NCBI RefSeq assembly: GCF_000814025.1
Contig: NZ_JWLL01000006.1
Span: forward strand, 868,001 to 932,000
Origin: Tateyamaria sp. ANG-S1
GTDB taxonomy: Bacteria; Pseudomonadota; Alphaproteobacteria; Rhodobacterales; Rhodobacteraceae
Reading direction: 5' to 3'
DNA length: 64,000 nucleotides
Position 1 is the first letter of the stretch. Each line of letters starts with the position of its first letter. Below, in pieces: positions 1 to 64,000 of this stretch. The position numbers and the translations under genes are program-made. The notes beneath the pieces were generated by a model. That model saw only the letters and a program-made list of their open reading frames with translations, was not told the origin of the DNA and did no database searches.

Positions 1-239
1 TCGCGTTTCATAGTCATGTCCTGCAGGTAGATGGTGACCTGTAGAAGCCGGGACTTGTCGCTGCCGGCCTCAGCCAGACGATCATTGAGAAAGGCCAAGG
101 CATTTGTGGTTTGCGCCGCGATGCCCTGGGCGGCGTCGGGGTCGTAGGCCACCGCGTAGACCAGCCCGCCATGCGCAACGGCGAGGCTGCGCCCCCGCGC
201 CGGGGCGTGCCAGCGTTGGATATCCTTATGTGGGGGCAT
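1..239 (-). CDS. RidA-family protein, 3' part cut by window edge
   Basis: Read on the minus strand from the ATG at 239, about 79 residues are visible before the window ends. The segment LAFLNDRLAEAGSDKSRLL followed by VTIYLQDM matches the RidA/YjgF/UK114 pattern, a small trimeric protein that hydrolyses reactive enamine and imine intermediates or related substrates in the cytosol. Family members are usually 110-130 residues, so roughly the last third is missing here, including the conserved C-terminal Arg region. It lies downstream of coxM in the same direction, behind a hairpin, so it may be its own unit or the distal gene of the cox cluster. The exact substrate cannot be told. Confidence 0.72.
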   Translation of the reverse strand, partial: MPPHKDIQRWHAPARGRSLAVAHGGLVYAVAYDPDAAQGIAAQTTNALAFLNDRLAEAGSDKSRLLQVTIYLQDMTMKR

Positions 240-261
240 TTTATTCTTCCTCAGACATGCA

Positions 262-288
262 AAAGGCCCGGGGCATGCCCGAGCCTTT
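262..288 (-). terminator. Hairpin terminator after coxM
   Basis: An imperfect inverted repeat (AAAGGCCCGGG / CCCGAGCCTTT on the plus strand) lies 20 bases past the coxM stop. Read on the minus strand it ends in CCTTTT, which suits a weak rho-independent terminator between coxM and the RidA-like gene. Confidence 0.5.
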
Positions 289-307
289 CGATTGTTCTAA
301 GCGAATG

Positions 308-1096
308 TCAGGCGGCAGCGGCCACCGCCCGCTTGGTCATCACGCCGCATAGGTGCGCGCGGTAGTCACCGGTGCCGTGCAGGTCGCTGATCATGTCGTC
401 CCCGCTCAGGCTCAGGCCATCAATTGCGTCGGGCGAGAAATTCGACGACAACGTCGCCTCGGCCTCCGCCCAGCGGAACACGCCGTCATTGCTGGCGCCG
501 GTGATCGCGACGCGCACGCCGTCGGCATATTTGGCGACAAACACGCCCACCAGTGCAAAGCGCGAGGCAGGCTGGACGAATTTCTGGTAGTTCGCCTTTT
601 CCGGCACGGGGAAGCGGACTTCTGTGATGATTTCGCCCTCGTCCAGCGCAGTGGTGAACATGCCCTGGAAGTAGTCGTCGGCGGCAATCTCGCGCGTGTT
701 GGTCACGATGGTGGCACCTGATCCAAGCGCGGCCGCCGGATAGCAGGCTGACGGGTCGTTGTTCGCGAGCGAGCCGCCGATCGTGCCCCGGTTGCGCACC
801 GCGGGATCACCGATATGCGCCGCTGTCGCCGCGAGCGCCGGATAGGCACCTGCCTCCGCCGCAACGGTCGCGTGGTTTGTTGCGCCCCCGATGCAGATCG
901 CGCCGTCGTCGCCGGTACAAACGCCCTGCATCTCGGCAATGCCTTTGAGGCTTACCAGTTTCGACGGTTGCGCCAACCGCTGCTTCAGCGTGGGGATCAG
1001 GGTCTGCCCGCCCCCCAGCGCCTGCGCGTCCTCGGCCCCGAGCGCTGCGACCGCATCTGCGACCGAACCGGGCTTTTCAAAGTCGAAGTTGTACAT
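308..1096 (-). CDS. coxM: Form II CO dehydrogenase-type medium subunit (FAD)
   Basis: 262 residues, the usual size for the FAD-binding medium subunit of aerobic CO dehydrogenase-type molybdenum hydroxylases. The protein passes electrons from the 2Fe-2S centres of CoxS to FAD and onward to the respiratory chain. The two FAD-contact motifs are visible: GGGQTLIP at residues 28-35 and RGTIGGSLAN at about 103-112. The ATG at 1096 has an AAAGGA ribosome site about 8 bases upstream. It follows coxL by about 100 bases that hold a G-rich hairpin, so its expression may be tuned separately. The order S-L-M is that of form II clusters; the true substrate is not settled by sequence. Confidence 0.88.
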   Translation of the reverse strand: MYNFDFEKPGSVADAVAALGAEDAQALGGGQTLIPTLKQRLAQPSKLVSLKGIAEMQGVCTGDDGAICIGGATNHATVAAEAGAYPALAATAAHIGDPAVRNRGTIGGSLANNDPSACYPAAALGSGATIVTNTREIAADDYFQGMFTTALDEGEIITEVRFPVPEKANYQKFVQPASRFALVGVFVAKYADGVRVAITGASNDGVFRWAEAEATLSSNFSPDAIDGLSLSGDDMISDLHGTGDYRAHLCGVMTKRAVAAAA

Positions 1097-1149
1097 CTCT
1101 TGGTCCTTTCATCCGAAACAGAGAACGAGGTTCCCTCTTCCCTGTTTCA

Positions 1150-1183
1150 AAAAAATCCCGGGGGTCCGGGGGCTGGCCCCCGG
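1150..1183 (-). repeat. G-rich hairpin element between coxL and coxM
   Basis: Just after the coxL stop on the minus strand there is a perfect stem CCGGGGG(CCAG)CCCCCGG, then more G/C-rich sequence, then a run of seven T (plus-strand A run at 1150-1156). It can act as a terminator or attenuator inside the cox operon. From memory, similar G-rich hairpins recur between genes in many Rhodobacteraceae genomes; that is recollection and was not searched. Confidence 0.6.
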
Positions 1184-1198
1184 CTCCACCCTATCCAT

Positions 1199-3562
1199 TT
1201 AGCAGTTCATGGCCGCCCAAACGCGATCCGGCGATAAGGGCATGTCGATATGGGTCACATCTTTGCCCGCCGATTGCAGCGCATCCACAACGGCATTCAC
1301 GACAGCTGGAGGTGAGCCGATGGCTCCAGCCTCACCACAACCTTTCACGCCAAGCGGGTTGTGCGTGCAAGGCGTCTGGCTCGAGTGATCCACGTCGAAC
1401 ATCGGCAGATCGTCAGCGCGCGGCATCGCATAGTCCATGTAGGACGCGCTGAGCAGCTGGCCGTTCTCGTCATAGGCGCAGTTTTCCAAAAGCGCCTGCC
1501 CGATCCCTTGGGCTAGACCGCCGTGCACCTGTCCGGTCACGATCATCGGGTTGATGATGTTGCCGAAATCATCAGCCGCGGCGAACCGTTCGATGGTCAC
1601 TTTGCCTGTGTCCGGGTCCACTTCAACTTCACAGGCATAAGCCCCTGACGGATATGTGAAATTCGACGGATCGTAGAAGGCCGTTTCCTCCAGACCCGGC
1701 TCGATGTCTTCGAGAGGGTAGTTGTGGGGCACGTAGGCCGCTAGGGTCACATCGCCCCAGGCGACCGACTTGTCGGTGCCTGCGACCGAGAACGCACCGT
1801 CCTTCAACTCGATGTCCGCTTCGGAGGCTTCGAGCAGGTGGGACGCGATCTTCTTGGCCTTGTTGATGATTTTCTCGGTCGCACGGACCATAGCGGACCC
1901 GCCCACCGCGATAGAGCGGGAGCCGTAGGTGCCCATGCCCATCGGTGTGTTGGCCGTGTCGCCATGCACGATCTCGACCATGTTTTCGTCAATACCGATC
2001 ATCTCGGCCACCACCTGGGCAAAGGACGTCTCGTGTCCCTGCCCGTGGCTGTGCGAGCCGGTCATCACGACCAGACCACCGGTGGCGTTGACTCGCACGG
2101 TGGCGGATTCGTAGAGACCAGCACGCGCGCCAAGCTGTCCCACGAGGTTTGACGGCGCGATGCCGCAGGCCTCGATATAGCAGTTCACACCAAGACCGCG
2201 CAGCTTGCCGTTCTTTTCGCTTTCCGCGCGGCGGGCGGCGAAGCCCTCGAAGTCACCCATCTCTTCGAGCTTGTCCATGGTACCGTGGTAGTCACCCGTG
2301 TCGTATTCGACCGCGACCGGCGTCGCATAGGGAAACTCCGTGATGAAGTTCTGGCGGCGCAGCGCGATGGGATCGACACCCAGCTCGCGCGCGGCCTTGT
2401 CCACGACGCGCTCCAGTTGGAACGTCGCCTCCGGTCGGCCCGCGCCGCGATAGGCGTCGACGGGCACAGTGTTGGTGAACACAGCCTTGACGTTCACGTA
2501 GATAAGCGGGGTTTTGTAGTTCCCGGCCATCAGCGTGCCGTGCAGCCATGTGGGCACCGATGGCGCAAAGGTAGACAGATATGCCCCCATATTGGCGTGC
2601 GTCTCCGTGCGGATCGCGGTGAAGTTGTTGTCTGCGTCCAGCGCCAGTTCGATCTTGGTCACGTGGTCACGGCCATGGGCGTCGGAGATGAACGCCTCTG
2701 TCCGCGAGGATGTCCATTTGACGGGACGGTTGCAGGCCTTGGCGGCAAAGGTGCAGAACGCCTCTTCCTGGTAGTGGAAGATCTTCGTGCCGAAACCACC
2801 ACCCACGTCGGGCGCCACGACGCGCAGCTTGTGTTCCGGGATGCCGAGAACGAAGGCGCCCATCAGCAGACGGATCACATGGGGGTTTTGTGATGTGGTG
2901 TAGAGCGTCGACTCGTCCGTGCCGCGGGCATAGTCGCCGACGGCCACGCGCGGCTCCATCGGGTTGGCGACGAGGCGGTTGTTGACCAGTTCGAGCGACG
3001 TCACATGCGCCGCATCTTCGAACGCCTTGTTCACAGCGTCCTTGTTCTCTTCAACAAAGCCCCAGTCGTAGCAGAGGTTGTTGTCGAGATCGTCGTGCAC
3101 CTTGGTGGCGCCGTCCTGCAGGGCCGCTTTCATGTCTACGACGGCGGGTAGCTCGTCGATGTCGACGACGATGGCTTCGGCTGCATCACGCGCTTCGGCG
3201 AGGCTGTCCGCCACGACGGCAGCGATGGGTTCGCCCACGTGGCGCACCTTGCCCTGGGCCAGGATCGGGTGGGCCGGTTCCTGCATGGGTTGGCCGTGCT
3301 TGTCGGTGACCTGCCAGCCGCAGGGAATCCCGCCCACGCCTTCAAAGTCCGAACTGGTGAAGATGCGCACCACGCCGGGCATTCCCGCCGCAGCGCTCGT
3401 GTCGATGTTCGTGATCGTTCCGTGCGCAATGTCAGAGCGCAGGAAATGCACGTAGGCTTGCCCGTGCATGTTGATGTCGTCGGTGTAGTTCCCGGCCCCT
3501 GTCAGGAACCGTACGTCCTCGCGCCGCTTGCTGCTGGCGCCGATGCCTCCGTCTTTTGGCAT
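1199..3562 (-). CDS. coxL: Form II CO dehydrogenase-type large (Mo) subunit
   Basis: 787 residues, typical for the molybdopterin cytosine dinucleotide-binding large subunit of the xanthine dehydrogenase/CO dehydrogenase superfamily. The active-site loop reads AYRGAGR (residues 370-376), the form II signature; bona fide form I CO dehydrogenases have AYxCSFR with a Cu-binding Cys here, which is absent. The conserved catalytic Glu is in GCGEAGAIG near the C terminus (about E744). The start ATG at 3562 has an AGGGAGG ribosome site. It follows coxS and precedes coxM. Form II enzymes are often annotated as CO dehydrogenase, but Roseobacter strains with only form II have been reported not to oxidise CO, so another small carbonyl or aldehyde substrate is possible. 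Confidence 0.9.
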
Positions 3563-3615
3563 ATTCTATTCCTCCCTGTTGGCGTGGCACGCCTCCCCGC
3601 GCGCCTGCTGACTGA

Positions 3616-3639
3616 CAGCCCGGAAGGATATCCGGGCTG
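3616..3639. other. Perfect 9-bp hairpin between coxS and coxL
   Basis: CAGCCCGGA and TCCGGGCTG flank a 6-base loop in the 91-base gap between coxS and coxL. No T run follows in either direction, so an mRNA-processing or stability role is more likely than termination. Confidence 0.5.
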
Positions 3640-3653
3640 CGGAATGCTTGGGT

Positions 3654-4139
<486 letters not shown>

Positions 4140-4208
4140 GGCACCCTCCCTTTTGGCTTTTTCGCTGTTTCAGAGTTAAGCATGCGCTCAATCACTTGAG
4201 AACAGAAA

Positions 4209-4229
4209 ACTTCGCTGCATCCGCGAAGT
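4209..4229. other. Short inverted repeat upstream of coxS
   Basis: ACTTCGC and GCGAAGT separated by 7 bases lie in the 108-base gap upstream of coxS, about 70 bases before its start. It could be a hairpin ending the upstream mRNA or an operator for coxSLM; the sequence alone does not decide. Confidence 0.35.
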
Positions 4230-4247
4230 GCATGATCTTGCAGAGGC

Positions 4248-5240
4248 TTAGCTCTCGCGTGGGCGGGGACGGGTCGGGATTTCCTTGAGCAGCCCGCCCA
4301 CGCCCATGTGCGAGATGTCGGCTTGCGTTAGGTCTACGCCGCAGATCAGCCGCTCCATCACCCAGTCGGCCCCGTTGAGCGCAGGCGAACGGGCGCAGCC
4401 AGGCAGGCCAATCACCGGTTTGTTGCCCAAAGTGCCGAAGAACAGCAGGTTCCCCGGATCAACGGGCATGCCGTAGGCAGTGACGTTGCCTCCCGCATCG
4501 CGCACGGCATTGGGGGCGACGTCATGCGTGTCTGACGTGGCCGACGCGGTAAGGATGAAGATGAATTCGCCCTCCGCCTGTTCAACGGCCTGCGCCAGAG
4601 GTGCATCGCGATGTGGCACTATGATGCGCGGGCTCAGCGCGATCCCGAACCGGTCGAGCCGACCGGTGAGTGCCGCGCGCCCTTTGCCGGACGGCTCAGC
4701 ATTGCCGACCTGCGTTTCGATCAGGGTCGCGGTGGTATAGCGTGGAGGCAGGACGCGGATGGTGTGGGCAGCATTTGCGGTCGCAGCGTCCAGCGCCGTC
4801 TCGGCCACTGCGTAGGCGATGATCTTGATCGTGGCGATCATGGTCCCTTCGTCCACCCGGTGGAACGGGGGGACTGTGGCGATGGTGATCATCGGATCGA
4901 CGCTGTTGATGGCGGCGATGCGGTCGGCGTCGAGCGCCACCACGCCCGGCCCTGTGGCGTAGAGGTTCACCCGCCCTGCCCCGGCTGCGCTGATGCGCAG
5001 ACCCTGCGCGTCGGGATCGGGTGCCACGGCAGCGGCAAGCCTTTGTGCGGCGGTGTTTTCTTCGATGTCGCCGTGGTCTAGTGCGGCAACGGTGAGCGTG
5101 TCGTGCCCCGCGGCTCGGAGGTTGGCGATGTTTTCTGTGGTTAGAACCGTGCCCTTGGGCACGCGACCCGTGTTCCCGGCCAGCGAATGGGCGAGGATGG
5201 TGCCAACCGCGTCGTCCGCGCGCCGTGGGCCGAACTTCAT
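4248..5240 (-). CDS. Molybdopterin-binding protein of the cox cluster
   Basis: 330 residues with a MoaB/Mog-type molybdopterin-binding fold in the second half. Visible are FIFILTASATSDTHDVAPNA, then YGMPVDPGNLLFFG and VIGLPGCARSPALNG, matching the cofactor-binding loops of MogA/MoeA-like proteins. The N-terminal half lacks the full MoeA architecture, so it is not housekeeping MoeA. Its start overlaps the stop of the upstream xdhC-like gene by four bases (ATGA), so the two are translationally coupled. Such proteins accompany molybdenum hydroxylase genes and are thought to deliver or mature the MCD cofactor for the adjacent enzyme. The precise step is unknown. Confidence 0.78.
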   Translation of the reverse strand: MKFGPRRADDAVGTILAHSLAGNTGRVPKGTVLTTENIANLRAAGHDTLTVAALDHGDIEENTAAQRLAAAVAPDPDAQGLRISAAGAGRVNLYATGPGVVALDADRIAAINSVDPMITIATVPPFHRVDEGTMIATIKIIAYAVAETALDAATANAAHTIRVLPPRYTTATLIETQVGNAEPSGKGRAALTGRLDRFGIALSPRIIVPHRDAPLAQAVEQAEGEFIFILTASATSDTHDVAPNAVRDAGGNVTAYGMPVDPGNLLFFGTLGNKPVIGLPGCARSPALNGADWVMERLICGVDLTQADISHMGVGGLLKEIPTRPRPRES

Positions 5241-6205
5241 GCGCCTTGCCTGAGGGTCGAGATCATCTGGGCGAGGATCGAAACCGCGATCTCGGGCGGG
5301 CTTGCGGCCCCTATATCGAGGCCGATGGGTCCCTTGATCCGGGCGATCTGGTCGGCGGTGAACCCTGCCTCTTCCAGCCTTGAGACTCGTTTGGCGTGGG
5401 TGCGGGTGGAGCCGAGCGCGCCGATATAGAAGGCGTCGGAGTTAAGCGCGATGTGCAGCGCGGGATCGTCCAGCTTGGGATCGTGGGTGAGCAGGACAAG
5501 GGCGGTGCGGGCGTCCACGCCAACCTCTGCAAGCGCTTCGTCTGGCCAGTCGTTGATCACGCGCTCGCCGGGAAAACGCGCTTCGGACCCGAATGCCTCG
5601 CGCGGGTCGATGATATAGGGATCGTAGCCTGCGAGTTTGGCCATGGGCACCAGCGCCTGCGCGATATGCACACCGCCCACGATGGCGAGGCGCAAGGGCG
5701 GGTTGTGGATGGCGACGAAGGTCTTGCCGTCCTCCTCCATTCCCGTGCGGTCCTTGGCAAAGCGGGCGGCGTGACCCTCGCGGTCCAGCCGCCGCTCCCA
5801 GTTTTCCGTGTCCACGACATACGCCACCTGATCGCGGAGTGCGCGCGCGGCGACGAGATTTTCGAGGAGCGCGCGCGGCATGGCTGCGCCCACGGGTTCC
5901 ACCAGGATCTTGATCGTGCCGCCACAGGCGAGGCCCACTGCGAAGGCGTCGCCATCGCTGACACCATATTCCAGCAACCGCGGCGCGCCATCCTCCAGCG
6001 CTTCCATCGCCTCGACCACCACGGCACCCTCGACACAGCCGCCCGAGACGGAGCCCATCATGTCGCCATCCCCCGATACGACCATCTGAGCACCCGCACG
6101 GCGGGGCGCGCTGCCCCAGGTCTCGATCACCGTGGCAAGGGCCGCGCCCTTGCCCGCCTTGACCCACTCGAGTGCCTGTTCTGGTGCGGTTTCAACCGAC
6201 GGCAT
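5237..6205 (-). CDS. XdhC/CoxI-family Mo-hydroxylase maturation factor
   Basis: About 322 residues. The N-terminal XdhC_CoxI domain has ATVIETWGSAPRRAGAQM and GSVSGGCVEGAV, a motif with the conserved Cys used in handling the molybdenum cofactor; the second half (from about LRLAIVGGVHIAQAL) is the Rossmann-like XdhC_C domain. These proteins bind the cofactor and promote its sulfuration and insertion into xanthine dehydrogenase-type enzymes. The ATG at 6205 has GGAA about 6 bases upstream and is preferred over the in-frame GTG at 6217. It is the first gene of the cox-maturation operon, divergent from bolA. Confidence 0.85.
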   Translation of the reverse strand: MPSVETAPEQALEWVKAGKGAALATVIETWGSAPRRAGAQMVVSGDGDMMGSVSGGCVEGAVVVEAMEALEDGAPRLLEYGVSDGDAFAVGLACGGTIKILVEPVGAAMPRALLENLVAARALRDQVAYVVDTENWERRLDREGHAARFAKDRTGMEEDGKTFVAIHNPPLRLAIVGGVHIAQALVPMAKLAGYDPYIIDPREAFGSEARFPGERVINDWPDEALAEVGVDARTALVLLTHDPKLDDPALHIALNSDAFYIGALGSTRTHAKRVSRLEEAGFTADQIARIKGPIGLDIGAASPPEIAVSILAQMISTLRQGA

Positions 6206-6368
6206 ATCGCGTTCCACTCTCTGCTGATCTCATCCCGGGCAAATCGTAGTCACGGCGCTGAACAGAAGACAACCCCGCCTTAAGCACATGTCCCTGCGCG
6301 TGCTTCTGCTTGCACGCCCCGGACCTGCGGCCTACATCTTGGATCAAGACCTGCCGGAGACACCATTC

Positions 6369-6608
6369 ATGCCCATGCAAGCGCAAGAGATCGAAGATTT
6401 GATCCGCGAGAGCTTTCCAGATGCCAAGATCACCATCACCGACCTTGCCGGTGACGGGAATCATTATTCGGCGGAGGTGATCGACGCCTCATTCGAGGGC
6501 ATGAACCGGGTGCAGCAGCACCGGGCGGTGACCAAGGCGCTCAAGGGCAAGATGGATGGCAGCCATGGAGAGCTGCACGCGCTGGCCCTGACGACCAAGG
6601 CACCCTGA
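6369..6608 (+). CDS. BolA-family protein
   Basis: 79 residues starting MPMQAQEIEDLIRESFPDA, with a GGAGA ribosome site about 8 bases before the ATG; an upstream in-frame start at 6288 has no ribosome site. The sequence has the BolA class II-KH fold pattern, with HYSAEVIDASFEG and the conserved RVQQHRAVTKAL helix. BolA proteins pair with CGFS monothiol glutaredoxins to hold a 2Fe-2S cluster and act in iron-sulfur transfer or iron sensing. The matching glutaredoxin is two genes downstream in the same operon, which supports this role. Confidence 0.9.
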   Translation: MPMQAQEIEDLIRESFPDAKITITDLAGDGNHYSAEVIDASFEGMNRVQQHRAVTKALKGKMDGSHGELHALALTTKAP

Positions 6609-6916
6609 TGGCGCTGCTATCCCTGATCCAGCGCGCGTTCACGCGGCAGGGGCGACGCCCCTTGGCAGCGCGCCGTCCGGATCGAGGGGAGATGGGCCAG
6701 ACACGCTCCGTTCCGCTGGGTATGGAGGCTGTGGATATGGACCTGGTCGACAAGGTCAACCGGCGCAATGATGCGCTGGAGCGGGTCGCGACCATACGGA
6801 CGGGTGGGCGCACTAACAGCTTTGCGGGGCGCGCCAGCACCCATGTGGACGCCATGCCCGAAGACGAAACTTATGCCGCGCGGTTCCACCGCGCCTTCCA
6901 GAAGAAAGGCAAATGA
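6608..6916 (+). CDS. Unknown protein between bolA and grxD
   Basis: 102 residues, basic, with no recognised domain. It has a short amphipathic N terminus ([15 protein letters not shown]) and an Arg-rich segment, then [16 protein letters not shown] and a polar C terminus ending QKKGK. Its start codon overlaps the bolA stop by one base (TGATG), and its stop lies two bases before the grxD start, so it is translationally coupled to both. That placement suggests a role tied to the BolA-glutaredoxin iron-sulfur pair, but this is guilt by association only. There is no transmembrane segment or signal peptide. Confidence 0.72.
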
Positions 6917-6917
6917 C

Positions 6918-7280
6918 ATGACCGACGCTGCAAGCCGGATCACCGAAACCATCAAGGACAACCCCGTGGTGCTGTATATGAAAGGCACCAAGTCCATGCC
7001 CCAATGCGGCTTTTCCAGCCGCGTGGCAGGTGTACTGAACTATATGGGCGTGGACTTCACGGATGTGAACGTTCTGGCCGATGAGGAAATCCGTCAGGGG
7101 ATCAAGGACTTCTCCGACTGGCCCACCATCCCGCAGCTTTACGTCAAGGGCGAGTTCGTGGGTGGCTGTGACATCATCACAGAGATGACCCTGTCGGGAG
7201 AACTGGACACACTCTTCGACGAAAACGGCGTGACCTATGACAAGGATGCCGCCGACAAGATCCGCGAAGCCAACGGCTGA
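6918..7280 (+). CDS. grxD: CGFS monothiol glutaredoxin
   Basis: 120 residues from the ATG at 6918, which sits just after the upstream stop with GAAAGGC as ribosome site; a longer in-frame ORF begins inside the previous gene and is not needed. The active site is CGFS with Cys30, followed by [19 protein letters not shown] (cis-Pro and glutathione-binding GG). Grx4/Grx5-type proteins bind a glutathione-ligated 2Fe-2S cluster and hand it to targets, usually together with BolA, encoded just upstream. A strong terminator follows. Confidence 0.95.
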
Positions 7281-7327
7281 GGCCGGGCGCGGCGCGGGGC
7301 ACCTGCGCCTTACGAAGAATGAAACAA

Positions 7328-7354
7328 GCCGCGTCCCATAGGGGCGCGGCTTTC
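7328..7354 (+). terminator. Rho-independent terminator after grxD
   Basis: Stem GCCGCGTCCC / GGGGCGCGGC (one G-T pair, ATA loop) followed by TTTCCTTT, about 47 bases past the grxD stop. Confidence 0.85.
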
Positions 7355-7380
7355 CTTTGGATCAGAGCTGAGCTGCGCGC

Positions 7381-7776
7381 CTAGCTGGCAGTCTTTTCCT
7401 CGACCTCTGCCGCCAGCGCTTCGGCACGCGCGGCCAGCTCGGCCAGCGTTTCTGTCACCGCTTGCGGGACAACCGGCACTTCGATCCGTTCCGGTTCGGG
7501 CGCGCCCATATTGCGCAGGCCCTCCAGCTCGGCCTCACGCTCGGCCAACTTGCCTTCGACCTCTGCCACGCGATCCTCGACGCTCGCCGTCTTGTCGGCC
7601 AGCATCAGGCCAGCCATCAGGAGCATCCGTGCCTCGGGCATCCGACCCGCCTGATCCGCAAGGATTTGCGCTTCGTCGTCCAGCATCTTGGCCGCGGCGT
7701 GCAAATAGCTTTCCTCGCCCTCCTGACAGGCCACCTGGAACGGGCGGCCACCGATGGAAATCGTAACCTCAGGCAT
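7381..7776 (-). CDS. zapA: Cell division protein ZapA
   Basis: 131 residues from the ATG at 7776 (MPEVTISIGGRPFQVAC). The N-terminal half has the ZapA pattern: a beta-hairpin with IGG.PF.VAC, then EESYLHAAAKMLDDE and helix residues ALMLA-like (MLLMAGLMLADK). The C-terminal half is a long coiled coil. ZapA cross-links FtsZ protofilaments at the division ring. The start overlaps the stop of the upstream coiled-coil gene by eight bases, so the two are made together. A small zapA-containing unit divergent from tkt is, as I recall, common in this group. Confidence 0.88.
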   Translation of the reverse strand: MPEVTISIGGRPFQVACQEGEESYLHAAAKMLDDEAQILADQAGRMPEARMLLMAGLMLADKTASVEDRVAEVEGKLAEREAELEGLRNMGAPEPERIEVPVVPQAVTETLAELAARAEALAAEVEEKTAS

Positions 7777-8260
7777 CGGCGTCCTCCTCTTCCGGGGCTT
7801 CAAGCTGATCGAGCAGCGGTGTCAGCGCGCTGATGATGCTGCTCGCCTCGGCCACATCGGCGGCGCGGGCGGCGCGCAGCCCCTCAAGCTCAGCCATCAT
7901 GGACGTGTTGATGAGATGCGGCTCGCCCACACCTTCCTCGTTCGCGGTGCGCAGGGCCGCATTTGACTCGCGCAATTGTTCGTTGGCCTTGCGCAGGCGC
8001 TGCAACTCCAAGTCCAATTCCTCGACCTGCGCGCGGGCGGCGTCGGCAGCCACTTTTGCCTCGGCGGCGGCGTTTTCCTGGCTTTCGGACAGCTGCCGCA
8101 CCCGCTCGGTCAGCTGCGCGTTGGCAACTTTTTCATCGTCCAGGGCCGCCTGCAGCGCTGCCGTATCTTCGGCCCCGGCGGCGTCCAGCCCACCCAGACC
8201 GGTGGCAATCCGGTCCATCGCGGCGGTGAGCCGCTGTTGCAATCCGTCGATGTCACTCAT
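7769..8260 (-). CDS. Coiled-coil protein upstream of zapA
   Basis: 163 residues from the ATG at 8260 (MSDIDGLQQRLTAAMDRI). The protein is nearly all helix: a heptad-rich coiled coil from about residue 30 to 110, rich in Ala, Glu and Gln, then a region NTSMMAELEGLRAARAADVAE and an acidic tail EEEDADA. No enzyme motif is visible. The overlap with zapA suggests a partner in Z-ring organisation or a septal scaffold, but this is inferred from position only. A longer in-frame ORF to 8443 is rejected because it runs into the tkt promoter region. Confidence 0.8.
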   Translation of the reverse strand: MSDIDGLQQRLTAAMDRIATGLGGLDAAGAEDTAALQAALDDEKVANAQLTERVRQLSESQENAAAEAKVAADAARAQVEELDLELQRLRKANEQLRESNAALRTANEEGVGEPHLINTSMMAELEGLRAARAADVAEASSIISALTPLLDQLEAPEEEDADA

Positions 8261-8532
8261 GTGCGGTGCCTGTCCCCTTGTTCTTTTTGCACTCTGGCGC
8301 GTCCCGTCCCCCCAGACGGCACGCATCGAATCGATTTCGCGTCTGGTTAAGCGGAAGTCTATCCAAAGCGGTTCCGAAATGCGCCCCCCTTTGCGATCAA
8401 CCACTTGGCGGGCGGCGTTGAAGTCGCGCATCACCGCCGACACCCATGCGCGCTATTTTGCCGGAACGGACGACCTTGATCTTTGGCCTTTGCCTGATAT
8501 GCAGCGCCAAACCCATATTCCAAAGGACGATC

Positions 8533-10554
8533 ATGCCCCTGGATCTTACTGCCCTTCGCACCGCCCACCCTGACCACTGGTCCAAGGCCACCGCTATCCG
8601 CGCTCTGACCCTTGATGCCGTCGCTGCCGCCAATTCGGGCCACTCCGGCATGCCCATGGGAATGGCCGATGTGGCGACCGTGCTGTTTGAAAAGCATCTG
8701 AAGTTTGACGCCAAGGCCCCCGACTGGCCCGACCGCGACCGCTTTATCCTGTCGGCGGGCCACGGCTCCATGCTGCTGTATTCCCTGCTGCACCTGACCG
8801 GCTACGAGGACATGACGCTGGAGCAGGTCAAGAACTTCCGCCAGTGGGGTGCTATCACCGCAGGTCACCCGGAATACGGCCATGCCAAGGGGATCGAGAC
8901 CACCACCGGCCCGCTCGGTCAGGGTATTTCCAACGCTGTGGGTTTTGCCATGGCCGAAGAGATCCTGCGCGCGCAATACGGCAAGAAGGTCGTCGATCAC
9001 TATACCTATGTCATCGCTGGTGACGGCTGTCTGATGGAAGGCGTAAGTCAGGAAGCGATCACATTGGCCGGTCGTCACCAACTGGGCAAGCTGATTGTCT
9101 TCTGGGACAACAACAACATCACCATCGACGGCCCCGTGACGCTGGCCGACACCACCGATCAGCCCATGCGCTTCAAATCCGCAGGCTGGGCGGTGATCGA
9201 AATCGACGGCCATGATCCCGAGGCCATTGACGCCGCGATCACCAAGGCGAAGACGCAGAAAAAGCCGACGATGATCGCCTGCAAGACCCACATCGCGCTG
9301 GGTCACGCAGCACAGGACACGTCCAAGGGTCACGGTGCGCTGACCGATGCCAACCAGATGGCCGATGCAAAGGCGGCTTATGGCTGGACCACCGGCCCGT
9401 TTGACGTGCCCGCCGACGTCAAGGCCGCGTGGGAGGCCATCGGCACACGCGGCACGGACGACCGCAAGGCTTGGGAAGAGCGCTTCGCTTCTATCTCGGG
9501 CGCGAAACAAGCGCTGTTCAACCGCACCCTCGCCCGCGAGGTGCCGAAGAAACTGTCGGCGACTGTCAAAGCGTTCAAGAAACAGATGTCGGAAAGCGCG
9601 CCCAAACTGGCGACCCGTGCCGCATCGGAAAAGGCGCTGGAAGTCATCAACCCGATCATGCCGGAAACAGTGGGCGGCTCGGCCGACCTGACCGGATCGA
9701 ACAACACCAAGACGGGTGATCTGGGCGTGTTCGACACCGACAACCGCGGCGGGCGCTACATCTACTGGGGCATCCGCGAGCATGGCATGGCTGCCGCCAT
9801 GAACGGCATGGCCCTGCATGGTGGTCTGCGCCCCTATGGCGGGACGTTCATGTGCTTCACCGACTACGCCCGCCCTGCCATGCGTCTGGCGGCATTGATG
9901 AAGATCCCAACGGTATTCGTCATGACCCATGACAGCATCGGTCTGGGCGAAGATGGCCCCACGCACCAGCCGGTCGAGCATCTGGCGATCAGCCGGGCGA
10001 CACCCAACACGATGGTGTTCCGTCCTGCCGACGCGGTGGAAACAGCCGAAAGCTGGGAACTGGCGTTGTCTTCGACGGAAACCCCGTCGGTGCTGTCGCT
10101 CACCCGTCAGGGCCTGCCCACTGTGCGGACCGAGCACAAGCTGAAGAATATGACGGCGCAGGGCGCTTACGTGCTGGCCGAAGCCGAAGGCAAGCGTCAG
10201 GTGATCCTGATCGCCTCGGGTTCCGAGGTTTCCATCGCGATGGAAGCACGCGCGAAGCTGCAAGAGGCCGGGATTGGCACGCGCGTCGTGTCGATGCCGT
10301 GCATGGAGCTTTTTGCGCAGCAGGACGAAAGCTACCGTCGCAAGGTGTTGCCTGCGGGTCCTGTGCGCGTCGGCATCGAAGCCGCTGTGCGTCAGGGCTG
10401 GGACCGCTGGTTGCTGGGCGAGCGCGGCAAAGCCAACAAAGCTGATTTCGTGGGCATGGATGACTTCGGCGCCTCGGCCCCGGCAAATGTGCTGTTCGAA
10501 AAGTTCGAAATCACGACTGAGGCGGTTGTACGGCGGGTAAACGCACTTATTTAA
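8533..10554 (+). CDS. tkt: Transketolase
   Basis: 673 residues, the family length. The ATG at 8533 has AAAGGA upstream. It shows the N-terminal [16 protein letters not shown], the thiamine diphosphate motif GDGCLMEG (G163-D164-G165) ending in DNNNITIDG, and [19 protein letters not shown] (from H466) of the pyrimidine domain. The enzyme moves two-carbon units between sugar phosphates in the pentose phosphate (or Calvin) pathway. It precedes the two GAPDH genes in the same direction; no Calvin-specific gene (rbcL, prkB) is present, so a pentose phosphate role is likelier. No TTARCGNTAA palindrome was found upstream. Confidence 0.96.
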
Positions 10555-10653
10555 CCTCTGGGTATGGAAGAACTCGGCTAGTACGCGCGGACGCGGTAGA
10601 CCAGCACTGGTTTGCCGCCTCCGGTGTCGTATATGCTTTAACGCAGGTCTTTT

Positions 10654-10923
10654 ATGCCAGGCATTCTCATCATTTCTGTTTTTGTAGGTGCGATCGCCGC
10701 AGCGATCGTGTTGGTTCTAGGAAGCAGCTGGTGGGTCGCCTTGCTGGTCTACTCTTTGGCTGGGGCACTGGCTATGCTTGGCTTGGCCATTGCTTTGGCG
10801 GGCCGGGGCACAGACGAAAGCTCTCCCGAAGTCAAAAAAGTACCAAGCCGCCGGACAGAACTCACCCTGGCGGTGAAGACTGCCAAGCGCAGGACAAAGC
10901 CGCACGTGGAGGCCATCGACTGA
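10654..10923 (+). CDS. Small two-helix membrane protein, unknown
   Basis: 89 residues. Two hydrophobic segments (about residues 3-23 and 27-49) are followed by a basic, polar tail with KKVPSRRTELTLAVKTAKRR, so it is probably an inner-membrane hairpin with a cytoplasmic tail. No known family recognised. It lies 100 bases after tkt and is convergent with the DUF808 gene. The absence of a clear ribosome site makes expression uncertain. Confidence 0.55.
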   Translation: MPGILIISVFVGAIAAAIVLVLGSSWWVALLVYSLAGALAMLGLAIALAGRGTDESSPEVKKVPSRRTELTLAVKTAKRRTKPHVEAID

Positions 10924-10966
10924 CCTCCACGGTATTGGGTTGTGGGAAGCGCGATCTCTGGGGTGG

Positions 10967-11929
10967 CTATGTGCGGGACAGTTTGGCCCCTAGCCCACGC
11001 CAGACGGGTGTAATCACCTTCTCTCCCACCGGGATCAATACAAAGCCAATGGCAAGACCCATCAAACCATGTAGCGCGGCTTTGATACACCAGACGGCCG
11101 TGCCAGATGCGCCGCCGATGGACTTTGCTATGCCATAGATGACGTCTTCTGGCCCATGCCAACCCATCTGTGCGAGACCGTGCACGATGATCTCACCCCC
11201 GACCCAGAGCATGGCCGCCGTGCCCACAATGGTCAGTAGCTTCATGAAACCAGGCATGACTTTAACGATCCCACGCCCCAAGGCCCGGATCAGCCCGATG
11301 CGCCCGTTCTGTGCCATCGCGAGACCCGCATCATCCGCCTTCACGATCAGCGCGACGGAACCATAGACAGCCACGGTGATCATGATGGCAACCGTTGCAA
11401 GCGTGGCGGCTTCCATCCAGAAGTTGCTTTCAGGGATCGCAGCCAGCGATATCGTCATGATCTCGGCCGACAGGATGAAATCGGTCTTGATGGCACCTTT
11501 GGCCTTTTGCTCTTCCAGATGTGCCGGATCCTCGATCTCGTTCTCTTTGCCCTCATAGTCCTCGTGCCCGTGCCCCCAGCCCAGAACGTGGGCAACCTTT
11601 TCCGCACCTTCAAAGCAGAGATAGGAACCGCCCAACATCAGTAGGGGCGGAATGGCCCCGGGCGCAAAATTCGACAGCAGAAGGCCCACCGGTAACAAAA
11701 ACACCAGCTTGTTCTTGAACGACCCCTTGGCGATGCGCCAGATGATGGGCAACTCGCGATCGGCGGAAAAGCCGTGGACGTATTTCGGCGTCACGGCAGC
11801 ATCGTCAATCACCGCCCCGGCTGCTTTGGAACCCGCCTTGGCTGCCTGACCGATCACGTCATCGACCGATGCGGCGGCCACTTTGGCGATTCCCGCAACA
11901 TCATCCAAAAGAGCCAAAAGTCCGCTCAT
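10967..11929 (-). CDS. DUF808 (YedI-type) membrane protein
   Basis: 320 residues starting MSGLLALLDDVAGIAK, which is diagnostic of the DUF808/YedI family. It continues with DDVIGQAAKAGSKAAGAVIDDAAVTP, a polar stretch, and then several transmembrane helices (for example NKLVFLLPVGLLLSNFAPGA). The family is of unknown function in the inner membrane. A His/Glu-rich loop (GWGHGHEDYEGKENE) sits between membrane segments. It stands alone, divergent from gap1 and convergent with the small membrane gene. Confidence 0.85.
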   Translation of the reverse strand: MSGLLALLDDVAGIAKVAAASVDDVIGQAAKAGSKAAGAVIDDAAVTPKYVHGFSADRELPIIWRIAKGSFKNKLVFLLPVGLLLSNFAPGAIPPLLMLGGSYLCFEGAEKVAHVLGWGHGHEDYEGKENEIEDPAHLEEQKAKGAIKTDFILSAEIMTISLAAIPESNFWMEAATLATVAIMITVAVYGSVALIVKADDAGLAMAQNGRIGLIRALGRGIVKVMPGFMKLLTIVGTAAMLWVGGEIIVHGLAQMGWHGPEDVIYGIAKSIGGASGTAVWCIKAALHGLMGLAIGFVLIPVGEKVITPVWRGLGAKLSRT

Positions 11930-11957
11930 TCCGCCTGTCCCTTCACCTGGTTGTTAC

Positions 11958-12034
11958 GTTAGCGCATAACACAGCCCAAACGTTCCGCATACTGTTAGCG
12001 CGAACTGCATACGATGGAACACGTTTATCGCTAA
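11958..12034. promoter_or_regulatory. Cluster of TTAGCGNTAA-type palindromes before gap1
   Basis: Three related sites lie within 80 bases: GTTAGCGCATAAC at 11958-11970 (spacer one base long), GTTAGCGCGAAC around 11994-12005 (one mismatch) and, on the minus strand, GTTAGCGATAAA covering 12024-12035, an exact match to TTARCGNTAA. The same core occurs before gap2, pdhA and lpdA. A central CG in a 14-base palindrome is typical of LacI-family operators; CceR of Rhodobacter sphaeroides is a known central-carbon regulator of that type. Confidence 0.6.
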
Positions 12035-12134
12035 CACTTTGATTTTCTGCTGATTTCCCCCTTCTCACGCTGCAGTGCGGCGGTTATCTACCCCGCAACA
12101 GTTTAACTGCCCCAGCGGAAGGACAACCGGGACC

Positions 12135-13136
12135 ATGACCATCAAAGTCGGAATTAACGGGTTTGGACGCATCGGGCGTTGCACTCTCAGCCACATCGCC
12201 ACATCGCTGCGCAACGACATCGACGTCGTCGCCGTGAACGCCACTGGCCCGCTTGAGACTGCAGCCCACCTGATCAAATACGACAGCGTGCATGGCCGGT
12301 TCCCGAACGAAGTCAAACTGACCAACGACACCATGGATCTGGGTCGCGGACCGATCCGCATGATGTCGACCTACGATATGAACGAGCTGGACTGGACCGG
12401 CGTTGACGTGGTGCTGGAATGCACGGGCAAGTTCAACGATGGCAAAAAAGCCAAGGTTCATTTCGAGCGCGGCGCCAGGAAGGTGCTACTGTCTGCCCCG
12501 GGCAAAAACGTTGATAAGACCGTTGTCTTCGGCGTGAACGACGAACAGCTCGCTGCCAATGATCGCATGATCTCGAACGGGTCGTGCACCACGAACTGTC
12601 TGGCCCCGCTGGCCAAGGTGCTGGACCGCGCCGTGGGCATCGAGCGCGGTGTGATGACCACCATTCACAGCTACACCGGTGACCAGCCGACGCTGGATCG
12701 CCGTCACAATGACCTCTACCGCGCCCGCGCGGCCGCGATGGCGATGATCCCAACCTCGACCGGGGCGGCCAAGGCGTTGGGGGAAGTTCTGCCCAACCTC
12801 GCAGGCAAGCTCGACGGTACAGCGATGCGCGTGCCCACCCCGAATGTGAGCGCCGTGGACCTGACGTTTGAAGCGTCCCGCGACGTGACCGCAGAAGAGG
12901 TCAACGCCGCCGTGGCCGAAGCCGCCGCTGGCCCCATGGGCCGCGTGCTGGCTTATGATGACGAACAGAAGGTCAGCATCGACTTCAACCACACCGAACA
13001 CTCGTCGATCTTTGCCCCTGACCAGACCAAGGTGGTGGGCGACCGGCTGGTGCGCGTGCTGGCCTGGTACGACAATGAATGGGCATTCTCGATCCGCATG
13101 GCCGATGTGGCCGTTGCGATGGGTCGGCTGACCTGA
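12135..13136 (+). CDS. gap: GAPDH, probable NADP-preferring/GapB-like
   Basis: 333 residues. Type I glyceraldehyde-3-phosphate dehydrogenase with [10 protein letters not shown] and the active-site SNGSCTTNC (C151). At the end of the second beta strand it reads VVAVNATGPLET, so the residue that normally excludes NADP (Asp in NAD enzymes) is Ala36. Bacillus GapB, an NADP-linked gluconeogenic enzyme, has the same NA sequence. I infer this copy is biosynthetic; the downstream paralogue has Asp36. Start ATG at 12135 follows GGAAGGACAACC. Preceded by a cluster of palindromes and followed by a terminator. Confidence 0.92.
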   Translation: MTIKVGINGFGRIGRCTLSHIATSLRNDIDVVAVNATGPLETAAHLIKYDSVHGRFPNEVKLTNDTMDLGRGPIRMMSTYDMNELDWTGVDVVLECTGKFNDGKKAKVHFERGARKVLLSAPGKNVDKTVVFGVNDEQLAANDRMISNGSCTTNCLAPLAKVLDRAVGIERGVMTTIHSYTGDQPTLDRRHNDLYRARAAAMAMIPTSTGAAKALGEVLPNLAGKLDGTAMRVPTPNVSAVDLTFEASRDVTAEEVNAAVAEAAAGPMGRVLAYDDEQKVSIDFNHTEHSSIFAPDQTKVVGDRLVRVLAWYDNEWAFSIRMADVAVAMGRLT

Positions 13137-13157
13137 TCCACGTCACAACTTGCAAGC

Positions 13158-13197
13158 AAAGGGCGGGGCTGGCACAACAGCCCTGCCCTTTTCTTTT
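13158..13197 (+). terminator. Strong rho-independent terminator after gap1
   Basis: A 14-bp stem (AAAGGGCGGGGCTG / CAGCCCTGCCCTTT, one G-T pair) with a short loop, followed by TTCTTTT. It lies 22 bases past the gap1 stop and just before a small membrane-protein ORF. Confidence 0.9.
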
Positions 13198-13209
13198 GTG
13201 ACGCCGCCA

Positions 13210-13353
13210 ATGACCAACAGCATTGCCCTTGTTCTTGCCCTGCTGATCATCGGTGCGATCACTGCGGATGTTATGCTCTATGGCACAGAGCATCTGATTT
13301 TCCTGGGCAAGCGCTTTGCTGAACTGCTGGAATGGATCGCCTTCTGGCGCTGA
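13210..13353 (+). CDS. Small single-span membrane protein, unknown
   Basis: 47 residues from the ATG at 13210: MTNSIALVLALLIIGAITAD is a transmembrane helix, followed by an amphipathic segment HLIFLGKRFAELLEWIAFWR rich in aromatic residues. It lies between the two GAPDH genes after the gap1 terminator. No family recognised, but the pattern (TM helix plus amphipathic tail, no stops) looks like a real small inner-membrane protein. The ribosome site is poor. Confidence 0.55.
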   Translation: MTNSIALVLALLIIGAITADVMLYGTEHLIFLGKRFAELLEWIAFWR

Positions 13354-13395
13354 TCCCCATCGTTGATGTTGCAGGATCGTGACCGGCATTCCCGG

Positions 13396-13432
13396 TTGAC
13401 AATACCGCTGCTATGCATTTGTTAGCGGTAAC
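13396..13432 (+). promoter_or_regulatory. gap2 promoter region with GTTAGCGGTAAC operator
   Basis: TTGACA at 13396-13401 is a consensus -35. Seventeen bases on, where the -10 should be, the palindrome GTTA-GCGG-TAAC (13421-13432) begins. Binding there would block polymerase. The core TTAGCGGTAA is shared with gap1, pdhA and lpdA sites. Confidence 0.6.
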
Positions 13433-13497
13433 GGCGCACGCCTCGCACCTTGGGGCCGCGTTCAGACAGCATTCTGACACCAGACATGGGGGACACC

Positions 13498-14502
13498 ATG
13501 GCCATCAAAGTAGCAATCAACGGCTTCGGGCGCATCGGGCGCAACGTTCTGCGCGCGATCGTGGAAAGCGGTCGTACGGATATCGAGGTGGTCGCGATCA
13601 ACGACCTCGGCCCGGTCGAGACCAACGCGCACCTGCTGCAATATGACAGCGTGCATGGCCGTTTCCCCGCAAAGGTGACCGTTTCGGGCGACAGCATCGA
13701 CGTGGGCCACGGGCCCATCAAGGTCACGGCAGAGCGCAATCCGGCAGACCTGCCCTGGGGCCATGTTGACATCGTCATGGAATGCACCGGCATCTTCACC
13801 TCGAAAGAGGCCTGCCAGGCGCATCTGGAAAACGGATCGAGCCGCGTGCTGATCTCTGCCCCTGGTAAGGAAGCCGACAAGACGATTGTGTATGGTGTGA
13901 ACCATGACAGCCTGACGGGCGATGATATTGTCGTATCGAACGCCTCGTGCACCACGAACTGCCTGACGCCGGTGGCGAAGGTCCTGCAAGACCAGTTCGG
14001 CATCAAGCGCGGGTTTATGACGACTGTGCACAGCTACACGGGCGACCAACCTACGCTGGATACGATGCACAAGGATCTCTACCGCGCCCGTGCCGCAGCG
14101 ATGAGCATGATCCCCACCTCCACCGGCGCTGCCAAAGCTGTCGGCCTTGTGATGCCGGAACTGAACGGCAAGCTCGACGGTGTCGCCATTCGCGTGCCCA
14201 CGCCCAACGTGTCTTGCGTTGACCTGACGGTCGAGGTGAATGGCGACGTCACGGCAGAGCAAATCAACGCCGCCATGTCCGAGGCTGCCGCCGCTGGCCC
14301 GCTGAAAGGTGTTCTTGGCGTAACGGACGCGAAACTGGTGTCCATGGACTTCAACCACGACCCGCATTCGTCAATCTTTGCCACCGACCAGACCAAGGTG
14401 ATGGACGGCAACATGGTCCGCATCCTGTCGTGGTACGACAATGAATGGGGTTTCTCGAACCGGATGGCTGACACAGCGGTTGAGATGGGCAAGTACCTCT
14501 AA
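13498..14502 (+). CDS. gap: GAPDH, probable NAD-dependent glycolytic
   Basis: 334 residues, paralogue of the gene 360 bases upstream. It has [10 protein letters not shown], the active-site SNASCTTNC (C151) and [12 protein letters not shown] with Asp36, the residue that selects NAD over NADP. It catalyses oxidation of glyceraldehyde 3-phosphate to 1,3-bisphosphoglycerate; pgk, the next enzyme, is 30 kb away in this window. The ATG at 13498 has GGGGGACACC upstream; an in-frame ATG at 13486 is a less likely start. A strong terminator follows. Confidence 0.94.
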
Positions 14503-14520
14503 GCCATTGAAACTTTGATG

Positions 14521-14553
14521 AAAGGGCGTCTCTCTGAGGCGCCCTTTTTCTTT
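14521..14553 (+). terminator. Rho-independent terminator after gap2
   Basis: Ten-bp stem AAAGGGCGTC / GGCGCCCTTT (one G-T pair) with the U tract TTTTTCTTT, 18 bases past the gap2 stop. Confidence 0.9.
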
Positions 14554-14564
14554 GCTCACGCTAG

Positions 14565-14592
14565 TGTGCATCAAATAAATAAATGATGCACA
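14565..14592. promoter_or_regulatory. 9-bp perfect inverted repeat at a start codon
   Basis: TGTGCATCA and TGATGCACA flank the A/T spacer AATAAATAAA. The right arm covers the candidate start codons (14583, 14586, 14592) of the disrupted nucleotidyltransferase gene, so it may be an operator or an RNA hairpin controlling translation. Confidence 0.45.
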
Positions 14593-15583
14593 TGCTGATC
14601 TTATCTCATTCCCGCGCGGCACAGGTGGCCTATCAGGATCTGTTGCGCCTGCACCTCGATGACCGCGCCGCCGATCTGATCGGCAGCGTCGTCTTTACGA
14701 CCGCCTCCGCATGGGGACCGAGATGAAGGCGCGCTATCTGGGCGAAGACACGCCCGAGCTGCGCGCACGTCTGGACCGCGCCACCGCCCTCAAAGCCGAG
14801 GCTGACACCCGGCGCAAGAGCATGGCCCGCCTCGCCCGGGTGCTGCGGGCCGAGGGGTTCATCACCACCGACCGCGACACCGGGTCGCTTCTGGGCGCCT
14901 TTGCGCGGGCGGGCCTGTTCCGCCTGGGCGGCACGATGATCGGCACTGGTGCCTATGCGCTCTACCAGGGTGAGTTGGGCGTCCGCTTTGATACGGACGA
15001 GTTGGCGCAGACCGGCGACATCGACTTTGCCAGCTTTGAACGATTGTCCTTGGCGCTTGATGACCGTGTCGAGGCGCAGCCGAACGATATCCTGGGCGCG
15101 CTGAAATTCGACCCGGTGCCCGGCGTGACGGATACGCAGGTCTGGCGCTGGCGGCAAAGCCACGGCACGGCCATGGTCGAATTCCTGACCCCCACCTTTG
15201 GCGACGAAACGGTCAAGGCGCTGCCTGCCTTGGGTGTAAGTGCGCAGGCATTAAACTACCTCAACTATCTGATTTCAGACCCTATTCATGCGATTGCGCT
15301 TTACCGCTCGGGCATCCTTGTCAAAGTGCCCCGCCCCGAGAAATACGCCATTCACAAGCTGATCGTGGCAGACCGCCGCCGTGACTGGCCGGATCAGTTC
15401 AAGGCGCGCAAGGACCGCGCGCAAGCCGAGTTTCTGATTGACGTTATGGCGCAGGATCGACCGGACGATCTGCGCGAGGCATATGAGGACGCGCTGGACC
15501 GTGGCCCGCGCTGGCGGCAACGGATTGAGGCCACTCTGAACCGAATGCCCGCCACAGCGAAGATCTTACAGGATTTAGGCTAG
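14583..15583 (+). pseudogene. Nucleotidyltransferase-fold protein, frameshifted
   Basis: Two frames together look like one gene. From 14583 one frame reads MLILSHSRAAQVAYQDLLR then LHLDDRAADLIGSV before ending at 14726. The adjacent frame, from about 14690, reads RRLYDRLRMGTEMKARYLGED and stays open to 15583 (290 residues from the ATG at 14711). Proteins of the GSU2403-type nucleotidyltransferase fold family typically continue from a YQDLL..DD..ADL segment through a short KGR.YWYD linker into such an RxGTE.K.RYLGEDT segment, so a small out-of-frame deletion near 14685-14695 is likely. The downstream part (GGTMIGTGAYALYQG, GDIDFASFE) has the nucleotidyltransferase-like G.. and D.D pattern. A shortened protein from 14711 might still be made. 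Confidence 0.65.
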
Positions 15584-15593
15584 ACGGAGTGTC

Positions 15594-16085
15594 TTAGGCG
15601 AACTGCTCTTTCAAAGCGTCGTTCACAAGTGGTGTCACGAACTTGCTGACATCCCCACCAAGCCGCGCGATTTCCTTCACCAGCTTGGATGCAATCGCCT
15701 GATGCTCGGCCTCAGCCATCAGGAACACGGTTTCGATGCTGTCATCCAGCCGCCGGTTCATGCCGACCATCTGGAATTCATATTCAAAGTCCGCCACAGC
15801 GCGCAGACCACGGAAAATGAATTGCGCACCGACATCACGGGCGCAGTCGATCAGCAGGTTTTCAAAGGGATGCGCGACGATCTCAGTGCCCGTCTGCGCA
15901 CTTAGCTTCGCGCACTCGGCTTCGATCATGGCAACACGCTCTTCCAGTGAAAACAGCGGTCCCTTGTCGCGATTGATGGCCACGCCGATGACCAGGCGAT
16001 CCACCATGGGGCTGGCTCGGCGGATGATGTCGATATGCCCAAGCGTGATGGGATCAAAGGTGCCAGGGTATAGGCCGATGCGCAT
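15594..16085 (-). CDS. coaD: Phosphopantetheine adenylyltransferase
   Basis: 163 residues, the family length. The nucleotidyltransferase signature GTFDPITLGH (residues 8-17, T/HxGH) is present, with INRDKGPLFSLEERV, FIFRGLRAVADFEYEFQM and the C-terminal SSKLVKE-like region (IASKLVKEIARLGGD). It adenylates 4'-phosphopantetheine to dephospho-CoA, the penultimate step of CoA synthesis, in the cytosol. It is convergent with the frameshifted nucleotidyltransferase gene and stands alone. Confidence 0.96.
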   Translation of the reverse strand: MRIGLYPGTFDPITLGHIDIIRRASPMVDRLVIGVAINRDKGPLFSLEERVAMIEAECAKLSAQTGTEIVAHPFENLLIDCARDVGAQFIFRGLRAVADFEYEFQMVGMNRRLDDSIETVFLMAEAEHQAIASKLVKEIARLGGDVSKFVTPLVNDALKEQFA

Positions 16086-16166
16086 GGGGCGGCTCCGTCA
16101 GTCGTCGTGGCCGCAATGCAGCATTTCACGCCCGCGATTGCAAGCAGGCAGGACGCAGACGTCTGG

Positions 16167-16601
16167 TCAGTAGCCCATGATCATGCCCTGCAGGGCATCC
16201 TTCTCCATCGACAGCTCGGTCAACCGTGCCTTGACCACGTCACCGATGGTGATCAGGCCCACCAACTGCCCGTCTTCGACAACCGGCATATGGCGGAACC
16301 GGCGCTCCGTCATTGTGGCCAGCACCGCGTCCGCGTCGTCGTCGCGACTGCACGTCACCAACTGCGTCGTCATATAGGCATCAACCGGGTCCATCAGCAC
16401 CGTGCCTCCCTTTTTCGCAAGCACGCGCACAATGTCGCGTTCGGACAGGATGCCATCGGCGGTCTGCCCATCCCCCGATACAACAACGGTCCCGATCCTG
16501 CGCTCGGCAAGGATTTTCGCCGCCTCAGACACTTTCGTGCCCGGTGTAACGCTCACGACGGCATCATCGGATTTGGACTTGAGAATCTGGTGCACAAGCA
16601 T
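16167..16601 (-). CDS. Tandem CBS-domain protein
   Basis: 144 residues from the ATG at 16601, which has GAGGT about 9 bases upstream; the longer in-frame ORF is not supported. Two CBS motifs form a Bateman module: the first around SVTPGTKVSEAAKILAERRI and GILSERDIVR, the second around QLVTCSRDDDADAVLATM and HMPVVEDGQLVGLITIGDVV. Such stand-alone proteins bind adenosyl ligands (AMP, ATP, SAM, NADH) and regulate partner enzymes or act as energy sensors. The partner is unknown. It is separated from coaD by 81 bases in the same direction. Confidence 0.88.
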   Translation of the reverse strand: MLVHQILKSKSDDAVVSVTPGTKVSEAAKILAERRIGTVVVSGDGQTADGILSERDIVRVLAKKGGTVLMDPVDAYMTTQLVTCSRDDDADAVLATMTERRFRHMPVVEDGQLVGLITIGDVVKARLTELSMEKDALQGMIMGY

Positions 16602-16775
16602 GTCTTCGGACCTCGCAACTCTGGGCTGTACCCCAGCGTCCGCCGCCAACAGGCCTTCTGTCAAGAGTATGCAGGGGGTACGGCAATCTACCGCCGGTTG
16701 AAATTTATGAACTCTATCAACAGATCCTGAGCGAGATTACGAAGCATATCCGCCCAGTAAGTCCTTACTTTTAAA

Positions 16776-17687
16776 CTAGATAAGACCTTCGAGCCGCATA
16801 ACCTCCGTCCGGACCGCATGCACAAGCAACTCGGCCACACGGTTCAACCGCGCATCGCGCGTATCTGACTGGTGCCGGATCAGATAAAAGCTTCGTGAAA
16901 GCGAGAAGTCCCCGTTCAGAACACGACGCAGTCCCGGGGCAAAGGGCAGCGCAAAGTCATGGACCACGCCGACCCCACCTCCCTGTCGCAGCATGTTCAG
17001 CTGAACCGCCACCGAGTTCGAAGCAAGGGCGACGCGCGACACGCCTGCATCAGCCAGATAGTCCAACTCGCGGTCAAAGATCATGTCGGGAATGTAGCCC
17101 ACCACGCGGTGGTGGTGCAGATCGTCCAGCGCATCCAGCGGTGGCGCATCTGCAAGATAGCTCTGGCTCGCTGCAAAATGCAGGCGGTAGTCAGTGATCC
17201 GCTGCACAGTCAGTTGCCCGGCCGTCGGTGCACTGACCCCAATCGCCAGATCCGCCTCGCGCCGCGACAGGTTAAACACACGCGGCAAGGCGACGATCTG
17301 GATGTCCAAACCCGGATGCTCCCCTGCCAGCGCTGCACAGACCTGCGGCAGCACGTAGTTGGCACAGCCGTCCGGCGCACCAATGCGGACTTGCCCCGTC
17401 AGCCCTGCGTCCACCTCTGCTTGCCCTGCCCCAGCGATCCCTTCAGTGGCGGCGCGCAGTGCAACCTCTGCCGCCTCGGCCCGGTCGCGCAGACGCACCC
17501 CCGCTTCGGTCAGCGCGTAGCCTTGCGGGGACTTGCGAAAAAGAACGACATCAAGATCCCGTTCAAGCCTAGCCACCCGACGCCCGAGGGTCGCGGCATC
17601 CTTGCGCACCGCCTTGGCCGCTGCCGACAGTGTTTCGGCACGCGCCACCGCAAGAAACAGGCGCAGATCATCCCAATGCGGCGGCAT
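16776..17687 (-). CDS. LysR-family regulator divergent from mmsA
   Basis: 303 residues from the ATG at 17687 (MPPHWDDLRLFLAVARAET), preferred because GGAGGGG lies 5 bases upstream. It has an N-terminal winged helix-turn-helix (LSAAAKAVRKDAATLGRRVARLE) and a C-terminal effector domain. The gene is divergent from mmsA with a 107-base shared promoter containing nested inverted repeats, so it most likely controls the valine-catabolic genes in response to a pathway metabolite. The effector is not evident. Confidence 0.87.
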   Translation of the reverse strand: MPPHWDDLRLFLAVARAETLSAAAKAVRKDAATLGRRVARLERDLDVVLFRKSPQGYALTEAGVRLRDRAEAAEVALRAATEGIAGAGQAEVDAGLTGQVRIGAPDGCANYVLPQVCAALAGEHPGLDIQIVALPRVFNLSRREADLAIGVSAPTAGQLTVQRITDYRLHFAASQSYLADAPPLDALDDLHHHRVVGYIPDMIFDRELDYLADAGVSRVALASNSVAVQLNMLRQGGGVGVVHDFALPFAPGLRRVLNGDFSLSRSFYLIRHQSDTRDARLNRVAELLVHAVRTEVMRLEGLI

Positions 17688-17703
17688 ATAAGCCCCTCCA
17701 CCA

Positions 17704-17757
17704 TGCAAAAATGCAGAACCATTTTGCCCAACTGCATCTTTTACACGGTATTTTGCA
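17704..17757. promoter_or_regulatory. Nested inverted repeats in the lysR-mmsA intergenic region
   Basis: TGCAAAA (17704-17710) and ATGCAG (17711-17716) are mirrored by CTGCAT (17732-17737) and TTTTGCA (17751-17757). This is a plausible binding site for the divergent LysR regulator, upstream of mmsA and overlapping the promoter of the regulator itself. Confidence 0.5.
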
Positions 17758-17794
17758 AGACTATCCTACGCCCAACAGCGATCAGGAGGAACCC

Positions 17795-19294
17795 ATGCAA
17801 GAGCTTTCCCACTACATCGACGGCGCCCATGTCAGCGGCACATCAGGCCGTTTCGCCGACGTGATGAACCCCGCTACGGGCGAGGTGCAGGCCCGCGTCC
17901 CGCTCGCGTCTACAGAGGAGGTCGCCAAGGCAATCGAGATCGCAGCCAAAGCCCAACCCGCATGGGCCGCAACCAACCCGCAGCGCCGGGCGCGTGTGCT
18001 GATGAAGTTCGTGAGCCTCCTCAACCGCGACATGGACAAGCTGGCCGAGGCGCTGAGCCGCGAGCACGGCAAGACGTTGCCCGATGCCGCCGGTGACGTG
18101 CAGCGGGGCCTTGAGGTAGTGGAATACTGCATCGGCGCGCCGCATCTGTTGAAGGGTGAATATACCGACAGCGCGGGCACCGGCATCGACATGTACTCCA
18201 TGCGTCAGCCGCTGGGTGTGACGGCAGGCATCACGCCATTCAACTTCCCCGCAATGATCCCGATGTGGATGTTTGCGCCCGCAATCGCCTGCGGCAATGC
18301 CTTCATCCTCAAGCCGTCCGAACGCGACCCGTCTGTGCCCCTGATGCTCGCAGAACTTATGGAAGAAGCGGGCCTGCCCAAGGGCATCCTGCAAGTGGTG
18401 AACGGCGACAAGGAAGCGGTGGACGCCCTGCTGCACCATGACGTCGTGCAGTCCATCGGTTTTGTGGGATCCACCCCGATCGCTGAATACATCTACGCCA
18501 CAGGATGCGCGAACGGGAAGAGGGTGCAGTGCTTTGGCGGGGCCAAGAACCACATGATCGTCATGCCCGACGCAGACATGGACCAAGCGGCAGATGCGCT
18601 GGTTGGGGCGGGCTATGGTGCGGCGGGCGAGCGCTGCATGGCGATCTCGGTCGCTGTCCCTGTGGGCGACGAAACCGCCGACCGCTTGATCGAAAAACTG
18701 GTGCCCCGCATCGAAAAGCTCAAGGTTGGCCCCTACACCGCCGGCAACGACGTAGACTACGGCCCTGTGGTGACAGCGGCGGCCAAGGCCAACATCGAAC
18801 GGCTGGTGGAAACCGGCGTCGATCAGGGCGCGGAACTGGTGGTCGATGGGCGCGACTTCAAACTGCAAGGTTACGAAGACGGCTATTTCGTTGGCCCGCA
18901 CCTCTTCGACAAAGTCACAAAGGACATGGACATCTACAAGACCGAGATTTTCGGCCCTGTCCTGTCCACCGTCCGAGCGCAAACCTACGAAGAAGCCATC
19001 GGCCTCGCCATGGACCACGAATACGGCAACGGCACCGCCATTTTCACCCGTGACGGCGACACGGCACGCGATTTCGCGAACCGCATCAACATCGGCATGG
19101 TCGGGATCAACGTGCCGATCCCGGTTCCGCTCGCCTACCACACGTTCGGCGGCTGGAAAAAATCCGTGTTCGGCGATCTGAATCAACACGGTCCTGACGC
19201 ATTTAAGTTCTATACGCGCACCAAGACCGTGACGGCCCGGTGGCCGTCAGGTATTAAGGAAGGTGGAGAATTCTCGATCCCCGTTATGGAGTAA
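17795..19294 (+). CDS. mmsA: Methylmalonate-semialdehyde dehydrogenase (CoA-acylating)
   Basis: 499 residues, the family length; start ATG at 17795 with AGGAGGA upstream. The aldehyde dehydrogenase fold shows GITPFNFPAMIPMWMFAP, GSTPIAEYIYATG and the catalytic Cys in AGERCMAIS (C281). The enzyme converts methylmalonate semialdehyde to propionyl-CoA, the last step of valine catabolism after 3-hydroxyisobutyrate dehydrogenase, which is encoded downstream in the same operon. Regulation by the divergent LysR gene is likely. Confidence 0.95.
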   Translation: MQELSHYIDGAHVSGTSGRFADVMNPATGEVQARVPLASTEEVAKAIEIAAKAQPAWAATNPQRRARVLMKFVSLLNRDMDKLAEALSREHGKTLPDAAGDVQRGLEVVEYCIGAPHLLKGEYTDSAGTGIDMYSMRQPLGVTAGITPFNFPAMIPMWMFAPAIACGNAFILKPSERDPSVPLMLAELMEEAGLPKGILQVVNGDKEAVDALLHHDVVQSIGFVGSTPIAEYIYATGCANGKRVQCFGGAKNHMIVMPDADMDQAADALVGAGYGAAGERCMAISVAVPVGDETADRLIEKLVPRIEKLKVGPYTAGNDVDYGPVVTAAAKANIERLVETGVDQGAELVVDGRDFKLQGYEDGYFVGPHLFDKVTKDMDIYKTEIFGPVLSTVRAQTYEEAIGLAMDHEYGNGTAIFTRDGDTARDFANRINIGMVGINVPIPVPLAYHTFGGWKKSVFGDLNQHGPDAFKFYTRTKTVTARWPSGIKEGGEFSIPVME

Positions 19295-19295
19295 A

Positions 19296-19733
19296 ATGCC
19301 AGTACAGTTCCGTATCCTGCCGAACCGCGGCCTCGTCGTGGTTCGGTACACCGGCCATGTGGCCATCGAAGACACGATGCGCGCCACGCGCGCCTATGTC
19401 AGCCATCCGCACTACGCCCCCGGCCAGAAGCAGTTGGTCGATTTCAGTGGCGTGACCAGCTACGAAAAGGACTATGTCCGCTTCATGCAGATGCAGGCCC
19501 AAAAGGCCGGGCGCTTTTCCAGCTCACGTATGCAATCGCTTGTTGTCTACATCGCGCCCAGCCCGATCAGCCAGGAATTGGCGTCGCTGTTCTTCAAGTC
19601 GTGGAATGATGTGCACGCCGTTGTTCCCATTGTTCAAGACTGCGAGATCGAGGCCCTGACCCTGCTGGGCGAGGCGGACGAGACGGTGGATACGTTGCTG
19701 ACGCCCGCGGCCGGGCGACAGGCCTTGCAATAG
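19296..19733 (+). CDS. STAS/SpoIIAA-like protein in the valine operon
   Basis: 145 residues, starting one base after the mmsA stop. The pattern ILPNRGLVVVRYTGHVAIED, HPHYAPGQKQLVDFSGV and a C-terminal SLFFKSWNDVHAVVPIVQ resembles the STAS/SpoIIAA-like alpha-beta fold found in many uncharacterised Rhodobacteraceae proteins; no catalytic motif is visible. It lies between mmsA and the acyl-CoA dehydrogenase gene, so it may have a structural or regulatory role in the pathway, but this is inferred only from position. Confidence 0.75.
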   Translation: MPVQFRILPNRGLVVVRYTGHVAIEDTMRATRAYVSHPHYAPGQKQLVDFSGVTSYEKDYVRFMQMQAQKAGRFSSSRMQSLVVYIAPSPISQELASLFFKSWNDVHAVVPIVQDCEIEALTLLGEADETVDTLLTPAAGRQALQ

Positions 19734-19794
19734 TCCTGCAAACATCGGAATTTAACGTGCGTTCAATTCAAGGCATGGCGCGACGGGAGGGACC

Positions 19795-20937
19795 ATGGAT
19801 TTCGCACTGACCGAGGAACAAACGGCAATTTTTGACATGGCCTACGCTTTTGGTCAGTCGGAAATTGCCCCTCATGCGCGCGACTGGGAAGCGGCAGGCA
19901 CGATCCCCAAGGATCTGTGGCCCAAGGTTGGTGAACTGGGCTTTGCATCCCTCTATGTCTCCGAAGATGCAGGCGGCGCGGATTTGTCGCGGCTCGACGC
20001 CACGCTGGTGTTCGAGGCTCTGTCGATGGCCTGCCCCTCTGTCGCCGCGTTCCTGTCGATTCATAACATGTGCGCCAAGATGCTCGACAGCTTTGCAGAT
20101 GACGACCTCAAGGCGCGTGTGATGCCGGACGTACTGAGCATGAACACCGTGCTCAGCTACTGCCTGACCGAACCCGGGAGCGGCTCCGACGCCGCCGCCC
20201 TGCGCACCCGTGCGGAGCGCACGAACGAGGGCTATGTGCTTAACGGAACCAAGGCGTTCATCTCAGGCGGCGGCTATTCCGATGCGTATGTCTGTATGGT
20301 CCGCACGGGCGAAGACGGACCAAAAGGCGTCTCCACCGTCTATGTTGAAGACGGCACCGAAGGGCTGTCCTTTGGCGGGCTTGAGGACAAGATGGGTTGG
20401 AAAAGCCAGCCCACGGCCCAAGTCCAATTCGACAATTGCAACATTCCCAGCGGCAATCTGGTGGGCGAAGAGGGCTCTGGTTTCAAATATGCGATGATGG
20501 GCTTGGATGGGGGCCGCCTGAACATTGCCGCCTGTTCACTTGGTGCGGCGCAGACAGCCATCAACACGACGCTAGCCTATATGGGCGAGCGCAAAGCCTT
20601 CGGTCAGTCCATAGACCAATTCCAGGGCCTGCAATTCCGCCTCGCGGATATGGAGATCGAGTTGCAAGCCGCCCGCACCTTCCTCCGCCAGGCGGCTTGG
20701 AAACTGGACAATGACGCGCCTGATGCGACGAAGTTCTGTGCCATGGCAAAGAAATTCGTGACCGAGGCCGGATCCAAGGTCGTTGACCAATGCCTGCAAC
20801 TGCACGGCGGGTATGGCTATCTGGCCGACTATGGCATCGAAAAACTGGTGCGCGACTTGCGTGTCCACCAGATCCTTGAGGGTACAAACGAAATCATGCG
20901 GGTCATCGTGGCGCGCGATATGCTGAAGAACCGATGA
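19795..20937 (+). CDS. Acyl-CoA dehydrogenase, probable isobutyryl-CoA dehydrogenase
   Basis: 380 residues, an FAD-dependent acyl-CoA dehydrogenase with YCLTEPGSGSDAAALRT (flavin and substrate contact), GERKAFGQSIDQFQG and the C-terminal QLHGGYGYLADYGIEKLVRD followed by QILEGTNEIMR. In this operon, between mmsA and the 3-hydroxyisobutyryl-CoA hydrolase, the natural substrate is isobutyryl-CoA, giving methacrylyl-CoA. The start has GGGAGGG upstream. Its stop overlaps the next start by four bases (ATGA). The enoyl-CoA hydratase for the following step is not encoded here. Confidence 0.9.
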   Translation: MDFALTEEQTAIFDMAYAFGQSEIAPHARDWEAAGTIPKDLWPKVGELGFASLYVSEDAGGADLSRLDATLVFEALSMACPSVAAFLSIHNMCAKMLDSFADDDLKARVMPDVLSMNTVLSYCLTEPGSGSDAAALRTRAERTNEGYVLNGTKAFISGGGYSDAYVCMVRTGEDGPKGVSTVYVEDGTEGLSFGGLEDKMGWKSQPTAQVQFDNCNIPSGNLVGEEGSGFKYAMMGLDGGRLNIAACSLGAAQTAINTTLAYMGERKAFGQSIDQFQGLQFRLADMEIELQAARTFLRQAAWKLDNDAPDATKFCAMAKKFVTEAGSKVVDQCLQLHGGYGYLADYGIEKLVRDLRVHQILEGTNEIMRVIVARDMLKNR

Positions 20938-22847
20938 CCGGCATCTCAATCCGTATCACTGGCCAAGCAGGCCGGATCACATTGCAGCGCCCGCAGGCGC
21001 TCAACGCCATGACCTATGAGATGTGCCTCGCTATCGAAGCGGCACTCGACACATGGCGCGACGACGACGGGATCGCGGTCGTGATACTCGATGCAGAAGG
21101 CGACCGCGCCTTCTGTTCGGGCGGGGACATCGCCGAACTCTACGCAACAGGCACCAAGGGCGACTACGCCTACGGCCAGAAGTTCTGGGCCGACGAATAC
21201 CGCCTCAACCACAAGATCTTTCACTACACCAAACCTGTCATCAGCTTCCTACAGGGCTTCACAATGGGCGGCGGCGTCGGCATCGGCTGCCACGGCTCGC
21301 ACCGGGTCGTGGGCGACAGCAGCCAGATCGCCATGCCTGAATGCGGCATCGGCCTTATCCCCGACGTCGGCGGCTCGCTGATGCTGGCCCTCGCCCCCGG
21401 ACGCTTGGGCGAATACCTCGGCACCACGGCGGCGCGCATGAACGCCTCCGACGCGATATTTGCCGGGTTTGCCGATCACTACATTCCCGAAGCGCAGTGG
21501 CCCAACCTGATCGCCACGCTCGAAGCAATGGGCAACACCGACTGCATTGTCGAGGCGGCCACCACCCCTGCCCCCGGCCCTTTGCAAGAGGCGATGCCGG
21601 ACATCGACAGACACTTTCACGGCGTGTCCCTCGGCGACGTCTTCACAACGCTCAAAGGCGAAGACAGCGACTTCGCTCGCGACACGCTCAAACGCATGGA
21701 CCGCAACAGCCCGCTCGCCATGGCCTGCACGATCGAGGCGCTGAACCGCCTGCGCGGCCCCTCCCTCACGCTGGAAAAGGCGCTCGACCTCGAATACCGC
21801 TTTACCGCGCGCGCGATGGAGCATGGCGACTTTCTGGAAGGGATCCGGGCCGCCATCATCGACAAGGACCGCAATCCGCAATGGCAATACGCCGACGGGT
21901 CGGTCCCGCCCATGGCCGTCAGCAAGATGCTGATGCCACTGGGCAAAATGGCGCTTGAACTGGGAGGAACAGGCATGAAGATCGGATTTATCGGGCTGGG
22001 CAATATGGGTGCGCCCATGGCCGAAAACCTCGCCAAGGCGGGACATGAGGTGACGGGCTTTGACGTCGCTGGCACCTCTGCCGAAGGGGTCGCAGATGCG
22101 GACAGTGCGGCCGAGGCGGCGGCGGACAAGGACATCGTCATCACCATGCTACCTAACGGTGACATCCTGCGCGCCGTGGCAAATGACGTAGTCCCGGCGA
22201 TGAAAGCGGGTGCAACCCTCATCGACTGCTCAACCGTCGATGTCGAAAGCGCCCGCGCCGTGGCGGCGCAGGCTGACGGGTCTGGCTTGGGCTGCGTTGA
22301 CGCGCCTGTCTCAGGCGGGATCGGCGGCGCAGCGGGCGGCACGCTCACATTCATGGCAGGCGGCACCGATGCGGCCTTCAGCGCCGCCAAACCGCTCTTC
22401 GACATCATGGGCCAAAAGGCCGTGCATTGCGGCGACGCTGGCGCCGGTCAGGCGGCCAAGATCTGCAACAACATGATCCTCGGCGCCACAATGATCGCCA
22501 CCTGCGAAGCCTTCGCTCTCGCTGACAAACTCGGGCTAGACCGGCAAAAAATGTTCGACGTGGTCAGCACATCCTCGGGCTATTCATGGACAATGAACGC
22601 CTACTGCCCTGCCCCCGGCGTCGGCCCGCAAAGCCCTGCCGACAACAACTACCAGCCGGGCTTCGCCGCGGAACTCATGCTCAAGGACCTCGGGCTCAGC
22701 CAGCAAGCGGCAGAGGCGGTGAACGCTGACACACCGATGGGCCAGCGCGCGCTCGAACTCTACCGCCAGTTCGTCGAGGAGGAAGGCGGAAAAGGCAGGG
22801 ATTTCAGCGCCATGCTGCCCCGCTTCTCCGCCCGTGGACGCAATTGA
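20934..22847 (+). CDS. Fused 3-hydroxyisobutyryl-CoA hydrolase / 3-hydroxyisobutyrate dehydrogenase
   Basis: 637 residues in a single uninterrupted frame. Residues 1-347 are a 3-hydroxyisobutyryl-CoA hydrolase of the crotonase family, with TMGGGVGIGCHGSHRVV and MPECGIGLIPDVGGS (E136). Residues 348-637 are a complete 3-hydroxyisobutyrate dehydrogenase (mmsB type), with the GFIGLGNMGAPMAENLAKAG nucleotide loop, DAPVSGG and the catalytic Lys509 in GQAAKICNN. These enzymes catalyse consecutive steps of valine breakdown. They are normally separate neighbours. Here the junction reads ALELGGTGMKIGF without a stop, while an internal GGAGGA sits 6 bases before Met348, so both a fused and a free dehydrogenase could be made. 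Confidence 0.9.
   Translation: MTGISIRITGQAGRITLQRPQALNAMTYEMCLAIEAALDTWRDDDGIAVVILDAEGDRAFCSGGDIAELYATGTKGDYAYGQKFWADEYRLNHKIFHYTKPVISFLQGFTMGGGVGIGCHGSHRVVGDSSQIAMPECGIGLIPDVGGSLMLALAPGRLGEYLGTTAARMNASDAIFAGFADHYIPEAQWPNLIATLEAMGNTDCIVEAATTPAPGPLQEAMPDIDRHFHGVSLGDVFTTLKGEDSDFARDTLKRMDRNSPLAMACTIEALNRLRGPSLTLEKALDLEYRFTARAMEHGDFLEGIRAAIIDKDRNPQWQYADGSVPPMAVSKMLMPLGKMALELGGTGMKIGFIGLGNMGAPMAENLAKAGHEVTGFDVAGTSAEGVADADSAAEAAADKDIVITMLPNGDILRAVANDVVPAMKAGATLIDCSTVDVESARAVAAQADGSGLGCVDAPVSGGIGGAAGGTLTFMAGGTDAAFSAAKPLFDIMGQKAVHCGDAGAGQAAKICNNMILGATMIATCEAFALADKLGLDRQKMFDVVSTSSGYSWTMNAYCPAPGVGPQSPADNNYQPGFAAELMLKDLGLSQQAAEAVNADTPMGQRALELYRQFVEEEGGKGRDFSAMLPRFSARGRN
21963..21977 (+). promoter_or_regulatory. 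Internal ribosome site and start for the mmsB part
   Basis: GGAGGA at 21963-21968 lies 6 bases before the in-frame ATG at 21975, exactly where stand-alone mmsB would begin. It looks like a relic of the two-gene arrangement, or a working internal start. Confidence 0.6.
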
Positions 22848-22850
22848 CGG

Positions 22851-23108
22851 CTACTTCCCGACTGTGATCAACAGCAAAACGCCAAACATCACGGGCACAA
22901 GTCCGACAGCGACGATTATCAGCGCAGGATAGCCCCACGTGGCAATCGCCAGTCCCCAGAGACTGACCAGCGCGAGCATCACGTAAAGAACACGCGCTTC
23001 AGTCCCGATCAGCGCAGGCGTGATCGTTTTGGCAACATCTTTAACGGCCTCAATTCCGCCCCACAGAAAGGATTTTTGCGGCGGCACGTGTGTGGTTGTC
23101 GAAGTCAT
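22851..23108 (-). CDS. Small two-helix membrane protein, unknown
   Basis: 85 residues from the ATG at 23108 (MTSTTTHVPPQKSFLWGG). Two hydrophobic helices occupy the second half (VLYVMLALVSLWGLAIAT and LIIVAVGLVPVMFGVLLL). No family recognised. It is convergent with the fused valine-pathway gene, with only three bases between the two stop codons, so the transcripts must overlap. Confidence 0.62.
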   Translation of the reverse strand: MTSTTTHVPPQKSFLWGGIEAVKDVAKTITPALIGTEARVLYVMLALVSLWGLAIATWGYPALIIVAVGLVPVMFGVLLLITVGK

Positions 23109-23233
23109 CGAATGGGCTCTCCGTTCAGGTTTTGCCTGAGGTAAAAACCCACACCGCCCCATTGAATGCGGCATTCTGACCACAAGCGGAAAAAGGGTCA
23201 GACAGGTTGACGCAGGCACCTCAACGGCAGCGA

Positions 23234-23947
23234 TCAGGTGTCCGGCAGGCTCACGTCCCCGCCCGAACTTATGGACACATCCGCATCCACCGGCGCGCCT
23301 TCGACATCAATGTCACCGCCACTCGATGCACGCGCGCGCAGCGTGCCGGTGATGTAGAGATCAATTTCCGACCCGCTGGACGCTTCGGCTTTCGCGTCCT
23401 TGCACTTCAGGTTTTCTGCATCAATGGACGAACCGCTAGAGGCTTCAGCCACAAGCGTGGTGCAGGTGCCACGTACATCCAGATCAGATCCAGAACTGGA
23501 CCGGAGCATCACGCTCTCCACCTCAAGCCCATTCACATCAACATCGGCGCCACTGCTGGCTTTTGCATCAAAGGAACTGATGCCGGGAAAAGTGCCCGTC
23601 ACCTCGACATTCACCCCGCTGCTTGCTGTGATCGACGTCAACGCCGGCATGGACACCGTCACCTCGTAACGGTCCGCCATGCCCATCAGGATCATGGACG
23701 AGTCACCCGTGCGCCAGATCTTAAGCGTGTCGCCATCCTGCTCCACGTGCAAGTGTCGCGCACGCGCTGTGCCCGACACATCGGAAACAACCCGGAACGC
23801 CTCTCCGGAATAGACATTAACCTTCACATGATTGGATGCGTCAATTTTTGAAAACCCGGACAGGTCATGCACAATTTCGCGCGCCGCCAAGGGGGACGCC
23901 AACAGCGCAGCGCTCAAGACCGACACCGTATAGCAAGGTCTCATCAT
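23234..23947 (-). CDS. Exported GIN-domain (DUF2807) protein
   Basis: About 237 residues, with a signal peptide ending PLAAREIV. The mature part is a GIN-type (putative auto-transporter adhesin head) beta-helix: seven strands each contain an S-S-G turn, such as TASSGVNVEV, KASSGADVDV, RSSSGSDLDV, EASSGSSIDA, EASSGSEIDL, RASSGGDIDV and SISSGGDVSL. The family is of unknown function, often periplasmic or surface-exposed. The ATG at 23947 has GGGAGGG 5 bases upstream; an in-frame GTG at 23953 is a weaker start. Confidence 0.82.
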   Translation of the reverse strand: MMRPCYTVSVLSAALLASPLAAREIVHDLSGFSKIDASNHVKVNVYSGEAFRVVSDVSGTARARHLHVEQDGDTLKIWRTGDSSMILMGMADRYEVTVSMPALTSITASSGVNVEVTGTFPGISSFDAKASSGADVDVNGLEVESVMLRSSSGSDLDVRGTCTTLVAEASSGSSIDAENLKCKDAKAEASSGSEIDLYITGTLRARASSGGDIDVEGAPVDADVSISSGGDVSLPDT

Positions 23948-24019
23948 CTTCACCCTCCCAACAAGATTGTAGGGGTGAGATGGCGATCCCGCGATTTACG
24001 TTCAACGCGATGCGCGGAA

Positions 24020-26902
24020 TCACTCCGCCGCGACTTTGCGGGTCGCAAGCATCGGCTTGAGATAGCGACCGGTATGGCTTTCCGCGACCTCGGCCACGTC
24101 TTCTGGCGTACCTGTGGCAACGACCTGCCCCCCGCCATCGCCACCTTCCGGGCCAATGTCGATGATGTGATCGGCGGTTTTCACAACGTCGAGGTTATGT
24201 TCGATCACGACCACTGAATTGCCCTGATCCACCAATTCATGCAGTACTTCCAACAGCTTGCGCACGTCTTCGAAGTGCAGGCCCGTGGTGGGTTCGTCGA
24301 GGATATAGAGCGTCCGACCCGTCGACCGTTTCGACAGTTCCTTCGACAACTTCACCCGCTGCGCCTCGCCCCCGGACAAGGTCGTCGCCTGCTGGCCCAC
24401 CTTGATATAGCCGAGACCCACCCGCATCAGCGCGTCCATCTTTTCGCGGATCGACGGCACCGCTTGGAAGAACTCCTGCGCGTCCTCAACTGTCATATCC
24501 AGCACATCGGCGATGGACTTGCCCTTGAACTTGATCTCAAGCGTTTCCCGGTTGTAGCGCGCGCCCTTGCAAGTCTCGCATTCAACATAGACGTCGGGTA
24601 GGAAGTGCATCTCGATTTTGATGACACCATCACCCTGGCACGCTTCGCAGCGCCCGCCCTTGACGTTGAAGCTGAAACGACCGGGCTTGTAGCCGCGCGC
24701 CTTGGCTTCGGGCAGGCCGGCAAACCAGTCACGGATCGGGGTGAAAGCGCCGGTATAGGTCGCCGGGTTGGACCTTGGCGTGCGCCCAATGGGCCGCTGG
24801 TCGATGTCGATGACCTTGTCCAGATGCTCCAGCCCCTTGATCGTTTCGCAGGGCGCAGGCGTCTGGCGCGCACCGTTCAGCTGCATGGAGGCGGTCTTGA
24901 ACAGCGTCTCAATCGTCAGCGTGGACTTACCCCCACCGGACACGCCAGTTACGCAGACGAACTTGCCAAGCGGAAAGTCCACGGTCACGTTTTGCAAGTT
25001 GTTCCCGGTCGCCTTTACGACAGTCAGCTTCTTCTTGCCCTTTTTGCCCTTCCGCCGCGTGGCAGGCACCGCAATCTCTCGCTTGCCCGACAGATAGTCA
25101 CCCGTGATCGACCCACTGGCAGCCAATTCCTGCGGCGTCCCCTTGGCTACAACCTCGCCGCCATGCACGCCCGCGCCCGGACCGATGTCGAACACATAAT
25201 CGGCCTCGCGGATCGCCTCTTCGTCATGTTCAACCACAACAACCGTATTGCCCTGATCCCGCAAGTTCTTGAGCGTGCCGAGCAGCCGGTCATTGTCGCG
25301 CTGGTGCAACCCAATGGATGGCTCGTCCAGCACATACAGCACGCCAGTCAGTCCCGACCCAATTTGGGAGGCCAACCGGATGCGCTGGCTCTCACCACCA
25401 CTTAATGTGCCACTTGAACGTGACATCGTAAGATACTCAAGACCCACGTTATTCAGGAACCCAAGACGCTCGCGGATTTCCTTCAGAATGGCGCGCGCAA
25501 TCTCATTATTCTGGTCGCTCAGATGCTTCGGCACCTCCTGACACCAGGCATAGGCCTCGCGGATCGACATCTCGACCACCTGCCCCACATGGAGCAGATT
25601 GTCAGGATCATCGCGTGGCCCAATCTTCACCGCCAGCGCCTCGGGCCGCAGGCGATACCCGCCGCAATCGCCGCAAGGCCGGTTGTTCTGGTACCGCTCA
25701 AACTCCTCACGAATCCAGTTCGAATCCGTCTCGCGGTAGCGGCGTTCCATGTTGGGGATGACCCCTTCGAACACCCGCGTCACCTGATAGACACGCCCGC
25801 CCTCGTCATAGCGGAACGGGATTTCCTCATCGTGCGAGCCATACAGAAACACCTGCTGCACGTGTTTCGGCAGGTCCTTCCACTTCGTCTGCGGATCGAA
25901 CTCGTAATGCTTCGCAATCGCCTCGATGGTCTGCAGGAAGTACGGCGACTTCCCCTTCCGCCACGGGGCCAAGGCCCCGTCATAAACCTTCAGGTTCTGA
26001 TCCGGCACGACCAGCCGTTCATCAAAGAACAGCTCATGCCCCAACCCGTCACAGGACGGGCACGCGCCAAAAGGTGCGTTGAACGAAAAGAGACGCGGCT
26101 CGATCTCGGGGATCGTGAAGCCACTGACAGGACAAGCAAATTTCTCGGAGAAGGTCGTGCGCTCCGGCTCACCCTCACTCGGTGCCGTCTCTAGGATCGC
26201 AATCCCATCCGCCAGATCCAAAGCCGTGCGCAGCGAATCCGCCAGCCGCGTCTCAAGCCCCTCGCGCACCACGATCCGGTCCACCACCACGTCGATGTCA
26301 TGGCGAAACTTCTTGTCCAGCGTCGGCGGCTCGTCCAGCTCGTAGAACGACCCGTCCACCTTCACCCGCTGGAAGCCCTGCTTGCGCAGCTCCAGAAATT
26401 CCTTGCGGTACTCGCCCTTCCGGTCCCGGATGATAGGCGCCAGCAGATAGGCGCGTGTCCCCTCCTCCATCGCCATGATGCGGTCGACCATATCCTGCAC
26501 CTGCTGCGCCTCAATCGGCTTGCCAGTGGCGGGCGAATACGGCGTACCGACCCGGGCAAAGAGCAGACGCATATAGTCGTAGATTTCGGTGACAGTCCCG
26601 ACGGTCGACCGGGGGTTCTTCGACGTCGTCTTCTGCTCAATCGAAATGGCGGGGCTGAGGCCGGAAATGTGATCCACATCCGGCTTCTGCATCATGTCGA
26701 GGAACTGCCGCGCATAGGCCGACAGCGATTCCACATAGCGGCGCTGCCCCTCGGCATAGATCGTGTCAAAGGCCAGGCTCGACTTGCCCGACCCGGAAAG
26801 GCCAGTGATCACAACCAGTTGGTCGCGCGGAATGTCCACGTCAATACTCTTGAGGTTATGCTCGCGCGCGCCGCGCACCTCGATATTCTTTTGCTCGGCC
26901 AT
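24020..26902 (-). CDS. uvrA: Excinuclease ABC subunit A
   Basis: 960 residues, the full family length, from the ATG at 26902 ([20 protein letters not shown]). The two ABC modules have Walker [10 protein letters not shown] and GVSGGGKST, signature motifs [18 protein letters not shown] and [17 protein letters not shown], and Walker [11 protein letters not shown] and [10 protein letters not shown]. The second zinc site (CEACQGDG...[10 protein letters not shown]) is intact; the first reads CPVSG...CPSCDG and lacks one Cys, a variant that I recall in other alphaproteobacteria. UvrA finds bulky DNA lesions for nucleotide excision repair. A perfect SOS box lies upstream. Confidence 0.97.
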
Positions 26903-26967
26903 GTCAGCCCCCCGGATTAACGATCTGTACATAGGTCAGATGACTTAAACAGCCAACGGAAAAATCA

Positions 26968-26982
26968 GAACAAGCCGTGAAC
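26968..26982 (-). promoter_or_regulatory. SOS box (GAACN7GAAC) for uvrA
   Basis: GAAC-AAGCCGT-GAAC on the plus strand (GTTC-N7-GTTC towards uvrA), the alphaproteobacterial LexA operator, 66 bases upstream of the uvrA start. It supports DNA-damage induction of uvrA. Confidence 0.82.
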
Positions 26983-27005
26983 ATACCTCTTGCTGCCGCA
27001 ACCTG

Positions 27006-28157
27006 TCAGGAGCGACGCGCCGCCATCCACGCGTGCGCCGCAATCCCGCACAAAAAGACGGCGATGCAGGTCCATACCAAGCCCGGAAACCCCGCCACGC
27101 TCAGCACCGCAAGCAAGGCAGGCGTGCCCAGCGTGTTGCCCAGATTGCCGGTCTGCGCCAGTCCGCCATAAGCCTGTGATTGATGCGCCGCGGTGTCGTT
27201 CAACTGCGGCACGGCGGCAAAACTCGCCCCCTGCACCAGCCCCAAGGCACCCGCCAGAGCCAAACAGGCGACGGGCAGGCCCGGCATCATCCACAGCCAC
27301 AAAAGCGACGCGATGCACAGGGCAAAGCCGATCTGCACCAGCATCACGGCCGAGATGTGGCGCAGCATGTACACCCCGAATGTCAGCGACACGCCAATCG
27401 ACACCAACGGCATGGCTCCAATCACCCAAGCCCGCCATTCCGGCGCAATATAGGGCGGCAGCACCGTCAGGATCGCAAGAAAACAGAACGTGTAGAACAT
27501 CCACCCTGCCCCCGGTGCGGCGATCCGGGGCGAGGCGTAGATCGCCCCATGATCTCGCAGAATCCCTCCAAGCGTCAGCCGCCCCTCAGGCGGAACCTCA
27601 AGCGGGCGCAGGAACAGGCCCAGGATCACTGCAAAAACCACCAGCCAAATGGCGTGCGCCACAAAGAGCGCTGGCAATCCCATCGCATCAACCAATGGCA
27701 GGCCCAGCACAACAAGCAGTGTAAAGGCCACGGAAAAGAACGTACTCCACAGCGTCAGCGTAAATCCGCGATGCCGCTCGGCGCTCAATTGCGCGATCAG
27801 CGTAGGCGCGGCAACCACCATCGCCAGATGTGACACGCCTTCAAGCGCGCGGCTCACCAACATCCACGGCAGGCTTGGCAACGTTGCCTGAAACAGCGAC
27901 AGCGCGGCCCCAACCCACAGCGCCCAAAGCATCGCGCGGCGATAGCGGATGCGGGCCACAACCAGCCCCGCAACGACGCCCAGTACGATGCCAACGAACC
28001 CGACCAACGAAACGATGAACCCCAGCGCCGCACCCGCATCAGGATACACTGCGGGAAGCTGATCAAAAATCACGGAAATCTTGGCGTATTGCCCTGCCGC
28101 ACCAAGCCCCGCGCCCCAAAGGGCAAAGACAAGCGGGAATGATGTGCGGTCGGTCAT
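27006..28157 (-). CDS. MFS transporter
   Basis: 383 residues from the ATG at 28157 (MTDRTSFPLVFALWGAGLG), with about 12 hydrophobic segments and the MFS loop GLVVARIRYRRAM between helices 2 and 3. The ORF extends upstream to 28193, but that part is polar and is probably not translated. Substrate unknown. It is transcribed towards uvrA and ends 104 bases before the uvrA start, so the uvrA promoter lies beyond its stop. Confidence 0.82.
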   Translation of the reverse strand: MTDRTSFPLVFALWGAGLGAAGQYAKISVIFDQLPAVYPDAGAALGFIVSLVGFVGIVLGVVAGLVVARIRYRRAMLWALWVGAALSLFQATLPSLPWMLVSRALEGVSHLAMVVAAPTLIAQLSAERHRGFTLTLWSTFFSVAFTLLVVLGLPLVDAMGLPALFVAHAIWLVVFAVILGLFLRPLEVPPEGRLTLGGILRDHGAIYASPRIAAPGAGWMFYTFCFLAILTVLPPYIAPEWRAWVIGAMPLVSIGVSLTFGVYMLRHISAVMLVQIGFALCIASLLWLWMMPGLPVACLALAGALGLVQGASFAAVPQLNDTAAHQSQAYGGLAQTGNLGNTLGTPALLAVLSVAGFPGLVWTCIAVFLCGIAAHAWMAARRS

Positions 28158-28250
28158 GGCCAACCCGCTACGCCCGTTCGCGGGGACCCGCAAGGGCCGG
28201 TTCTGTGCATTAGTGACCTCGGGATTGCGCGCGACGCAATGCCTTCTGCG

Positions 28251-28646
28251 TCAACCCGCTGCTTCGAAAATCTGCACGCTTGTCACCACGCCGTTCGCGC
28301 CTGTGACACGCACCAGCACATAGCCAATGTATTGGGACCGAATGCGCTGCACCGTGTGATAGCTTGGGTCGTACTGGCATCGCCCTGCAATCATCGCTCG
28401 GCGCTCTGGTGTGGTAAAGAACGGGTCGACATTGTCCGCCATATCGCGCAGCCCGAACTTGTGCACATTGGCCCTGTCCTGCTGAATGATCCCGCAAACA
28501 TCGTTCACCGGCACACCACGCGAATTGTAGGTGTCATGCGGGCTGAGCATTGCGTAATACTCGAACTGGAACTGTTGCGCTGAAGCCGGCAAAACCATCA
28601 GCCAAACCCCGACTAAGCCAACACAAACACGCCTGAAACAAAGCAT
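28251..28646 (-). CDS. Small exported protein, unknown
   Basis: 131 residues from the ATG at 28646, after GGGGGACGGG. A signal peptide (VCVGLVGVWLMVLPASAQQ) ends in an ASA-Q cleavage site. The mature part is about 105 residues with two cysteines (DVCGIIQQD and AGRCQYDPSYH) that could form a disulfide bond, and a Tyr/Arg-rich C terminus. No family recognised. It lies between the MFS gene and lpdA in the same direction. Confidence 0.65.
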   Translation of the reverse strand: MLCFRRVCVGLVGVWLMVLPASAQQFQFEYYAMLSPHDTYNSRGVPVNDVCGIIQQDRANVHKFGLRDMADNVDPFFTTPERRAMIAGRCQYDPSYHTVQRIRSQYIGYVLVRVTGANGVVTSVQIFEAAG

Positions 28647-28725
28647 CCCGTCCCCCAGAATCAAAAAAACCGATGGCTGCAGAGTAGCAACCATCGGTTT
28701 GCGTCCATACGGAAAAGCGGACGGT

Positions 28726-30123
28726 CTACATATGGATCACGCGATCATAGGCGTCCAGCACACTTTCATGCATCATTTCCGACAACGTCGGATGCGGGAA
28801 CACGGTGTGCATCAGGTCTTCTTCCGTCGTCTCCAGGGCTTGTCCCACGACATAGCCCTGGATCAGCTCGGTCACTTCCGCGCCGATCATATGCGCACCC
28901 AGCAACTCGCCCGTTTTCTCATCAAAGATCGTCTTGATCATGCCCTCGGGCTCACCCAAAGCGATGGCCTTGCCGTTGCCGATGAACGGGAACTTGCCCA
29001 CCTTGATTTTATAGCCTGCTTCCTTGGCCTTCGCCTCTGTCAGACCAACGCTGGCCACCTGCGGATGGCAATAGGTGCATCCGGCAATCGAGTTCGGCTT
29101 GATCGGATGCACGTCGTTCTTGCCTGCGATCAGCTCGGCCACCATGACGCCCTCGTGGGACGCTTTGTGTGCCAGCCAAGGCGCGCCCGCGATATCACCG
29201 ATGGCAAAGATGCCCTCGACCCCGGTGCGACAATACTCGTCCGTCACAACATGGGTCCGGTCCACCTTCACGCCCAGCTTCTCAAGGTTCAACCCCTCGA
29301 CATTGCCAACGATGCCCACAGCGGAAATGACAGTATCGAAGTCATGCTTCTCGACCTTACCACCCACCTCAATATGAGCGGCAACTTTGCCCTTGGCGCG
29401 ATCGAGCTGCTTCACCATCGCCTTCTGCATGATCTTCATGCCCTGCTTTTCAAAGGCTTTCTTGGCAAAGGCGCTGATCTCAGCATCCTCGACCGGCAGC
29501 ACTCGGTCCATAACCTCAACCACGGTCGTGTCCGCGCCCAGCGTATTGTAGAAGCTGGCGAATTCGATACCGATGGCGCCCGATCCGATCACCAGCAGCT
29601 TTTTCGGCATCCGCTTCGGCGTCAGCGCCGCCTTGTAGGTCCAGACCAACTCGCCATCCGCCTCAAGCCCCGGCAATTCACGCGCCCGCGCGCCGGTGGC
29701 GAGGATGATGTTCTTGGCCATCAGCTCTTCGGTGCCTTTGTCGGTCTTCACCGACACCTTGCCCTTGGACGGGATCGTGCCCTCGCCCATGATAACGGTC
29801 ACCTTGTTCTTCTTCAGCAGGTGCTGCACGCCGCCGGACAACTGCCCCGCCACCTTGCGCGAGCGATCCACGACAGCGTCCAGATCATAGTCGATGCCAT
29901 CCGCCTTCAGGCCAAACTCCTTGGCCCGGTGCATCAGGTGGAACACTTCCGACGACCGCAGCATCGCCTTGGTCGGGATACAGCCCCAGTTCAGGCAAAT
30001 CCCGCCCAGGTGCTCACGCTCCACAACGCAGGTGCTCAAGCCCAATTGCGCGGCCCGGATGGCGGCCACATAGCCCCCGGGGCCAGAGCCGATGATCACC
30101 ACATCAAAGGATTTCGCTGCCAT
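28726..30123 (-). CDS. lpdA: Dihydrolipoyl dehydrogenase (E3)
   Basis: 465 residues. FAD-binding VVIIGSGPGGYVAAIRAAQLG, the redox disulfide GGICLNWGC (C43 and C48), the NAD loop LLVIGSGAIGIEFASFY and the C-terminal active-site FPHPTLSE are all present. E3 reoxidises dihydrolipoamide of pyruvate and 2-oxoglutarate dehydrogenases and the glycine cleavage system. The start at 30123 has GGCGAGGAG upstream. The gene is 17 kb from pdhABC and transcribed the other way, but an almost identical 20-bp palindrome sits before both, so this is likely the E3 matched to PDH. Confidence 0.93.
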   Translation of the reverse strand: MAAKSFDVVIIGSGPGGYVAAIRAAQLGLSTCVVEREHLGGICLNWGCIPTKAMLRSSEVFHLMHRAKEFGLKADGIDYDLDAVVDRSRKVAGQLSGGVQHLLKKNKVTVIMGEGTIPSKGKVSVKTDKGTEELMAKNIILATGARARELPGLEADGELVWTYKAALTPKRMPKKLLVIGSGAIGIEFASFYNTLGADTTVVEVMDRVLPVEDAEISAFAKKAFEKQGMKIMQKAMVKQLDRAKGKVAAHIEVGGKVEKHDFDTVISAVGIVGNVEGLNLEKLGVKVDRTHVVTDEYCRTGVEGIFAIGDIAGAPWLAHKASHEGVMVAELIAGKNDVHPIKPNSIAGCTYCHPQVASVGLTEAKAKEAGYKIKVGKFPFIGNGKAIALGEPEGMIKTIFDEKTGELLGAHMIGAEVTELIQGYVVGQALETTEEDLMHTVFPHPTLSEMMHESVLDAYDRVIHM

Positions 30124-30154
30124 ATCAAGCTCCTCGCCAAGCACTGCGTCAAAA

Positions 30155-30174
30155 CTAGTTTACCGTTAAACTAT
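30155..30174 (-). promoter_or_regulatory. lpdA operator, ATAGTTTA-N4-TAAACTAG palindrome
   Basis: On the minus strand the sequence is ATAGTTTAACGGTAAACTAG, 32 bases before the lpdA start. It matches the pdhA operator (47166-47185) at 18 of 20 positions. The core TTAACGGTAA also fits the gap1/gap2 sites. Confidence 0.68.
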
Positions 30175-30202
30175 TTCTGAGCAATAAACTATTTCTGAGC
30201 AA
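30167..30202. repeat. 18-bp tandem duplication at the lpdA operator
   Basis: TAAACTATTTCTGAGCAA occurs twice back to back (30167-30184 and 30185-30202). Each copy carries one ATAGTTTA half-site on the minus strand, so the duplication adds an extra half-site next to the palindrome. Confidence 0.9.
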
Positions 30203-30237
30203 GCCACAACGAAAGCCGAGCGCGACAAATCGACTGA

Positions 30238-30256
30238 CGCAGGGTAAAGCCCTGCG
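30238..30256. other. Short hairpin between DUF924 gene and lpdA
   Basis: CGCAGGG and CCCTGCG with a TAAAG loop, 30 bases past the stop of the DUF924 gene (minus strand). No T run follows, so it is at best a weak terminator or an RNA-stability element. Confidence 0.4.
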
Positions 30257-30285
30257 CCAGCAACGTTTCAACGCTCAGAAAATTA

Positions 30286-30864
30286 TCAGGCTGCCTCGGC
30301 GGCCTGTAATCCGCGCACCACCGCGCCATAGCCGCCCGCATCCAGATGCGCTTTCTCCGCCGCAGTGGTGGCGCGCCCCAACATGACGTTCCGATGCGGA
30401 AAACGACCAAAGCGGCGGATCACCTCGCGATGCGCGCGCGCATGAAGCAGGAACTCAGCATCATTCATCCGCTCACAGATCAGCCGCACCGCGCGGTCCT
30501 GATCACAGGCATTCTCCGAATGCTCCAGCGGCATGTAGAAGAACTGGCGTGCCGGGGGATCGATGCGCATGTCCCAGCCCTTGGCGATGGCCGACTTGGC
30601 AGCGGCGAGCGCCGCCTTGTCGGTAGAAAATGATGCCGCATTATCGCGGAACATGTTGCGCGGGAACTGGTCGGTCAGGATGATATAGGCCAGCGCGCCA
30701 GACGGATAGGTCAGCCAAAGCGCGAACTTACCCTCGGTCGCCGCCTTCCAGGTCGGGCCAAAACGGTCCCGTATCTCCTGGTCAAATGCGGGATCGGATT
30801 TGAACCAATCCTCCGGACCGCACTCGTCCAGCCAGAACCTCAATATATCGTCCGGACCCACCAT
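30286..30864 (-). CDS. DUF924 family protein
   Basis: 192 residues from the ATG at 30864 (MVGPDDILRFWLDECGPEDW), chosen because AGGGAGAG lies upstream. It has the DUF924 signature: ILTDQFPRNMFRD in the middle, PLEHSE and the C-terminal RRFGRFPHRNVMLGR. The family is an all-helical, TPR-like protein of unknown biochemical role in the cytosol. It lies between lpdA and the MFS gene in the same direction. Confidence 0.87.
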   Translation of the reverse strand: MVGPDDILRFWLDECGPEDWFKSDPAFDQEIRDRFGPTWKAATEGKFALWLTYPSGALAYIILTDQFPRNMFRDNAASFSTDKAALAAAKSAIAKGWDMRIDPPARQFFYMPLEHSENACDQDRAVRLICERMNDAEFLLHARAHREVIRRFGRFPHRNVMLGRATTAAEKAHLDAGGYGAVVRGLQAAEAA

Positions 30865-30954
30865 GGCTTTTCTCTCCCTGCCCATGTCCTGCCAAAAAAG
30901 CGTTACACAGTTTACGTTGGGTCCCAAATCACGAAATACAACAGGTGCGACATA

Positions 30955-32223
30955 TTACGCGGCCCGGTTGTCGTCTTCGCCCTCCAGGTCCGTCTCGATG
31001 GCGTATTCTTGGGCAATCTCCATCGCCACCGGGGTGGTCGTGGCCTGCGACATGACCACATACGCGCCCGTCTCATCCACAGGCACAGTGGCCCGCTGCG
31101 TCGTCCGATAGGCGGCATAAGCCACAAGCGCGGCAAAGAGCACACCGGTGAACATGTAGAACCCTGACGGCCCCACACTCTCCATCAACGCGCCCACAAT
31201 CAGCGGGCCAAAAACAGCACCCAACCCGTTAATAAATACCAACCCGCCCGAGGCCGCCGCCATATCGTCGTGATCCAGAAAGTCGTTCGTGTGCGCCAGC
31301 AGCAGCGAATAGAGCGGGTTCGACATGCCCCCCACCACAAAGGCCGACACAAGCAGCATCGCAAAGTTGCCGCCCAGGATCAGCCCAATCACCGACCCCA
31401 CCCCGCCAACAGCAGCCACGATCAGGATCAGCACACGGCGGTCCATCCGATCCGAAATCCACCCGATGGGATATTGCAGCACCACCGCCCCGATAAAAAA
31501 GGTCGATACAAAGGCCGAGATTTGCGCCACACTCAGCCCCGCTGCCGTACCATAAACCGCCGCCATCCCAAACTGCGCGGCAAAGACACCACCCAGCAGG
31601 AACATGCCCACACAGCCCAGCGGCGAATAGCCGACCAGCTCGCGCAGCGTCATCGGCTTTGTCGTGTCAAAGGCGGGCACCGGGCTGATGGACAGCAGAA
31701 TGGGCGTGATCGCCAGCGACACCAGCACTGAAGGAATAACAAACAGGATAAAGCCCGACGGATCAGCGGTCAGCAGCAGGTACTGGCTGATCACGATGCC
31801 CGTCGTCTGCACGATCATGTAAAGCGATAGCGCCTTGCCCCGGTTCGAGTTGTCAGCGGCATCGTTCAGCCAGCTCTCGGCCGTCACGTACACCGCAGAA
31901 AAGCAAAACCCGATCACGACCCGCCCCACGGTCCAGGCCCAAGGATCGGCAAAGGTTGGGTACAGGATCATCACGGCCGAGATCAACGAAGCCAAGGCCG
32001 CAAACACCCGCACATGCCCCACCCGCTGGATCATCCGCGGTGCCATGCGGCTGCCGCCAAGAAAGCCAAGGAAATAGGCCGACATCACAATCGACATCTC
32101 GGCGGTCGAGAACCCCTCAATTTCGCCCCGGATGCCCAGCAGCGTGCCCTGCATCCCGTTGCCAACCATCAACAGACCCATGCCAAACAAAAGCGCCCAT
32201 GCGCTTGTCAGTACCTGGAACAT
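30955..32223 (-). CDS. MFS transporter (YcaD-like)
   Basis: 422 residues with about 12 transmembrane helices. Family-type motifs include GRVVIGFCFSAVYVTAESWLND in helix 4-5 and GWISDRMDRR in the central loop. The arrangement resembles the YcaD group of MFS proteins, whose substrate is unknown. The C-terminal tail (residues about 385-422) is polar and acidic, ending EDDNRAA. Start at 32223 has AGGAGTTTGGCGAG upstream. Confidence 0.85.
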   Translation of the reverse strand: MFQVLTSAWALLFGMGLLMVGNGMQGTLLGIRGEIEGFSTAEMSIVMSAYFLGFLGGSRMAPRMIQRVGHVRVFAALASLISAVMILYPTFADPWAWTVGRVVIGFCFSAVYVTAESWLNDAADNSNRGKALSLYMIVQTTGIVISQYLLLTADPSGFILFVIPSVLVSLAITPILLSISPVPAFDTTKPMTLRELVGYSPLGCVGMFLLGGVFAAQFGMAAVYGTAAGLSVAQISAFVSTFFIGAVVLQYPIGWISDRMDRRVLILIVAAVGGVGSVIGLILGGNFAMLLVSAFVVGGMSNPLYSLLLAHTNDFLDHDDMAAASGGLVFINGLGAVFGPLIVGALMESVGPSGFYMFTGVLFAALVAYAAYRTTQRATVPVDETGAYVVMSQATTTPVAMEIAQEYAIETDLEGEDDNRAA

Positions 32224-32318
32224 CTCGCCAAACTCCTCGGAGGGGTGGGTTCATAATTCGCCCGTCTCAGGGGCCCCTGTCGCAGATATGTGCGACGTTC
32301 AAATGTCGGTTTCCGGTG

Positions 32319-33371
32319 TCACGTTTGCGGCAACAAAAGCGACGCATCACCGTAAGAGAAAAAGCGGTACTGGGATCGAACCGCGTGGTCGTAAATCGCC
32401 TTGATCCGGTCCTGCCCCATCAGCGCAGATACCAGCATCATCAGCGTCGACTTGGGTAGGTGAAAATTGGTCATCAGCCCGTCTGCCACGCGAAAGGTGA
32501 AACCGGGATAAATGAAAATGTCCGTCTCGCCCTCCCACGGGGCAATCCCGCCGTCGCGGGCCATCGTCTCGATCAGCCGCAGCGCGGTCGTCCCAACAGG
32601 AATCACCCGATTGCCGCGCGCCTTGGCCTCGGCAATATGCGTCGCTGCCTGTTCCGACACCTGCCCCCATTCGGCGTGCATCTTGTGCTGGGTGACATCA
32701 TCGACCTTCACCGGCAAGAACGTCCCCGCCCCAACATGCAGGGTGACATAGGTGGTCTGAACACCCCGTTCCGCCAGCGCCGCCATCAGCGCCTCGTCAA
32801 AATGCAGCGACGCCGTAGGGGCAGCAACAGCACCCGAATTCCTGGCCCAGATCGTCTGGTAGTCGGTCTTGTCCTTGTCATCAGCGGCACGCTTTGCAGC
32901 GATATAGGGGGGCAGCGGCATCGCGCCCGCCTCGGCCAATGCGGCATCGAAATCATCGCCTGTCAGGTTGAACCGCAAATGCCCCTGCCCGTCAGCACTG
33001 CCCTCCAGCGTCGCTGACAAGTCATCGGAAAACCGCACAACCTCGCCCGGCTTCACCTTCTTCAAGGGCTTCACCAGCGCCGACCACGCGCCATCGGCGC
33101 GCGGCTCCAACAACGTTACCTCGATCCGGGCTTCGGTCAGACCCTGCGCACTTTCCCGCGCCCGTGTGCCGAACAGCCGCGCCGGGATCACCCGCGTGTC
33201 ATTCAACACCAGCAGATCACCGGGGCGCAGCCAGGTCACAAGGTCCGTCACCCGCTGGTCATGGATCGCATCGCCGTCCGCCACCAACAGCCGTGCGGAC
33301 GAGCGGGGCGAGGCTGGCCGCGTCGCGATCAGCGCTTCGGGCAGGTCGAAATCAAAGTCATCGAGTTTCAT
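32319..33371 (-). CDS. queA: tRNA preQ1 ribosyltransferase-isomerase
   Basis: 350 residues. It opens [20 protein letters not shown] and contains [31 protein letters not shown] and [16 protein letters not shown], all typical of QueA. The enzyme transfers ribose from SAM to preQ1 in the tRNA wobble position to make epoxyqueuosine. It follows the YhdP-like gene by 21 bases in the same direction and is probably co-transcribed with it. Confidence 0.96.
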
Positions 33372-33392
33372 GCGCGCCCTCTATCCGCGCGC

Positions 33393-36300
33393 TCAGCGTT
33401 CATCAATACGTTGCTGACGTTCCTGCCGCCGCCGCTCTGCGTCACTTGGCCCGGGGTCCACGGGTGCAAAGGCTTCGGGCACGACCGGCGCAGGGGTTTC
33501 CCCCTCAACCCGTGGCAAATCGGGCGGTGGCGCTCGGAAAATCTCTCGAAACAGACCGGGCGTCAGCGCCGACAGCGGGTTCACCTGCACACGCGGATCT
33601 GCCGCCGGACCGCTCAGGGTATAGTTGAACCCGATCAGCCCCTCGCCTCTTCGGGTAAAGATGCTGCCGATCCCGTTGATCAGAAACAGGGGCGAGATCA
33701 CGCCCTGCATGTTCAACCGCCCGCCCGCAACGTCATACACCCCGTCCATCGACAGCCCCATGGACGGCCCGGTGGCACTTGCCTGCGTCAGTGTCATGGT
33801 CGATGGGGTCAGGCGGAACGATGCGTTCACGTCGCGAAAATGGATGCCGCTGCCGCCCATCTGTTCCAGCAGTCCAACGACGCTCAACGCATTCAGAAGG
33901 GCCGCAATTGCCGGCGCATCCTGAACGCGGGTCTCCTGCACAGTCAATGTGCCGTCAAAGCCCGCCGCACCCACGGGCAACAGGGTCAGATCCAGCGTAC
34001 CCCCGCGCGCTTGCCTGAGGATACGCGCCGACGCAGCAACACCGCCCGCATCGCTGGATGTGATGCGAATGGCGCTGCGCCCGTTCTGCGGCAGCACCTG
34101 CCCGCGAATGGGCGTGCCCCCGTTCACCCGCGCGGCAAAGGTGCCGTCCAGCCCGTTTGCCATGTTGAACTCACCCGACACGCCGATCAGCGCGATGGTG
34201 TCTGTGATCTGCAACCTGTCGAGGGTCAGGCTCAGCGGTCCGCCGCCCTGCTGCCCGCCGCTGCCCGCGCCCGAGCCACCAAAGTCGGCCTGGCGCAGAT
34301 CAAGCGTCCCGCCCCGCACCACGACCGCAGGCGGCACGCCCCGGCCACGGCCTACCAGATCGACGGGGCCGTTCAGCCAGTTGCCCACGCGCACCGAACT
34401 GAAACTGGCGCGCTCCAGCCCCGCGCCCGGCGTTGCGGTAATGGCGCCCTCGGCCTGCAACCCTGGCGCATCCAGCACCAGCCGGTCCACGCGCGGCGCT
34501 GCGCCCAACGCGCCGGTCAGCGAAAGCGAGGCCGGTGTGCCCGCAGGCTTCGACCACCCCAACGGCGGCGACGACAGACGCACACCGCGCAGATTGGTGG
34601 ACAACGCAAAGGACGGCACGCCACCACCCGCCGGCAACTCAATCTCGATATTCCCGCTGCCGCGTCCCGACACCAGACCCGCGGGCAGGCCCAGATCAAA
34701 GGCATCAATGGTGCGCTCGGACAGCTCAATCGTGCCACTGACGGTGCTTGGCTGCGGCCCCTGTCCCAAGGGCTGAGACCACGTCACGTCAAATGGCACA
34801 CCATCCAAAGTGCCCGGCCCCGACACCGAAACCCCGCTTTGCGAGGCGACAACCTGCAACCGGTCCGACGCCAACCGCCGCCCCTCGATCAAGGCCGTGC
34901 TCAGCACATCGCGCGCCGTGCCAGTCGCGTCATATTGCACGTCGCGCGGCGTCAGCCCCTTTTTCATGGAAAAGGCCAGCGTCCCCTGCGCCGCCATCCG
35001 CCCGTCCGCAACAGTGGGCGACAGCCCCGCCCGCTCCATCACATTCAGGGGCGGCATGTCCAGCAGCGACAGCCCCGCCGTCACAGTCCCATCCGTTTCC
35101 AGCCGGACAATGGCGGGCACCTCCTCGCGCGCGCGGACGTCCGGAATGATAAAGGAAGACCCGCTGACATCAATCCGCCCCCCCTGCGGCGCTGGCACGT
35201 GCCCCTGATCGACCGACACCACGAACCGGCCATCCAACAGACTTGCACTGCCGCGGGCCTGCTCTACCGGGGGCAAGGTTTTAAGATACCGGACCTTCGC
35301 GTCCTCATAGGCAAAGCTCGTATAGGCCACGACAGGACCGCCGGGCGTGTCGCGCAGGGCCAGATCAAGGTCGCGCAACGCACCGTCCAGCAGGTTCTCC
35401 AGCACCCACGTGCGGGCCTTCGGCGCATAACGGTCCGGCCACAACTCCAGCAGACGCTCGGGCATCATGCCCGCCATCTGCGCGTCCAGCTCATAGCGCC
35501 ACCCGTCCGGGTCCGCCATCAACGCGCCACGGGCGATCAGGTCCTGCCCCTTGTCCTGAAACAGCGCCTGCCCAATATCCAGCCGAAACGGATTCAGCCG
35601 CAGCCGGAAATCCGCCTGCGCCGCCTCCATCCGGATCGGCTCGGGATACAGATCATCGGGATTGGCGCTCAGGGACGTAGCGCGAAACTGGCCCACCAGA
35701 TCATCCAGACCACCACGATCATCAATGCCCAGCACCGCCTGCCCGTCGATCTGCGCGGTGATCCAAGCGCTGTCGACGGACAACTCGTCAAACACGATGA
35801 CGGTGCCCTCAGGATCATAGCTGAAATAGCTGCGGGCCGACCGGAAAGGCACAGGCCGGGTCGCATCAGTCGGCTGAATGACGCCCTCACCAATGTTCAA
35901 GGCCACATTGATCGGGGCCAGCGTGCCATCGACACCAAAGACACCGCGCACCGCGCCGGAAATGGGCGCGCGCAACACGTCCAACCACTCAAAGGCCGGA
36001 GCCAGAACGGCGATGTCACCGGCATCCACGTCATCGACCAACACACCAAATGTCGCGGCAGAGGCACCCACGCGGCTCTCGTAGTTCGCCTCCAGTGTGG
36101 CCACCCCCTGCCCGCCGCTCAACAAGGCCAGGTCAGAGGTCACGCGCACGACATCTCCAACACGGGTCAGACGCATCCGCCCGCCATCAACAGTCCACGC
36201 CCGTGCGGACCGCACGTCCTCCACCTCAAGGGTTAGGGCCTGCACATCGGCAACAGTCAGGGCGGCAAGACCCGGGATCGACACAAGGTCGTCGACACCC

Positions 36301-36806
36301 TCAATCAGCTTGGCAAAGGTGTCAGCCTGCCGCGACGGCGCGCCCAGATCCAGACCACCCGACAGGATGACAGACCCATCCACCTCGCGGCGCAGCTTGG
36401 CAAAAACGCCCGTCACACCAATCTCTGTCGGGCGAAACTTCCCCTGCACCAGATCGGTCAGGGACAAGCCGATCCGCATCTCGGAAAACCCGACAATCTC
36501 GACACCGGCGTCGTTCAAAACCTGCACATTGGTCATGCGCACGCGCGGCTTGGTGCTCTCCTCGACCACCAGATCCAGCGCATCAAAACGCAGGGACGCA
36601 GCCCCAAGCGCTTCGCCCGCGCGCAACTCGATCCGGTCGCGCAGCCAATCCGGAGCCACAACAGGCCGTCCGATCAACACATAAATCGCCGCCCCCATAA
36701 CAGCCGCGAACATCAGGCTCAGCAACATGCTGCCGAACCCAAGGCGGCGCCACAGGCTCTTTTTCCGCTCGGATGGCGGATCGGTTGAGGGGTCGGCACT
36801 GCTCAT
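33393..36806 (-). CDS. YhdP/AsmA-like envelope protein
   Basis: 1137 residues with one N-terminal transmembrane helix (about residues 24-45, LGFGSMLLSLMFAAVMGAAI) followed by a very long periplasmic region of repeating beta strands. The C-terminal part has the AsmA-like/DUF3971 pattern (GRLNMQGVISPLFLINGIG, then GFNYTLSGPAADPRVQVNPL). YhdP and other AsmA-like proteins span the periplasm as bridge-like carriers of phospholipids to the outer membrane. The tail is Arg/Gln-rich (RRRQERQQRIDER). It is upstream of queA. Confidence 0.85.
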   Translation of the reverse strand: MSSADPSTDPPSERKKSLWRRLGFGSMLLSLMFAAVMGAAIYVLIGRPVVAPDWLRDRIELRAGEALGAASLRFDALDLVVEESTKPRVRMTNVQVLNDAGVEIVGFSEMRIGLSLTDLVQGKFRPTEIGVTGVFAKLRREVDGSVILSGGLDLGAPSRQADTFAKLIEGVDDLVSIPGLAALTVADVQALTLEVEDVRSARAWTVDGGRMRLTRVGDVVRVTSDLALLSGGQGVATLEANYESRVGASAATFGVLVDDVDAGDIAVLAPAFEWLDVLRAPISGAVRGVFGVDGTLAPINVALNIGEGVIQPTDATRPVPFRSARSYFSYDPEGTVIVFDELSVDSAWITAQIDGQAVLGIDDRGGLDDLVGQFRATSLSANPDDLYPEPIRMEAAQADFRLRLNPFRLDIGQALFQDKGQDLIARGALMADPDGWRYELDAQMAGMMPERLLELWPDRYAPKARTWVLENLLDGALRDLDLALRDTPGGPVVAYTSFAYEDAKVRYLKTLPPVEQARGSASLLDGRFVVSVDQGHVPAPQGGRIDVSGSSFIIPDVRAREEVPAIVRLETDGTVTAGLSLLDMPPLNVMERAGLSPTVADGRMAAQGTLAFSMKKGLTPRDVQYDATGTARDVLSTALIEGRRLASDRLQVVASQSGVSVSGPGTLDGVPFDVTWSQPLGQGPQPSTVSGTIELSERTIDAFDLGLPAGLVSGRGSGNIEIELPAGGGVPSFALSTNLRGVRLSSPPLGWSKPAGTPASLSLTGALGAAPRVDRLVLDAPGLQAEGAITATPGAGLERASFSSVRVGNWLNGPVDLVGRGRGVPPAVVVRGGTLDLRQADFGGSGAGSGGQQGGGPLSLTLDRLQITDTIALIGVSGEFNMANGLDGTFAARVNGGTPIRGQVLPQNGRSAIRITSSDAGGVAASARILRQARGGTLDLTLLPVGAAGFDGTLTVQETRVQDAPAIAALLNALSVVGLLEQMGGSGIHFRDVNASFRLTPSTMTLTQASATGPSMGLSMDGVYDVAGGRLNMQGVISPLFLINGIGSIFTRRGEGLIGFNYTLSGPAADPRVQVNPLSALTPGLFREIFRAPPPDLPRVEGETPAPVVPEAFAPVDPGPSDAERRRQERQQRIDER

Positions 36807-36878
36807 GTCTTTATTCTTGTCCGCTCAGCCCTATCATGCCAGTCACATCTTTCCCATGAGTAACGAAAAGGCCAAAAC

Positions 36879-37340
36879 ATGCTCGACATCGCCTCGCCCG
36901 CTCCTGATTTCACGCTGCCCGACGCGGACGGCAATGACGTGACGCTCTCGGCGCTGCAAGGGGAACCGGTCGTGCTGTACTTCTATCCGCGCGACGACAC
37001 GCCTGGCTGCACCAAGGAAGCCATCGCCTTCTCCGAAAACCTGGCCGAGTTCGAAGCGGCAGGCGCCAAGATCTTCGGCATCTCCAAGGACAGCGTCGCC
37101 AGCCACGCAAAGTTCGCCAAGAAACGTGACCTCACCGTGGGTCTTCTGTCCGACGAAAACGGGTCGGTCTGCGAAGACTACGGCGTGTGGAAGGAAAAGA
37201 ACATGTACGGTAAGAAGTACATGGGCATCGAACGCACCACCTATTTGATCGATGCGGCAGGCAATGTCGCCATGACATGGCCCAAGGTCAAAGTGCCCGG
37301 CCATGCCGAGGCTGTGCTGGCGGCTGTGAAGGCGCTGTGA
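36879..37340 (+). CDS. bcp: Bcp-type thiol peroxidase
   Basis: 153 residues. The peroxidatic Cys44 is in YPRDDTPGCTKEA. The resolving Cys usually found five residues later (CxxxxC) is missing; Cys98 in NGSVCEDYG might resolve instead, as in the other Bcp subclass, or the protein is 1-Cys. It reduces hydrogen peroxide and organic peroxides using thioredoxin or a similar donor. The gene is divergent from the YhdP-like gene, 72 bases away, and ends with a strong terminator. Confidence 0.92.
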   Translation: MLDIASPAPDFTLPDADGNDVTLSALQGEPVVLYFYPRDDTPGCTKEAIAFSENLAEFEAAGAKIFGISKDSVASHAKFAKKRDLTVGLLSDENGSVCEDYGVWKEKNMYGKKYMGIERTTYLIDAAGNVAMTWPKVKVPGHAEAVLAAVKAL

Positions 37341-37348
37341 TCCGAAGG

Positions 37349-37387
37349 GGGCCTGCCGATAGGTTCCTAAGTATCGGCAGGCCCTTT
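37349..37387 (+). terminator. Perfect 13-bp hairpin terminator after bcp
   Basis: GGGCCTGCCGATA and TATCGGCAGGCCC pair without a mismatch around a 10-base loop, followed by TTT, just past the bcp stop. It may serve as a terminator in both directions. Confidence 0.82.
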
Positions 37388-37389
37388 CG

Positions 37390-37780
37390 CGTAGAAGGGT
37401 GCTTTAGAACGTGGCGTATCAGCCGGACACCAAATGAGTACAGCGCTCGTCCTGAAACAAACGCGCCCTTATTGCAAACGCAAAGCCCCTCTTGTCACAT
37501 ACAGCCCGTGAAGGCAGGTTAACGGAAACCTAACACCGAATGGCGCGCCACGATTTTCGGGTTTTTTAAATGTCGGCAGTGCGGGACCAAGCTGCCTTTC
37601 GGTGACATTGGAACGTTAGCCAACGCCAACCACCCGATGCCGACCTTGGGTTTTCGGCTGACACTTCGGTTCAGTGGAGTTGCCGTAACTAAAGCTAACG
37701 TTGCTGCAATGGTTGTTTTCAGGACACATTCAACCTGAAAACGATACTGACCACTTTTCACTTATGTATTTGCCGTGCAC
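37390..37780. other. Gene-poor stretch between bcp and the YHS gene
   Basis: About 390 bases with lower GC and no convincing gene. An 80-codon ORF on the minus strand (37519-37761) has no ribosome site or recognised domain and its composition (many Lys, Arg, Pro, His) is not protein-like. The sequence holds several short inverted repeats and A/T-rich runs. Confidence 0.6.
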
Positions 37781-37792
37781 CGCATTTTGCAT

Positions 37793-37817
37793 GGGAGCGC
37801 AAATTATTCGCGCTCCC
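37793..37817. other. 8-bp hairpin downstream of the YHS gene
   Basis: GGGAGCGC and GCGCTCCC flank the A/T-rich loop AAATTATTC, 21 bases past the YHS stop (minus strand). No T run follows on that strand. Confidence 0.5.
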
Positions 37818-37837
37818 AAAAGGCTAAAACCGTATCG

Positions 37838-38311
37838 TTAAAGCTCCGCGGCAGGCTTGCTTTCAATTTTGGTCCATTTCGACTCTGCCGTGTCGATTGT
37901 GCCGACCTTGTCTTTCTTGAACAGTTTGTGGGCGCCGTCAGACGAATTCAGGTAAAGCGTTCCGTCGACGATCGCGAAGAGCTCGGGTTGGGTGGCGATT
38001 TTCTTGCCTTTGCTCGTACCCACGGTACACCAACCGCCAAATGCCGGCGCGAACTTTGCCGGTTCCGCTTTGAAGGCTTTCTTGTTTGCTTCTGACGAGA
38101 ATTTGTAAACCGCACCTTCGTGCTCATACTTCCAGTCGGCACTGCCTTTCACCGGCTTCCCGTCTGTGTGGTAGGCCACGGGATCATACCCATTGATCGC
38201 AATCCCTTTGTCAGCGTCCGAGATAAACACTTCATCCGCTGCAAAGGCGCCGCTTGCCGCGAAAACGGTCGCGAAGAGTGCCGCAGGTCCCACTTTTTTC
38301 AGAAAAGTCAT
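37838..38311 (-). CDS. Exported YHS-domain protein
   Basis: 157 residues from the ATG at 38311, which has GGAGGAAGACT upstream. A signal peptide (FLKKVGPAALFATVFAASGA) ends AFA-AD. The mature part has the YHS signature AINGYDPVAYHTDGKPVKGS, then FSSEANKKAFKAEPAKFAP and GGWCTVGTSKG. YHS domains often bind copper or other metals; here only one Cys is present, so the function is uncertain. Such secreted YHS proteins are common in marine bacteria. The product is probably periplasmic. Confidence 0.85.
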   Translation of the reverse strand: MTFLKKVGPAALFATVFAASGAFAADEVFISDADKGIAINGYDPVAYHTDGKPVKGSADWKYEHEGAVYKFSSEANKKAFKAEPAKFAPAFGGWCTVGTSKGKKIATQPELFAIVDGTLYLNSSDGAHKLFKKDKVGTIDTAESKWTKIESKPAAEL

Positions 38312-38984
38312 AGTCTTCCTCCAGTTGGTATCGGTCGGTTTGGTTCGGGTTGGCCCAATCAAAATGCAAATTGGTGATCTGACGGGCTCAATTCAAAATT
38401 GGGTTTTCGCAATCGTTCTCAAGTCTCTGCCAATCACGTCGACTTAACAGATTGAGCAGCTTTAGTTGATCAGTCCCGATGCGAAGCTGCTTTGATTTAA
38501 AAGAGAAATATGGAGCGCTCTCGCTGCCTCACGCGAGGTCTCCTGGACCTTTTCACTGCACATAAAAACTTCGTTTGTTTGCGTGACCAAGAATGTCTCA
38601 ATCTTGGAAGGTTCCGCCTCAATCTAGGCGGCGGCATTGGCAAAAATGTGCTCCAACTCGCCATCCACTGGAAGCACGCCAGTGCAACACCAAACAACGC
38701 GCAGGCCCCATGGCGCAACCCGACAATGCTCACCGCCTCCCACACATTGGTCATCCAAGTTAACACAGCCCCAAAAATGGCATGCCAGAACCAGCCTGAC
38801 CCGGACCGCAACGCGACGCCCCCCTTGTAGGGAACCGACGATCCATGGATACCTTTGATCCGTCGACGCACATCTCAAACGCGATGAGCGGCGCGCCGCT
38901 GACGGAATTGCCGGGATCAGGACATATGCCACACCGCGAATACACCTCCGCAAAGTCTCGGGCCAATCTGCCCATACTCGCCTC
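38312..38984. other. Intergenic region, no gene recognised
   Basis: About 670 bases. The first 200 contain the divergent upstream region of the YHS gene. Minus-strand ORFs of 124 codons (38497-38871) and longer overlapping frames exist, but none has a ribosome site, a known domain or normal composition. A decayed gene is possible: one minus frame gives a hydrophobic segment around 38680-38760. Confidence 0.55.
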
Positions 38985-39794
38985 ATGATACCCCTCGCCC
39001 AAATGGCCGAGGCGGTGCTGCGTACTGCTGACGGTCGGGAAAAGACGGCCCTCTCGCGCAAGCTCGCCGCCGAATGGAAAGCCGCCCGCGCCGACAGCCA
39101 GACGCCCGACATCGGCAGCGCAAACCCACCGCTCCACCCTGCGCGCCCCGCCAAGCCCGAACTGCTCAGCCCCCGCGACGTGCCACGCCGCCGCCCCGGC
39201 AGCCCCGAAGGGCGCATCGCCCTGCTGCACGCCGTCGCCCATATCGAACTGAACGCCGTCGACCTGCACTGGGACATCATCGCCCGCTTCACCCACGTGC
39301 CCATGCCCATGGGCTTCTACGACGACTGGGTCAAAGCGGCGGACGAAGAGTCGAAGCACTTCAACCTTATGTGCGACTGCCTCGAAGAGCTGGGCAGCCA
39401 CTACGGTGCCCTGCCCGCCCACGCGGGCATGTGGCGCGCCGCCGAAGACACGGCAACCGATTTCATGGGCCGCCTCGCTGTCGTCCCCATGGTGCTCGAA
39501 GCGCGCGGGCTCGATGTCACCCCCGGCATGATCGAAGTGTTCCGCAAGGCCAAACTCGAAAGCGCCGTCGCTGCACTCGAAACAATCTACAGCGAAGAGG
39601 TCGCCCATGTCGCCTACGGCTCAAAATGGTTCCACTTCCTTTGCGGCCGCGACAACCTCGACCCCAAAGACGCTTTTCACGATCTGGTTCAACGCTACTT
39701 CCACAGCCCCCTCAAGCCCCCCTTTAACGAGGAGAAGCGTGCCGAGGCTGGGCTGCCTCCGGACTTCTACTGGCCCCTCGCCGTCGCCGACTGA
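38985..39794 (+). CDS. DUF455 ferritin-like protein
   Basis: 269 residues. The central region has the DUF455 ferritin-like pattern: HAVAHIELNAVDLHWDII and DEESKHFNLMCDCLEELGS, with a further E..H in YSEEVAHVAYGSKWF. These Glu and His residues can form a di-iron or other di-metal site. The N terminus is Pro/Arg-rich and low-complexity (RDVPRRRPGSPEG). The family is found in proteobacteria, function unknown. The gene is monocistronic. Confidence 0.88.
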   Translation: MIPLAQMAEAVLRTADGREKTALSRKLAAEWKAARADSQTPDIGSANPPLHPARPAKPELLSPRDVPRRRPGSPEGRIALLHAVAHIELNAVDLHWDIIARFTHVPMPMGFYDDWVKAADEESKHFNLMCDCLEELGSHYGALPAHAGMWRAAEDTATDFMGRLAVVPMVLEARGLDVTPGMIEVFRKAKLESAVAALETIYSEEVAHVAYGSKWFHFLCGRDNLDPKDAFHDLVQRYFHSPLKPPFNEEKRAEAGLPPDFYWPLAVAD

Positions 39795-39956
39795 CCAGAC
39801 ACACCCGTATGTCATTATGGGCGGTTTTTCGCCAATCTGACACATTTCGGCACCGCTTTTTGCCGGATCGCGACGTCAGACTTGCCGCCAAAGCGGTGTG
39901 ACTTTATGCACAGGCGTTAAGGTGTCGTGTTTGGGGATATTGACGCCGGGACTGGG

Positions 39957-41309
39957 ATGGGACAAGGGACGAGGATTTTGCGGACACGCCTCGCGATCAA
40001 ATGGCACGGCCTACTGGAACGTTATTTCCCGGAGCGGCGCGTGTTTCTGAAATCGGACAATGACACCCGATTCATCCGCCTCCGACCCGGCACCCAACTG
40101 ATCGCATTTACGGGCAGCTCCTTCCTCGTGGCCTGGGCCATCATCGCCACCGCTATCCTGCTCATGGACAGCATCGGAGCGGGCAATTTCCGCGAACAGG
40201 CCAAGCGTGATCAACGTACATACCAGGCACGACTGAACGATCTTGCAGGCCAGCGCGACGCTCGCGCAGAGGAAGCGCTCGCCGCCCAAAACCGCTTTAA
40301 CGCCGCCCTCGAACAGATCTCGGTCATGCAATCGGAACTCCTCGCATCCGAGACGCGCCGCCGCGAACTTGAGACCGGGATCGAAGTGATCCAGTCCACG
40401 CTGCGCGGCACGATGAAAGACCGCGAAGCCGCACGCACCCAGCTGGCAGAGCTTCAGGAACAGGTCGAAACCGGTGGGGCGGGCACGGCGCTGGCCGCAA
40501 ATTCTGGTGGGGCACCCATAGATTTTGTAGCCCAGGCGCTCGCCAAAACCGCCGCCGAACGGGACCAGATCGAAAAGGACGCGCAGGACGCCCTGCTCGC
40601 CGCCGACGAGATGGCCACCGAGATTGCGCTCATGAAAGAGCAGAACGACCAGATCTTCCGCCAGCTCGAAGAGGCGATGACCGTCTCCGTCGCACCGCTG
40701 GACAAGATGTTCCGCGCCGCAGGCATGCCGACCGACCAGATCATCGAAGAGGTGCGGCGCGGCTACTCCGGCCAGGGTGGCCCGCTCACACCCCTGTCGT
40801 TCTCGACCCGCGGGGAAGAGCCCAGCCCCGACACACGCCGCGCCAACCGTCTGCTGAACCAGATGGACACGCTCAACCTCTACCGGATCGCTGCGGAAAA
40901 GGCGCCGTTTGCGACACCGGTCAAGGACTCCTTCCGCTTCACATCCGGCTTCGGCTTCCGCCGCGACCCCAAAACCGGCGGACGGCGGATGCACAACGGC
41001 GTCGATTTCGCCGCCGCGAACGGCACACCGCTTTACGCCACAGCCGACGGCGTCGTCACCCATGCAGGCTGGCAATCGGGCTACGGGCGACTTGTCAAAA
41101 TTCAACATGAATTCGGGATTGAAACCCGCTACGCGCATCTCTCACGGCTTCGTGTGAAAGTTGGTCAAAAGGTCTCGCGCGGGGACCGGATAGGTGATAT
41201 GGGAGCGTCCGGACGGGTCACTGGCGTGCATCTGCACTACGAAGTCCGCGTCGGCGGAAAAGCCGTCAACCCGATGATCTATATCAAGGCAGCCAACGAT
41301 GTTTTCTAA
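39957..41309 (+). CDS. M23 (LytM) peptidoglycan endopeptidase, membrane-anchored
   Basis: 450 residues from the ATG at 39957; an in-frame GTG at 39927 is an alternative. One transmembrane helix (about residues 50-68, LVAWAIIATAILLMDSIG) is followed by a long coiled coil rich in Glu, Gln and Arg (about 80-250) and a C-terminal M23 domain. The zinc ligands are in RRMHNGVDFAA (H346, D350) and HLHYEVR (H425-x-H427). It would cleave peptidoglycan cross-links in the periplasm. Its 3' end overlaps the bactofilin start by 11 bases, suggesting the two work together at a cell-shape site. Confidence 0.93.
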   Translation: MGQGTRILRTRLAIKWHGLLERYFPERRVFLKSDNDTRFIRLRPGTQLIAFTGSSFLVAWAIIATAILLMDSIGAGNFREQAKRDQRTYQARLNDLAGQRDARAEEALAAQNRFNAALEQISVMQSELLASETRRRELETGIEVIQSTLRGTMKDREAARTQLAELQEQVETGGAGTALAANSGGAPIDFVAQALAKTAAERDQIEKDAQDALLAADEMATEIALMKEQNDQIFRQLEEAMTVSVAPLDKMFRAAGMPTDQIIEEVRRGYSGQGGPLTPLSFSTRGEEPSPDTRRANRLLNQMDTLNLYRIAAEKAPFATPVKDSFRFTSGFGFRRDPKTGGRRMHNGVDFAAANGTPLYATADGVVTHAGWQSGYGRLVKIQHEFGIETRYAHLSRLRVKVGQKVSRGDRIGDMGASGRVTGVHLHYEVRVGGKAVNPMIYIKAANDVF

Positions 41310-41808
41310 GAGCAAAATCAACGAACCTGGCCCCAGTTCCGATGCGGCCAAACCCGCGGCACCGGCCGCCCCTGCCCCCGCAGCGCCCAAGCCGCAAAGC
41401 GAATTCAAGGCCAGCGCGCCCAAGGCGAAACCACCCGCCTCGCTGCTGTCGGCTGATCTGCACATCACCGGCAACATGAAAACCACCGGCGACATCCAGG
41501 TCGAAGGCACGGTCGAAGGCGACATTCGCGCCCACCTGCTGACCATCGGTGAAAGCGCCACGATCAAGGGCGAAGTCGTCGCAGACGATGTCGTGATCAA
41601 CGGCCGCATCGTGGGCCGCGTGCGTGGCCTTAAAGTGCGCCTGACGTCGACAGCCCGTGTCGAAGGCGACATCATCCACAAGACCATCGCCATCGAGTCC
41701 GGTGCCCATTTCGAAGGCTCCGTGCAGCGTCAGGACGATCCGCTGAACGCCGGTGGCAACAAGCCCAAGCCGCAGCAACCGGCCCCCGCGCCTCAGCAAA
41801 ACGGCTAA
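41299..41808 (+). CDS. Bactofilin
   Basis: 169 residues. A Pro/Ala/Lys-rich disordered N terminus (to about residue 45) leads to the bactofilin core: ADLHITGNMKTTGDIQVEGT, GDIRAHLLTIGESATIKGEV and further right-handed beta-helix repeats, with a Pro-rich tail. Bactofilins polymerise into cytoskeletal filaments and recruit peptidoglycan enzymes. The 11-base overlap with the M23 peptidase gene is the arrangement seen for BacA-LmdC-like pairs in stalked alphaproteobacteria. A terminator follows within the next ORF. Confidence 0.95.
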   Translation: MFSKSKINEPGPSSDAAKPAAPAAPAPAAPKPQSEFKASAPKAKPPASLLSADLHITGNMKTTGDIQVEGTVEGDIRAHLLTIGESATIKGEVVADDVVINGRIVGRVRGLKVRLTSTARVEGDIIHKTIAIESGAHFEGSVQRQDDPLNAGGNKPKPQQPAPAPQQNG

Positions 41809-41817
41809 ATTCTATAC

Positions 41818-43284
41818 ATGACAGATCAACGGGCGCCCCAGACCACTGCGGCGCCCGTTTTTCATGCGGGCTTCTGCGCGGAACGCAGCCGTCCCTACAT
41901 CCTTGCCGCCGCTGTTCTCGCCACATCCATCGGATTGATAGACGGCCATGTTGTCGCCATCGCCTTGCCCGCCATGCGCGACAGTCTGGGCGCCGATCTG
42001 ATGCAGGCGCAGTGGATTCACAACGCCTACATGCTCACCCTCTCGGCCGTTATCCTTGTGGGCGGGGCCATGGGCGACCGCTTCGGACTGGGCCGCGTCT
42101 TCGGCCTCGGCATCATACTCTTTGTCGTGGCCTCCATCTTCTGCGCCATTGCACCAAGCCCATGGTTCATGATCATCGCACGCGCGGTGCAGGGGATCGG
42201 GGCCGCCATCATGGTACCCGGTTCACTGGCGCTGATCGCCCGCGCCTACCCTAGGGACAGCCGGGGGCGCGCCATCGGTATCTGGGCCGCTGCCTCTGCG
42301 CTGACGACCGCAGCCGGACCCATTATCGGCGGGCTTGCCCTGACCATCGGCGGCCCCGAGATGTGGCGCTGGATTTTCGCGATCAACCTGCCGCTTGGCG
42401 GCGTCGCGCTCTACTTGCTCTGGCAGCATCTGGCCGAGGACCCGAAAAGGGACGAGGCCAACGTGGACATCAGCGGTGCCCTCACCGCCACCCTCGCCCT
42501 TCTCGCCATCGCCTGGGGCCTCACCTCGCTCGACCACGGCGGCAACGCCACACTCTGGCTCGCGGGTGGAGCCATGATGCTGCTGGTCTTCATCTGGACC
42601 CAAAGCCGCAGCACGCATCCCATGATGCCGCTCACGCTCTTTGCGTCCCGCCCATTCTCCGCTGCCAACGCGCTAAGCTTCACGCTCTATTCCGCGCTCT
42701 CGATCATGTTCTTCTTCATGCCCATGACCTTCATCACAGGCTGGGGCCTGAGCGAGATTGAAGCGTCCGCCGCCTTCGCACCGATGTCGATCTTCATATC
42801 TTTGCTCTCGGCCCGCGCGGGCAAACTCGCCGACCGCATCGGCCCCGCCCCACTGCTCATGGGCGGCTCGCTCGTCGTGGCCATGGGCTACGCCACCATG
42901 GCCCTCCTCGCGCCCGCGCAGAATTTCTGGGGCCACATCCTGCCTGCCATGTGCCTCGTCGGTCTCGGCATGGCCGCCGTTGCAGCACCGCTTTCTACCG
43001 CAGTAATGGCCGCCGTACATGAGACACAGTCCGGCATCGCGTCAGGCATCAACAACGCGGTAACCCGCATGGCCAGTCTGATCTCCGTCGCCGCCGTGGG
43101 CGGCATCATTGCGGCCCTCTATGCGGGCGCAGGCGGCACGGCGAGCTTCGGCGTAGCAAGCGATACGGCAGGCCACACCGCCGCCATGACAGCAGCCTTT
43201 TCGGGGCTCGCCTGGATCGCTACTACGCTCGCCCTGATCAGCGCCGCCTTGGGCTGGCTGACACGCAGCGTAACCAAACCTTAA
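41818..43284 (+). CDS. MFS exporter, DHA2 (14-TM) family
   Basis: 488 residues with about 14 transmembrane helices and the DHA2 motifs LIDGHVVAIALPAMRDSLG, MGDRFGLGRVF, GIGAAIMVPGSLALI and PIIGGLALTIGGPEMWRWIF. This group exports drugs, dyes or metabolites using the proton gradient. The start is uncertain: the annotated first 15 codons contain a perfect terminator hairpin (41828-41862), and no other in-frame ATG occurs before helix 1. A non-ATG start downstream is possible. Confidence 0.88.
   Translation: MTDQRAPQTTAAPVFHAGFCAERSRPYILAAAVLATSIGLIDGHVVAIALPAMRDSLGADLMQAQWIHNAYMLTLSAVILVGGAMGDRFGLGRVFGLGIILFVVASIFCAIAPSPWFMIIARAVQGIGAAIMVPGSLALIARAYPRDSRGRAIGIWAAASALTTAAGPIIGGLALTIGGPEMWRWIFAINLPLGGVALYLLWQHLAEDPKRDEANVDISGALTATLALLAIAWGLTSLDHGGNATLWLAGGAMMLLVFIWTQSRSTHPMMPLTLFASRPFSAANALSFTLYSALSIMFFFMPMTFITGWGLSEIEASAAFAPMSIFISLLSARAGKLADRIGPAPLLMGGSLVVAMGYATMALLAPAQNFWGHILPAMCLVGLGMAAVAAPLSTAVMAAVHETQSGIASGINNAVTRMASLISVAAVGGIIAALYAGAGGTASFGVASDTAGHTAAMTAAFSGLAWIATTLALISAALGWLTRSVTKP
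41828..41862 (+). terminator. Terminator for the bactofilin gene, inside the MFS 5' end
   Basis: AACGGGCGCC and GGCGCCCGTT form a perfect 10-bp stem around a 12-base loop, followed by TTT, 20 bases past the bactofilin stop. It overlaps codons 4-15 of the MFS ORF, so either the MFS gene starts later or its mRNA begins in this hairpin. Confidence 0.8.
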
Positions 43285-43341
43285 CCTTCGTAAATTTCCA
43301 GGTAAGGTGAGCGTCGTTGCGCAACCACCTGTCTTCGCAAC

Positions 43342-43368
43342 AAAAAAGGGCGCGAAAATCCCGCGCCC
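43342..43368 (-). terminator. Terminator after the cyclophilin genes
   Basis: Stem GGGCGCG / CGCGCCC with a 7-base loop; on the minus strand it is followed by six T, 30 bases past the stop of the periplasmic cyclophilin. Confidence 0.82.
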
Positions 43369-43376
43369 CTCCAATT

Positions 43377-43392
43377 TGTCCCCGCGGGGACA
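43377..43392. repeat. Palindrome TGTCCCCGCGGGGACA, copy 1
   Basis: A perfect 16-bp palindrome between the stop of the periplasmic cyclophilin gene and its terminator. An identical copy lies at 43908-43923. Confidence 0.85.
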
Positions 43393-43397
43393 GATTT

Positions 43398-43958
43398 TCA
43401 CTCGGTCACAGTGACCTTCGTCATGACATCCGGCCGCCCTTCAATGGCACCAGATCGCGGATGCCCGCGCTTGATCTGATCCAGCACCTCAAGCCCCGAT
43501 GTCACACGGCCAACCACGGTATATTGCCCGTCCAGAAACGGCCCCGGCTGGAACATGATAAAGAACTGGCTGTTGGCACTGTTCGGGCTCTGCGACCGCG
43601 CCATGCCGACGACGCCACGATCAAAAGTGATGTCCGAGAACTCCGCCGGAAGATCAGGTTGATCCGAACCACCGGTCCCCGCACGACGCCCGTTGTAGTC
43701 GGCGGTTGTATCGCCAAACTGCACGTCGCCCGTCTGCGCCATGAACCCGTCGATCACGCGGTGAAAGGCAACGCCATCATACTCGCCACCCTCGGCCAGC
43801 GCCATGATGCGCGCGACGTGTTGCGGCGCCGTATCCTCGAGCAGATCAATGGCGATGGTTCCATTAGCCTCCCCCGCCACTTCGATCTCAAGTCCCGACG
43901 CCAGGGCTGTCCCCGCGGGGACAGCGAGGGCTGCGGCAGCGATCAGGTTACGCCACAT
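43398..43958 (-). CDS. Periplasmic peptidyl-prolyl isomerase (cyclophilin)
   Basis: 186 residues with a short signal peptide (WRNLIAAAALAVPAGTALA) ending ALA-S. The cyclophilin core shows VAFHRVIDGFMAQTGDVQFG, GTGGSDQPDLPAEF, SPNSANSQFFIMF and DGQYTVVGRVTSG. It catalyses proline isomerisation during folding of exported proteins. Its start overlaps the 3' end of the cytosolic cyclophilin gene by 11 bases, so they are probably co-translated. Confidence 0.92.
   Translation of the reverse strand: MWRNLIAAAALAVPAGTALASGLEIEVAGEANGTIAIDLLEDTAPQHVARIMALAEGGEYDGVAFHRVIDGFMAQTGDVQFGDTTADYNGRRAGTGGSDQPDLPAEFSDITFDRGVVGMARSQSPNSANSQFFIMFQPGPFLDGQYTVVGRVTSGLEVLDQIKRGHPRSGAIEGRPDVMTKVTVTE
43908..43923. 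repeat. Palindrome TGTCCCCGCGGGGACA, copy 2
   Basis: A second, identical 16-bp palindrome, inside the signal-peptide codons of the periplasmic cyclophilin, 531 bases from copy 1 near the 3' end of the same gene. Confidence 0.85.
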
Positions 43959-44457
43959 CAGCGGCCACCTTCACGCTGATCATGCGGTCGGGCTCGGCTG
44001 GCGGCTCGCCGCGGGTGATGGCATCCACGTGCTCCATCCCTTCGATGACCTGGCCGTAGACGGTGTATTGCCCGTTCAGGAAATCATTGTCCTTGAAGTT
44101 GATGAAGAACTGCGAGTTTGCGCTGTTCGGGTTCGCAGACCGGGCGGCACCCAGCGAGCCGCGGGCGTGCGGGATCTTGGAGAACTCGGCAGGCAGATCG
44201 GGTTTGTCCGAGCCACCGGTGCCCGCCATGCGGATGTTGAACCCGTCTTCCATGTCGCCGTGCTGCACGTCGCCCGTCTGCGCCATGAAGCCGTCGATCA
44301 CGCGGTGGAACGCGACGTTGTCGTACTCGCCAGCGCGCGCCAGTTCCTTCATCCGTTCCACGTGCTGCGGGGCCACGTCGGGCAGCAGCTGTATGGTGAC
44401 GGTGCCGCCCTTCAGCTCCATCAGGATCGTGTTTTCAGGGTCTTTGATCTCGGCCAT
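43948..44457 (-). CDS. Cytosolic peptidyl-prolyl isomerase (cyclophilin)
   Basis: 169 residues without a signal peptide. The core shows VAFHRVIDGFMAQTGDVQHG, GTGGSDKPDLPAEF, NPNSANSQFFINF and NGQYTVYGQVIEGM. It is the upstream paralogue of the periplasmic cyclophilin; the pair places one copy in the cytosol and one in the periplasm. The gene is divergent from pgk with a 129-base shared region. Confidence 0.92.
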   Translation of the reverse strand: MAEIKDPENTILMELKGGTVTIQLLPDVAPQHVERMKELARAGEYDNVAFHRVIDGFMAQTGDVQHGDMEDGFNIRMAGTGGSDKPDLPAEFSKIPHARGSLGAARSANPNSANSQFFINFKDNDFLNGQYTVYGQVIEGMEHVDAITRGEPPAEPDRMISVKVAADVA

Positions 44458-44586
44458 GTCTGCCTCTTTCCATTCAGGTTGGGCACCTACCTAAGCCTGT
44501 GGACGCCGAGGGACAAGTCACCCGGTTGACCCAAGGGACATTTGCCGCGATGGAAGGGGCGACCGCTGAATGAAGGAGTGCGCGAG

Positions 44587-45774
44587 ATGGGCTGGAAATC
44601 GCTGGATGACATGGACCTCAAGTCCAAGCGCGTGCTGACCCGTGTGGACATCAACGTCCCCATGGAGAACGGCCGCGTCACAGACGCCACAAGGATCGAA
44701 CGGATCGTGCCCACCATCACCGACATCCGCGCCAAGGGCGGCAGCCCGGTGCTGCTCGCCCACTTCGGACGGCCAAAAGGCCAGCCCAATCCGGAGATGT
44801 CCTTGCAGCCGTTGGTGCCTGCACTGGAAGAGGCGTTTGGCTGCCCTGTCACCTTTGTCGAACGTCCCAGTCGGGACTGGATTGATCAGCAGTCAAGCGA
44901 CGCGGTGATCCTTGTGGAGAACACCCGCTTCTCGGCAATGGAAGAGGCCAACGATCCGCAGATGGCGCAGTTCCTCGCGACGCTGGGCGATGTCTTTTGC
45001 AACGACGCCTTCTCGGCCGCGCACCGAGCGCATGCCTCAACCACCGGGGTTGCACATCTGTTGCCCAATTGCGCAGGTCGGTTGATGCAGACCGAGCTGG
45101 AGGCGCTGGAGGCTGCGCTGTCCACGCCCAAGCGCCCAGTGGGTGCCGTGGTTGGCGGGGCCAAGGTGTCGACCAAGCTGGACCTGCTGCAGAACCTTGT
45201 GAAGAAGATCGACGTGCTGATCATTGGCGGCGGCATGGCGAACACCTTCATTGCTGCGCAGGGCGCGGACCTTGGCGCGTCTCTGCAAGAAGCCGATCTG
45301 CATGACACCGCGCGGGACATCATGGCGGCTGCGAAAGAGGCCGGGTGCAAGGTGATCCTGCCCAGCGACGGGCGCGTCGCGCGGGAGTTCAAGGCGGGTG
45401 CGGCGCATGAAGTGATTGCCCTTGGGCAAGACACGGCGCTCGCTGACGATCAGATGGTGCTGGATGCAGGCGATGCGGCGGCAGAGGCCATCGCGCGGTG
45501 TTTTGACGATTTGGAAACCTTGATCTGGAACGGGCCGCTGGGCGCCTTTGAAATTGCGCCCTTCGACACGGCCACCATGGCGGCGGCCAAAGCGGCGGCA
45601 GAGCTGACCAAAGCGGGCAAGCTCGTCACCGTCGCGGGCGGCGGTGACACGGTTGCGGCTCTGAATCAGGCGGGTGTGGCCGAGGACTTTACGTACATCT
45701 CAACCGCCGGCGGCGCGTTTCTGGAATGGATGGAGGGCAAGGAGTTGCCCGGCGTCGCGGCATTGATGCAATAA
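44587..45774 (+). CDS. pgk: Phosphoglycerate kinase
   Basis: 395 residues from the ATG at 44587, with AAGGAG about 10 bases upstream; an earlier start at 44542 is not supported. The N-terminal [19 protein letters not shown] and the C-terminal WNGPLGAFE and [11 protein letters not shown] are typical. It makes ATP from 1,3-bisphosphoglycerate in glycolysis. It is separated from the gap genes; its promoter region has TTGACC at 44525-44530 but no TTARCGNTAA palindrome, unlike gap and pdh. Confidence 0.96.
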
Positions 45775-45817
45775 GCGCGCATGCCGCTTGGCGGCGTGAC
45801 ACCCCGGCCCCATATGA

Positions 45818-45844
45818 CCCCGTATTGAGGCAGTAAATACGGGG
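45818..45844 (+). promoter_or_regulatory. 9-bp hairpin over the SDR ribosome site
   Basis: CCCCGTATT and AATACGGGG pair perfectly around a 9-base loop. The right arm contains the only G-rich ribosome-site candidate (GGGGA at 45841-45845) before the ATG at 45853, so the hairpin could limit translation or be an RNA switch. Confidence 0.5.
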
Positions 45845-45852
45845 ATCATCAC

Positions 45853-46626
45853 ATGGCCTGGACACTTATCACCGGCGCATCCGAGGGCTTGGGCGTGGAA
45901 TTTGCGCGCATCGCGGCCAAAGAACAGCGCAACCTGATCCTGACGGCGCGGTCCGAGGACAAGCTGAACGCCGTTGCGGACGAGGTGCGCGCGCGGGGTG
46001 TCGAGGTGGTGGTCATCCCTGCCGATCTGTCGGACATGGACGAGGTTGAGCGGCTGTGGGCTGAGGCCACGGACGGGCGCGAGATTGACGTGCTCGTGAA
46101 CAATGCGGGGCTTGGCTATAACGGGCCCTTTGACGAGGGTCAGGGATGGGCCCGCGAGTTGAACTCGATCAACGTGAACATGCTGGCGCTGACGCGGCTG
46201 ATGAAGCTGGCGATCCCGCATATGAATGGGCTGCCCAAGGGGCGTATCCTGAACGTCGCGTCCGTGGCGAGCTTTACCCCCGGTCCGAACATGGCGGTGT
46301 ATCATGCCACAAAGGCTTACGTCCTGTCGCTGTCCGAGGCGGTGGCCGAGGAATTGCGCGGCTCCAAGGTGACCGTCACAGCCCTTTGCCCCGGTGCGAC
46401 CGCCACAAATTTCTTTGACGACGCGGATATGGACGGCGTGCGCCTGTTGAAGGTGACGAAGCCCATGAAAGCCAAGGATGTGGCCGAGCAAGGTTGGCTT
46501 CAGGCGCGGATTGGAAAGCGGATCGTGGTGCCGGGGGTGATGAACAAGGTCATGGCCTTTCTACCGCGTCTGAGCCCGCGCGGGATCAGCACCCGGATTG
46601 CGGCACAGGTGATGGGCAAACACTGA
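45853..46626 (+). CDS. Short-chain dehydrogenase/reductase
   Basis: 257 residues. The classical SDR Rossmann motif TGASEGLG, NNAG in VLVNNAGLGYNGPF, the catalytic YHATK and the PG motif CPGATATNFF are present. The second half resembles DltE/YqjQ-type SDRs that act on acyl or lipid-related substrates, but the substrate is not known. The gene stands alone; a hairpin covers its ribosome site and a three-hairpin element follows it. Confidence 0.87.
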   Translation: MAWTLITGASEGLGVEFARIAAKEQRNLILTARSEDKLNAVADEVRARGVEVVVIPADLSDMDEVERLWAEATDGREIDVLVNNAGLGYNGPFDEGQGWARELNSINVNMLALTRLMKLAIPHMNGLPKGRILNVASVASFTPGPNMAVYHATKAYVLSLSEAVAEELRGSKVTVTALCPGATATNFFDDADMDGVRLLKVTKPMKAKDVAEQGWLQARIGKRIVVPGVMNKVMAFLPRLSPRGISTRIAAQVMGKH

Positions 46627-46633
46627 CGGCCGG

Positions 46634-46682
46634 GGCGCATCAGGATGCGCCTTACGATAGTAAGGCGGACGTGTCGTCCGCC
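46634..46682. repeat. Compact three-hairpin element
   Basis: Three perfect hairpins abut or share single bases: GGCGCATC(AG)GATGCGCC, then CTTAC(GATA)GTAAG, then GGCGGAC(GTGTC)GTCCGCC. It lies just past the SDR stop. It could be a REP-like extragenic element or a structured terminator. Confidence 0.7.
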
Positions 46683-46707
46683 GATGACAGCCAATTGAAA
46701 TAAAGGG

Positions 46708-46724
46708 GATTCACAGCGCGAATC
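46708..46724. promoter_or_regulatory. Paired GANTC sites upstream of ftsB
   Basis: GATTC and GAATC occur within 17 bases, 57 bases before the ftsB start. GANTC is the CcrM methylation target in alphaproteobacteria and can couple cell-division genes to replication. Confidence 0.35.
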
Positions 46725-46780
46725 ACCTGTGTCATAGTGGTCAAAACCGCCCCGCAGAGGCGGATCAGAGGCAGAACAGT

Positions 46781-47080
46781 ATGACCCGCACCGCACGTCC
46801 CGCTTTGGGCACATTTGTCTTTTTCTCGATCGCGTTTGCGCTTGGGACCTATTTTACCTTTGCCGCCGTGCAGGGTGATTTCGGTGTGTTCCGCCGGGCC
46901 GAGATCGAGGCCGAGGCGCGTGATCTGTCCCGCCAACTGGCCGAGGTGCAGGCGCAGGTGGCACAGATGGAAAACCTGACCAAGCGGCTGTCGGACGACT
47001 TTCTGGACCTGGATCTGCTGGATGAACAGGCGCGCAGCATCTTGGGAATGTTGCGCAGCGACGAGATCGTGATCCGCTGA
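46781..47080 (+). CDS. ftsB: FtsB/DivIC-type septum formation initiator
   Basis: 99 residues. A short cytoplasmic start, one transmembrane helix (about residues 8-30, LGTFVFFSIAFALGTYFTF) and a coiled coil (EIEAEARDLSRQLAEVQAQV) with a C-terminal DEQARSILGML match the FtsB/DivIC family, which joins FtsL and FtsQ in the divisome. Its place just before pdhA is frequent in alphaproteobacteria. The ribosome site is weak (CAGAGG at 46774). Confidence 0.87.
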   Translation: MTRTARPALGTFVFFSIAFALGTYFTFAAVQGDFGVFRRAEIEAEARDLSRQLAEVQAQVAQMENLTKRLSDDFLDLDLLDEQARSILGMLRSDEIVIR

Positions 47081-47129
47081 TCCCCCCGCAAAACATGGCT
47101 GTTATGCATCAGGTTGCCGTTGCGGCAAA

Positions 47130-47185
47130 TTGACGGTCGCGCTTTGGAACCGAATCCTGTAGGGGATAGTTTAACGCTAAACTAT
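47130..47185 (+). promoter_or_regulatory. pdh promoter with ATAGTTTA-N4-TAAACTAT operator
   Basis: TTGACG (47130-47135) and AATCCT (47153-47158) are spaced 17 bases as a weak promoter. The perfect palindrome ATAGTTTAACGCTAAACTAT (47166-47185) covers the expected start site. It matches the lpdA operator at 18 of 20 positions, and its core TTAACGCTAA fits the gap sites. Confidence 0.7.
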
Positions 47186-47206
47186 TCTTTTCAGGGAGGT
47201 CGCCAC

Positions 47207-48217
47207 ATGGCTGCGCGCAAAGCCCAGACGAAACCGAATGTGTCCGCGGAGGAGCTCAAGGGCTATTACCGCGACATGCTGTTGATCCGCCGATTTGAGG
47301 AAAAGGCCGGTCAGCTGTATGGCATGGGTCTGATCGGCGGGTTCTGTCACCTGTATATCGGTCAGGAAGCGGTCGTTGTCGGGCTGGAGGCCGCCGCCGA
47401 GGACGGCGACAAGCGCATCACATCCTACCGCGATCACGGTCACATGCTGGCCTGTGGCATGGACCCCAACGGCGTGATGGCCGAGCTGACGGGCCGCGAG
47501 GGTGGCTATTCCAAGGGCAAGGGCGGCTCCATGCACATGTTCTCGAAAGAGAAGCATTTTTATGGCGGTCACGGGATTGTCGCGGCGCAGGTGCCGCTGG
47601 GTGCGGGCCTCGCTTTTGCCGACAAGTACAAGGACAACGGGCGCGTCACCTTTACCTATTTTGGCGATGGTGCTGCGAACCAGGGCCAGGTCTATGAGGC
47701 CTACAACATGGCCGAGCTGTGGGACCTGCCCGTCATTTTTGTCATTGAGAACAATCAGTACGCCATGGGCACATCGACCAAGCGGTCCACCAAGTCGCCC
47801 AGCTATTGGGAGCGTGGGGCCGCCTATGGCATTCCCGGTGAGGAAGTGGACGGCATGGATGTGCTGGCCGTGAAGGCCGCAGGCGAGAAGGCTGTCGCCC
47901 ACTGCCGCTCGGGCAAGGGCCCGTATATCCTGGAGATCAAGACGTATCGCTATCGCGGCCACTCGATGTCCGACCCGGCCAAGTACCGGACCCGCGAGGA
48001 AGTGCAGAAGATGCGCGATGAGCGCGATCCAATTGAGGCCGTGCGCTCTATGCTGCTGACCGGCAAGCACGCCAGCGAAGATGACCTGAAGGCCATCGAC
48101 AAAGAGATCAAGGAGATCGTGAACGCCTCTGCCGAGTTCGCGAAAGAAAGCCCCGAGCCTGCGCTCGAAGAGCTTTGGACTGACATCTACGCCGACGCGG
48201 CGCCGCAGAACGCCTGA
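47207..48217 (+). CDS. pdhA: Pyruvate dehydrogenase E1 alpha
   Basis: 336 residues from the ATG at 47207, with AGGGAGG upstream. The thiamine diphosphate motif GDGAANQGQ (G153-D154-G155) ends at FVIENN; HGHML-like [10 protein letters not shown] and GKGGSMHMF are family motifs. With PdhB it decarboxylates pyruvate and reductively acetylates lipoamide. First gene of the pdhABC operon, behind the conserved palindrome. Confidence 0.95.
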
Positions 48218-48231
48218 AGGGAGACACTGAC

Positions 48232-49596
48232 ATGGCAACCGAAATTCTGATGCCCGCCCTGTCCCCCACGATGGAGGAAGGCACGCTGGCGAAGTGGCTG
48301 GTCAAGGAGGGGGATACCGTTTCCTCCGGCGACATCATGGCCGAGATTGAGACTGACAAGGCGACAATGGAGTTCGAGGCCGTCGATGAAGGCATCGTAG
48401 GCAAGATCCTGATCGCGGAAGGCACCGAAGGGGTGAAGGTGAACACCCCCATCGCTGTTCTCGTGGAAGAAGGCGAAGAGGTGGGTGACATGTCCACGGC
48501 CCCTGCCCCAGCAGCCGAAGCCCCCGCTGCAGAAGCCCCTGCGCCGACCGCTGCCGCCGCAGCGCCTGCCGCACCACAGGTTGAGCTGACGCCTGACTGG
48601 CCTGAAGGCGCGGCCATGAAGGAACAGACCGTCCGCGAGGCATTGCGCGACGCCATGGCCGAAGAGATGCGCGCCGACGACACCGTGTTCCTGATGGGTG
48701 AGGAAGTCGCCGAATACCAGGGCGCTTACAAAGTGTCCCAAGGTCTGCTGGACGAGTTCGGCGCCAAGCGCGTCATCGACACTCCGATCACCGAGCATGG
48801 CTTTGCCGGGATCGGTGTAGGTGCGGCGTTCGGCGGCCTGCGTCCCATCGTCGAGTTCATGACCTTCAACTTCGCCATGCAAGCGATCGACCAGATCATC
48901 AACTCTGCCGCCAAGACGCTGTATATGTCCGGCGGTCAGATGGGTGCGCCCATGGTCTTCCGCGGCCCCAATGGTGCAGCTGCCCGCGTGGGCGCCCAGC
49001 ACTCGCAGGATTACGCGGCATGGTACATGCAGGTCCCGGGCCTCAAGGTGGTCATGCCATACTCGGCCTCCGACGCAAAAGGTCTGATGAAGACCGCCAT
49101 ACGCGACCCCAACCCGGTGATCTTCCTGGAAAACGAAATCCTCTATGGCCGCACCTTCGACGTGCCGGACATGGATGATTTCACCGTGCCCTTTGGAAAG
49201 GCCCGCGTTTGGCGCGAAGGCGAGGACGTCACGATTGTCTCTTTCGGCATCGGGATGCAATACGCGCTCGAAGCGGCAGACAAGCTGGCCGAAGACGGCA
49301 TCAGCGCCGAGGTCATCGACCTGCGCACGCTGCGCCCGATGGACACTGGCACGATCCTCAACTCGGTCATGAAGACCAACCGCTGCGTGACCGTGGAAGA
49401 AGGCTGGCCCCAAGGGTCCGTCGGCAACTACATCAGTTCGGTCATCATGCAGCAGGCATTCGATTATCTGGATGCGCCAGTGATCAACTGCACAGGCAAG
49501 GATGTTCCGATGCCCTACGCCGCGAACCTCGAAAAGCACGCGCTCATCACCACGGCCGAGGTGATCGAAGCCGTTAAGCAAGTCACCTACCGTTAA
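48232..49596 (+). CDS. pdhB: Pyruvate dehydrogenase E1 beta with N-terminal lipoyl domain
   Basis: 454 residues. Residues 1-80 are a lipoyl domain (lipoyl-Lys43 in ETDKATMEF), followed by an Ala/Pro/Glu linker and the transketolase-type E1 beta (from about residue 125, [14 protein letters not shown]). A lipoyl domain fused to E1 beta is characteristic of alphaproteobacterial PDH. This domain differs from the one on PdhC at only about 7 of the first 75 residues. Start follows GGGAGACACTGAC. Confidence 0.95.
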
Positions 49597-49608
49597 GGAG
49601 CCGCAGAC

Positions 49609-50898
49609 ATGCCGACAGAAATTCTCATGCCCGCGCTGTCTCCGACGATGGAGGAAGGCACGCTTGCGAAGTGGCTTGTGAAAGAGGGAGATACGGTGTC
49701 GTCCGGCGATCTTCTGGCCGAAATCGAAACGGATAAGGCGACGATGGAGTTCGAAGCCGTCGATGAAGGCACCGTGGGCAAGATCCTGGTGCCCGAGGGG
49801 TCTGAAGGCGTCAAAGTAAACACGCCGATCGCCATGTTGCTGGAAGACGGTGAAAGCGCGGATGACATCGGCAGCGCACCAGCCGCGGCACCCGAACCCG
49901 AGGCGAAAGCCGACAGCGCACCTCCGCCATCCACCGAAACCACAGCACCGGCCCCAGCCGCCTCGTCCAAAGACGGCACCCGCATCTTCGCCTCTCCCCT
50001 GGCCCGCCGCATCGCCGCGCAAAAGGGTCTGGACCTGAGCGCGATCAAAGGCTCTGGCCCCCATGGTCGGATCGTCAAGGCAGATGTGGAAAAGGCCAAA
50101 GCAGCGCCTGCGAAAGCCGCAGAAGCAGCGGCGGCGTCCGCGCCGACACCCGCCGCCGCTCCGGCAGGTCCATCAGGCGACGCGATTGCCAAAATGTACG
50201 AAAGACGGGACTACGAAGAGATCAAGCTCGACGGAATGCGCAAGACCATTGCAGCGCGCCTGACAGAAGCCAAGCAAACCATTCCGCATTTCTACCTGCG
50301 TCGCGATATCAGGTTGGATGCCCTGCTTGAGTTCCGTGGGACCCTGAATGGTCAATTGGCGGAACGTGGCGTGAAACTTTCGGTGAACGACTTTATCATC
50401 AAAGCCTGTGCACTCGCTTTGCAACAAATTCCAGACGCAAACGCGGTCTGGGCGGGGGACAAAATCCTCAAACTGACCCCGTCGGATGTTGCCGTCGCCG
50501 TTGCGATCGAAGGAGGCCTGTTCACACCTGTCCTCCAGGACGCCCATCAGAAATCACTCTCTGCCCTGTCAGCCGAGATGAAGGATCTGGCGAGCCGTGC
50601 ACGTGACCGGAAACTGGCGCCACACGAATATCAAGGCGGCAGTTTTGCGATTTCAAACCTTGGAATGTTCGGCATCGACAATTTCGACGCTGTCATCAAC
50701 CCACCTCATGGCGCCATTCTTGCCGTTGGCGCTGGGGTGAAGAAACCAGTTGTTGGCAAAGATGGTGAACTTGAAGTTGCGACAGTGATGTCTGTCACTC
50801 TGTCTGTCGATCACCGCGTCATCGACGGCGCGCTCGGCGCTCAGCTACTGCAATCTATAGTGGAAAATCTGGAAAACCCGTTGGCCATGCTGGCCTAA
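49609..50898 (+). CDS. pdhC: Pyruvate dehydrogenase E2 (dihydrolipoyl acetyltransferase)
   Basis: 429 residues: lipoyl domain (Lys43), Ala/Pro linker, peripheral subunit-binding domain (about 126-163, [19 protein letters not shown]) and catalytic domain with the active-site DHRVIDG (H402). It forms the PDH core. From about position 50300 the base composition drops (sampled rows 50-58% GC against about 63% in pdhB), and the lower GC continues into cysE. A strong terminator follows. Confidence 0.96.
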
Positions 50899-50906
50899 AG
50901 CGGCAT

Positions 50907-50937
50907 AAAAAGGCCGGAGCGACGCTCCGGCCTTTTT
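50907..50937 (+). terminator. Terminator after the pdh operon
   Basis: A perfect stem AAAAAGGCCGGAGC / GCTCCGGCCTTTTT with a GAC loop. The A and T runs make it work in both directions, so it also ends cysE (minus). Confidence 0.95.
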
Positions 50938-50951
50938 CTTACAGGTTTGAT

Positions 50952-51761
50952 TTATTGATCTTTGCCCAACATGTGGTTCATTGAGACCGACGGTTGATCG
51001 CACCCTGCCTCACCCACAATACGGGCCGGAATACCAGCAACGGTTTTGCAGGGCGGTACCTCCTCCAGAACGACCGACCCCGCGGCAATTCTGCTGCAGT
51101 TGCCAACCTTGATGTTGCCAAGAACCTTTGCTCCCGCGCCGATCAGAACACCGTCGCCGATCTTGGGATGCCGATCTTCTTCCTCTTTACCGGTCCCGCC
51201 CAATGTCACCGAATGCAACATCGAAACATTGTCACCAACAACTGCCGTCTCGCCAATCACGATGGAGTGGGCATGGTCAATCATAATGCCTTTACCGATA
51301 CGGGCGGCCGGGTGAATGTCGACACCAAAGATCTCCGAAACCCGCATCTGGAAGAAATAGGCAAGATCACGATGCCCTTCACTCCATAGGAAGTGACCAA
51401 CACGATAGGCTTGCATCGCTTGATAGCCTTTGAAGTACAGGATCGGCTGCAGCAAACGGTGGCATGCAGGATCACGCTCGTAAACGGCCACAAGGTCTGC
51501 GCGGGCCGCCGCGACAAGGGCAGGCGATGTCTGATACGCTTCTTCGACGATCTCGCGGACGACCACCATCGACATCTCGTTTGATGCAAGTTTTGCGGCG
51601 ATCCGGTACGACAGAGCCTTCTCTACCGACTTGTGATGCAAGATGCAGGCGTGCACAAAGCCGCCGATGAGAGGCTCATCAGAAACGGCCTGCCGCGCTT
51701 CTTCGGTGATCTGATCCCAAACGGGATCAATGGAAGAGACATTTGTTCGTAGGTCAGCCAT
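50952..51761 (-). CDS. cysE: Serine O-acetyltransferase
   Basis: 269 residues from the ATG at 51761, with AAAGGA upstream. Left-handed beta-helix hexapeptide repeats are visible around DIHPAARIGKGIMIDHAHSI and VIGETAVVGDNVSMLHSVTL, followed by GGTGKEEEDRHPKIGDGVLI, the family active-site region. It makes O-acetylserine for cysteine synthesis. It lies directly downstream of the GTA cluster in the same direction; a cysE next to GTA genes recurs in Rhodobacterales as far as I recall. Its GC content is lower than most of the window. Confidence 0.95.
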   Translation of the reverse strand: MADLRTNVSSIDPVWDQITEEARQAVSDEPLIGGFVHACILHHKSVEKALSYRIAAKLASNEMSMVVVREIVEEAYQTSPALVAAARADLVAVYERDPACHRLLQPILYFKGYQAMQAYRVGHFLWSEGHRDLAYFFQMRVSEIFGVDIHPAARIGKGIMIDHAHSIVIGETAVVGDNVSMLHSVTLGGTGKEEEDRHPKIGDGVLIGAGAKVLGNIKVGNCSRIAAGSVVLEEVPPCKTVAGIPARIVGEAGCDQPSVSMNHMLGKDQ

Positions 51762-51880
51762 GATGCGTCCTTTCATGCTCTCCCTAACCTACATAAGGGC
51801 AGTTCTCCAAACGCAAACCCGTGATGAGCGTCATTCCGGAATACGATTGATTGTGTATCCAGGACAACTTGGGCGACATG

Positions 51881-54800
51881 TCAGACGGTCGGCACCTCCC
51901 AGACAGCTGTTTTGAATGGCCCAGGCCCGAAGCGGGCTGAGTTTTGTGCGACCGCAATCGCAAATGAGCCGGACATACCATCCGCCTGTTGCATGGCCGT
52001 CGAATAGTACCAGTTCGGCGAGGGAACCACGGTTTCACGGACAACGGATTCCGCTTGGATTACCCGTACCGTGTAACTTTCCGTTTCCTCCGAAAGCGGC
52101 ACATCAAACAGTTCCCAATCGTCGCCGTCAAGTCGCGTACGTCTGATCCACCTCGCATTCACACCGCCGGCATCATGCGACAATTTCAAGTGAACGGGCG
52201 AATAGGGGCGTAAGCCATTGCCGCTAAACGCATGCACCGTTTCGGTGTAAGACGGATCATCATAGCTGCGCCTCGACGGTCCGATACGGAATGTCTGCGA
52301 TATGCGCCGCAGCACCCTCTGCAGTGTGATCTGCGACGGAACACCGTTCATCAAAACGAACCAAGAGCCGGTCGGCCACTCTTCGGGCATCAACGCATCG
52401 GTGCCAGCTTGCCCGCGTAACCTGTGTGACAACAGGTATTGGTTCGCGGCAATCAACTGAGCATCTCTAAACTGTATTAGCTCCCAATTATCTGGCGATC
52501 CATCTCCTATGGCTGCAAGGTTGCGACCGCTCAAGAATGCGGTGTCCGGAATGGACTGCAACGTACCGTGGATCATCTTCACCTCCAACGGCTCGCCATT
52601 GTCGATAAGGCCAGACCGTGCTCTCAGCAGCGGACTGTTGAGAAAACCGACACTTGCACGCGCGGCAATGATAGAATTCAGCTCAAAATCAGAGCCGTAG
52701 GATGATTGGTAGACTGCAACGCTGCCGGGCCACGGTGATCCGGTGACGGCAACATGCGGCGCATGTTCAACTTCATGACCGGTCAATAGCGGCAAGTCCA
52801 TGAACACCGATGTAAGAGGCACGGGTGGAACGAATTCACGAACGCCCGCAAGCTCGTCAGAAAGCTCGGAAGGCGTGTAATTCTCAGGTTCGATGCGCAC
52901 AGCTTCCAGCAACTGCATTTCGCTCTGTTCGACGCGGTCAACGCGGTAAAGCCCTGCACCTTCGGACTGGTCCGGAGCGACCTTGATCACATCTCCAGCA
53001 CCGATCCCGATCAATGACGGTGGAAGTGCAAGCCTAACGCTCTCCCGCGCAATCCGCGCCTCTGTCAGCCAACGCTCTGCGACCTGCCGTCCCTCAGAGC
53101 GGGTAAGCGCCATCGGGATTTCACTCGTAGAAACCGCATGCGTCGCCTCGTCCGCAAGCACGGCTTCCTCGGAAAGCACGTGAAAGTCTCCGTCCGTTTG
53201 CACAAACCTCAACCTGACGCGCCCCGCCAAATCGGCTTCGGACTCGCGCGACTGTTCCAGACTTCCGTTCAGATCAGAGTTCAGAGCCAGCAAATCAGGC
53301 TCTAGAGCGATGGCATTCCGGCCAGTCCGTGTGATGAACTTTAAAATACCATCCCGCTCAACCGCATCGAATGCAAAGCGCAGCATCAAAGGCTGCAATG
53401 CACCACGCGCATCTGTGACGTCGCTGACAATGTAGCCGCGCACCAACCCATGTAACTCCGACGTGTCATAATGGGTTAGCCCGGATCTTTCGCAAATCTC
53501 GCTGACAACCGACGCAAGAGTGCGTCCAGAGGTGCGACCGTTGATCCAATGCCCGCGCGGATAGTTTTCACCATCGGACCATATCCGCAGTGAATTGGGA
53601 AAAAATGGATATGGACGTGCGTCCCACGCCCAGACAAAGGCACGTGACATATCAACCATTGGTCCGAAATACTCTTCCGACACAGGATTGTTTGCCGGCG
53701 CACGCCAGTGCGAATGCATCGCTCTCAGGTACTGTTTCTGGATAAGATCATCCCGCGCACCGTTCGAGTATTTCGGAAAACTGCTCTCGGACGATTTCTG
53801 GTCAAGGAACTTGTTTGGCTGGTTCGTCCCCTTGTCTATCGCGGCACAGCCAAGCTCTGTAAACCAGATCGGCTTTGATTGCGGCACCCAATCAGTCGAA
53901 GCTTCCGACCTTATCCCATTGACACGTTCATGGTGCTCATTGCTCCACCAGTTGCGCAAATCCTTGAACCGATAAACCCAAGGTTCATCATGTGCGCCAT
54001 CCGTGATTGGAGTGCGGATCTGTGCAGCAGCGGCTGCGTCCGAGGCGTAGTACCAATCATATCCTTCACCGCCCTCGATATTGGCCCGCAAATAGTCGAG
54101 GTCGTATATGCTGCGCCACGCGGCATCCGCATGCTCGTCGCCATCACGCCAGTCAGAAATCGGCATGTAGTTGTCGATGCCAATGAAATCGATATTGTCA
54201 TCAGCCCACAATGGATCAAGGTGGAAGTAACGGTCTCCGCTCCCATCCTGAGGCTGGTAGCCGAAGTATTCAGACCAGTCAGCAGCGTAACTGATCTTGA
54301 TGCCAGGCCCAAGCAGCAACCGCACTTGCGCGGCAAGCGCTCTAAGCTTTTCAACAGCGTAAAACCGGTTCCCAGCCCCCCTTATCTGGGTGAGACCTCG
54401 CATCTCGGAGCTGATGCAAAATGCTTCGATGCCACCGGCGGCACGACATAGCGCTGCGTAATGCAGGATGAAACGTGACAGGGACCATTCCGCAGGGCCG
54501 GTATAGTGTATCTCGTTGTCGATGTAGAAATCACTGGCTTGAACGGTGCCAAAAAACGCATCAACTTCCGCCTCTGCACCCACGGTTCCGTCGGGCGAGC
54601 CGTCAACTCCGGGCGCGCGCGAAAGTGTTATCCGCCCACGCCACGGCAAATGCGGCTGATTTTCTTCTGGGTTGTACGGGTTCGGGAGCGGATTATCCTC
54701 GCGCTGATCCATCAAGATAAAGGGATAGAACATCACCTTCTTGCCAGCCGCGACGAGCGCATGAATGGCCTCGATCACAGATCTGTCCGATGGTGTACCA

Positions 54801-55837
54801 CCATAAATCGGACGGCCATCGACTTGTGTGATCACATTGGCGGCGGTGCGCGGTACACCACTCACGGACCATGGCATGTTTTCGCCGTCAGCGCCCCAAC
54901 TTTCAACCTTTGGCTGAATTTGGCATTGACCGCAGCGCAAGTCATTTCCGAACCACGACACAATCAGCGAAGCCGCTTCACAATTGGGCAGTTCATTTTG
55001 CAGCGCATCCATGGAAATGCGAAAATCTGTCAACCCCATCGGCGTGTTGATGTTTGCGCTCCACCGCCCGTTATTGGCATCCACATAGTTAACCGGGGTT
55101 GTCGCGAGTGCGTACTCACCTGTTCCAGGCATAAGCGCCACTGCCTCAATCGCGCGCGTCATTTCCTCGTCAGCGCCGTCCTGGTCGGCGGGCTCTGGTC
55201 GCACAACTTCAAAGGAAAACTGTGGAACACGATTTCCGAAGCGGCCCAGCTCAAGGCGTTCAATGACGACGTAGGCGGTGCCTCGGTACGCTGGAACCAT
55301 ACCTTGACCTTCGATCGCCTCGATCAACGGATCCGGTAGCTGATCAGCCGAGCCAGTGTAGAAACGCATGTTGAGGTCGTTCAGCGCGATCTCCTCACCA
55401 TCTGCCCAAACACGTCCAATCCTGGTGATTTCGCCCTCACATAAAGCTATGGCCAAACTGATCGAGTATGAGTACTCGCGCCTTTCCGGCTCAGGCGGTG
55501 GTGCAGAAGGCGACCCTTTGCCGCCTCCCCCTCCACCACCACCAGTCACCGTGACCGTTTCCAGAAAATCCGAACTCCAGATAATCTGGCCACCCATCCG
55601 CATACGGCCATAGAGCTGAGACACCGGCATACCTTCGCCTGAGCCAGACAAGCGAAAACGGTCAACCTTGCCATGCTCAACAACTTCGGACCCCTGCCCC
55701 ATAACCCTTTGGTCAATGATGCGCCCGAGGGTTGCGCCGACGGCACGTCCAATAGCTACCGAAGATAGGCCAAGAAAGGACCCGCCAATTGAGCCACCTA
55801 TCGCCGCTCCAGCAGCAGAAAGTACAACGGTTGCCAT
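51881..55837 (-). CDS. Gene transfer agent g15, tail-tip megatron protein
   Basis: 1318 residues, the typical size of RcGTA gp15, which forms the tail tip and receptor-binding region. It starts with a Gly/Ala-rich segment and has a poly-Gly patch near residue 100. The middle holds the GTA TIM-barrel-like domain (with IKISYAADWSEYFGYQPQDG and LWADDNIDFIGIDNYMPISDW), followed by tail domains. Its ATG overlaps the g14 stop by one base (TGATG). Sampled rows are 47-60% GC, below g14. Confidence 0.93.
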   Translation of the reverse strand: MATVVLSAAGAAIGGSIGGSFLGLSSVAIGRAVGATLGRIIDQRVMGQGSEVVEHGKVDRFRLSGSGEGMPVSQLYGRMRMGGQIIWSSDFLETVTVTGGGGGGGGKGSPSAPPPEPERREYSYSISLAIALCEGEITRIGRVWADGEEIALNDLNMRFYTGSADQLPDPLIEAIEGQGMVPAYRGTAYVVIERLELGRFGNRVPQFSFEVVRPEPADQDGADEEMTRAIEAVALMPGTGEYALATTPVNYVDANNGRWSANINTPMGLTDFRISMDALQNELPNCEAASLIVSWFGNDLRCGQCQIQPKVESWGADGENMPWSVSGVPRTAANVITQVDGRPIYGGTPSDRSVIEAIHALVAAGKKVMFYPFILMDQREDNPLPNPYNPEENQPHLPWRGRITLSRAPGVDGSPDGTVGAEAEVDAFFGTVQASDFYIDNEIHYTGPAEWSLSRFILHYAALCRAAGGIEAFCISSEMRGLTQIRGAGNRFYAVEKLRALAAQVRLLLGPGIKISYAADWSEYFGYQPQDGSGDRYFHLDPLWADDNIDFIGIDNYMPISDWRDGDEHADAAWRSIYDLDYLRANIEGGEGYDWYYASDAAAAAQIRTPITDGAHDEPWVYRFKDLRNWWSNEHHERVNGIRSEASTDWVPQSKPIWFTELGCAAIDKGTNQPNKFLDQKSSESSFPKYSNGARDDLIQKQYLRAMHSHWRAPANNPVSEEYFGPMVDMSRAFVWAWDARPYPFFPNSLRIWSDGENYPRGHWINGRTSGRTLASVVSEICERSGLTHYDTSELHGLVRGYIVSDVTDARGALQPLMLRFAFDAVERDGILKFITRTGRNAIALEPDLLALNSDLNGSLEQSRESEADLAGRVRLRFVQTDGDFHVLSEEAVLADEATHAVSTSEIPMALTRSEGRQVAERWLTEARIARESVRLALPPSLIGIGAGDVIKVAPDQSEGAGLYRVDRVEQSEMQLLEAVRIEPENYTPSELSDELAGVREFVPPVPLTSVFMDLPLLTGHEVEHAPHVAVTGSPWPGSVAVYQSSYGSDFELNSIIAARASVGFLNSPLLRARSGLIDNGEPLEVKMIHGTLQSIPDTAFLSGRNLAAIGDGSPDNWELIQFRDAQLIAANQYLLSHRLRGQAGTDALMPEEWPTGSWFVLMNGVPSQITLQRVLRRISQTFRIGPSRRSYDDPSYTETVHAFSGNGLRPYSPVHLKLSHDAGGVNARWIRRTRLDGDDWELFDVPLSEETESYTVRVIQAESVVRETVVPSPNWYYSTAMQQADGMSGSFAIAVAQNSARFGPGPFKTAVWEVPTV

Positions 55838-56286
55838 CAGCCGGCCTCCACATCAGGAAATTGAAAGCGGGCCACGACCCGGCGCGCCCACGGGGCGCTC
55901 AGCGCGCTCTCGACGACGCCATGTCCGCTGTACGCATGGACAAAGCGGGGCGCGTCCCCCGCCTGCGACTGAATGCCAAGATGCTTCGCAACAGATCCAT
56001 CTCTCATCCGAAACAGGATGACATCGCCCAAAGCCATATGGCCGACGTCTTTCGGCACCAAATGACGAAGTGCAGCATCCCAAAGCAGTTCCTGCCCTTG
56101 AGGTTCAGCCCAGTCCATGCTGTACGCAGGCGGCGCTTCAGGTTCCCGCCCGATCACCGAACGCCAAACACCTCGCACCAGCCCGAGACAATCCGTACCC
56201 GCACCACGCGCAGCCATCTGATGAATGTACGGCGTCCCAATCCAGCTGCGCGCTTCCTCAACGATCCGAAAGGCATCTACTCTCAT
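55837..56286 (-). CDS. Gene transfer agent g14, NlpC/P60-type cell-wall peptidase
   Basis: 149 residues. The NlpC/P60 catalytic Cys33 is in GAGTDCLGLVRG, and the His in SVAKHLGIQSQ (H102) with a following polar residue fits the Cys-His pair. In RcGTA the homologue opens the recipient peptidoglycan for DNA entry. It overlaps g13 by four bases (ATGA). Local GC is high (one sampled row 77%). Confidence 0.93.
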   Translation of the reverse strand: MRVDAFRIVEEARSWIGTPYIHQMAARGAGTDCLGLVRGVWRSVIGREPEAPPAYSMDWAEPQGQELLWDAALRHLVPKDVGHMALGDVILFRMRDGSVAKHLGIQSQAGDAPRFVHAYSGHGVVESALSAPWARRVVARFQFPDVEAG

Positions 56287-57170
56287 CTCAAGCTCCCCCC
56301 GCCATTCACCCCACCAGAGGTCGGATAGGCCAGCATCCAGTCATCACTGGGAAGATCCGGGAAGCCTTGGAAGTTGATCAGATTGTTGAACTGCAGGCGA
56401 CAGGTATCGAACCTCTTGTCACATCCCACAGTCAGGCGAACCTGATCCTCAGGCCCGATATCCGCGCGTATGGCTTCCCAAAGCTCAATCCGACGCACGC
56501 CACTTTCGAACACGTCACGCTTGATCATGCCCCACAAACCGGCTGCCGCGCCCGACAAGACGTCAAGGCGCCCGCGCATGAACCACTGCGGCTCAAAACC
56601 GGCTAGATCATCCCACTCAAACACCCTACCATTTATGACCCGATCCGCAGGGCCCTCGTGCCTGTACCCTGGCAAATCCAGGTTAAAGCGGCATGCACGG
56701 TCACCCAGCACAGCTGTACAGGGTTTTTGGTAAATACGACCCAAGGGCCGGTTGAGTGCTTCAGTCAGCCCCCGCAATTCGGCGTGAAAAGCGCCACCCG
56801 AGCGGCGAAGTTCACCGATGGTGCCGCGAAACTGCAACCAGCGCACATCAGGATCTGACCAGTTTACCAACCACGCCCGCACCTCGGCGTTGTCAAAGCG
56901 CCCGGCCTCAATTTCGTCCTCACGAACCGACGCATCCGTCAGCACGCCCAGCGCTTCCGTGTTGTCAACGCTCAGGCCCGTACTTTGCGCAAGTGCGGCC
57001 GCAGACAAGCCCGTGTCAGCCCGAAAAGTGACACCGTCAAAGGTCAATTCTGTATCGTGATCGGTGAAACCAAAGGTCTTGCCGTCCTTGCGCGAAATCG
57101 CCCAAGCACGGCACAGCGTTGTCACGCCCGTTGCCGCGTGCGCCAGAAATTCGTCGCTTTGCCCGCTCAT
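56283..57170 (-). CDS. Gene transfer agent g13, tail hub (DUF2163)
   Basis: 295 residues of the DUF2163/phage BR0599 family. It opens with TTLCRAWAISRKDGKTFGFTDHD and ends with CDKRFDTCRLQFNNLINFQ then GFPDLPSDDWML, the C-terminal signature. Cysteines at TLCRAW, KPCTAV, RACRF, CDKRF and DTCRL could hold a metal or iron-sulfur cluster, as reported for the RcGTA hub. Overlaps g12 by one base. Confidence 0.93.
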   Translation of the reverse strand: MSGQSDEFLAHAATGVTTLCRAWAISRKDGKTFGFTDHDTELTFDGVTFRADTGLSAAALAQSTGLSVDNTEALGVLTDASVREDEIEAGRFDNAEVRAWLVNWSDPDVRWLQFRGTIGELRRSGGAFHAELRGLTEALNRPLGRIYQKPCTAVLGDRACRFNLDLPGYRHEGPADRVINGRVFEWDDLAGFEPQWFMRGRLDVLSGAAAGLWGMIKRDVFESGVRRIELWEAIRADIGPEDQVRLTVGCDKRFDTCRLQFNNLINFQGFPDLPSDDWMLAYPTSGGVNGGGSLR

Positions 57171-57802
57171 CAGATACGCACCTCGATTATGGGAACATTG
57201 GGCACGGTACCGGCCTGGAAGCTGGCGACCGATGTCTGGATTTGGTCCGTGTCAAACCGCACCGGCACGTCAAACTCAAAACCCGCCGTGATCTCTTCAT
57301 TCTCTTCGGGAGGGTGTTGGAAAGTGATCAGACCCGTGGTCAGATCAACCTCGTAGTCGACACCTTCCTGCATCTCATCACGCCCCAAACCGACGCGGAC
57401 AGAACCAGCAACAGGTTTGGCAATGGGTCTTTCATAGGAAAATGACCCCGAGCGATATGTCTTGACCAACGGATAAACAGCGCGCACGCCATCTCCCGTT
57501 GCAATTGTCTGGTCCAGAAAATCTGGATCCGAGCTGGCGGCGCCCGACTTGAAGTCGGCCCAATCTTTCCAGCGGAACCCGTACATCTGCCCCATGCGCG
57601 CTTCAAAGAACGCAATCAGGGTTTCAACGTCATCCAGGGACCGCATACCAAGTCCGGCGTCATAGCGGCGCCGCGAATGGGCCCAGGGTGTGTTGCGCTC
57701 CTCATACCCGTTGGCAAGCGTTACAACCTCGGTCCGGCGTTCCGGCCCGCCGACGGACCCAAAGCTCAGAGAGGCGGGAAATCGTACCTCGTGGAAATTC
57801 AT
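57170..57802 (-). CDS. Gene transfer agent g12, distal tail protein (DUF2460)
   Basis: 210 residues. DUF2460 family, with MNFHEVRFPASLSFGSVGGP, RRYDAGLGMRSLDDVETLIA and FYKDWADF-like FRWKDWADFKSG. It forms the distal tail ring between tail tube and hub in GTA particles. Overlaps g13 by one base; a 23-base gap separates it from g11. Confidence 0.93.
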   Translation of the reverse strand: MNFHEVRFPASLSFGSVGGPERRTEVVTLANGYEERNTPWAHSRRRYDAGLGMRSLDDVETLIAFFEARMGQMYGFRWKDWADFKSGAASSDPDFLDQTIATGDGVRAVYPLVKTYRSGSFSYERPIAKPVAGSVRVGLGRDEMQEGVDYEVDLTTGLITFQHPPEENEEITAGFEFDVPVRFDTDQIQTSVASFQAGTVPNVPIIEVRI

Positions 57803-57825
57803 GGTGGTGGCTCCCCTTCAGTCTC

Positions 57826-58494
57826 TTAACGGTTGCGGTGCGCACGGCTGAGCGCGCGGTTCATCTGGGCGGCGATCTGGTTCTGCGATCGGGCAAAGCC
57901 CTGTACGTCGGGGGTGTTGATATTCATCACGACAGTTGGCCCGCCTTGCGCGGCACCTGCACCGCGCACACCAAGCTTGCCATCCGGCCCTCGAGCCAAC
58001 GGCATGATGGCTTCCGGTCCCGCCTCTCCCATCACACCCATCCCGCCCCGCATTCCGAACGGGGTCGTGGAACTGACGACACCGCCAGATGCGAACGGCA
58101 TCACCCGGCCCTGACTGAAGGGGGCACCATCCGCAAAGGGCAGAATGCTTCCGAAAACACTCTCGGCCCCGCGCGCAAGCAGTCCACCCACATGATCGGT
58201 GACCGGCTTCATCGCGGCATTGTACGTGGCGTTGATCATGGAGTTGGCCAAACCGTCCAACGCATCCGACAGGCTCATGCCGTCAAAGACCAACCCGTCA
58301 AACGCCTTTCGCAGCCCCCGCGACAAACCCTTTTCAAGCGTTGCCACATCCCTGTTGGTCGCGGCCAAACTCTCCCGCATCCGGCGCAACTCGCCGTCAA
58401 ATCCGGTCACCATGTCCGCGGTGGCGCTCAGCGTGAATCGCAGGCTTTCGCTGCTTTCCTCAAGGTTCTCGATCTCGTCGTTGTACTCACTCAT
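57826..58494 (-). CDS. Gene transfer agent g11, short tape-measure protein
   Basis: 222 residues, much shorter than phage tape-measure proteins and typical of RcGTA gp11, which fits the short GTA tail. The first 80 residues are helical (LRRMRESLAATNRDVATLEK), then a Gly-rich segment with FASGGVVSSTTPFGMRGGMG and EAGPEAIMPLARG, the motif of phage lambda-type tail-length proteins. It overlaps g10.1 by four bases. Confidence 0.92.
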   Translation of the reverse strand: MSEYNDEIENLEESSESLRFTLSATADMVTGFDGELRRMRESLAATNRDVATLEKGLSRGLRKAFDGLVFDGMSLSDALDGLANSMINATYNAAMKPVTDHVGGLLARGAESVFGSILPFADGAPFSQGRVMPFASGGVVSSTTPFGMRGGMGVMGEAGPEAIMPLARGPDGKLGVRGAGAAQGGPTVVMNINTPDVQGFARSQNQIAAQMNRALSRAHRNR

Positions 58495-58697
58495 TCGGGA
58501 TCCCCTTCCGACCTTTCATCCGGCCAGGCCGCCATCAACGCATCCAGGCCCTCGCTCAACAGCGGCGCGGCCTGGGCAGGTGTGCCCAGCATTATCTGCA
58601 ATTCGGCAGGGGTCAGCGCCCAGAACGCCTCAGGCGTCAGGCGCAACCCCTGCATCCCGGCCCGCATCAAGGCGGGCCAGTCCAGGCTTCGGCTCAT
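58491..58697 (-). CDS. Gene transfer agent g10.1, tail assembly chaperone
   Basis: 68 residues. The pattern LDWPALMRAGMQGLRLTPEA, FWALTPAELQIMLG matches the small GTA gp10.1 (rcc01693-type) and phage tail assembly chaperones with the (F)W.LTP.E... motif. It overlaps g10 and g11 by four bases on each side, so it is translationally coupled in the tail operon. Confidence 0.9.
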   Translation of the reverse strand: MSRSLDWPALMRAGMQGLRLTPEAFWALTPAELQIMLGTPAQAAPLLSEGLDALMAAWPDERSEGDPE

Positions 58698-59011
58698 GCC
58701 TCCGGCACCACAAAGGCGCGGGCGATCAACTCAGCCGCAGCGCGTGCAGCACCCATCGGCCCTCCGGCAATCTCGGCATGATCCAGAGCATCCTCATCAA
58801 AGTCAGAGCCGCCACCCGTCAGACCAGCCTTGAGAACAGCAAGGACGTCGACACTGGAAAACCGGCCCTGTTCGAACCGCTCAACCAAAGCCACCAACGA
58901 CGGCTCCGCTAGGGCAGCCTCAAGCCCTGCCAGCGCTCCAAGGGTCAGCCGCATGGTCTGCGGCTCGCCGTCAATGACCAGGGTGACCTCTCCCCTCCAC
59001 GGATTGGTCAT
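58694..59011 (-). CDS. Gene transfer agent g10, tail tube chaperone-like
   Basis: 105 residues. NPWRGEVTLVIDGEPQTMRL, then TLGALAGLEAALAEPSL and a C-terminal Ala-rich helix match the GTA gp10 family (phage GTA-gp10-like; probably a tail tube chaperone working with g10.1). It overlaps g9 by one base and g10.1 by four. Confidence 0.92.
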   Translation of the reverse strand: MTNPWRGEVTLVIDGEPQTMRLTLGALAGLEAALAEPSLVALVERFEQGRFSSVDVLAVLKAGLTGGGSDFDEDALDHAEIAGGPMGAARAAAELIARAFVVPEA

Positions 59012-59430
59012 CAGGCCACAAGCGCCGTAAAGGCCAGCGCCCCGGCAGACGCCAGCGACACCTCGTAGGTGGCCTCGCCATTGTGGCTGCCGGAGTACTC
59101 CAGCGACGTCACCTGAAACGGCCCCTCGACGATGCCAAAGTCCGGAATGATCACTTGAAAATTCGGCGTCTCCCCGTCAAAGAAGATCTGGCGCGCACGT
59201 TCATCCGTGCCCTCGTCTTTGAACACCCCGGCACCGCTGATGCTGGCGGACCTTACCCCTGCACCGGCCAGCAACTCACGCCATCCACCCTGGCTCTCCA
59301 GGCTGGTGACATCCACCGTCTCGGCGTTGAAGCTGACGCGCGTGGCTCGCAGGCCCGCAATGGTTTCGAACTGCCCGTCCGAGGTCATGTCGACCTTCAG
59401 AAGCAGGTCCTTTCCGTTCTGAGCACCCAT
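59011..59430 (-). CDS. Gene transfer agent g9, major tail protein
   Basis: 139 residues, typical of phage TP901-1/GTA tail tube subunits: MGAQNGKDLLLKVDMTSDGQ, TAGLRATRVSFNAETVDVTS-like AETVDVTSLESQGGW and ASAGALAFTALVA at the end. It forms the tail tube. 27 bases separate it from g8. Confidence 0.94.
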   Translation of the reverse strand: MGAQNGKDLLLKVDMTSDGQFETIAGLRATRVSFNAETVDVTSLESQGGWRELLAGAGVRSASISGAGVFKDEGTDERARQIFFDGETPNFQVIIPDFGIVEGPFQVTSLEYSGSHNGEATYEVSLASAGALAFTALVA

Positions 59431-59457
59431 GGGTTTTCTCCGTTTGAATTGAACTGA

Positions 59458-59868
59458 TTAGTTATCTTCGGTCCGCGCGCGGAACGTCAGGTCGATGCGG
59501 CGGCCGGTGCCCTTGTCGATCTTCACCGCACGGGCACGATCAAAGCGCAAGAACACTAGACGGCCGCGCGTCAGCGGCAGATCAGCATCATGCAGCACGT
59601 CACAGACAGCGCCCGCGACCTCCTTGGCTTTGAAGAACCCGGGCACCTCGGTCACCACCGACACGTCAAAACGGTGCTCGGCACCACTGCCGGTCTTGTC
59701 GTCTGCGGCCCGCACGGTCTCGGGACCGATGCTGACATAGATGCTGGGCAATGCCCCGCTGGGCAGCGCGTCATAAACGGCATCCCCCACCGCATCACTT
59801 ACGGCAACATCGGCGGCGACTGCAGAAAACACCGCGCTCTGCAGCGCTGCGGAAACGGCATAGCTCAT
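59458..59868 (-). CDS. Gene transfer agent g8, tail terminator (DUF3168)
   Basis: 136 residues of the DUF3168 family (AALQSAVFSAVAADVAVSDA, then YVSIGPETVRAADDKTGSGA and FDVSVVTEVPGF). In RcGTA this protein caps the tail tube. It overlaps g7 by four bases. Confidence 0.92.
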   Translation of the reverse strand: MSYAVSAALQSAVFSAVAADVAVSDAVGDAVYDALPSGALPSIYVSIGPETVRAADDKTGSGAEHRFDVSVVTEVPGFFKAKEVAGAVCDVLHDADLPLTRGRLVFLRFDRARAVKIDKGTGRRIDLTFRARTEDN

Positions 59869-60203
59869 ATCGCAATCTCCTCATCGGCCATGCAGATCAG
59901 ATACCGGCCCTCCGGGTCGCGTTCCGCTACGCTGCGGATGTGAAACAGGCGATTGCCATCACGAAACCGCTGCTTCGCCATTGGCCGCTCCGGATGGCCT
60001 ACGGGCGCACCGCGCACGACAATCGCGTAGGGCACGGCAGAGACTGCAGCACCAGTGGCAACGGTCTCGCGCCCCGTCCGCGCGGTCAGCTCCGCCCACA
60101 ACACGCCAAGGGGCGACCAGCTTTCGGCAAAACCGCCCGCGCCGTCAGACACACGCGCCGGGCTCTCAAGGGTCAGGCGCCGGTTCAGGCGCGGCGTCTT
60201 CAC
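59865..60203 (-). CDS. Gene transfer agent g7, head-tail adaptor
   Basis: 112 residues of the phage head-tail joining family: RLNRRLTLESPARVSDGAGG, WAELTARTGRETVAT and IRSVAERDPEGRYLICMADE. It links connector and tail. Overlaps g6 by four bases. Confidence 0.92.
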   Translation of the reverse strand: MKTPRLNRRLTLESPARVSDGAGGFAESWSPLGVLWAELTARTGRETVATGAAVSAVPYAIVVRGAPVGHPERPMAKQRFRDGNRLFHIRSVAERDPEGRYLICMADEEIAI

Positions 60204-60796
60204 CGGACACCCCCGCCCAAGCGGATGGGCCTATAACGCTCAATCAGGCTGGTCACGCCAAAGGGCATGCAGCCTTCGCTCAAGCTCGTCTCGTTCCGGA
60301 ACTCATAGTAATGCGCGGCCAACAACATGACGGCCTGCGCCAGATCAGCGGGCACCTCGGACCAGACGGCCCCATAGCCTGCGGTGAAGGACACGCTCAA
60401 CGCACCGGCTGCCGGAATGGTGGGCAAAGCTGCCCCCACAGATCGCAAGCTCGGACGATGCGCATCCCGTTCCAGCCATTGGGCATCGCCAGACACCGAT
60501 GTCTCCACACCTGCCCGATCCACCAGCGCGACCGCGTTGACCGCAACAACCGGGGCCACGGGCAACGCCACCGCATCCGGCGCACTCAGGGACGTCACTG
60601 ACAAAACAAAGTCACGGGCGATCAGCACCTTGCCCGTCCGCGCCTCGATCGCGGTCACAGCAGCCCGCAAAAAGCTGATCAGCACCGCGTCCTGCACGCT
60701 GTCATTGCCAAAGCCGCTGCCCAGACGCAGATGCGCCTTGAATTCTTCGACCGGCAGCGCGCCATCGGGCACCGTGGTCACCTCGTTCAACATCAT
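60200..60796 (-). CDS. Gene transfer agent g6, head-tail connector (gp6-like)
   Basis: 198 residues from the ATG at 60796, with GGAG 7 bases upstream; a longer ORF to 60892 is rejected. Phage connector (DUF3356/gp6-like) pattern: ALPVEEFKAHLRLGSGFGND, AVTAIEARTGKVLIARDF, and AQAVMLLAAHYYEFRNETS with the C-terminal PFGVTSLIERYRPIRLG. It forms the adaptor ring below the portal. Confidence 0.92.
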   Translation of the reverse strand: MMLNEVTTVPDGALPVEEFKAHLRLGSGFGNDSVQDAVLISFLRAAVTAIEARTGKVLIARDFVLSVTSLSAPDAVALPVAPVVAVNAVALVDRAGVETSVSGDAQWLERDAHRPSLRSVGAALPTIPAAGALSVSFTAGYGAVWSEVPADLAQAVMLLAAHYYEFRNETSLSEGCMPFGVTSLIERYRPIRLGGGVR

Positions 60797-60921
60797 GGAA
60801 CATCTCCAGGAAAATTCTGCCCCTCGGCTCCAAAAGGTCCGGGCGCGCGCCAGTCCGCGTTGCTCGGACGGAGGGGAGCAGCTAGACAACACGGCGCACT
60901 TGATCAGCGCGCACCCGGGAA

Positions 60922-60945
60922 CCGGGGGCAGTCATCCACCCCCGG
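60922..60945. terminator. Hairpin after the GTA capsid gene
   Basis: CCGGGGG and CCCCCGG flank a 10-base loop, about 17 bases past the capsid stop (minus). No T run follows, so it is probably a partial terminator or processing site giving more capsid than connector mRNA. Confidence 0.55.
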
Positions 60946-60961
60946 CCATCCGCACCTGCCC

Positions 60962-62140
60962 TTAGGCGGTTGCGAATTTCAGCAGTTTGATCGCGGCAAA
61001 GTCGCTCACGTCACCACCCACGCGCTTGGTGGCATAGAACAGGACGTGGGGTTTGGCGCTGAAGGGATCACGCAGCACACGCAGGTCGGGGCGCTCGGCC
61101 ACAGTGTAGCCTGCGTTGAAGTCACCAAACGCAATCGCATCGGCACCCGTACCCGCATCAGGCATGTCTTCGGCGATCAGAACCGGATAGCCCATCAGCG
61201 TCGCAGGCTGACCAGCGGCCAGACCGTCCGACCAAAGGAAGCGGCCATCATTGTCCTTCAGCTTGCGCACAAAGCCAGCGGTCTTCGAATTCATGACAAA
61301 TGTCGCATTGGCACGGTACTCGGCACCCAGCGCATAGACGACATCAATGATCGCCTCGGCAGTCACGTCACCATCCACACCCGTGGGCACATAGCCAAGG
61401 TTGCCCCAGGCCCAAACATCATTGTCGACGGTCGTGTGGGTCAGGAACCCCTTGGGCTTGTCGTTGCCGTCACCATTGACGAATGCCGCCGCTTCGGCGC
61501 GAGCAAACTTGTCGGCGATACGACCGGCCAGCCAACCTTCGATGTCGAACGCGCTGTCATCCAGCAGACGCTGCGATGCTTTCGGCAGGGCCGACAGCTC
61601 GTGAAGCGAGATGGTGATACGGTCGATGGACGGTGTGTCGGTCTCGGCTTGCGTGCCGGTCTCGGTTGCCCAACCTGCGCCCACATCGGTGTGGTCCACG
61701 AGGACATCATAGGATGTCGCCTCGACATTCACCACGGACGCAATCGAACGGATTGAGGCAGTCGCGTTCAAAACCGATTTCACCGACTCCGATGTCGCCG
61801 GATCAACCAGGTACCCGCCGTCCGAGTTCACCGCCGTGGACAGCGATTTGCCCTCGAGCTCCAGGCCACGCAGGCCATCATCTTCGCCCGAACGCAGATA
61901 GGCGTTGAACGCCTTCTGATGGGGGGCATCCGTCTCAACCGCACCAGCCAGAGGGGTGCGTGCAGCCGTCATGTTTTTCCGATCCAGCATGGTTAGTCGC
62001 TCTTCCGTTTGTTGAAGTTTGGTTTGAATGTCGGCCTTGAAGCCTTTCAGTTCATTGACGAAACCACTCATGGCCTCGGCAACGTCCTGGACCGGGGACA
62101 AACCTTCCCCGGCCCGAGCCTTGATCTCGGTCTTGCTCAT
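60962..62140 (-). CDS. Gene transfer agent g5, major capsid protein (HK97 fold)
   Basis: 392 residues from the ATG at 62140, which has AAGGA 7 bases upstream. After an N-terminal coiled-coil scaffold-like region (about 1-100), the HK97 capsid fold shows SDGGYLVDPATSESVKSVL, HELSALPKASQRLLDDSAFD and the C-terminal GDFNAGYTVAERPDLRVLRD. It self-assembles into the GTA head after cleavage by g4. Confidence 0.95.
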   Translation of the reverse strand: MSKTEIKARAGEGLSPVQDVAEAMSGFVNELKGFKADIQTKLQQTEERLTMLDRKNMTAARTPLAGAVETDAPHQKAFNAYLRSGEDDGLRGLELEGKSLSTAVNSDGGYLVDPATSESVKSVLNATASIRSIASVVNVEATSYDVLVDHTDVGAGWATETGTQAETDTPSIDRITISLHELSALPKASQRLLDDSAFDIEGWLAGRIADKFARAEAAAFVNGDGNDKPKGFLTHTTVDNDVWAWGNLGYVPTGVDGDVTAEAIIDVVYALGAEYRANATFVMNSKTAGFVRKLKDNDGRFLWSDGLAAGQPATLMGYPVLIAEDMPDAGTGADAIAFGDFNAGYTVAERPDLRVLRDPFSAKPHVLFYATKRVGGDVSDFAAIKLLKFATA

Positions 62141-62182
62141 CAGCATGTCCTTGATGGTTGGTTGTGAAACGGCCCGGCGCGT

Positions 62183-62746
62183 TCAGCGCTGCGCCAACTC
62201 CGCGCGCGCAGCCCGCAAGGCCGCCGCCATGTCGCGCAAATGGACATCCGCGTCCGAGGGCACATCCTCGGACTTGGCCGCCACCCGCGCACTGGGCAGC
62301 ATCGGGAAAGTGACCAAAGACACCTCCCAAAGCTCCAGTTCGGTCAAGAGCCGCTGGCCCTTGTCATTCTTCGTGGCCTTGACGGTGCGATATCCGATGC
62401 TGAGCCCATCAATGGCCCGCGCCCCAATCAGTTCCGCCGCCTCGCGGCCCTTGGCAATGGACGGCAACAACCGCCCCTTCACCCACAGCCCCTTGGCATC
62501 CTCACGCACCTCGTCCCACACCCCGATGGGATGAGCCGGATCATGCTGCCACAACATCTTCACGGACCGCCCCTCGGCAGCAATGGCCTTCAAGGACGCC
62601 GCATAGGCCCCCTTCGTCACCACATCGCCACCCTGGTCACAGGCGCCAAACAGGCTGGCATACCCTTCGATCACCGTGCCATCCTGCACCTCGACCCCCT
62701 CGCCAAAGCGCGCAAATTTCGTCTCCAGACCGGTTTCCACCTGCAT
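62183..62746 (-). CDS. Gene transfer agent g4, prohead protease
   Basis: 187 residues from the ATG at 62746, preceded by AAAAGGAG; another in-frame ATG at 62764 (overlapping the previous stop) has no ribosome site. HK97 prohead protease family with VIEGYASLFGACDQGGDVVT, KMLWQHDPAHPIGVWDE (His), IDGLSIGYR (Ser) and LTELELWEVSLVTFPML. It cleaves the capsid scaffold during head maturation. Followed by 42 bases before g5. Confidence 0.94.
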   Translation of the reverse strand: MQVETGLETKFARFGEGVEVQDGTVIEGYASLFGACDQGGDVVTKGAYAASLKAIAAEGRSVKMLWQHDPAHPIGVWDEVREDAKGLWVKGRLLPSIAKGREAAELIGARAIDGLSIGYRTVKATKNDKGQRLLTELELWEVSLVTFPMLPSARVAAKSEDVPSDADVHLRDMAAALRAARAELAQR

Positions 62747-62763
62747 CCACTCACTCCTTTTCA

Positions 62764-62997
62764 TTAGTGGGGAATAGCCGCCATGATCGACTGAAACCCG
62801 GTCGCCAGAACGACCGCGACAACGCCATAAACGGTCAGCCACAACCGCTTCTCCAACCGCTCCATCAACGTCTCCAGACGCTGCAACCGGTCGGAAATAT
62901 TGGCAAAATGGACCTCGGTCAGGCGCTCATGGGCCTCCAGCTTCAATCCCGGTCCACAGGCGAATTTCTCCCACAGCTTGGCATCATCCATCCGCAT
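62764..62997 (-). CDS. Gene transfer agent g3.5, small head-formation protein
   Basis: 77 residues. An N-terminal helix and coiled coil (NISDRLQRLETLMERLEKRLWLTV region) precede one transmembrane-like segment (VYGVVAVVLATGFQSIMAAI). It matches the small ORF between portal and protease in RcGTA clusters (rcc01685-type head formation protein). It overlaps the portal gene by 14 bases. The start may be the second Met (62991). Confidence 0.85.
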   Translation of the reverse strand: MRMDDAKLWEKFACGPGLKLEAHERLTEVHFANISDRLQRLETLMERLEKRLWLTVYGVVAVVLATGFQSIMAAIPH

Positions 62998-64000
62998 CGT
63001 CCTCGGACACCGCAGGCAAGCCCAGCAAACGCCGCTTCTCCGCCACGCTCAGGAAATCGGCCCCAGCCACCCGCGCCCACTGCGCATCACGTTCCGCAGC
63101 CAACGCAGGCACCTGATCCAGATCCGGGGCCAAGACCACATCCTCACCCGTATGCGCGCCCAACCACTCGGCCAGAGCCGCCGCCACGCGGGTCGCCAGC
63201 GGCAATACTGTCAGGCGGTAAAAAGCCCGGTTCGCCTCCTGATAATTGGCGTAAGTGGCATCACCCTGAATGCCCAACAGCATCGGCGGAACCCCAAAGG
63301 CCAACGCAATCTCCCGCGCCGCAGCCTCCTTGGTCTTCTGGAACTCCATGTCCGACGGCGAAAAGCCCATCGGTTTCCAGTCCAACCCACCTTCCAGCAG
63401 CATCGGGCGCCCCGCATTCCGCGCACCCGAATGGTTGGTCTCAATCTCACTCACCAACCGCTCATACTGATCGCCCGACAGCTGCGACTGCCCATCCGCC
63501 CCGCGATACACAATCGCCCCAGACGGCCGCGCCGCATTGTCCAAGAGCGACTTCGACCATCGCGACGCCGCCGTATGGACATCGAGCGCCATGGCCGCCG
63601 CCTGCATGGGCGAAAACCCGTAATGGTCGTCCTGCGGATGAAAGCTCTTGATATGACAGATCGGGCTCACCGCCCCACCCGCATCAAACCGATGCTTCGC
63701 CCCGCCAACCGCATATTCATAGGCCACAGGCCAGCCATCCGACCCCGGGACCACCGACATCCGATCCGACCGCAGGACATGCAATTCCAGCGGCGCGCCA
63801 CTTTCCCCAGCGACCGCCTCAACATACGCGTTCCCGGACAACAGCAACTGCGCGTAAAGCGCTTCAAGCAACTCCGCACGCCCCTGCCCCGGATTGGGCC
63901 GCTTGATCAGCGACAGGATCGGATGCGTTTCAAACCGCTGCTCCATATCCTGCAACACCAGCGGCAACGCCGCCGCCGCCTCTGCAATCAGCTTGACGGA
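62984..64000 (-). CDS. Gene transfer agent g3, portal protein, 5' end cut by window
   Basis: 339 residues are visible (the window ends in frame; the reading frame continues upstream of the listed ATG-like start as SVKLIAEAAAA). It is the phage portal (SPP1/HK97 type) of the GTA: HVLRSDRMSVVPGSDGWPVA, FHPQDDHYGFSPMQAAAMAL, LLEGGLDWKPMGFSPSDMEF and VPPMLLGIQGDATYANYQ. It forms the dodecameric DNA gate of the head. The terminase genes (g1, g2) would lie beyond the window. Confidence 0.94.
   Translation of the reverse strand, partial: SVKLIAEAAAALPLVLQDMEQRFETHPILSLIKRPNPGQGRAELLEALYAQLLLSGNAYVEAVAGESGAPLELHVLRSDRMSVVPGSDGWPVAYEYAVGGAKHRFDAGGAVSPICHIKSFHPQDDHYGFSPMQAAAMALDVHTAASRWSKSLLDNAARPSGAIVYRGADGQSQLSGDQYERLVSEIETNHSGARNAGRPMLLEGGLDWKPMGFSPSDMEFQKTKEAAAREIALAFGVPPMLLGIQGDATYANYQEANRAFYRLTVLPLATRVAAALAEWLGAHTGEDVVLAPDLDQVPALAAERDAQWARVAGADFLSVAEKRRLLGLPAVSEDDADG

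Follow-up and report, generated by a model that had tools for sequence, protein, structure and literature searches.

The available portions of the literature describe several systems that resemble the locus presented here. Consecutive pathway enzymes have been fused several times independently in the case of G6PD-6PGL (PMC3148214), and internal in-frame starts giving rise to a C-terminal product have been described for Rpn proteins (PMC10327210) and Cas11b (PMC11899642). Gene pairs with -4 or -1 overlaps have been reported to be coupled in their translation (PMC10666635). Regarding the genes of valine catabolism, Ruegeria pomeroyi SPO_2211-2213 display the same gene order as the locus studied here, as separate genes (PMC3305630). 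In other Rhodobacteraceae valine operons, split genes for 3-hydroxyisobutyryl-CoA hydrolase (HIBCH, annotated as enoyl-CoA hydratase/isomerase family) and 3-hydroxyisobutyrate dehydrogenase (HIBADH, mmsB) follow an acyl-CoA dehydrogenase gene in the same order, as on plasmid pSC52_1, where the two genes overlap by 4 nt.

The window analysed here, 64,000 nucleotides of Tateyamaria sp. ANG-S1 (contig NZ_JWLL01000006.1, positions 868,001 to 932,000 of the forward strand), carries a frame that runs through this junction instead, with none of the stops that separate HIBCH and HIBADH in other split relatives. Each of the described systems shares part of its character. The G6PD-6PGL fusions are eukaryotic, whereas the present locus switches between fused and split states among closely related bacteria and retains an internal start. 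As in Rpn and Cas11b, a C-terminal product would arise from an internal in-frame start, although the product would here be a complete metabolic enzyme which is encoded by a separate gene in relatives. In coupled gene pairs very short distances likewise tie two syntheses together, and the split relatives of this locus often show the -4 overlap or very short gaps; however, a fusion yields a covalent product, and its second product needs internal initiation in place of reinitiation. Among the papers listed in searches covering few subscription journals, none describes an HIBCH-HIBADH fusion in its title or the beginning of its abstract. The main text of a Roseobacter litoralis proteome paper held no match to hydroxyisobutyrate or enoyl-CoA and lists mmsA, and an Epibacterium paper names a 3-hydroxyisobutyrate dehydrogenase. 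As far as these sources extend, enzyme fusions and internal starts are known in kind, and what is new is the fusion of these two enzymes, the retention of the start and the recurrent switching.

The Fused Gene and Its Surroundings

The features of the locus on which the comparisons rely are the following.

17630..19294, + strand: methylmalonate-semialdehyde dehydrogenase ORF (mmsA type); TIGR01722 at 659.2 bits against a cut-off of 448.5, residues 60-538
19795..20937, + strand: acyl-CoA dehydrogenase gene; ATGA overlap with the fused ORF
20934..22847, + strand: fused ORF, HIBCH - linker - HIBADH; 637 aa, stop-free in 20/20 genomes of the genus
20934..21956, + strand: 3-hydroxyisobutyryl-CoA hydrolase domain, residues 1-341; NF004127
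21957..21974, + strand: linker codons 342-347 (ELGGTG); junction comparison, pLDDT 76 for block 341-350
21962..21968, + strand: internal Shine-Dalgarno site, GGGAGGA, with a 7-nt spacing between the GGAGG core and ATG348
21975..21977, + strand: internal ATG (Met348), probable start of free HIBADH; comparison of the genus and of fused loci
21975..22844, + strand: 3-hydroxyisobutyrate dehydrogenase domain, residues 348-637; TIGR01692

The fused gene is a single reading frame of 637 codons closed by TGA, and both of its halves pass their NCBIfam cut-offs: NF004127 (3-hydroxyisobutyryl-CoA hydrolase) matches residues 4-336 with 370.6 bits against 274, and TIGR01692 (3-hydroxyisobutyrate dehydrogenase) matches residues 352-628 with 363.7 bits against 291.6, with Pfam assignments in agreement for both. 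The in-frame fusion of consecutive valine-catabolic enzymes proposed in a preliminary description of this DNA therefore stands, and the internal GGAGGA (21963-21968) and the Met348 codon are present as it had them. Only one full-length match to the fused protein occurs in its own genome. Across 63 fused proteins, no variation was detected at G112-G114, E136 and D144 of the HIBCH half, which we take to be the oxyanion glycines and the catalytic Glu and Asp, nor at K509, N513, G354, G356 and G359 of the HIBADH half, presumably the catalytic Lys and Asn and the GxGxxG NAD site.

Two of the genes upstream fit the same pathway. The mmsA-type ORF, upstream of the fused gene, corresponds to the next pathway step, and its true start is likely the ATG at about 17795, as judged by eye. 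The gene at 19795..20937 matches models of acyl-CoA dehydrogenase or reductase best in NCBIfam, with all 22 scoring under their cut-offs. Together with enoyl-CoA hydratase, these enzymes make up the standard route of valine breakdown. Between the mmsA and acyl-CoA dehydrogenase genes lies an ORF of 156 aa (19263-19733, + strand) which overlaps the end of mmsA and has no NCBIfam match. A LysR-type regulator (16776-17708, - strand), under the cut-off in all 25 best of 36 families, is divergent from the mmsA operon and possibly regulates valine catabolism. Downstream, a protein encoded at 23234-23953 (- strand) gives a weak LiaG-family match, with 36.3 bits against a cut-off of 285.

An AlphaFold model of the fused protein consists of two well-folded domains (pLDDT 90.3) with a pTM of 0.60, a value giving no confident mutual orientation of the domains and thus no support for a fixed channel between them. 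Each of the PDB matches listed covers one half, and none of the 50 listed chains spans both. These data bear on the possibility that the fusion was selected for direct passage of 3-hydroxyisobutyrate from one active site to the other. The two enzymes catalyse consecutive steps, and the presumed catalytic residues show no variation in either half; nonetheless, the linker is short, varies between loci and is modelled with lower confidence, the modelled domains have no fixed arrangement and fission is frequent in close relatives, so that substrate channelling appears very unlikely as the reason for the fusion.

Distribution of the Fusion

All 20 genomes examined of the genus Tateyamaria, the window's own included, share the stop-free frame over residues 1-636 or 1-637, with the other 19 proteins being 77-93% identical to that of the window, and the Roseobacter genus g266 is likewise fused in 19/19 genomes, so that in both genera the open frame extends across species divergence. 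Since 20/20 genomes of the genus have it, an error of sequencing or assembly that conceals a stop near 21960 has been ruled out, its probability being negligible. In a sample of the family comprising 394 genomes, about one per genus, at least 45 were fused, 43 of these in other genera, and one further genome was fused up to the end of its contig. Fused organisms include Sulfitobacter brevis, Roseobacter sp. H9, Thalassovita taeanensis, Marivita hallyeonensis, Pelagimonas varians, Thetidibacter halocola, Thalassococcus profundi, Tropicibacter naphthalenivorans and Maliponia aquimaris, and the type strain Roseobacter litoralis OCh149 (locus L299, genome G1421) also appears to be fused. Loci of Ruegeria, Shimia and Roseovarius that contain the two halves have them as split genes. 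The preliminary description had seen in the internal site a sign of recent loss of the stop codon, and here it does not hold: the fusion is found throughout the genus, where protein identity falls to 77%, and in many other genera, which also means that the internal site is more than a remnant. Two of its other points, the fusion itself and the kept internal start, agree with the present data.

Among 148 junctions that were typed, 63 were fused, 43 were in frame with a stop, 40 were out of frame, one was open at its contig end and one held HIBADH only; these proportions are not those of the family, because the set is the top of a ranking favouring in-frame pairs. In the split relatives the stop or overlap falls in or near the stretch that matches the linker (21957..21974).

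Outside the family, no stop-free full-length match was present among the matches listed for a class sample of 385 genomes (E up to 1e-60) or for a phylum sample of 398 genomes (E up to 1e-100); in these samples, as in that of the family, the best three first-look candidates per genome were scored. HIBCH and HIBADH shared one open frame in none of 20 fetched half-match rows, 18 of them from outside the family, which had been picked by eye mostly for long open frames. One locus outside the family (L318, genome G955) has 423 open codons upstream of HIBADH without an HIBCH match, either a chance open frame or another fusion partner. On Rhizobium leguminosarum plasmid NC_011370.1 (H9), a pair annotated as separate genes is 57.6% identical over both halves, an identity above that of the other rhizobial records among the best 20 of 313 matches, and transfer from a Rhodobacteraceae relative is possible.

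Conservation of the Internal HIBADH Start

An ATG, GTG or TTG is found at the HIBADH start, or up to 12 nt upstream of it, in 92 of 93 distinct fused loci. The start codons consist of 90 ATG, one GTG, one TTG and one ATT, the last in locus L014, where a TTG at -15 was counted as no standard start and the Shine-Dalgarno (SD) energy was kept among the 93. Within the window's genus the Met348 position is ATG in 19/20 genomes and ATT in one. Pairing with the anti-Shine-Dalgarno sequence at fused junctions has a median of -9.3 kcal/mol over the 93 loci and is at or below -6 in 81/93 junctions, compared with 215/2135 other in-frame ATGs of the same genes. In 67/91 loci the spacing between the SD core and the start is 7 nt. 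Local folding energy is nearly identical at 92 fused starts (-5.1) and 150 split starts (-5.2), as opposed to -11.8 at 764 of the control ATGs. When SD strength is compared between fused and split loci, the fused are weaker, with means of -8.6 vs -9.1 and medians of -8.4 vs -10.2 (p 0.046, although p-values overstate independence because the loci are related by descent).

Real linkers pair better than their synonymous re-encodings (mean -8.6 vs -5.2). On the opposing side, the share of random synonymous encodings that pair as strongly is under 5% in only 15/93 loci and above one half in 7/93. In the window's genus, GGA is used at 32 of 33 Gly codons of positions 344 and 345, while it constitutes 12.2% of Gly codons overall, and at Gly347, beside the SD glycines, all four Gly codons are used. 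Low synonymous variation is not unique to the junction, with the stretch 344-352 ranking 4th of 624.

The internal site has also been retained while the surrounding linker changes. In Roseobacter g266 the start lies three codons upstream and the SD is upstream along with it; the start column there comprises 18 Met and one Val (GTG), and columns -2, -1, +1, +2 and +3 vary widely. Among nine relatives checked from beyond the family, most carry a Met one codon earlier, and the aligned place is Ala in 8/9 and Thr in the ninth, which indicates that the Met is not needed by the fold. Start codon and SD are thus kept beyond the needs of the protein, loci L014 and L195 being the exceptions. These comparisons of start codon, SD and local structure make production of both forms, as raised in the preliminary description, plausible.

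The two exceptional loci are of different kinds. L014 (genome G001, of the window's genus) has ATT in place of ATG with an intact SD site and is a candidate for a natural fusion-only or weakly initiating state. L195, from uncultured Marivita sp. S4E-24, is fused and has kept the ATG, with no recognisable SD site at the junction. With one lacking a standard start and the other an SD, at least two of the fused genes may yield little free HIBADH or none at all.

An SD motif within a coding sequence can also make ribosomes pause instead of initiating. The gene might encode a fully committed bifunctional enzyme, made as the long chain only, with the junction SD and Met being leftovers or serving as a translational pause between the domains. 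Such commitment would suit the two exceptional loci and the finding that every genome examined of two genera is fused. It would also suit the lack of stops among about 98 linker substitutions in these two uniformly fused genera, where 5.5 would be expected if stops were neutral; as only 2.05 of these are expected in the spacer codons outside the SD, the missing stops are weak evidence for selection of the fused state itself. An exclusively long product nevertheless accords poorly with a start codon, SD spacing and low structure that match the true starts of split relatives, with an SD strength that nearly does, with the joint position of start and SD where the start lies upstream, and with the use, besides ATG, of just GTG and TTG plus one ATT. 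We regard a fully committed enzyme as unlikely.

Repeated Fusion and Fission

At least 18 changes between the fused and split states are required on a FastTree phylogeny of 218 loci and at least 19 on an IQ-TREE phylogeny of 204 rows, the latter dropping to 10 once all branches below 95 are collapsed; part of the inner branching is weak, and exchange of the gene among species would mimic switching in these counts. With the root fixed as split, a model of reversible change performs better than one allowing gain only (lnL -75.4 vs -87.8); its fitted rate of loss, 0.67, exceeds that of gain, 0.36, and a reconstruction that places changes late yields 13 gains and 6 losses. In Sulfitobacter (g56), for which 62 genomes were searched, the 29 tree rows comprise 6 fused rows, 12 with a stop between in-frame halves and 11 whose halves are out of frame, and at least 5 changes are needed. 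As judged from these trees, fusion and fission have recurred.

Frequent switching may also be read as neutral, with the stop being lost and regained at random, free HIBADH still being made and the HIBCH tail being harmless. This account shares the two-product mechanism with the explanation preferred below and differs from it on whether the fusion matters. The 19 or more state changes, and the five or more among the 29 rows of a single genus, are what it would lead one to expect, as is a loss rate exceeding that of gain. The states are strongly clustered, however, with 19 changes against about 60 when labels are shuffled (100 shuffles), and in two genera every genome examined carries the fusion. 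Neutral switching is a real but minority possibility.

A Proposed Two-Product Gene

The explanation that we favour, with a probability of roughly 0.7, is that of a housekeeping valine-catabolic operon in which HIBCH and HIBADH have become one frame and the old HIBADH start is still active, so that two products would be made. Ribosomes starting at the HIBCH start would produce a two-enzyme chain of about 67 kDa, and those entering at the internal GGGAGGA-ATG (Met348) would produce free HIBADH; it is from the conservation of this site that we infer production of both proteins. The free enzyme would allow mixed oligomers to form, relieving the crowding that may arise when the dehydrogenase oligomerises. 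The fusion itself would serve mainly to link the two syntheses tightly, as one more variant of the short overlaps that split relatives show, and substrate channelling would be a possible bonus. We lean slightly towards the more specific proposal that selection maintains the cistron as a gene with two products, where the ratio of bifunctional chain to free HIBADH would be set by the internal ribosome site, and where fusion, -4 overlap and short in-frame spacing would be interchangeable ways of tying both syntheses together.

Gene fusions are usually taken to commit two functions irreversibly to one bifunctional enzyme and to show that the proteins concerned work together. Annotation of this gene as one protein of 637 aa may conceal a second product. 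Since fused, in-frame-split and overlapping versions occur in many close bacteria along with an intact internal start, the benefit of the fusion, whether channelling, coupled synthesis or nothing, is directly testable in this family, apparently including the culturable type strain of Roseobacter litoralis. If the two-product reading is true, the switches between close relatives would constitute a natural repeated experiment on why genes fuse.
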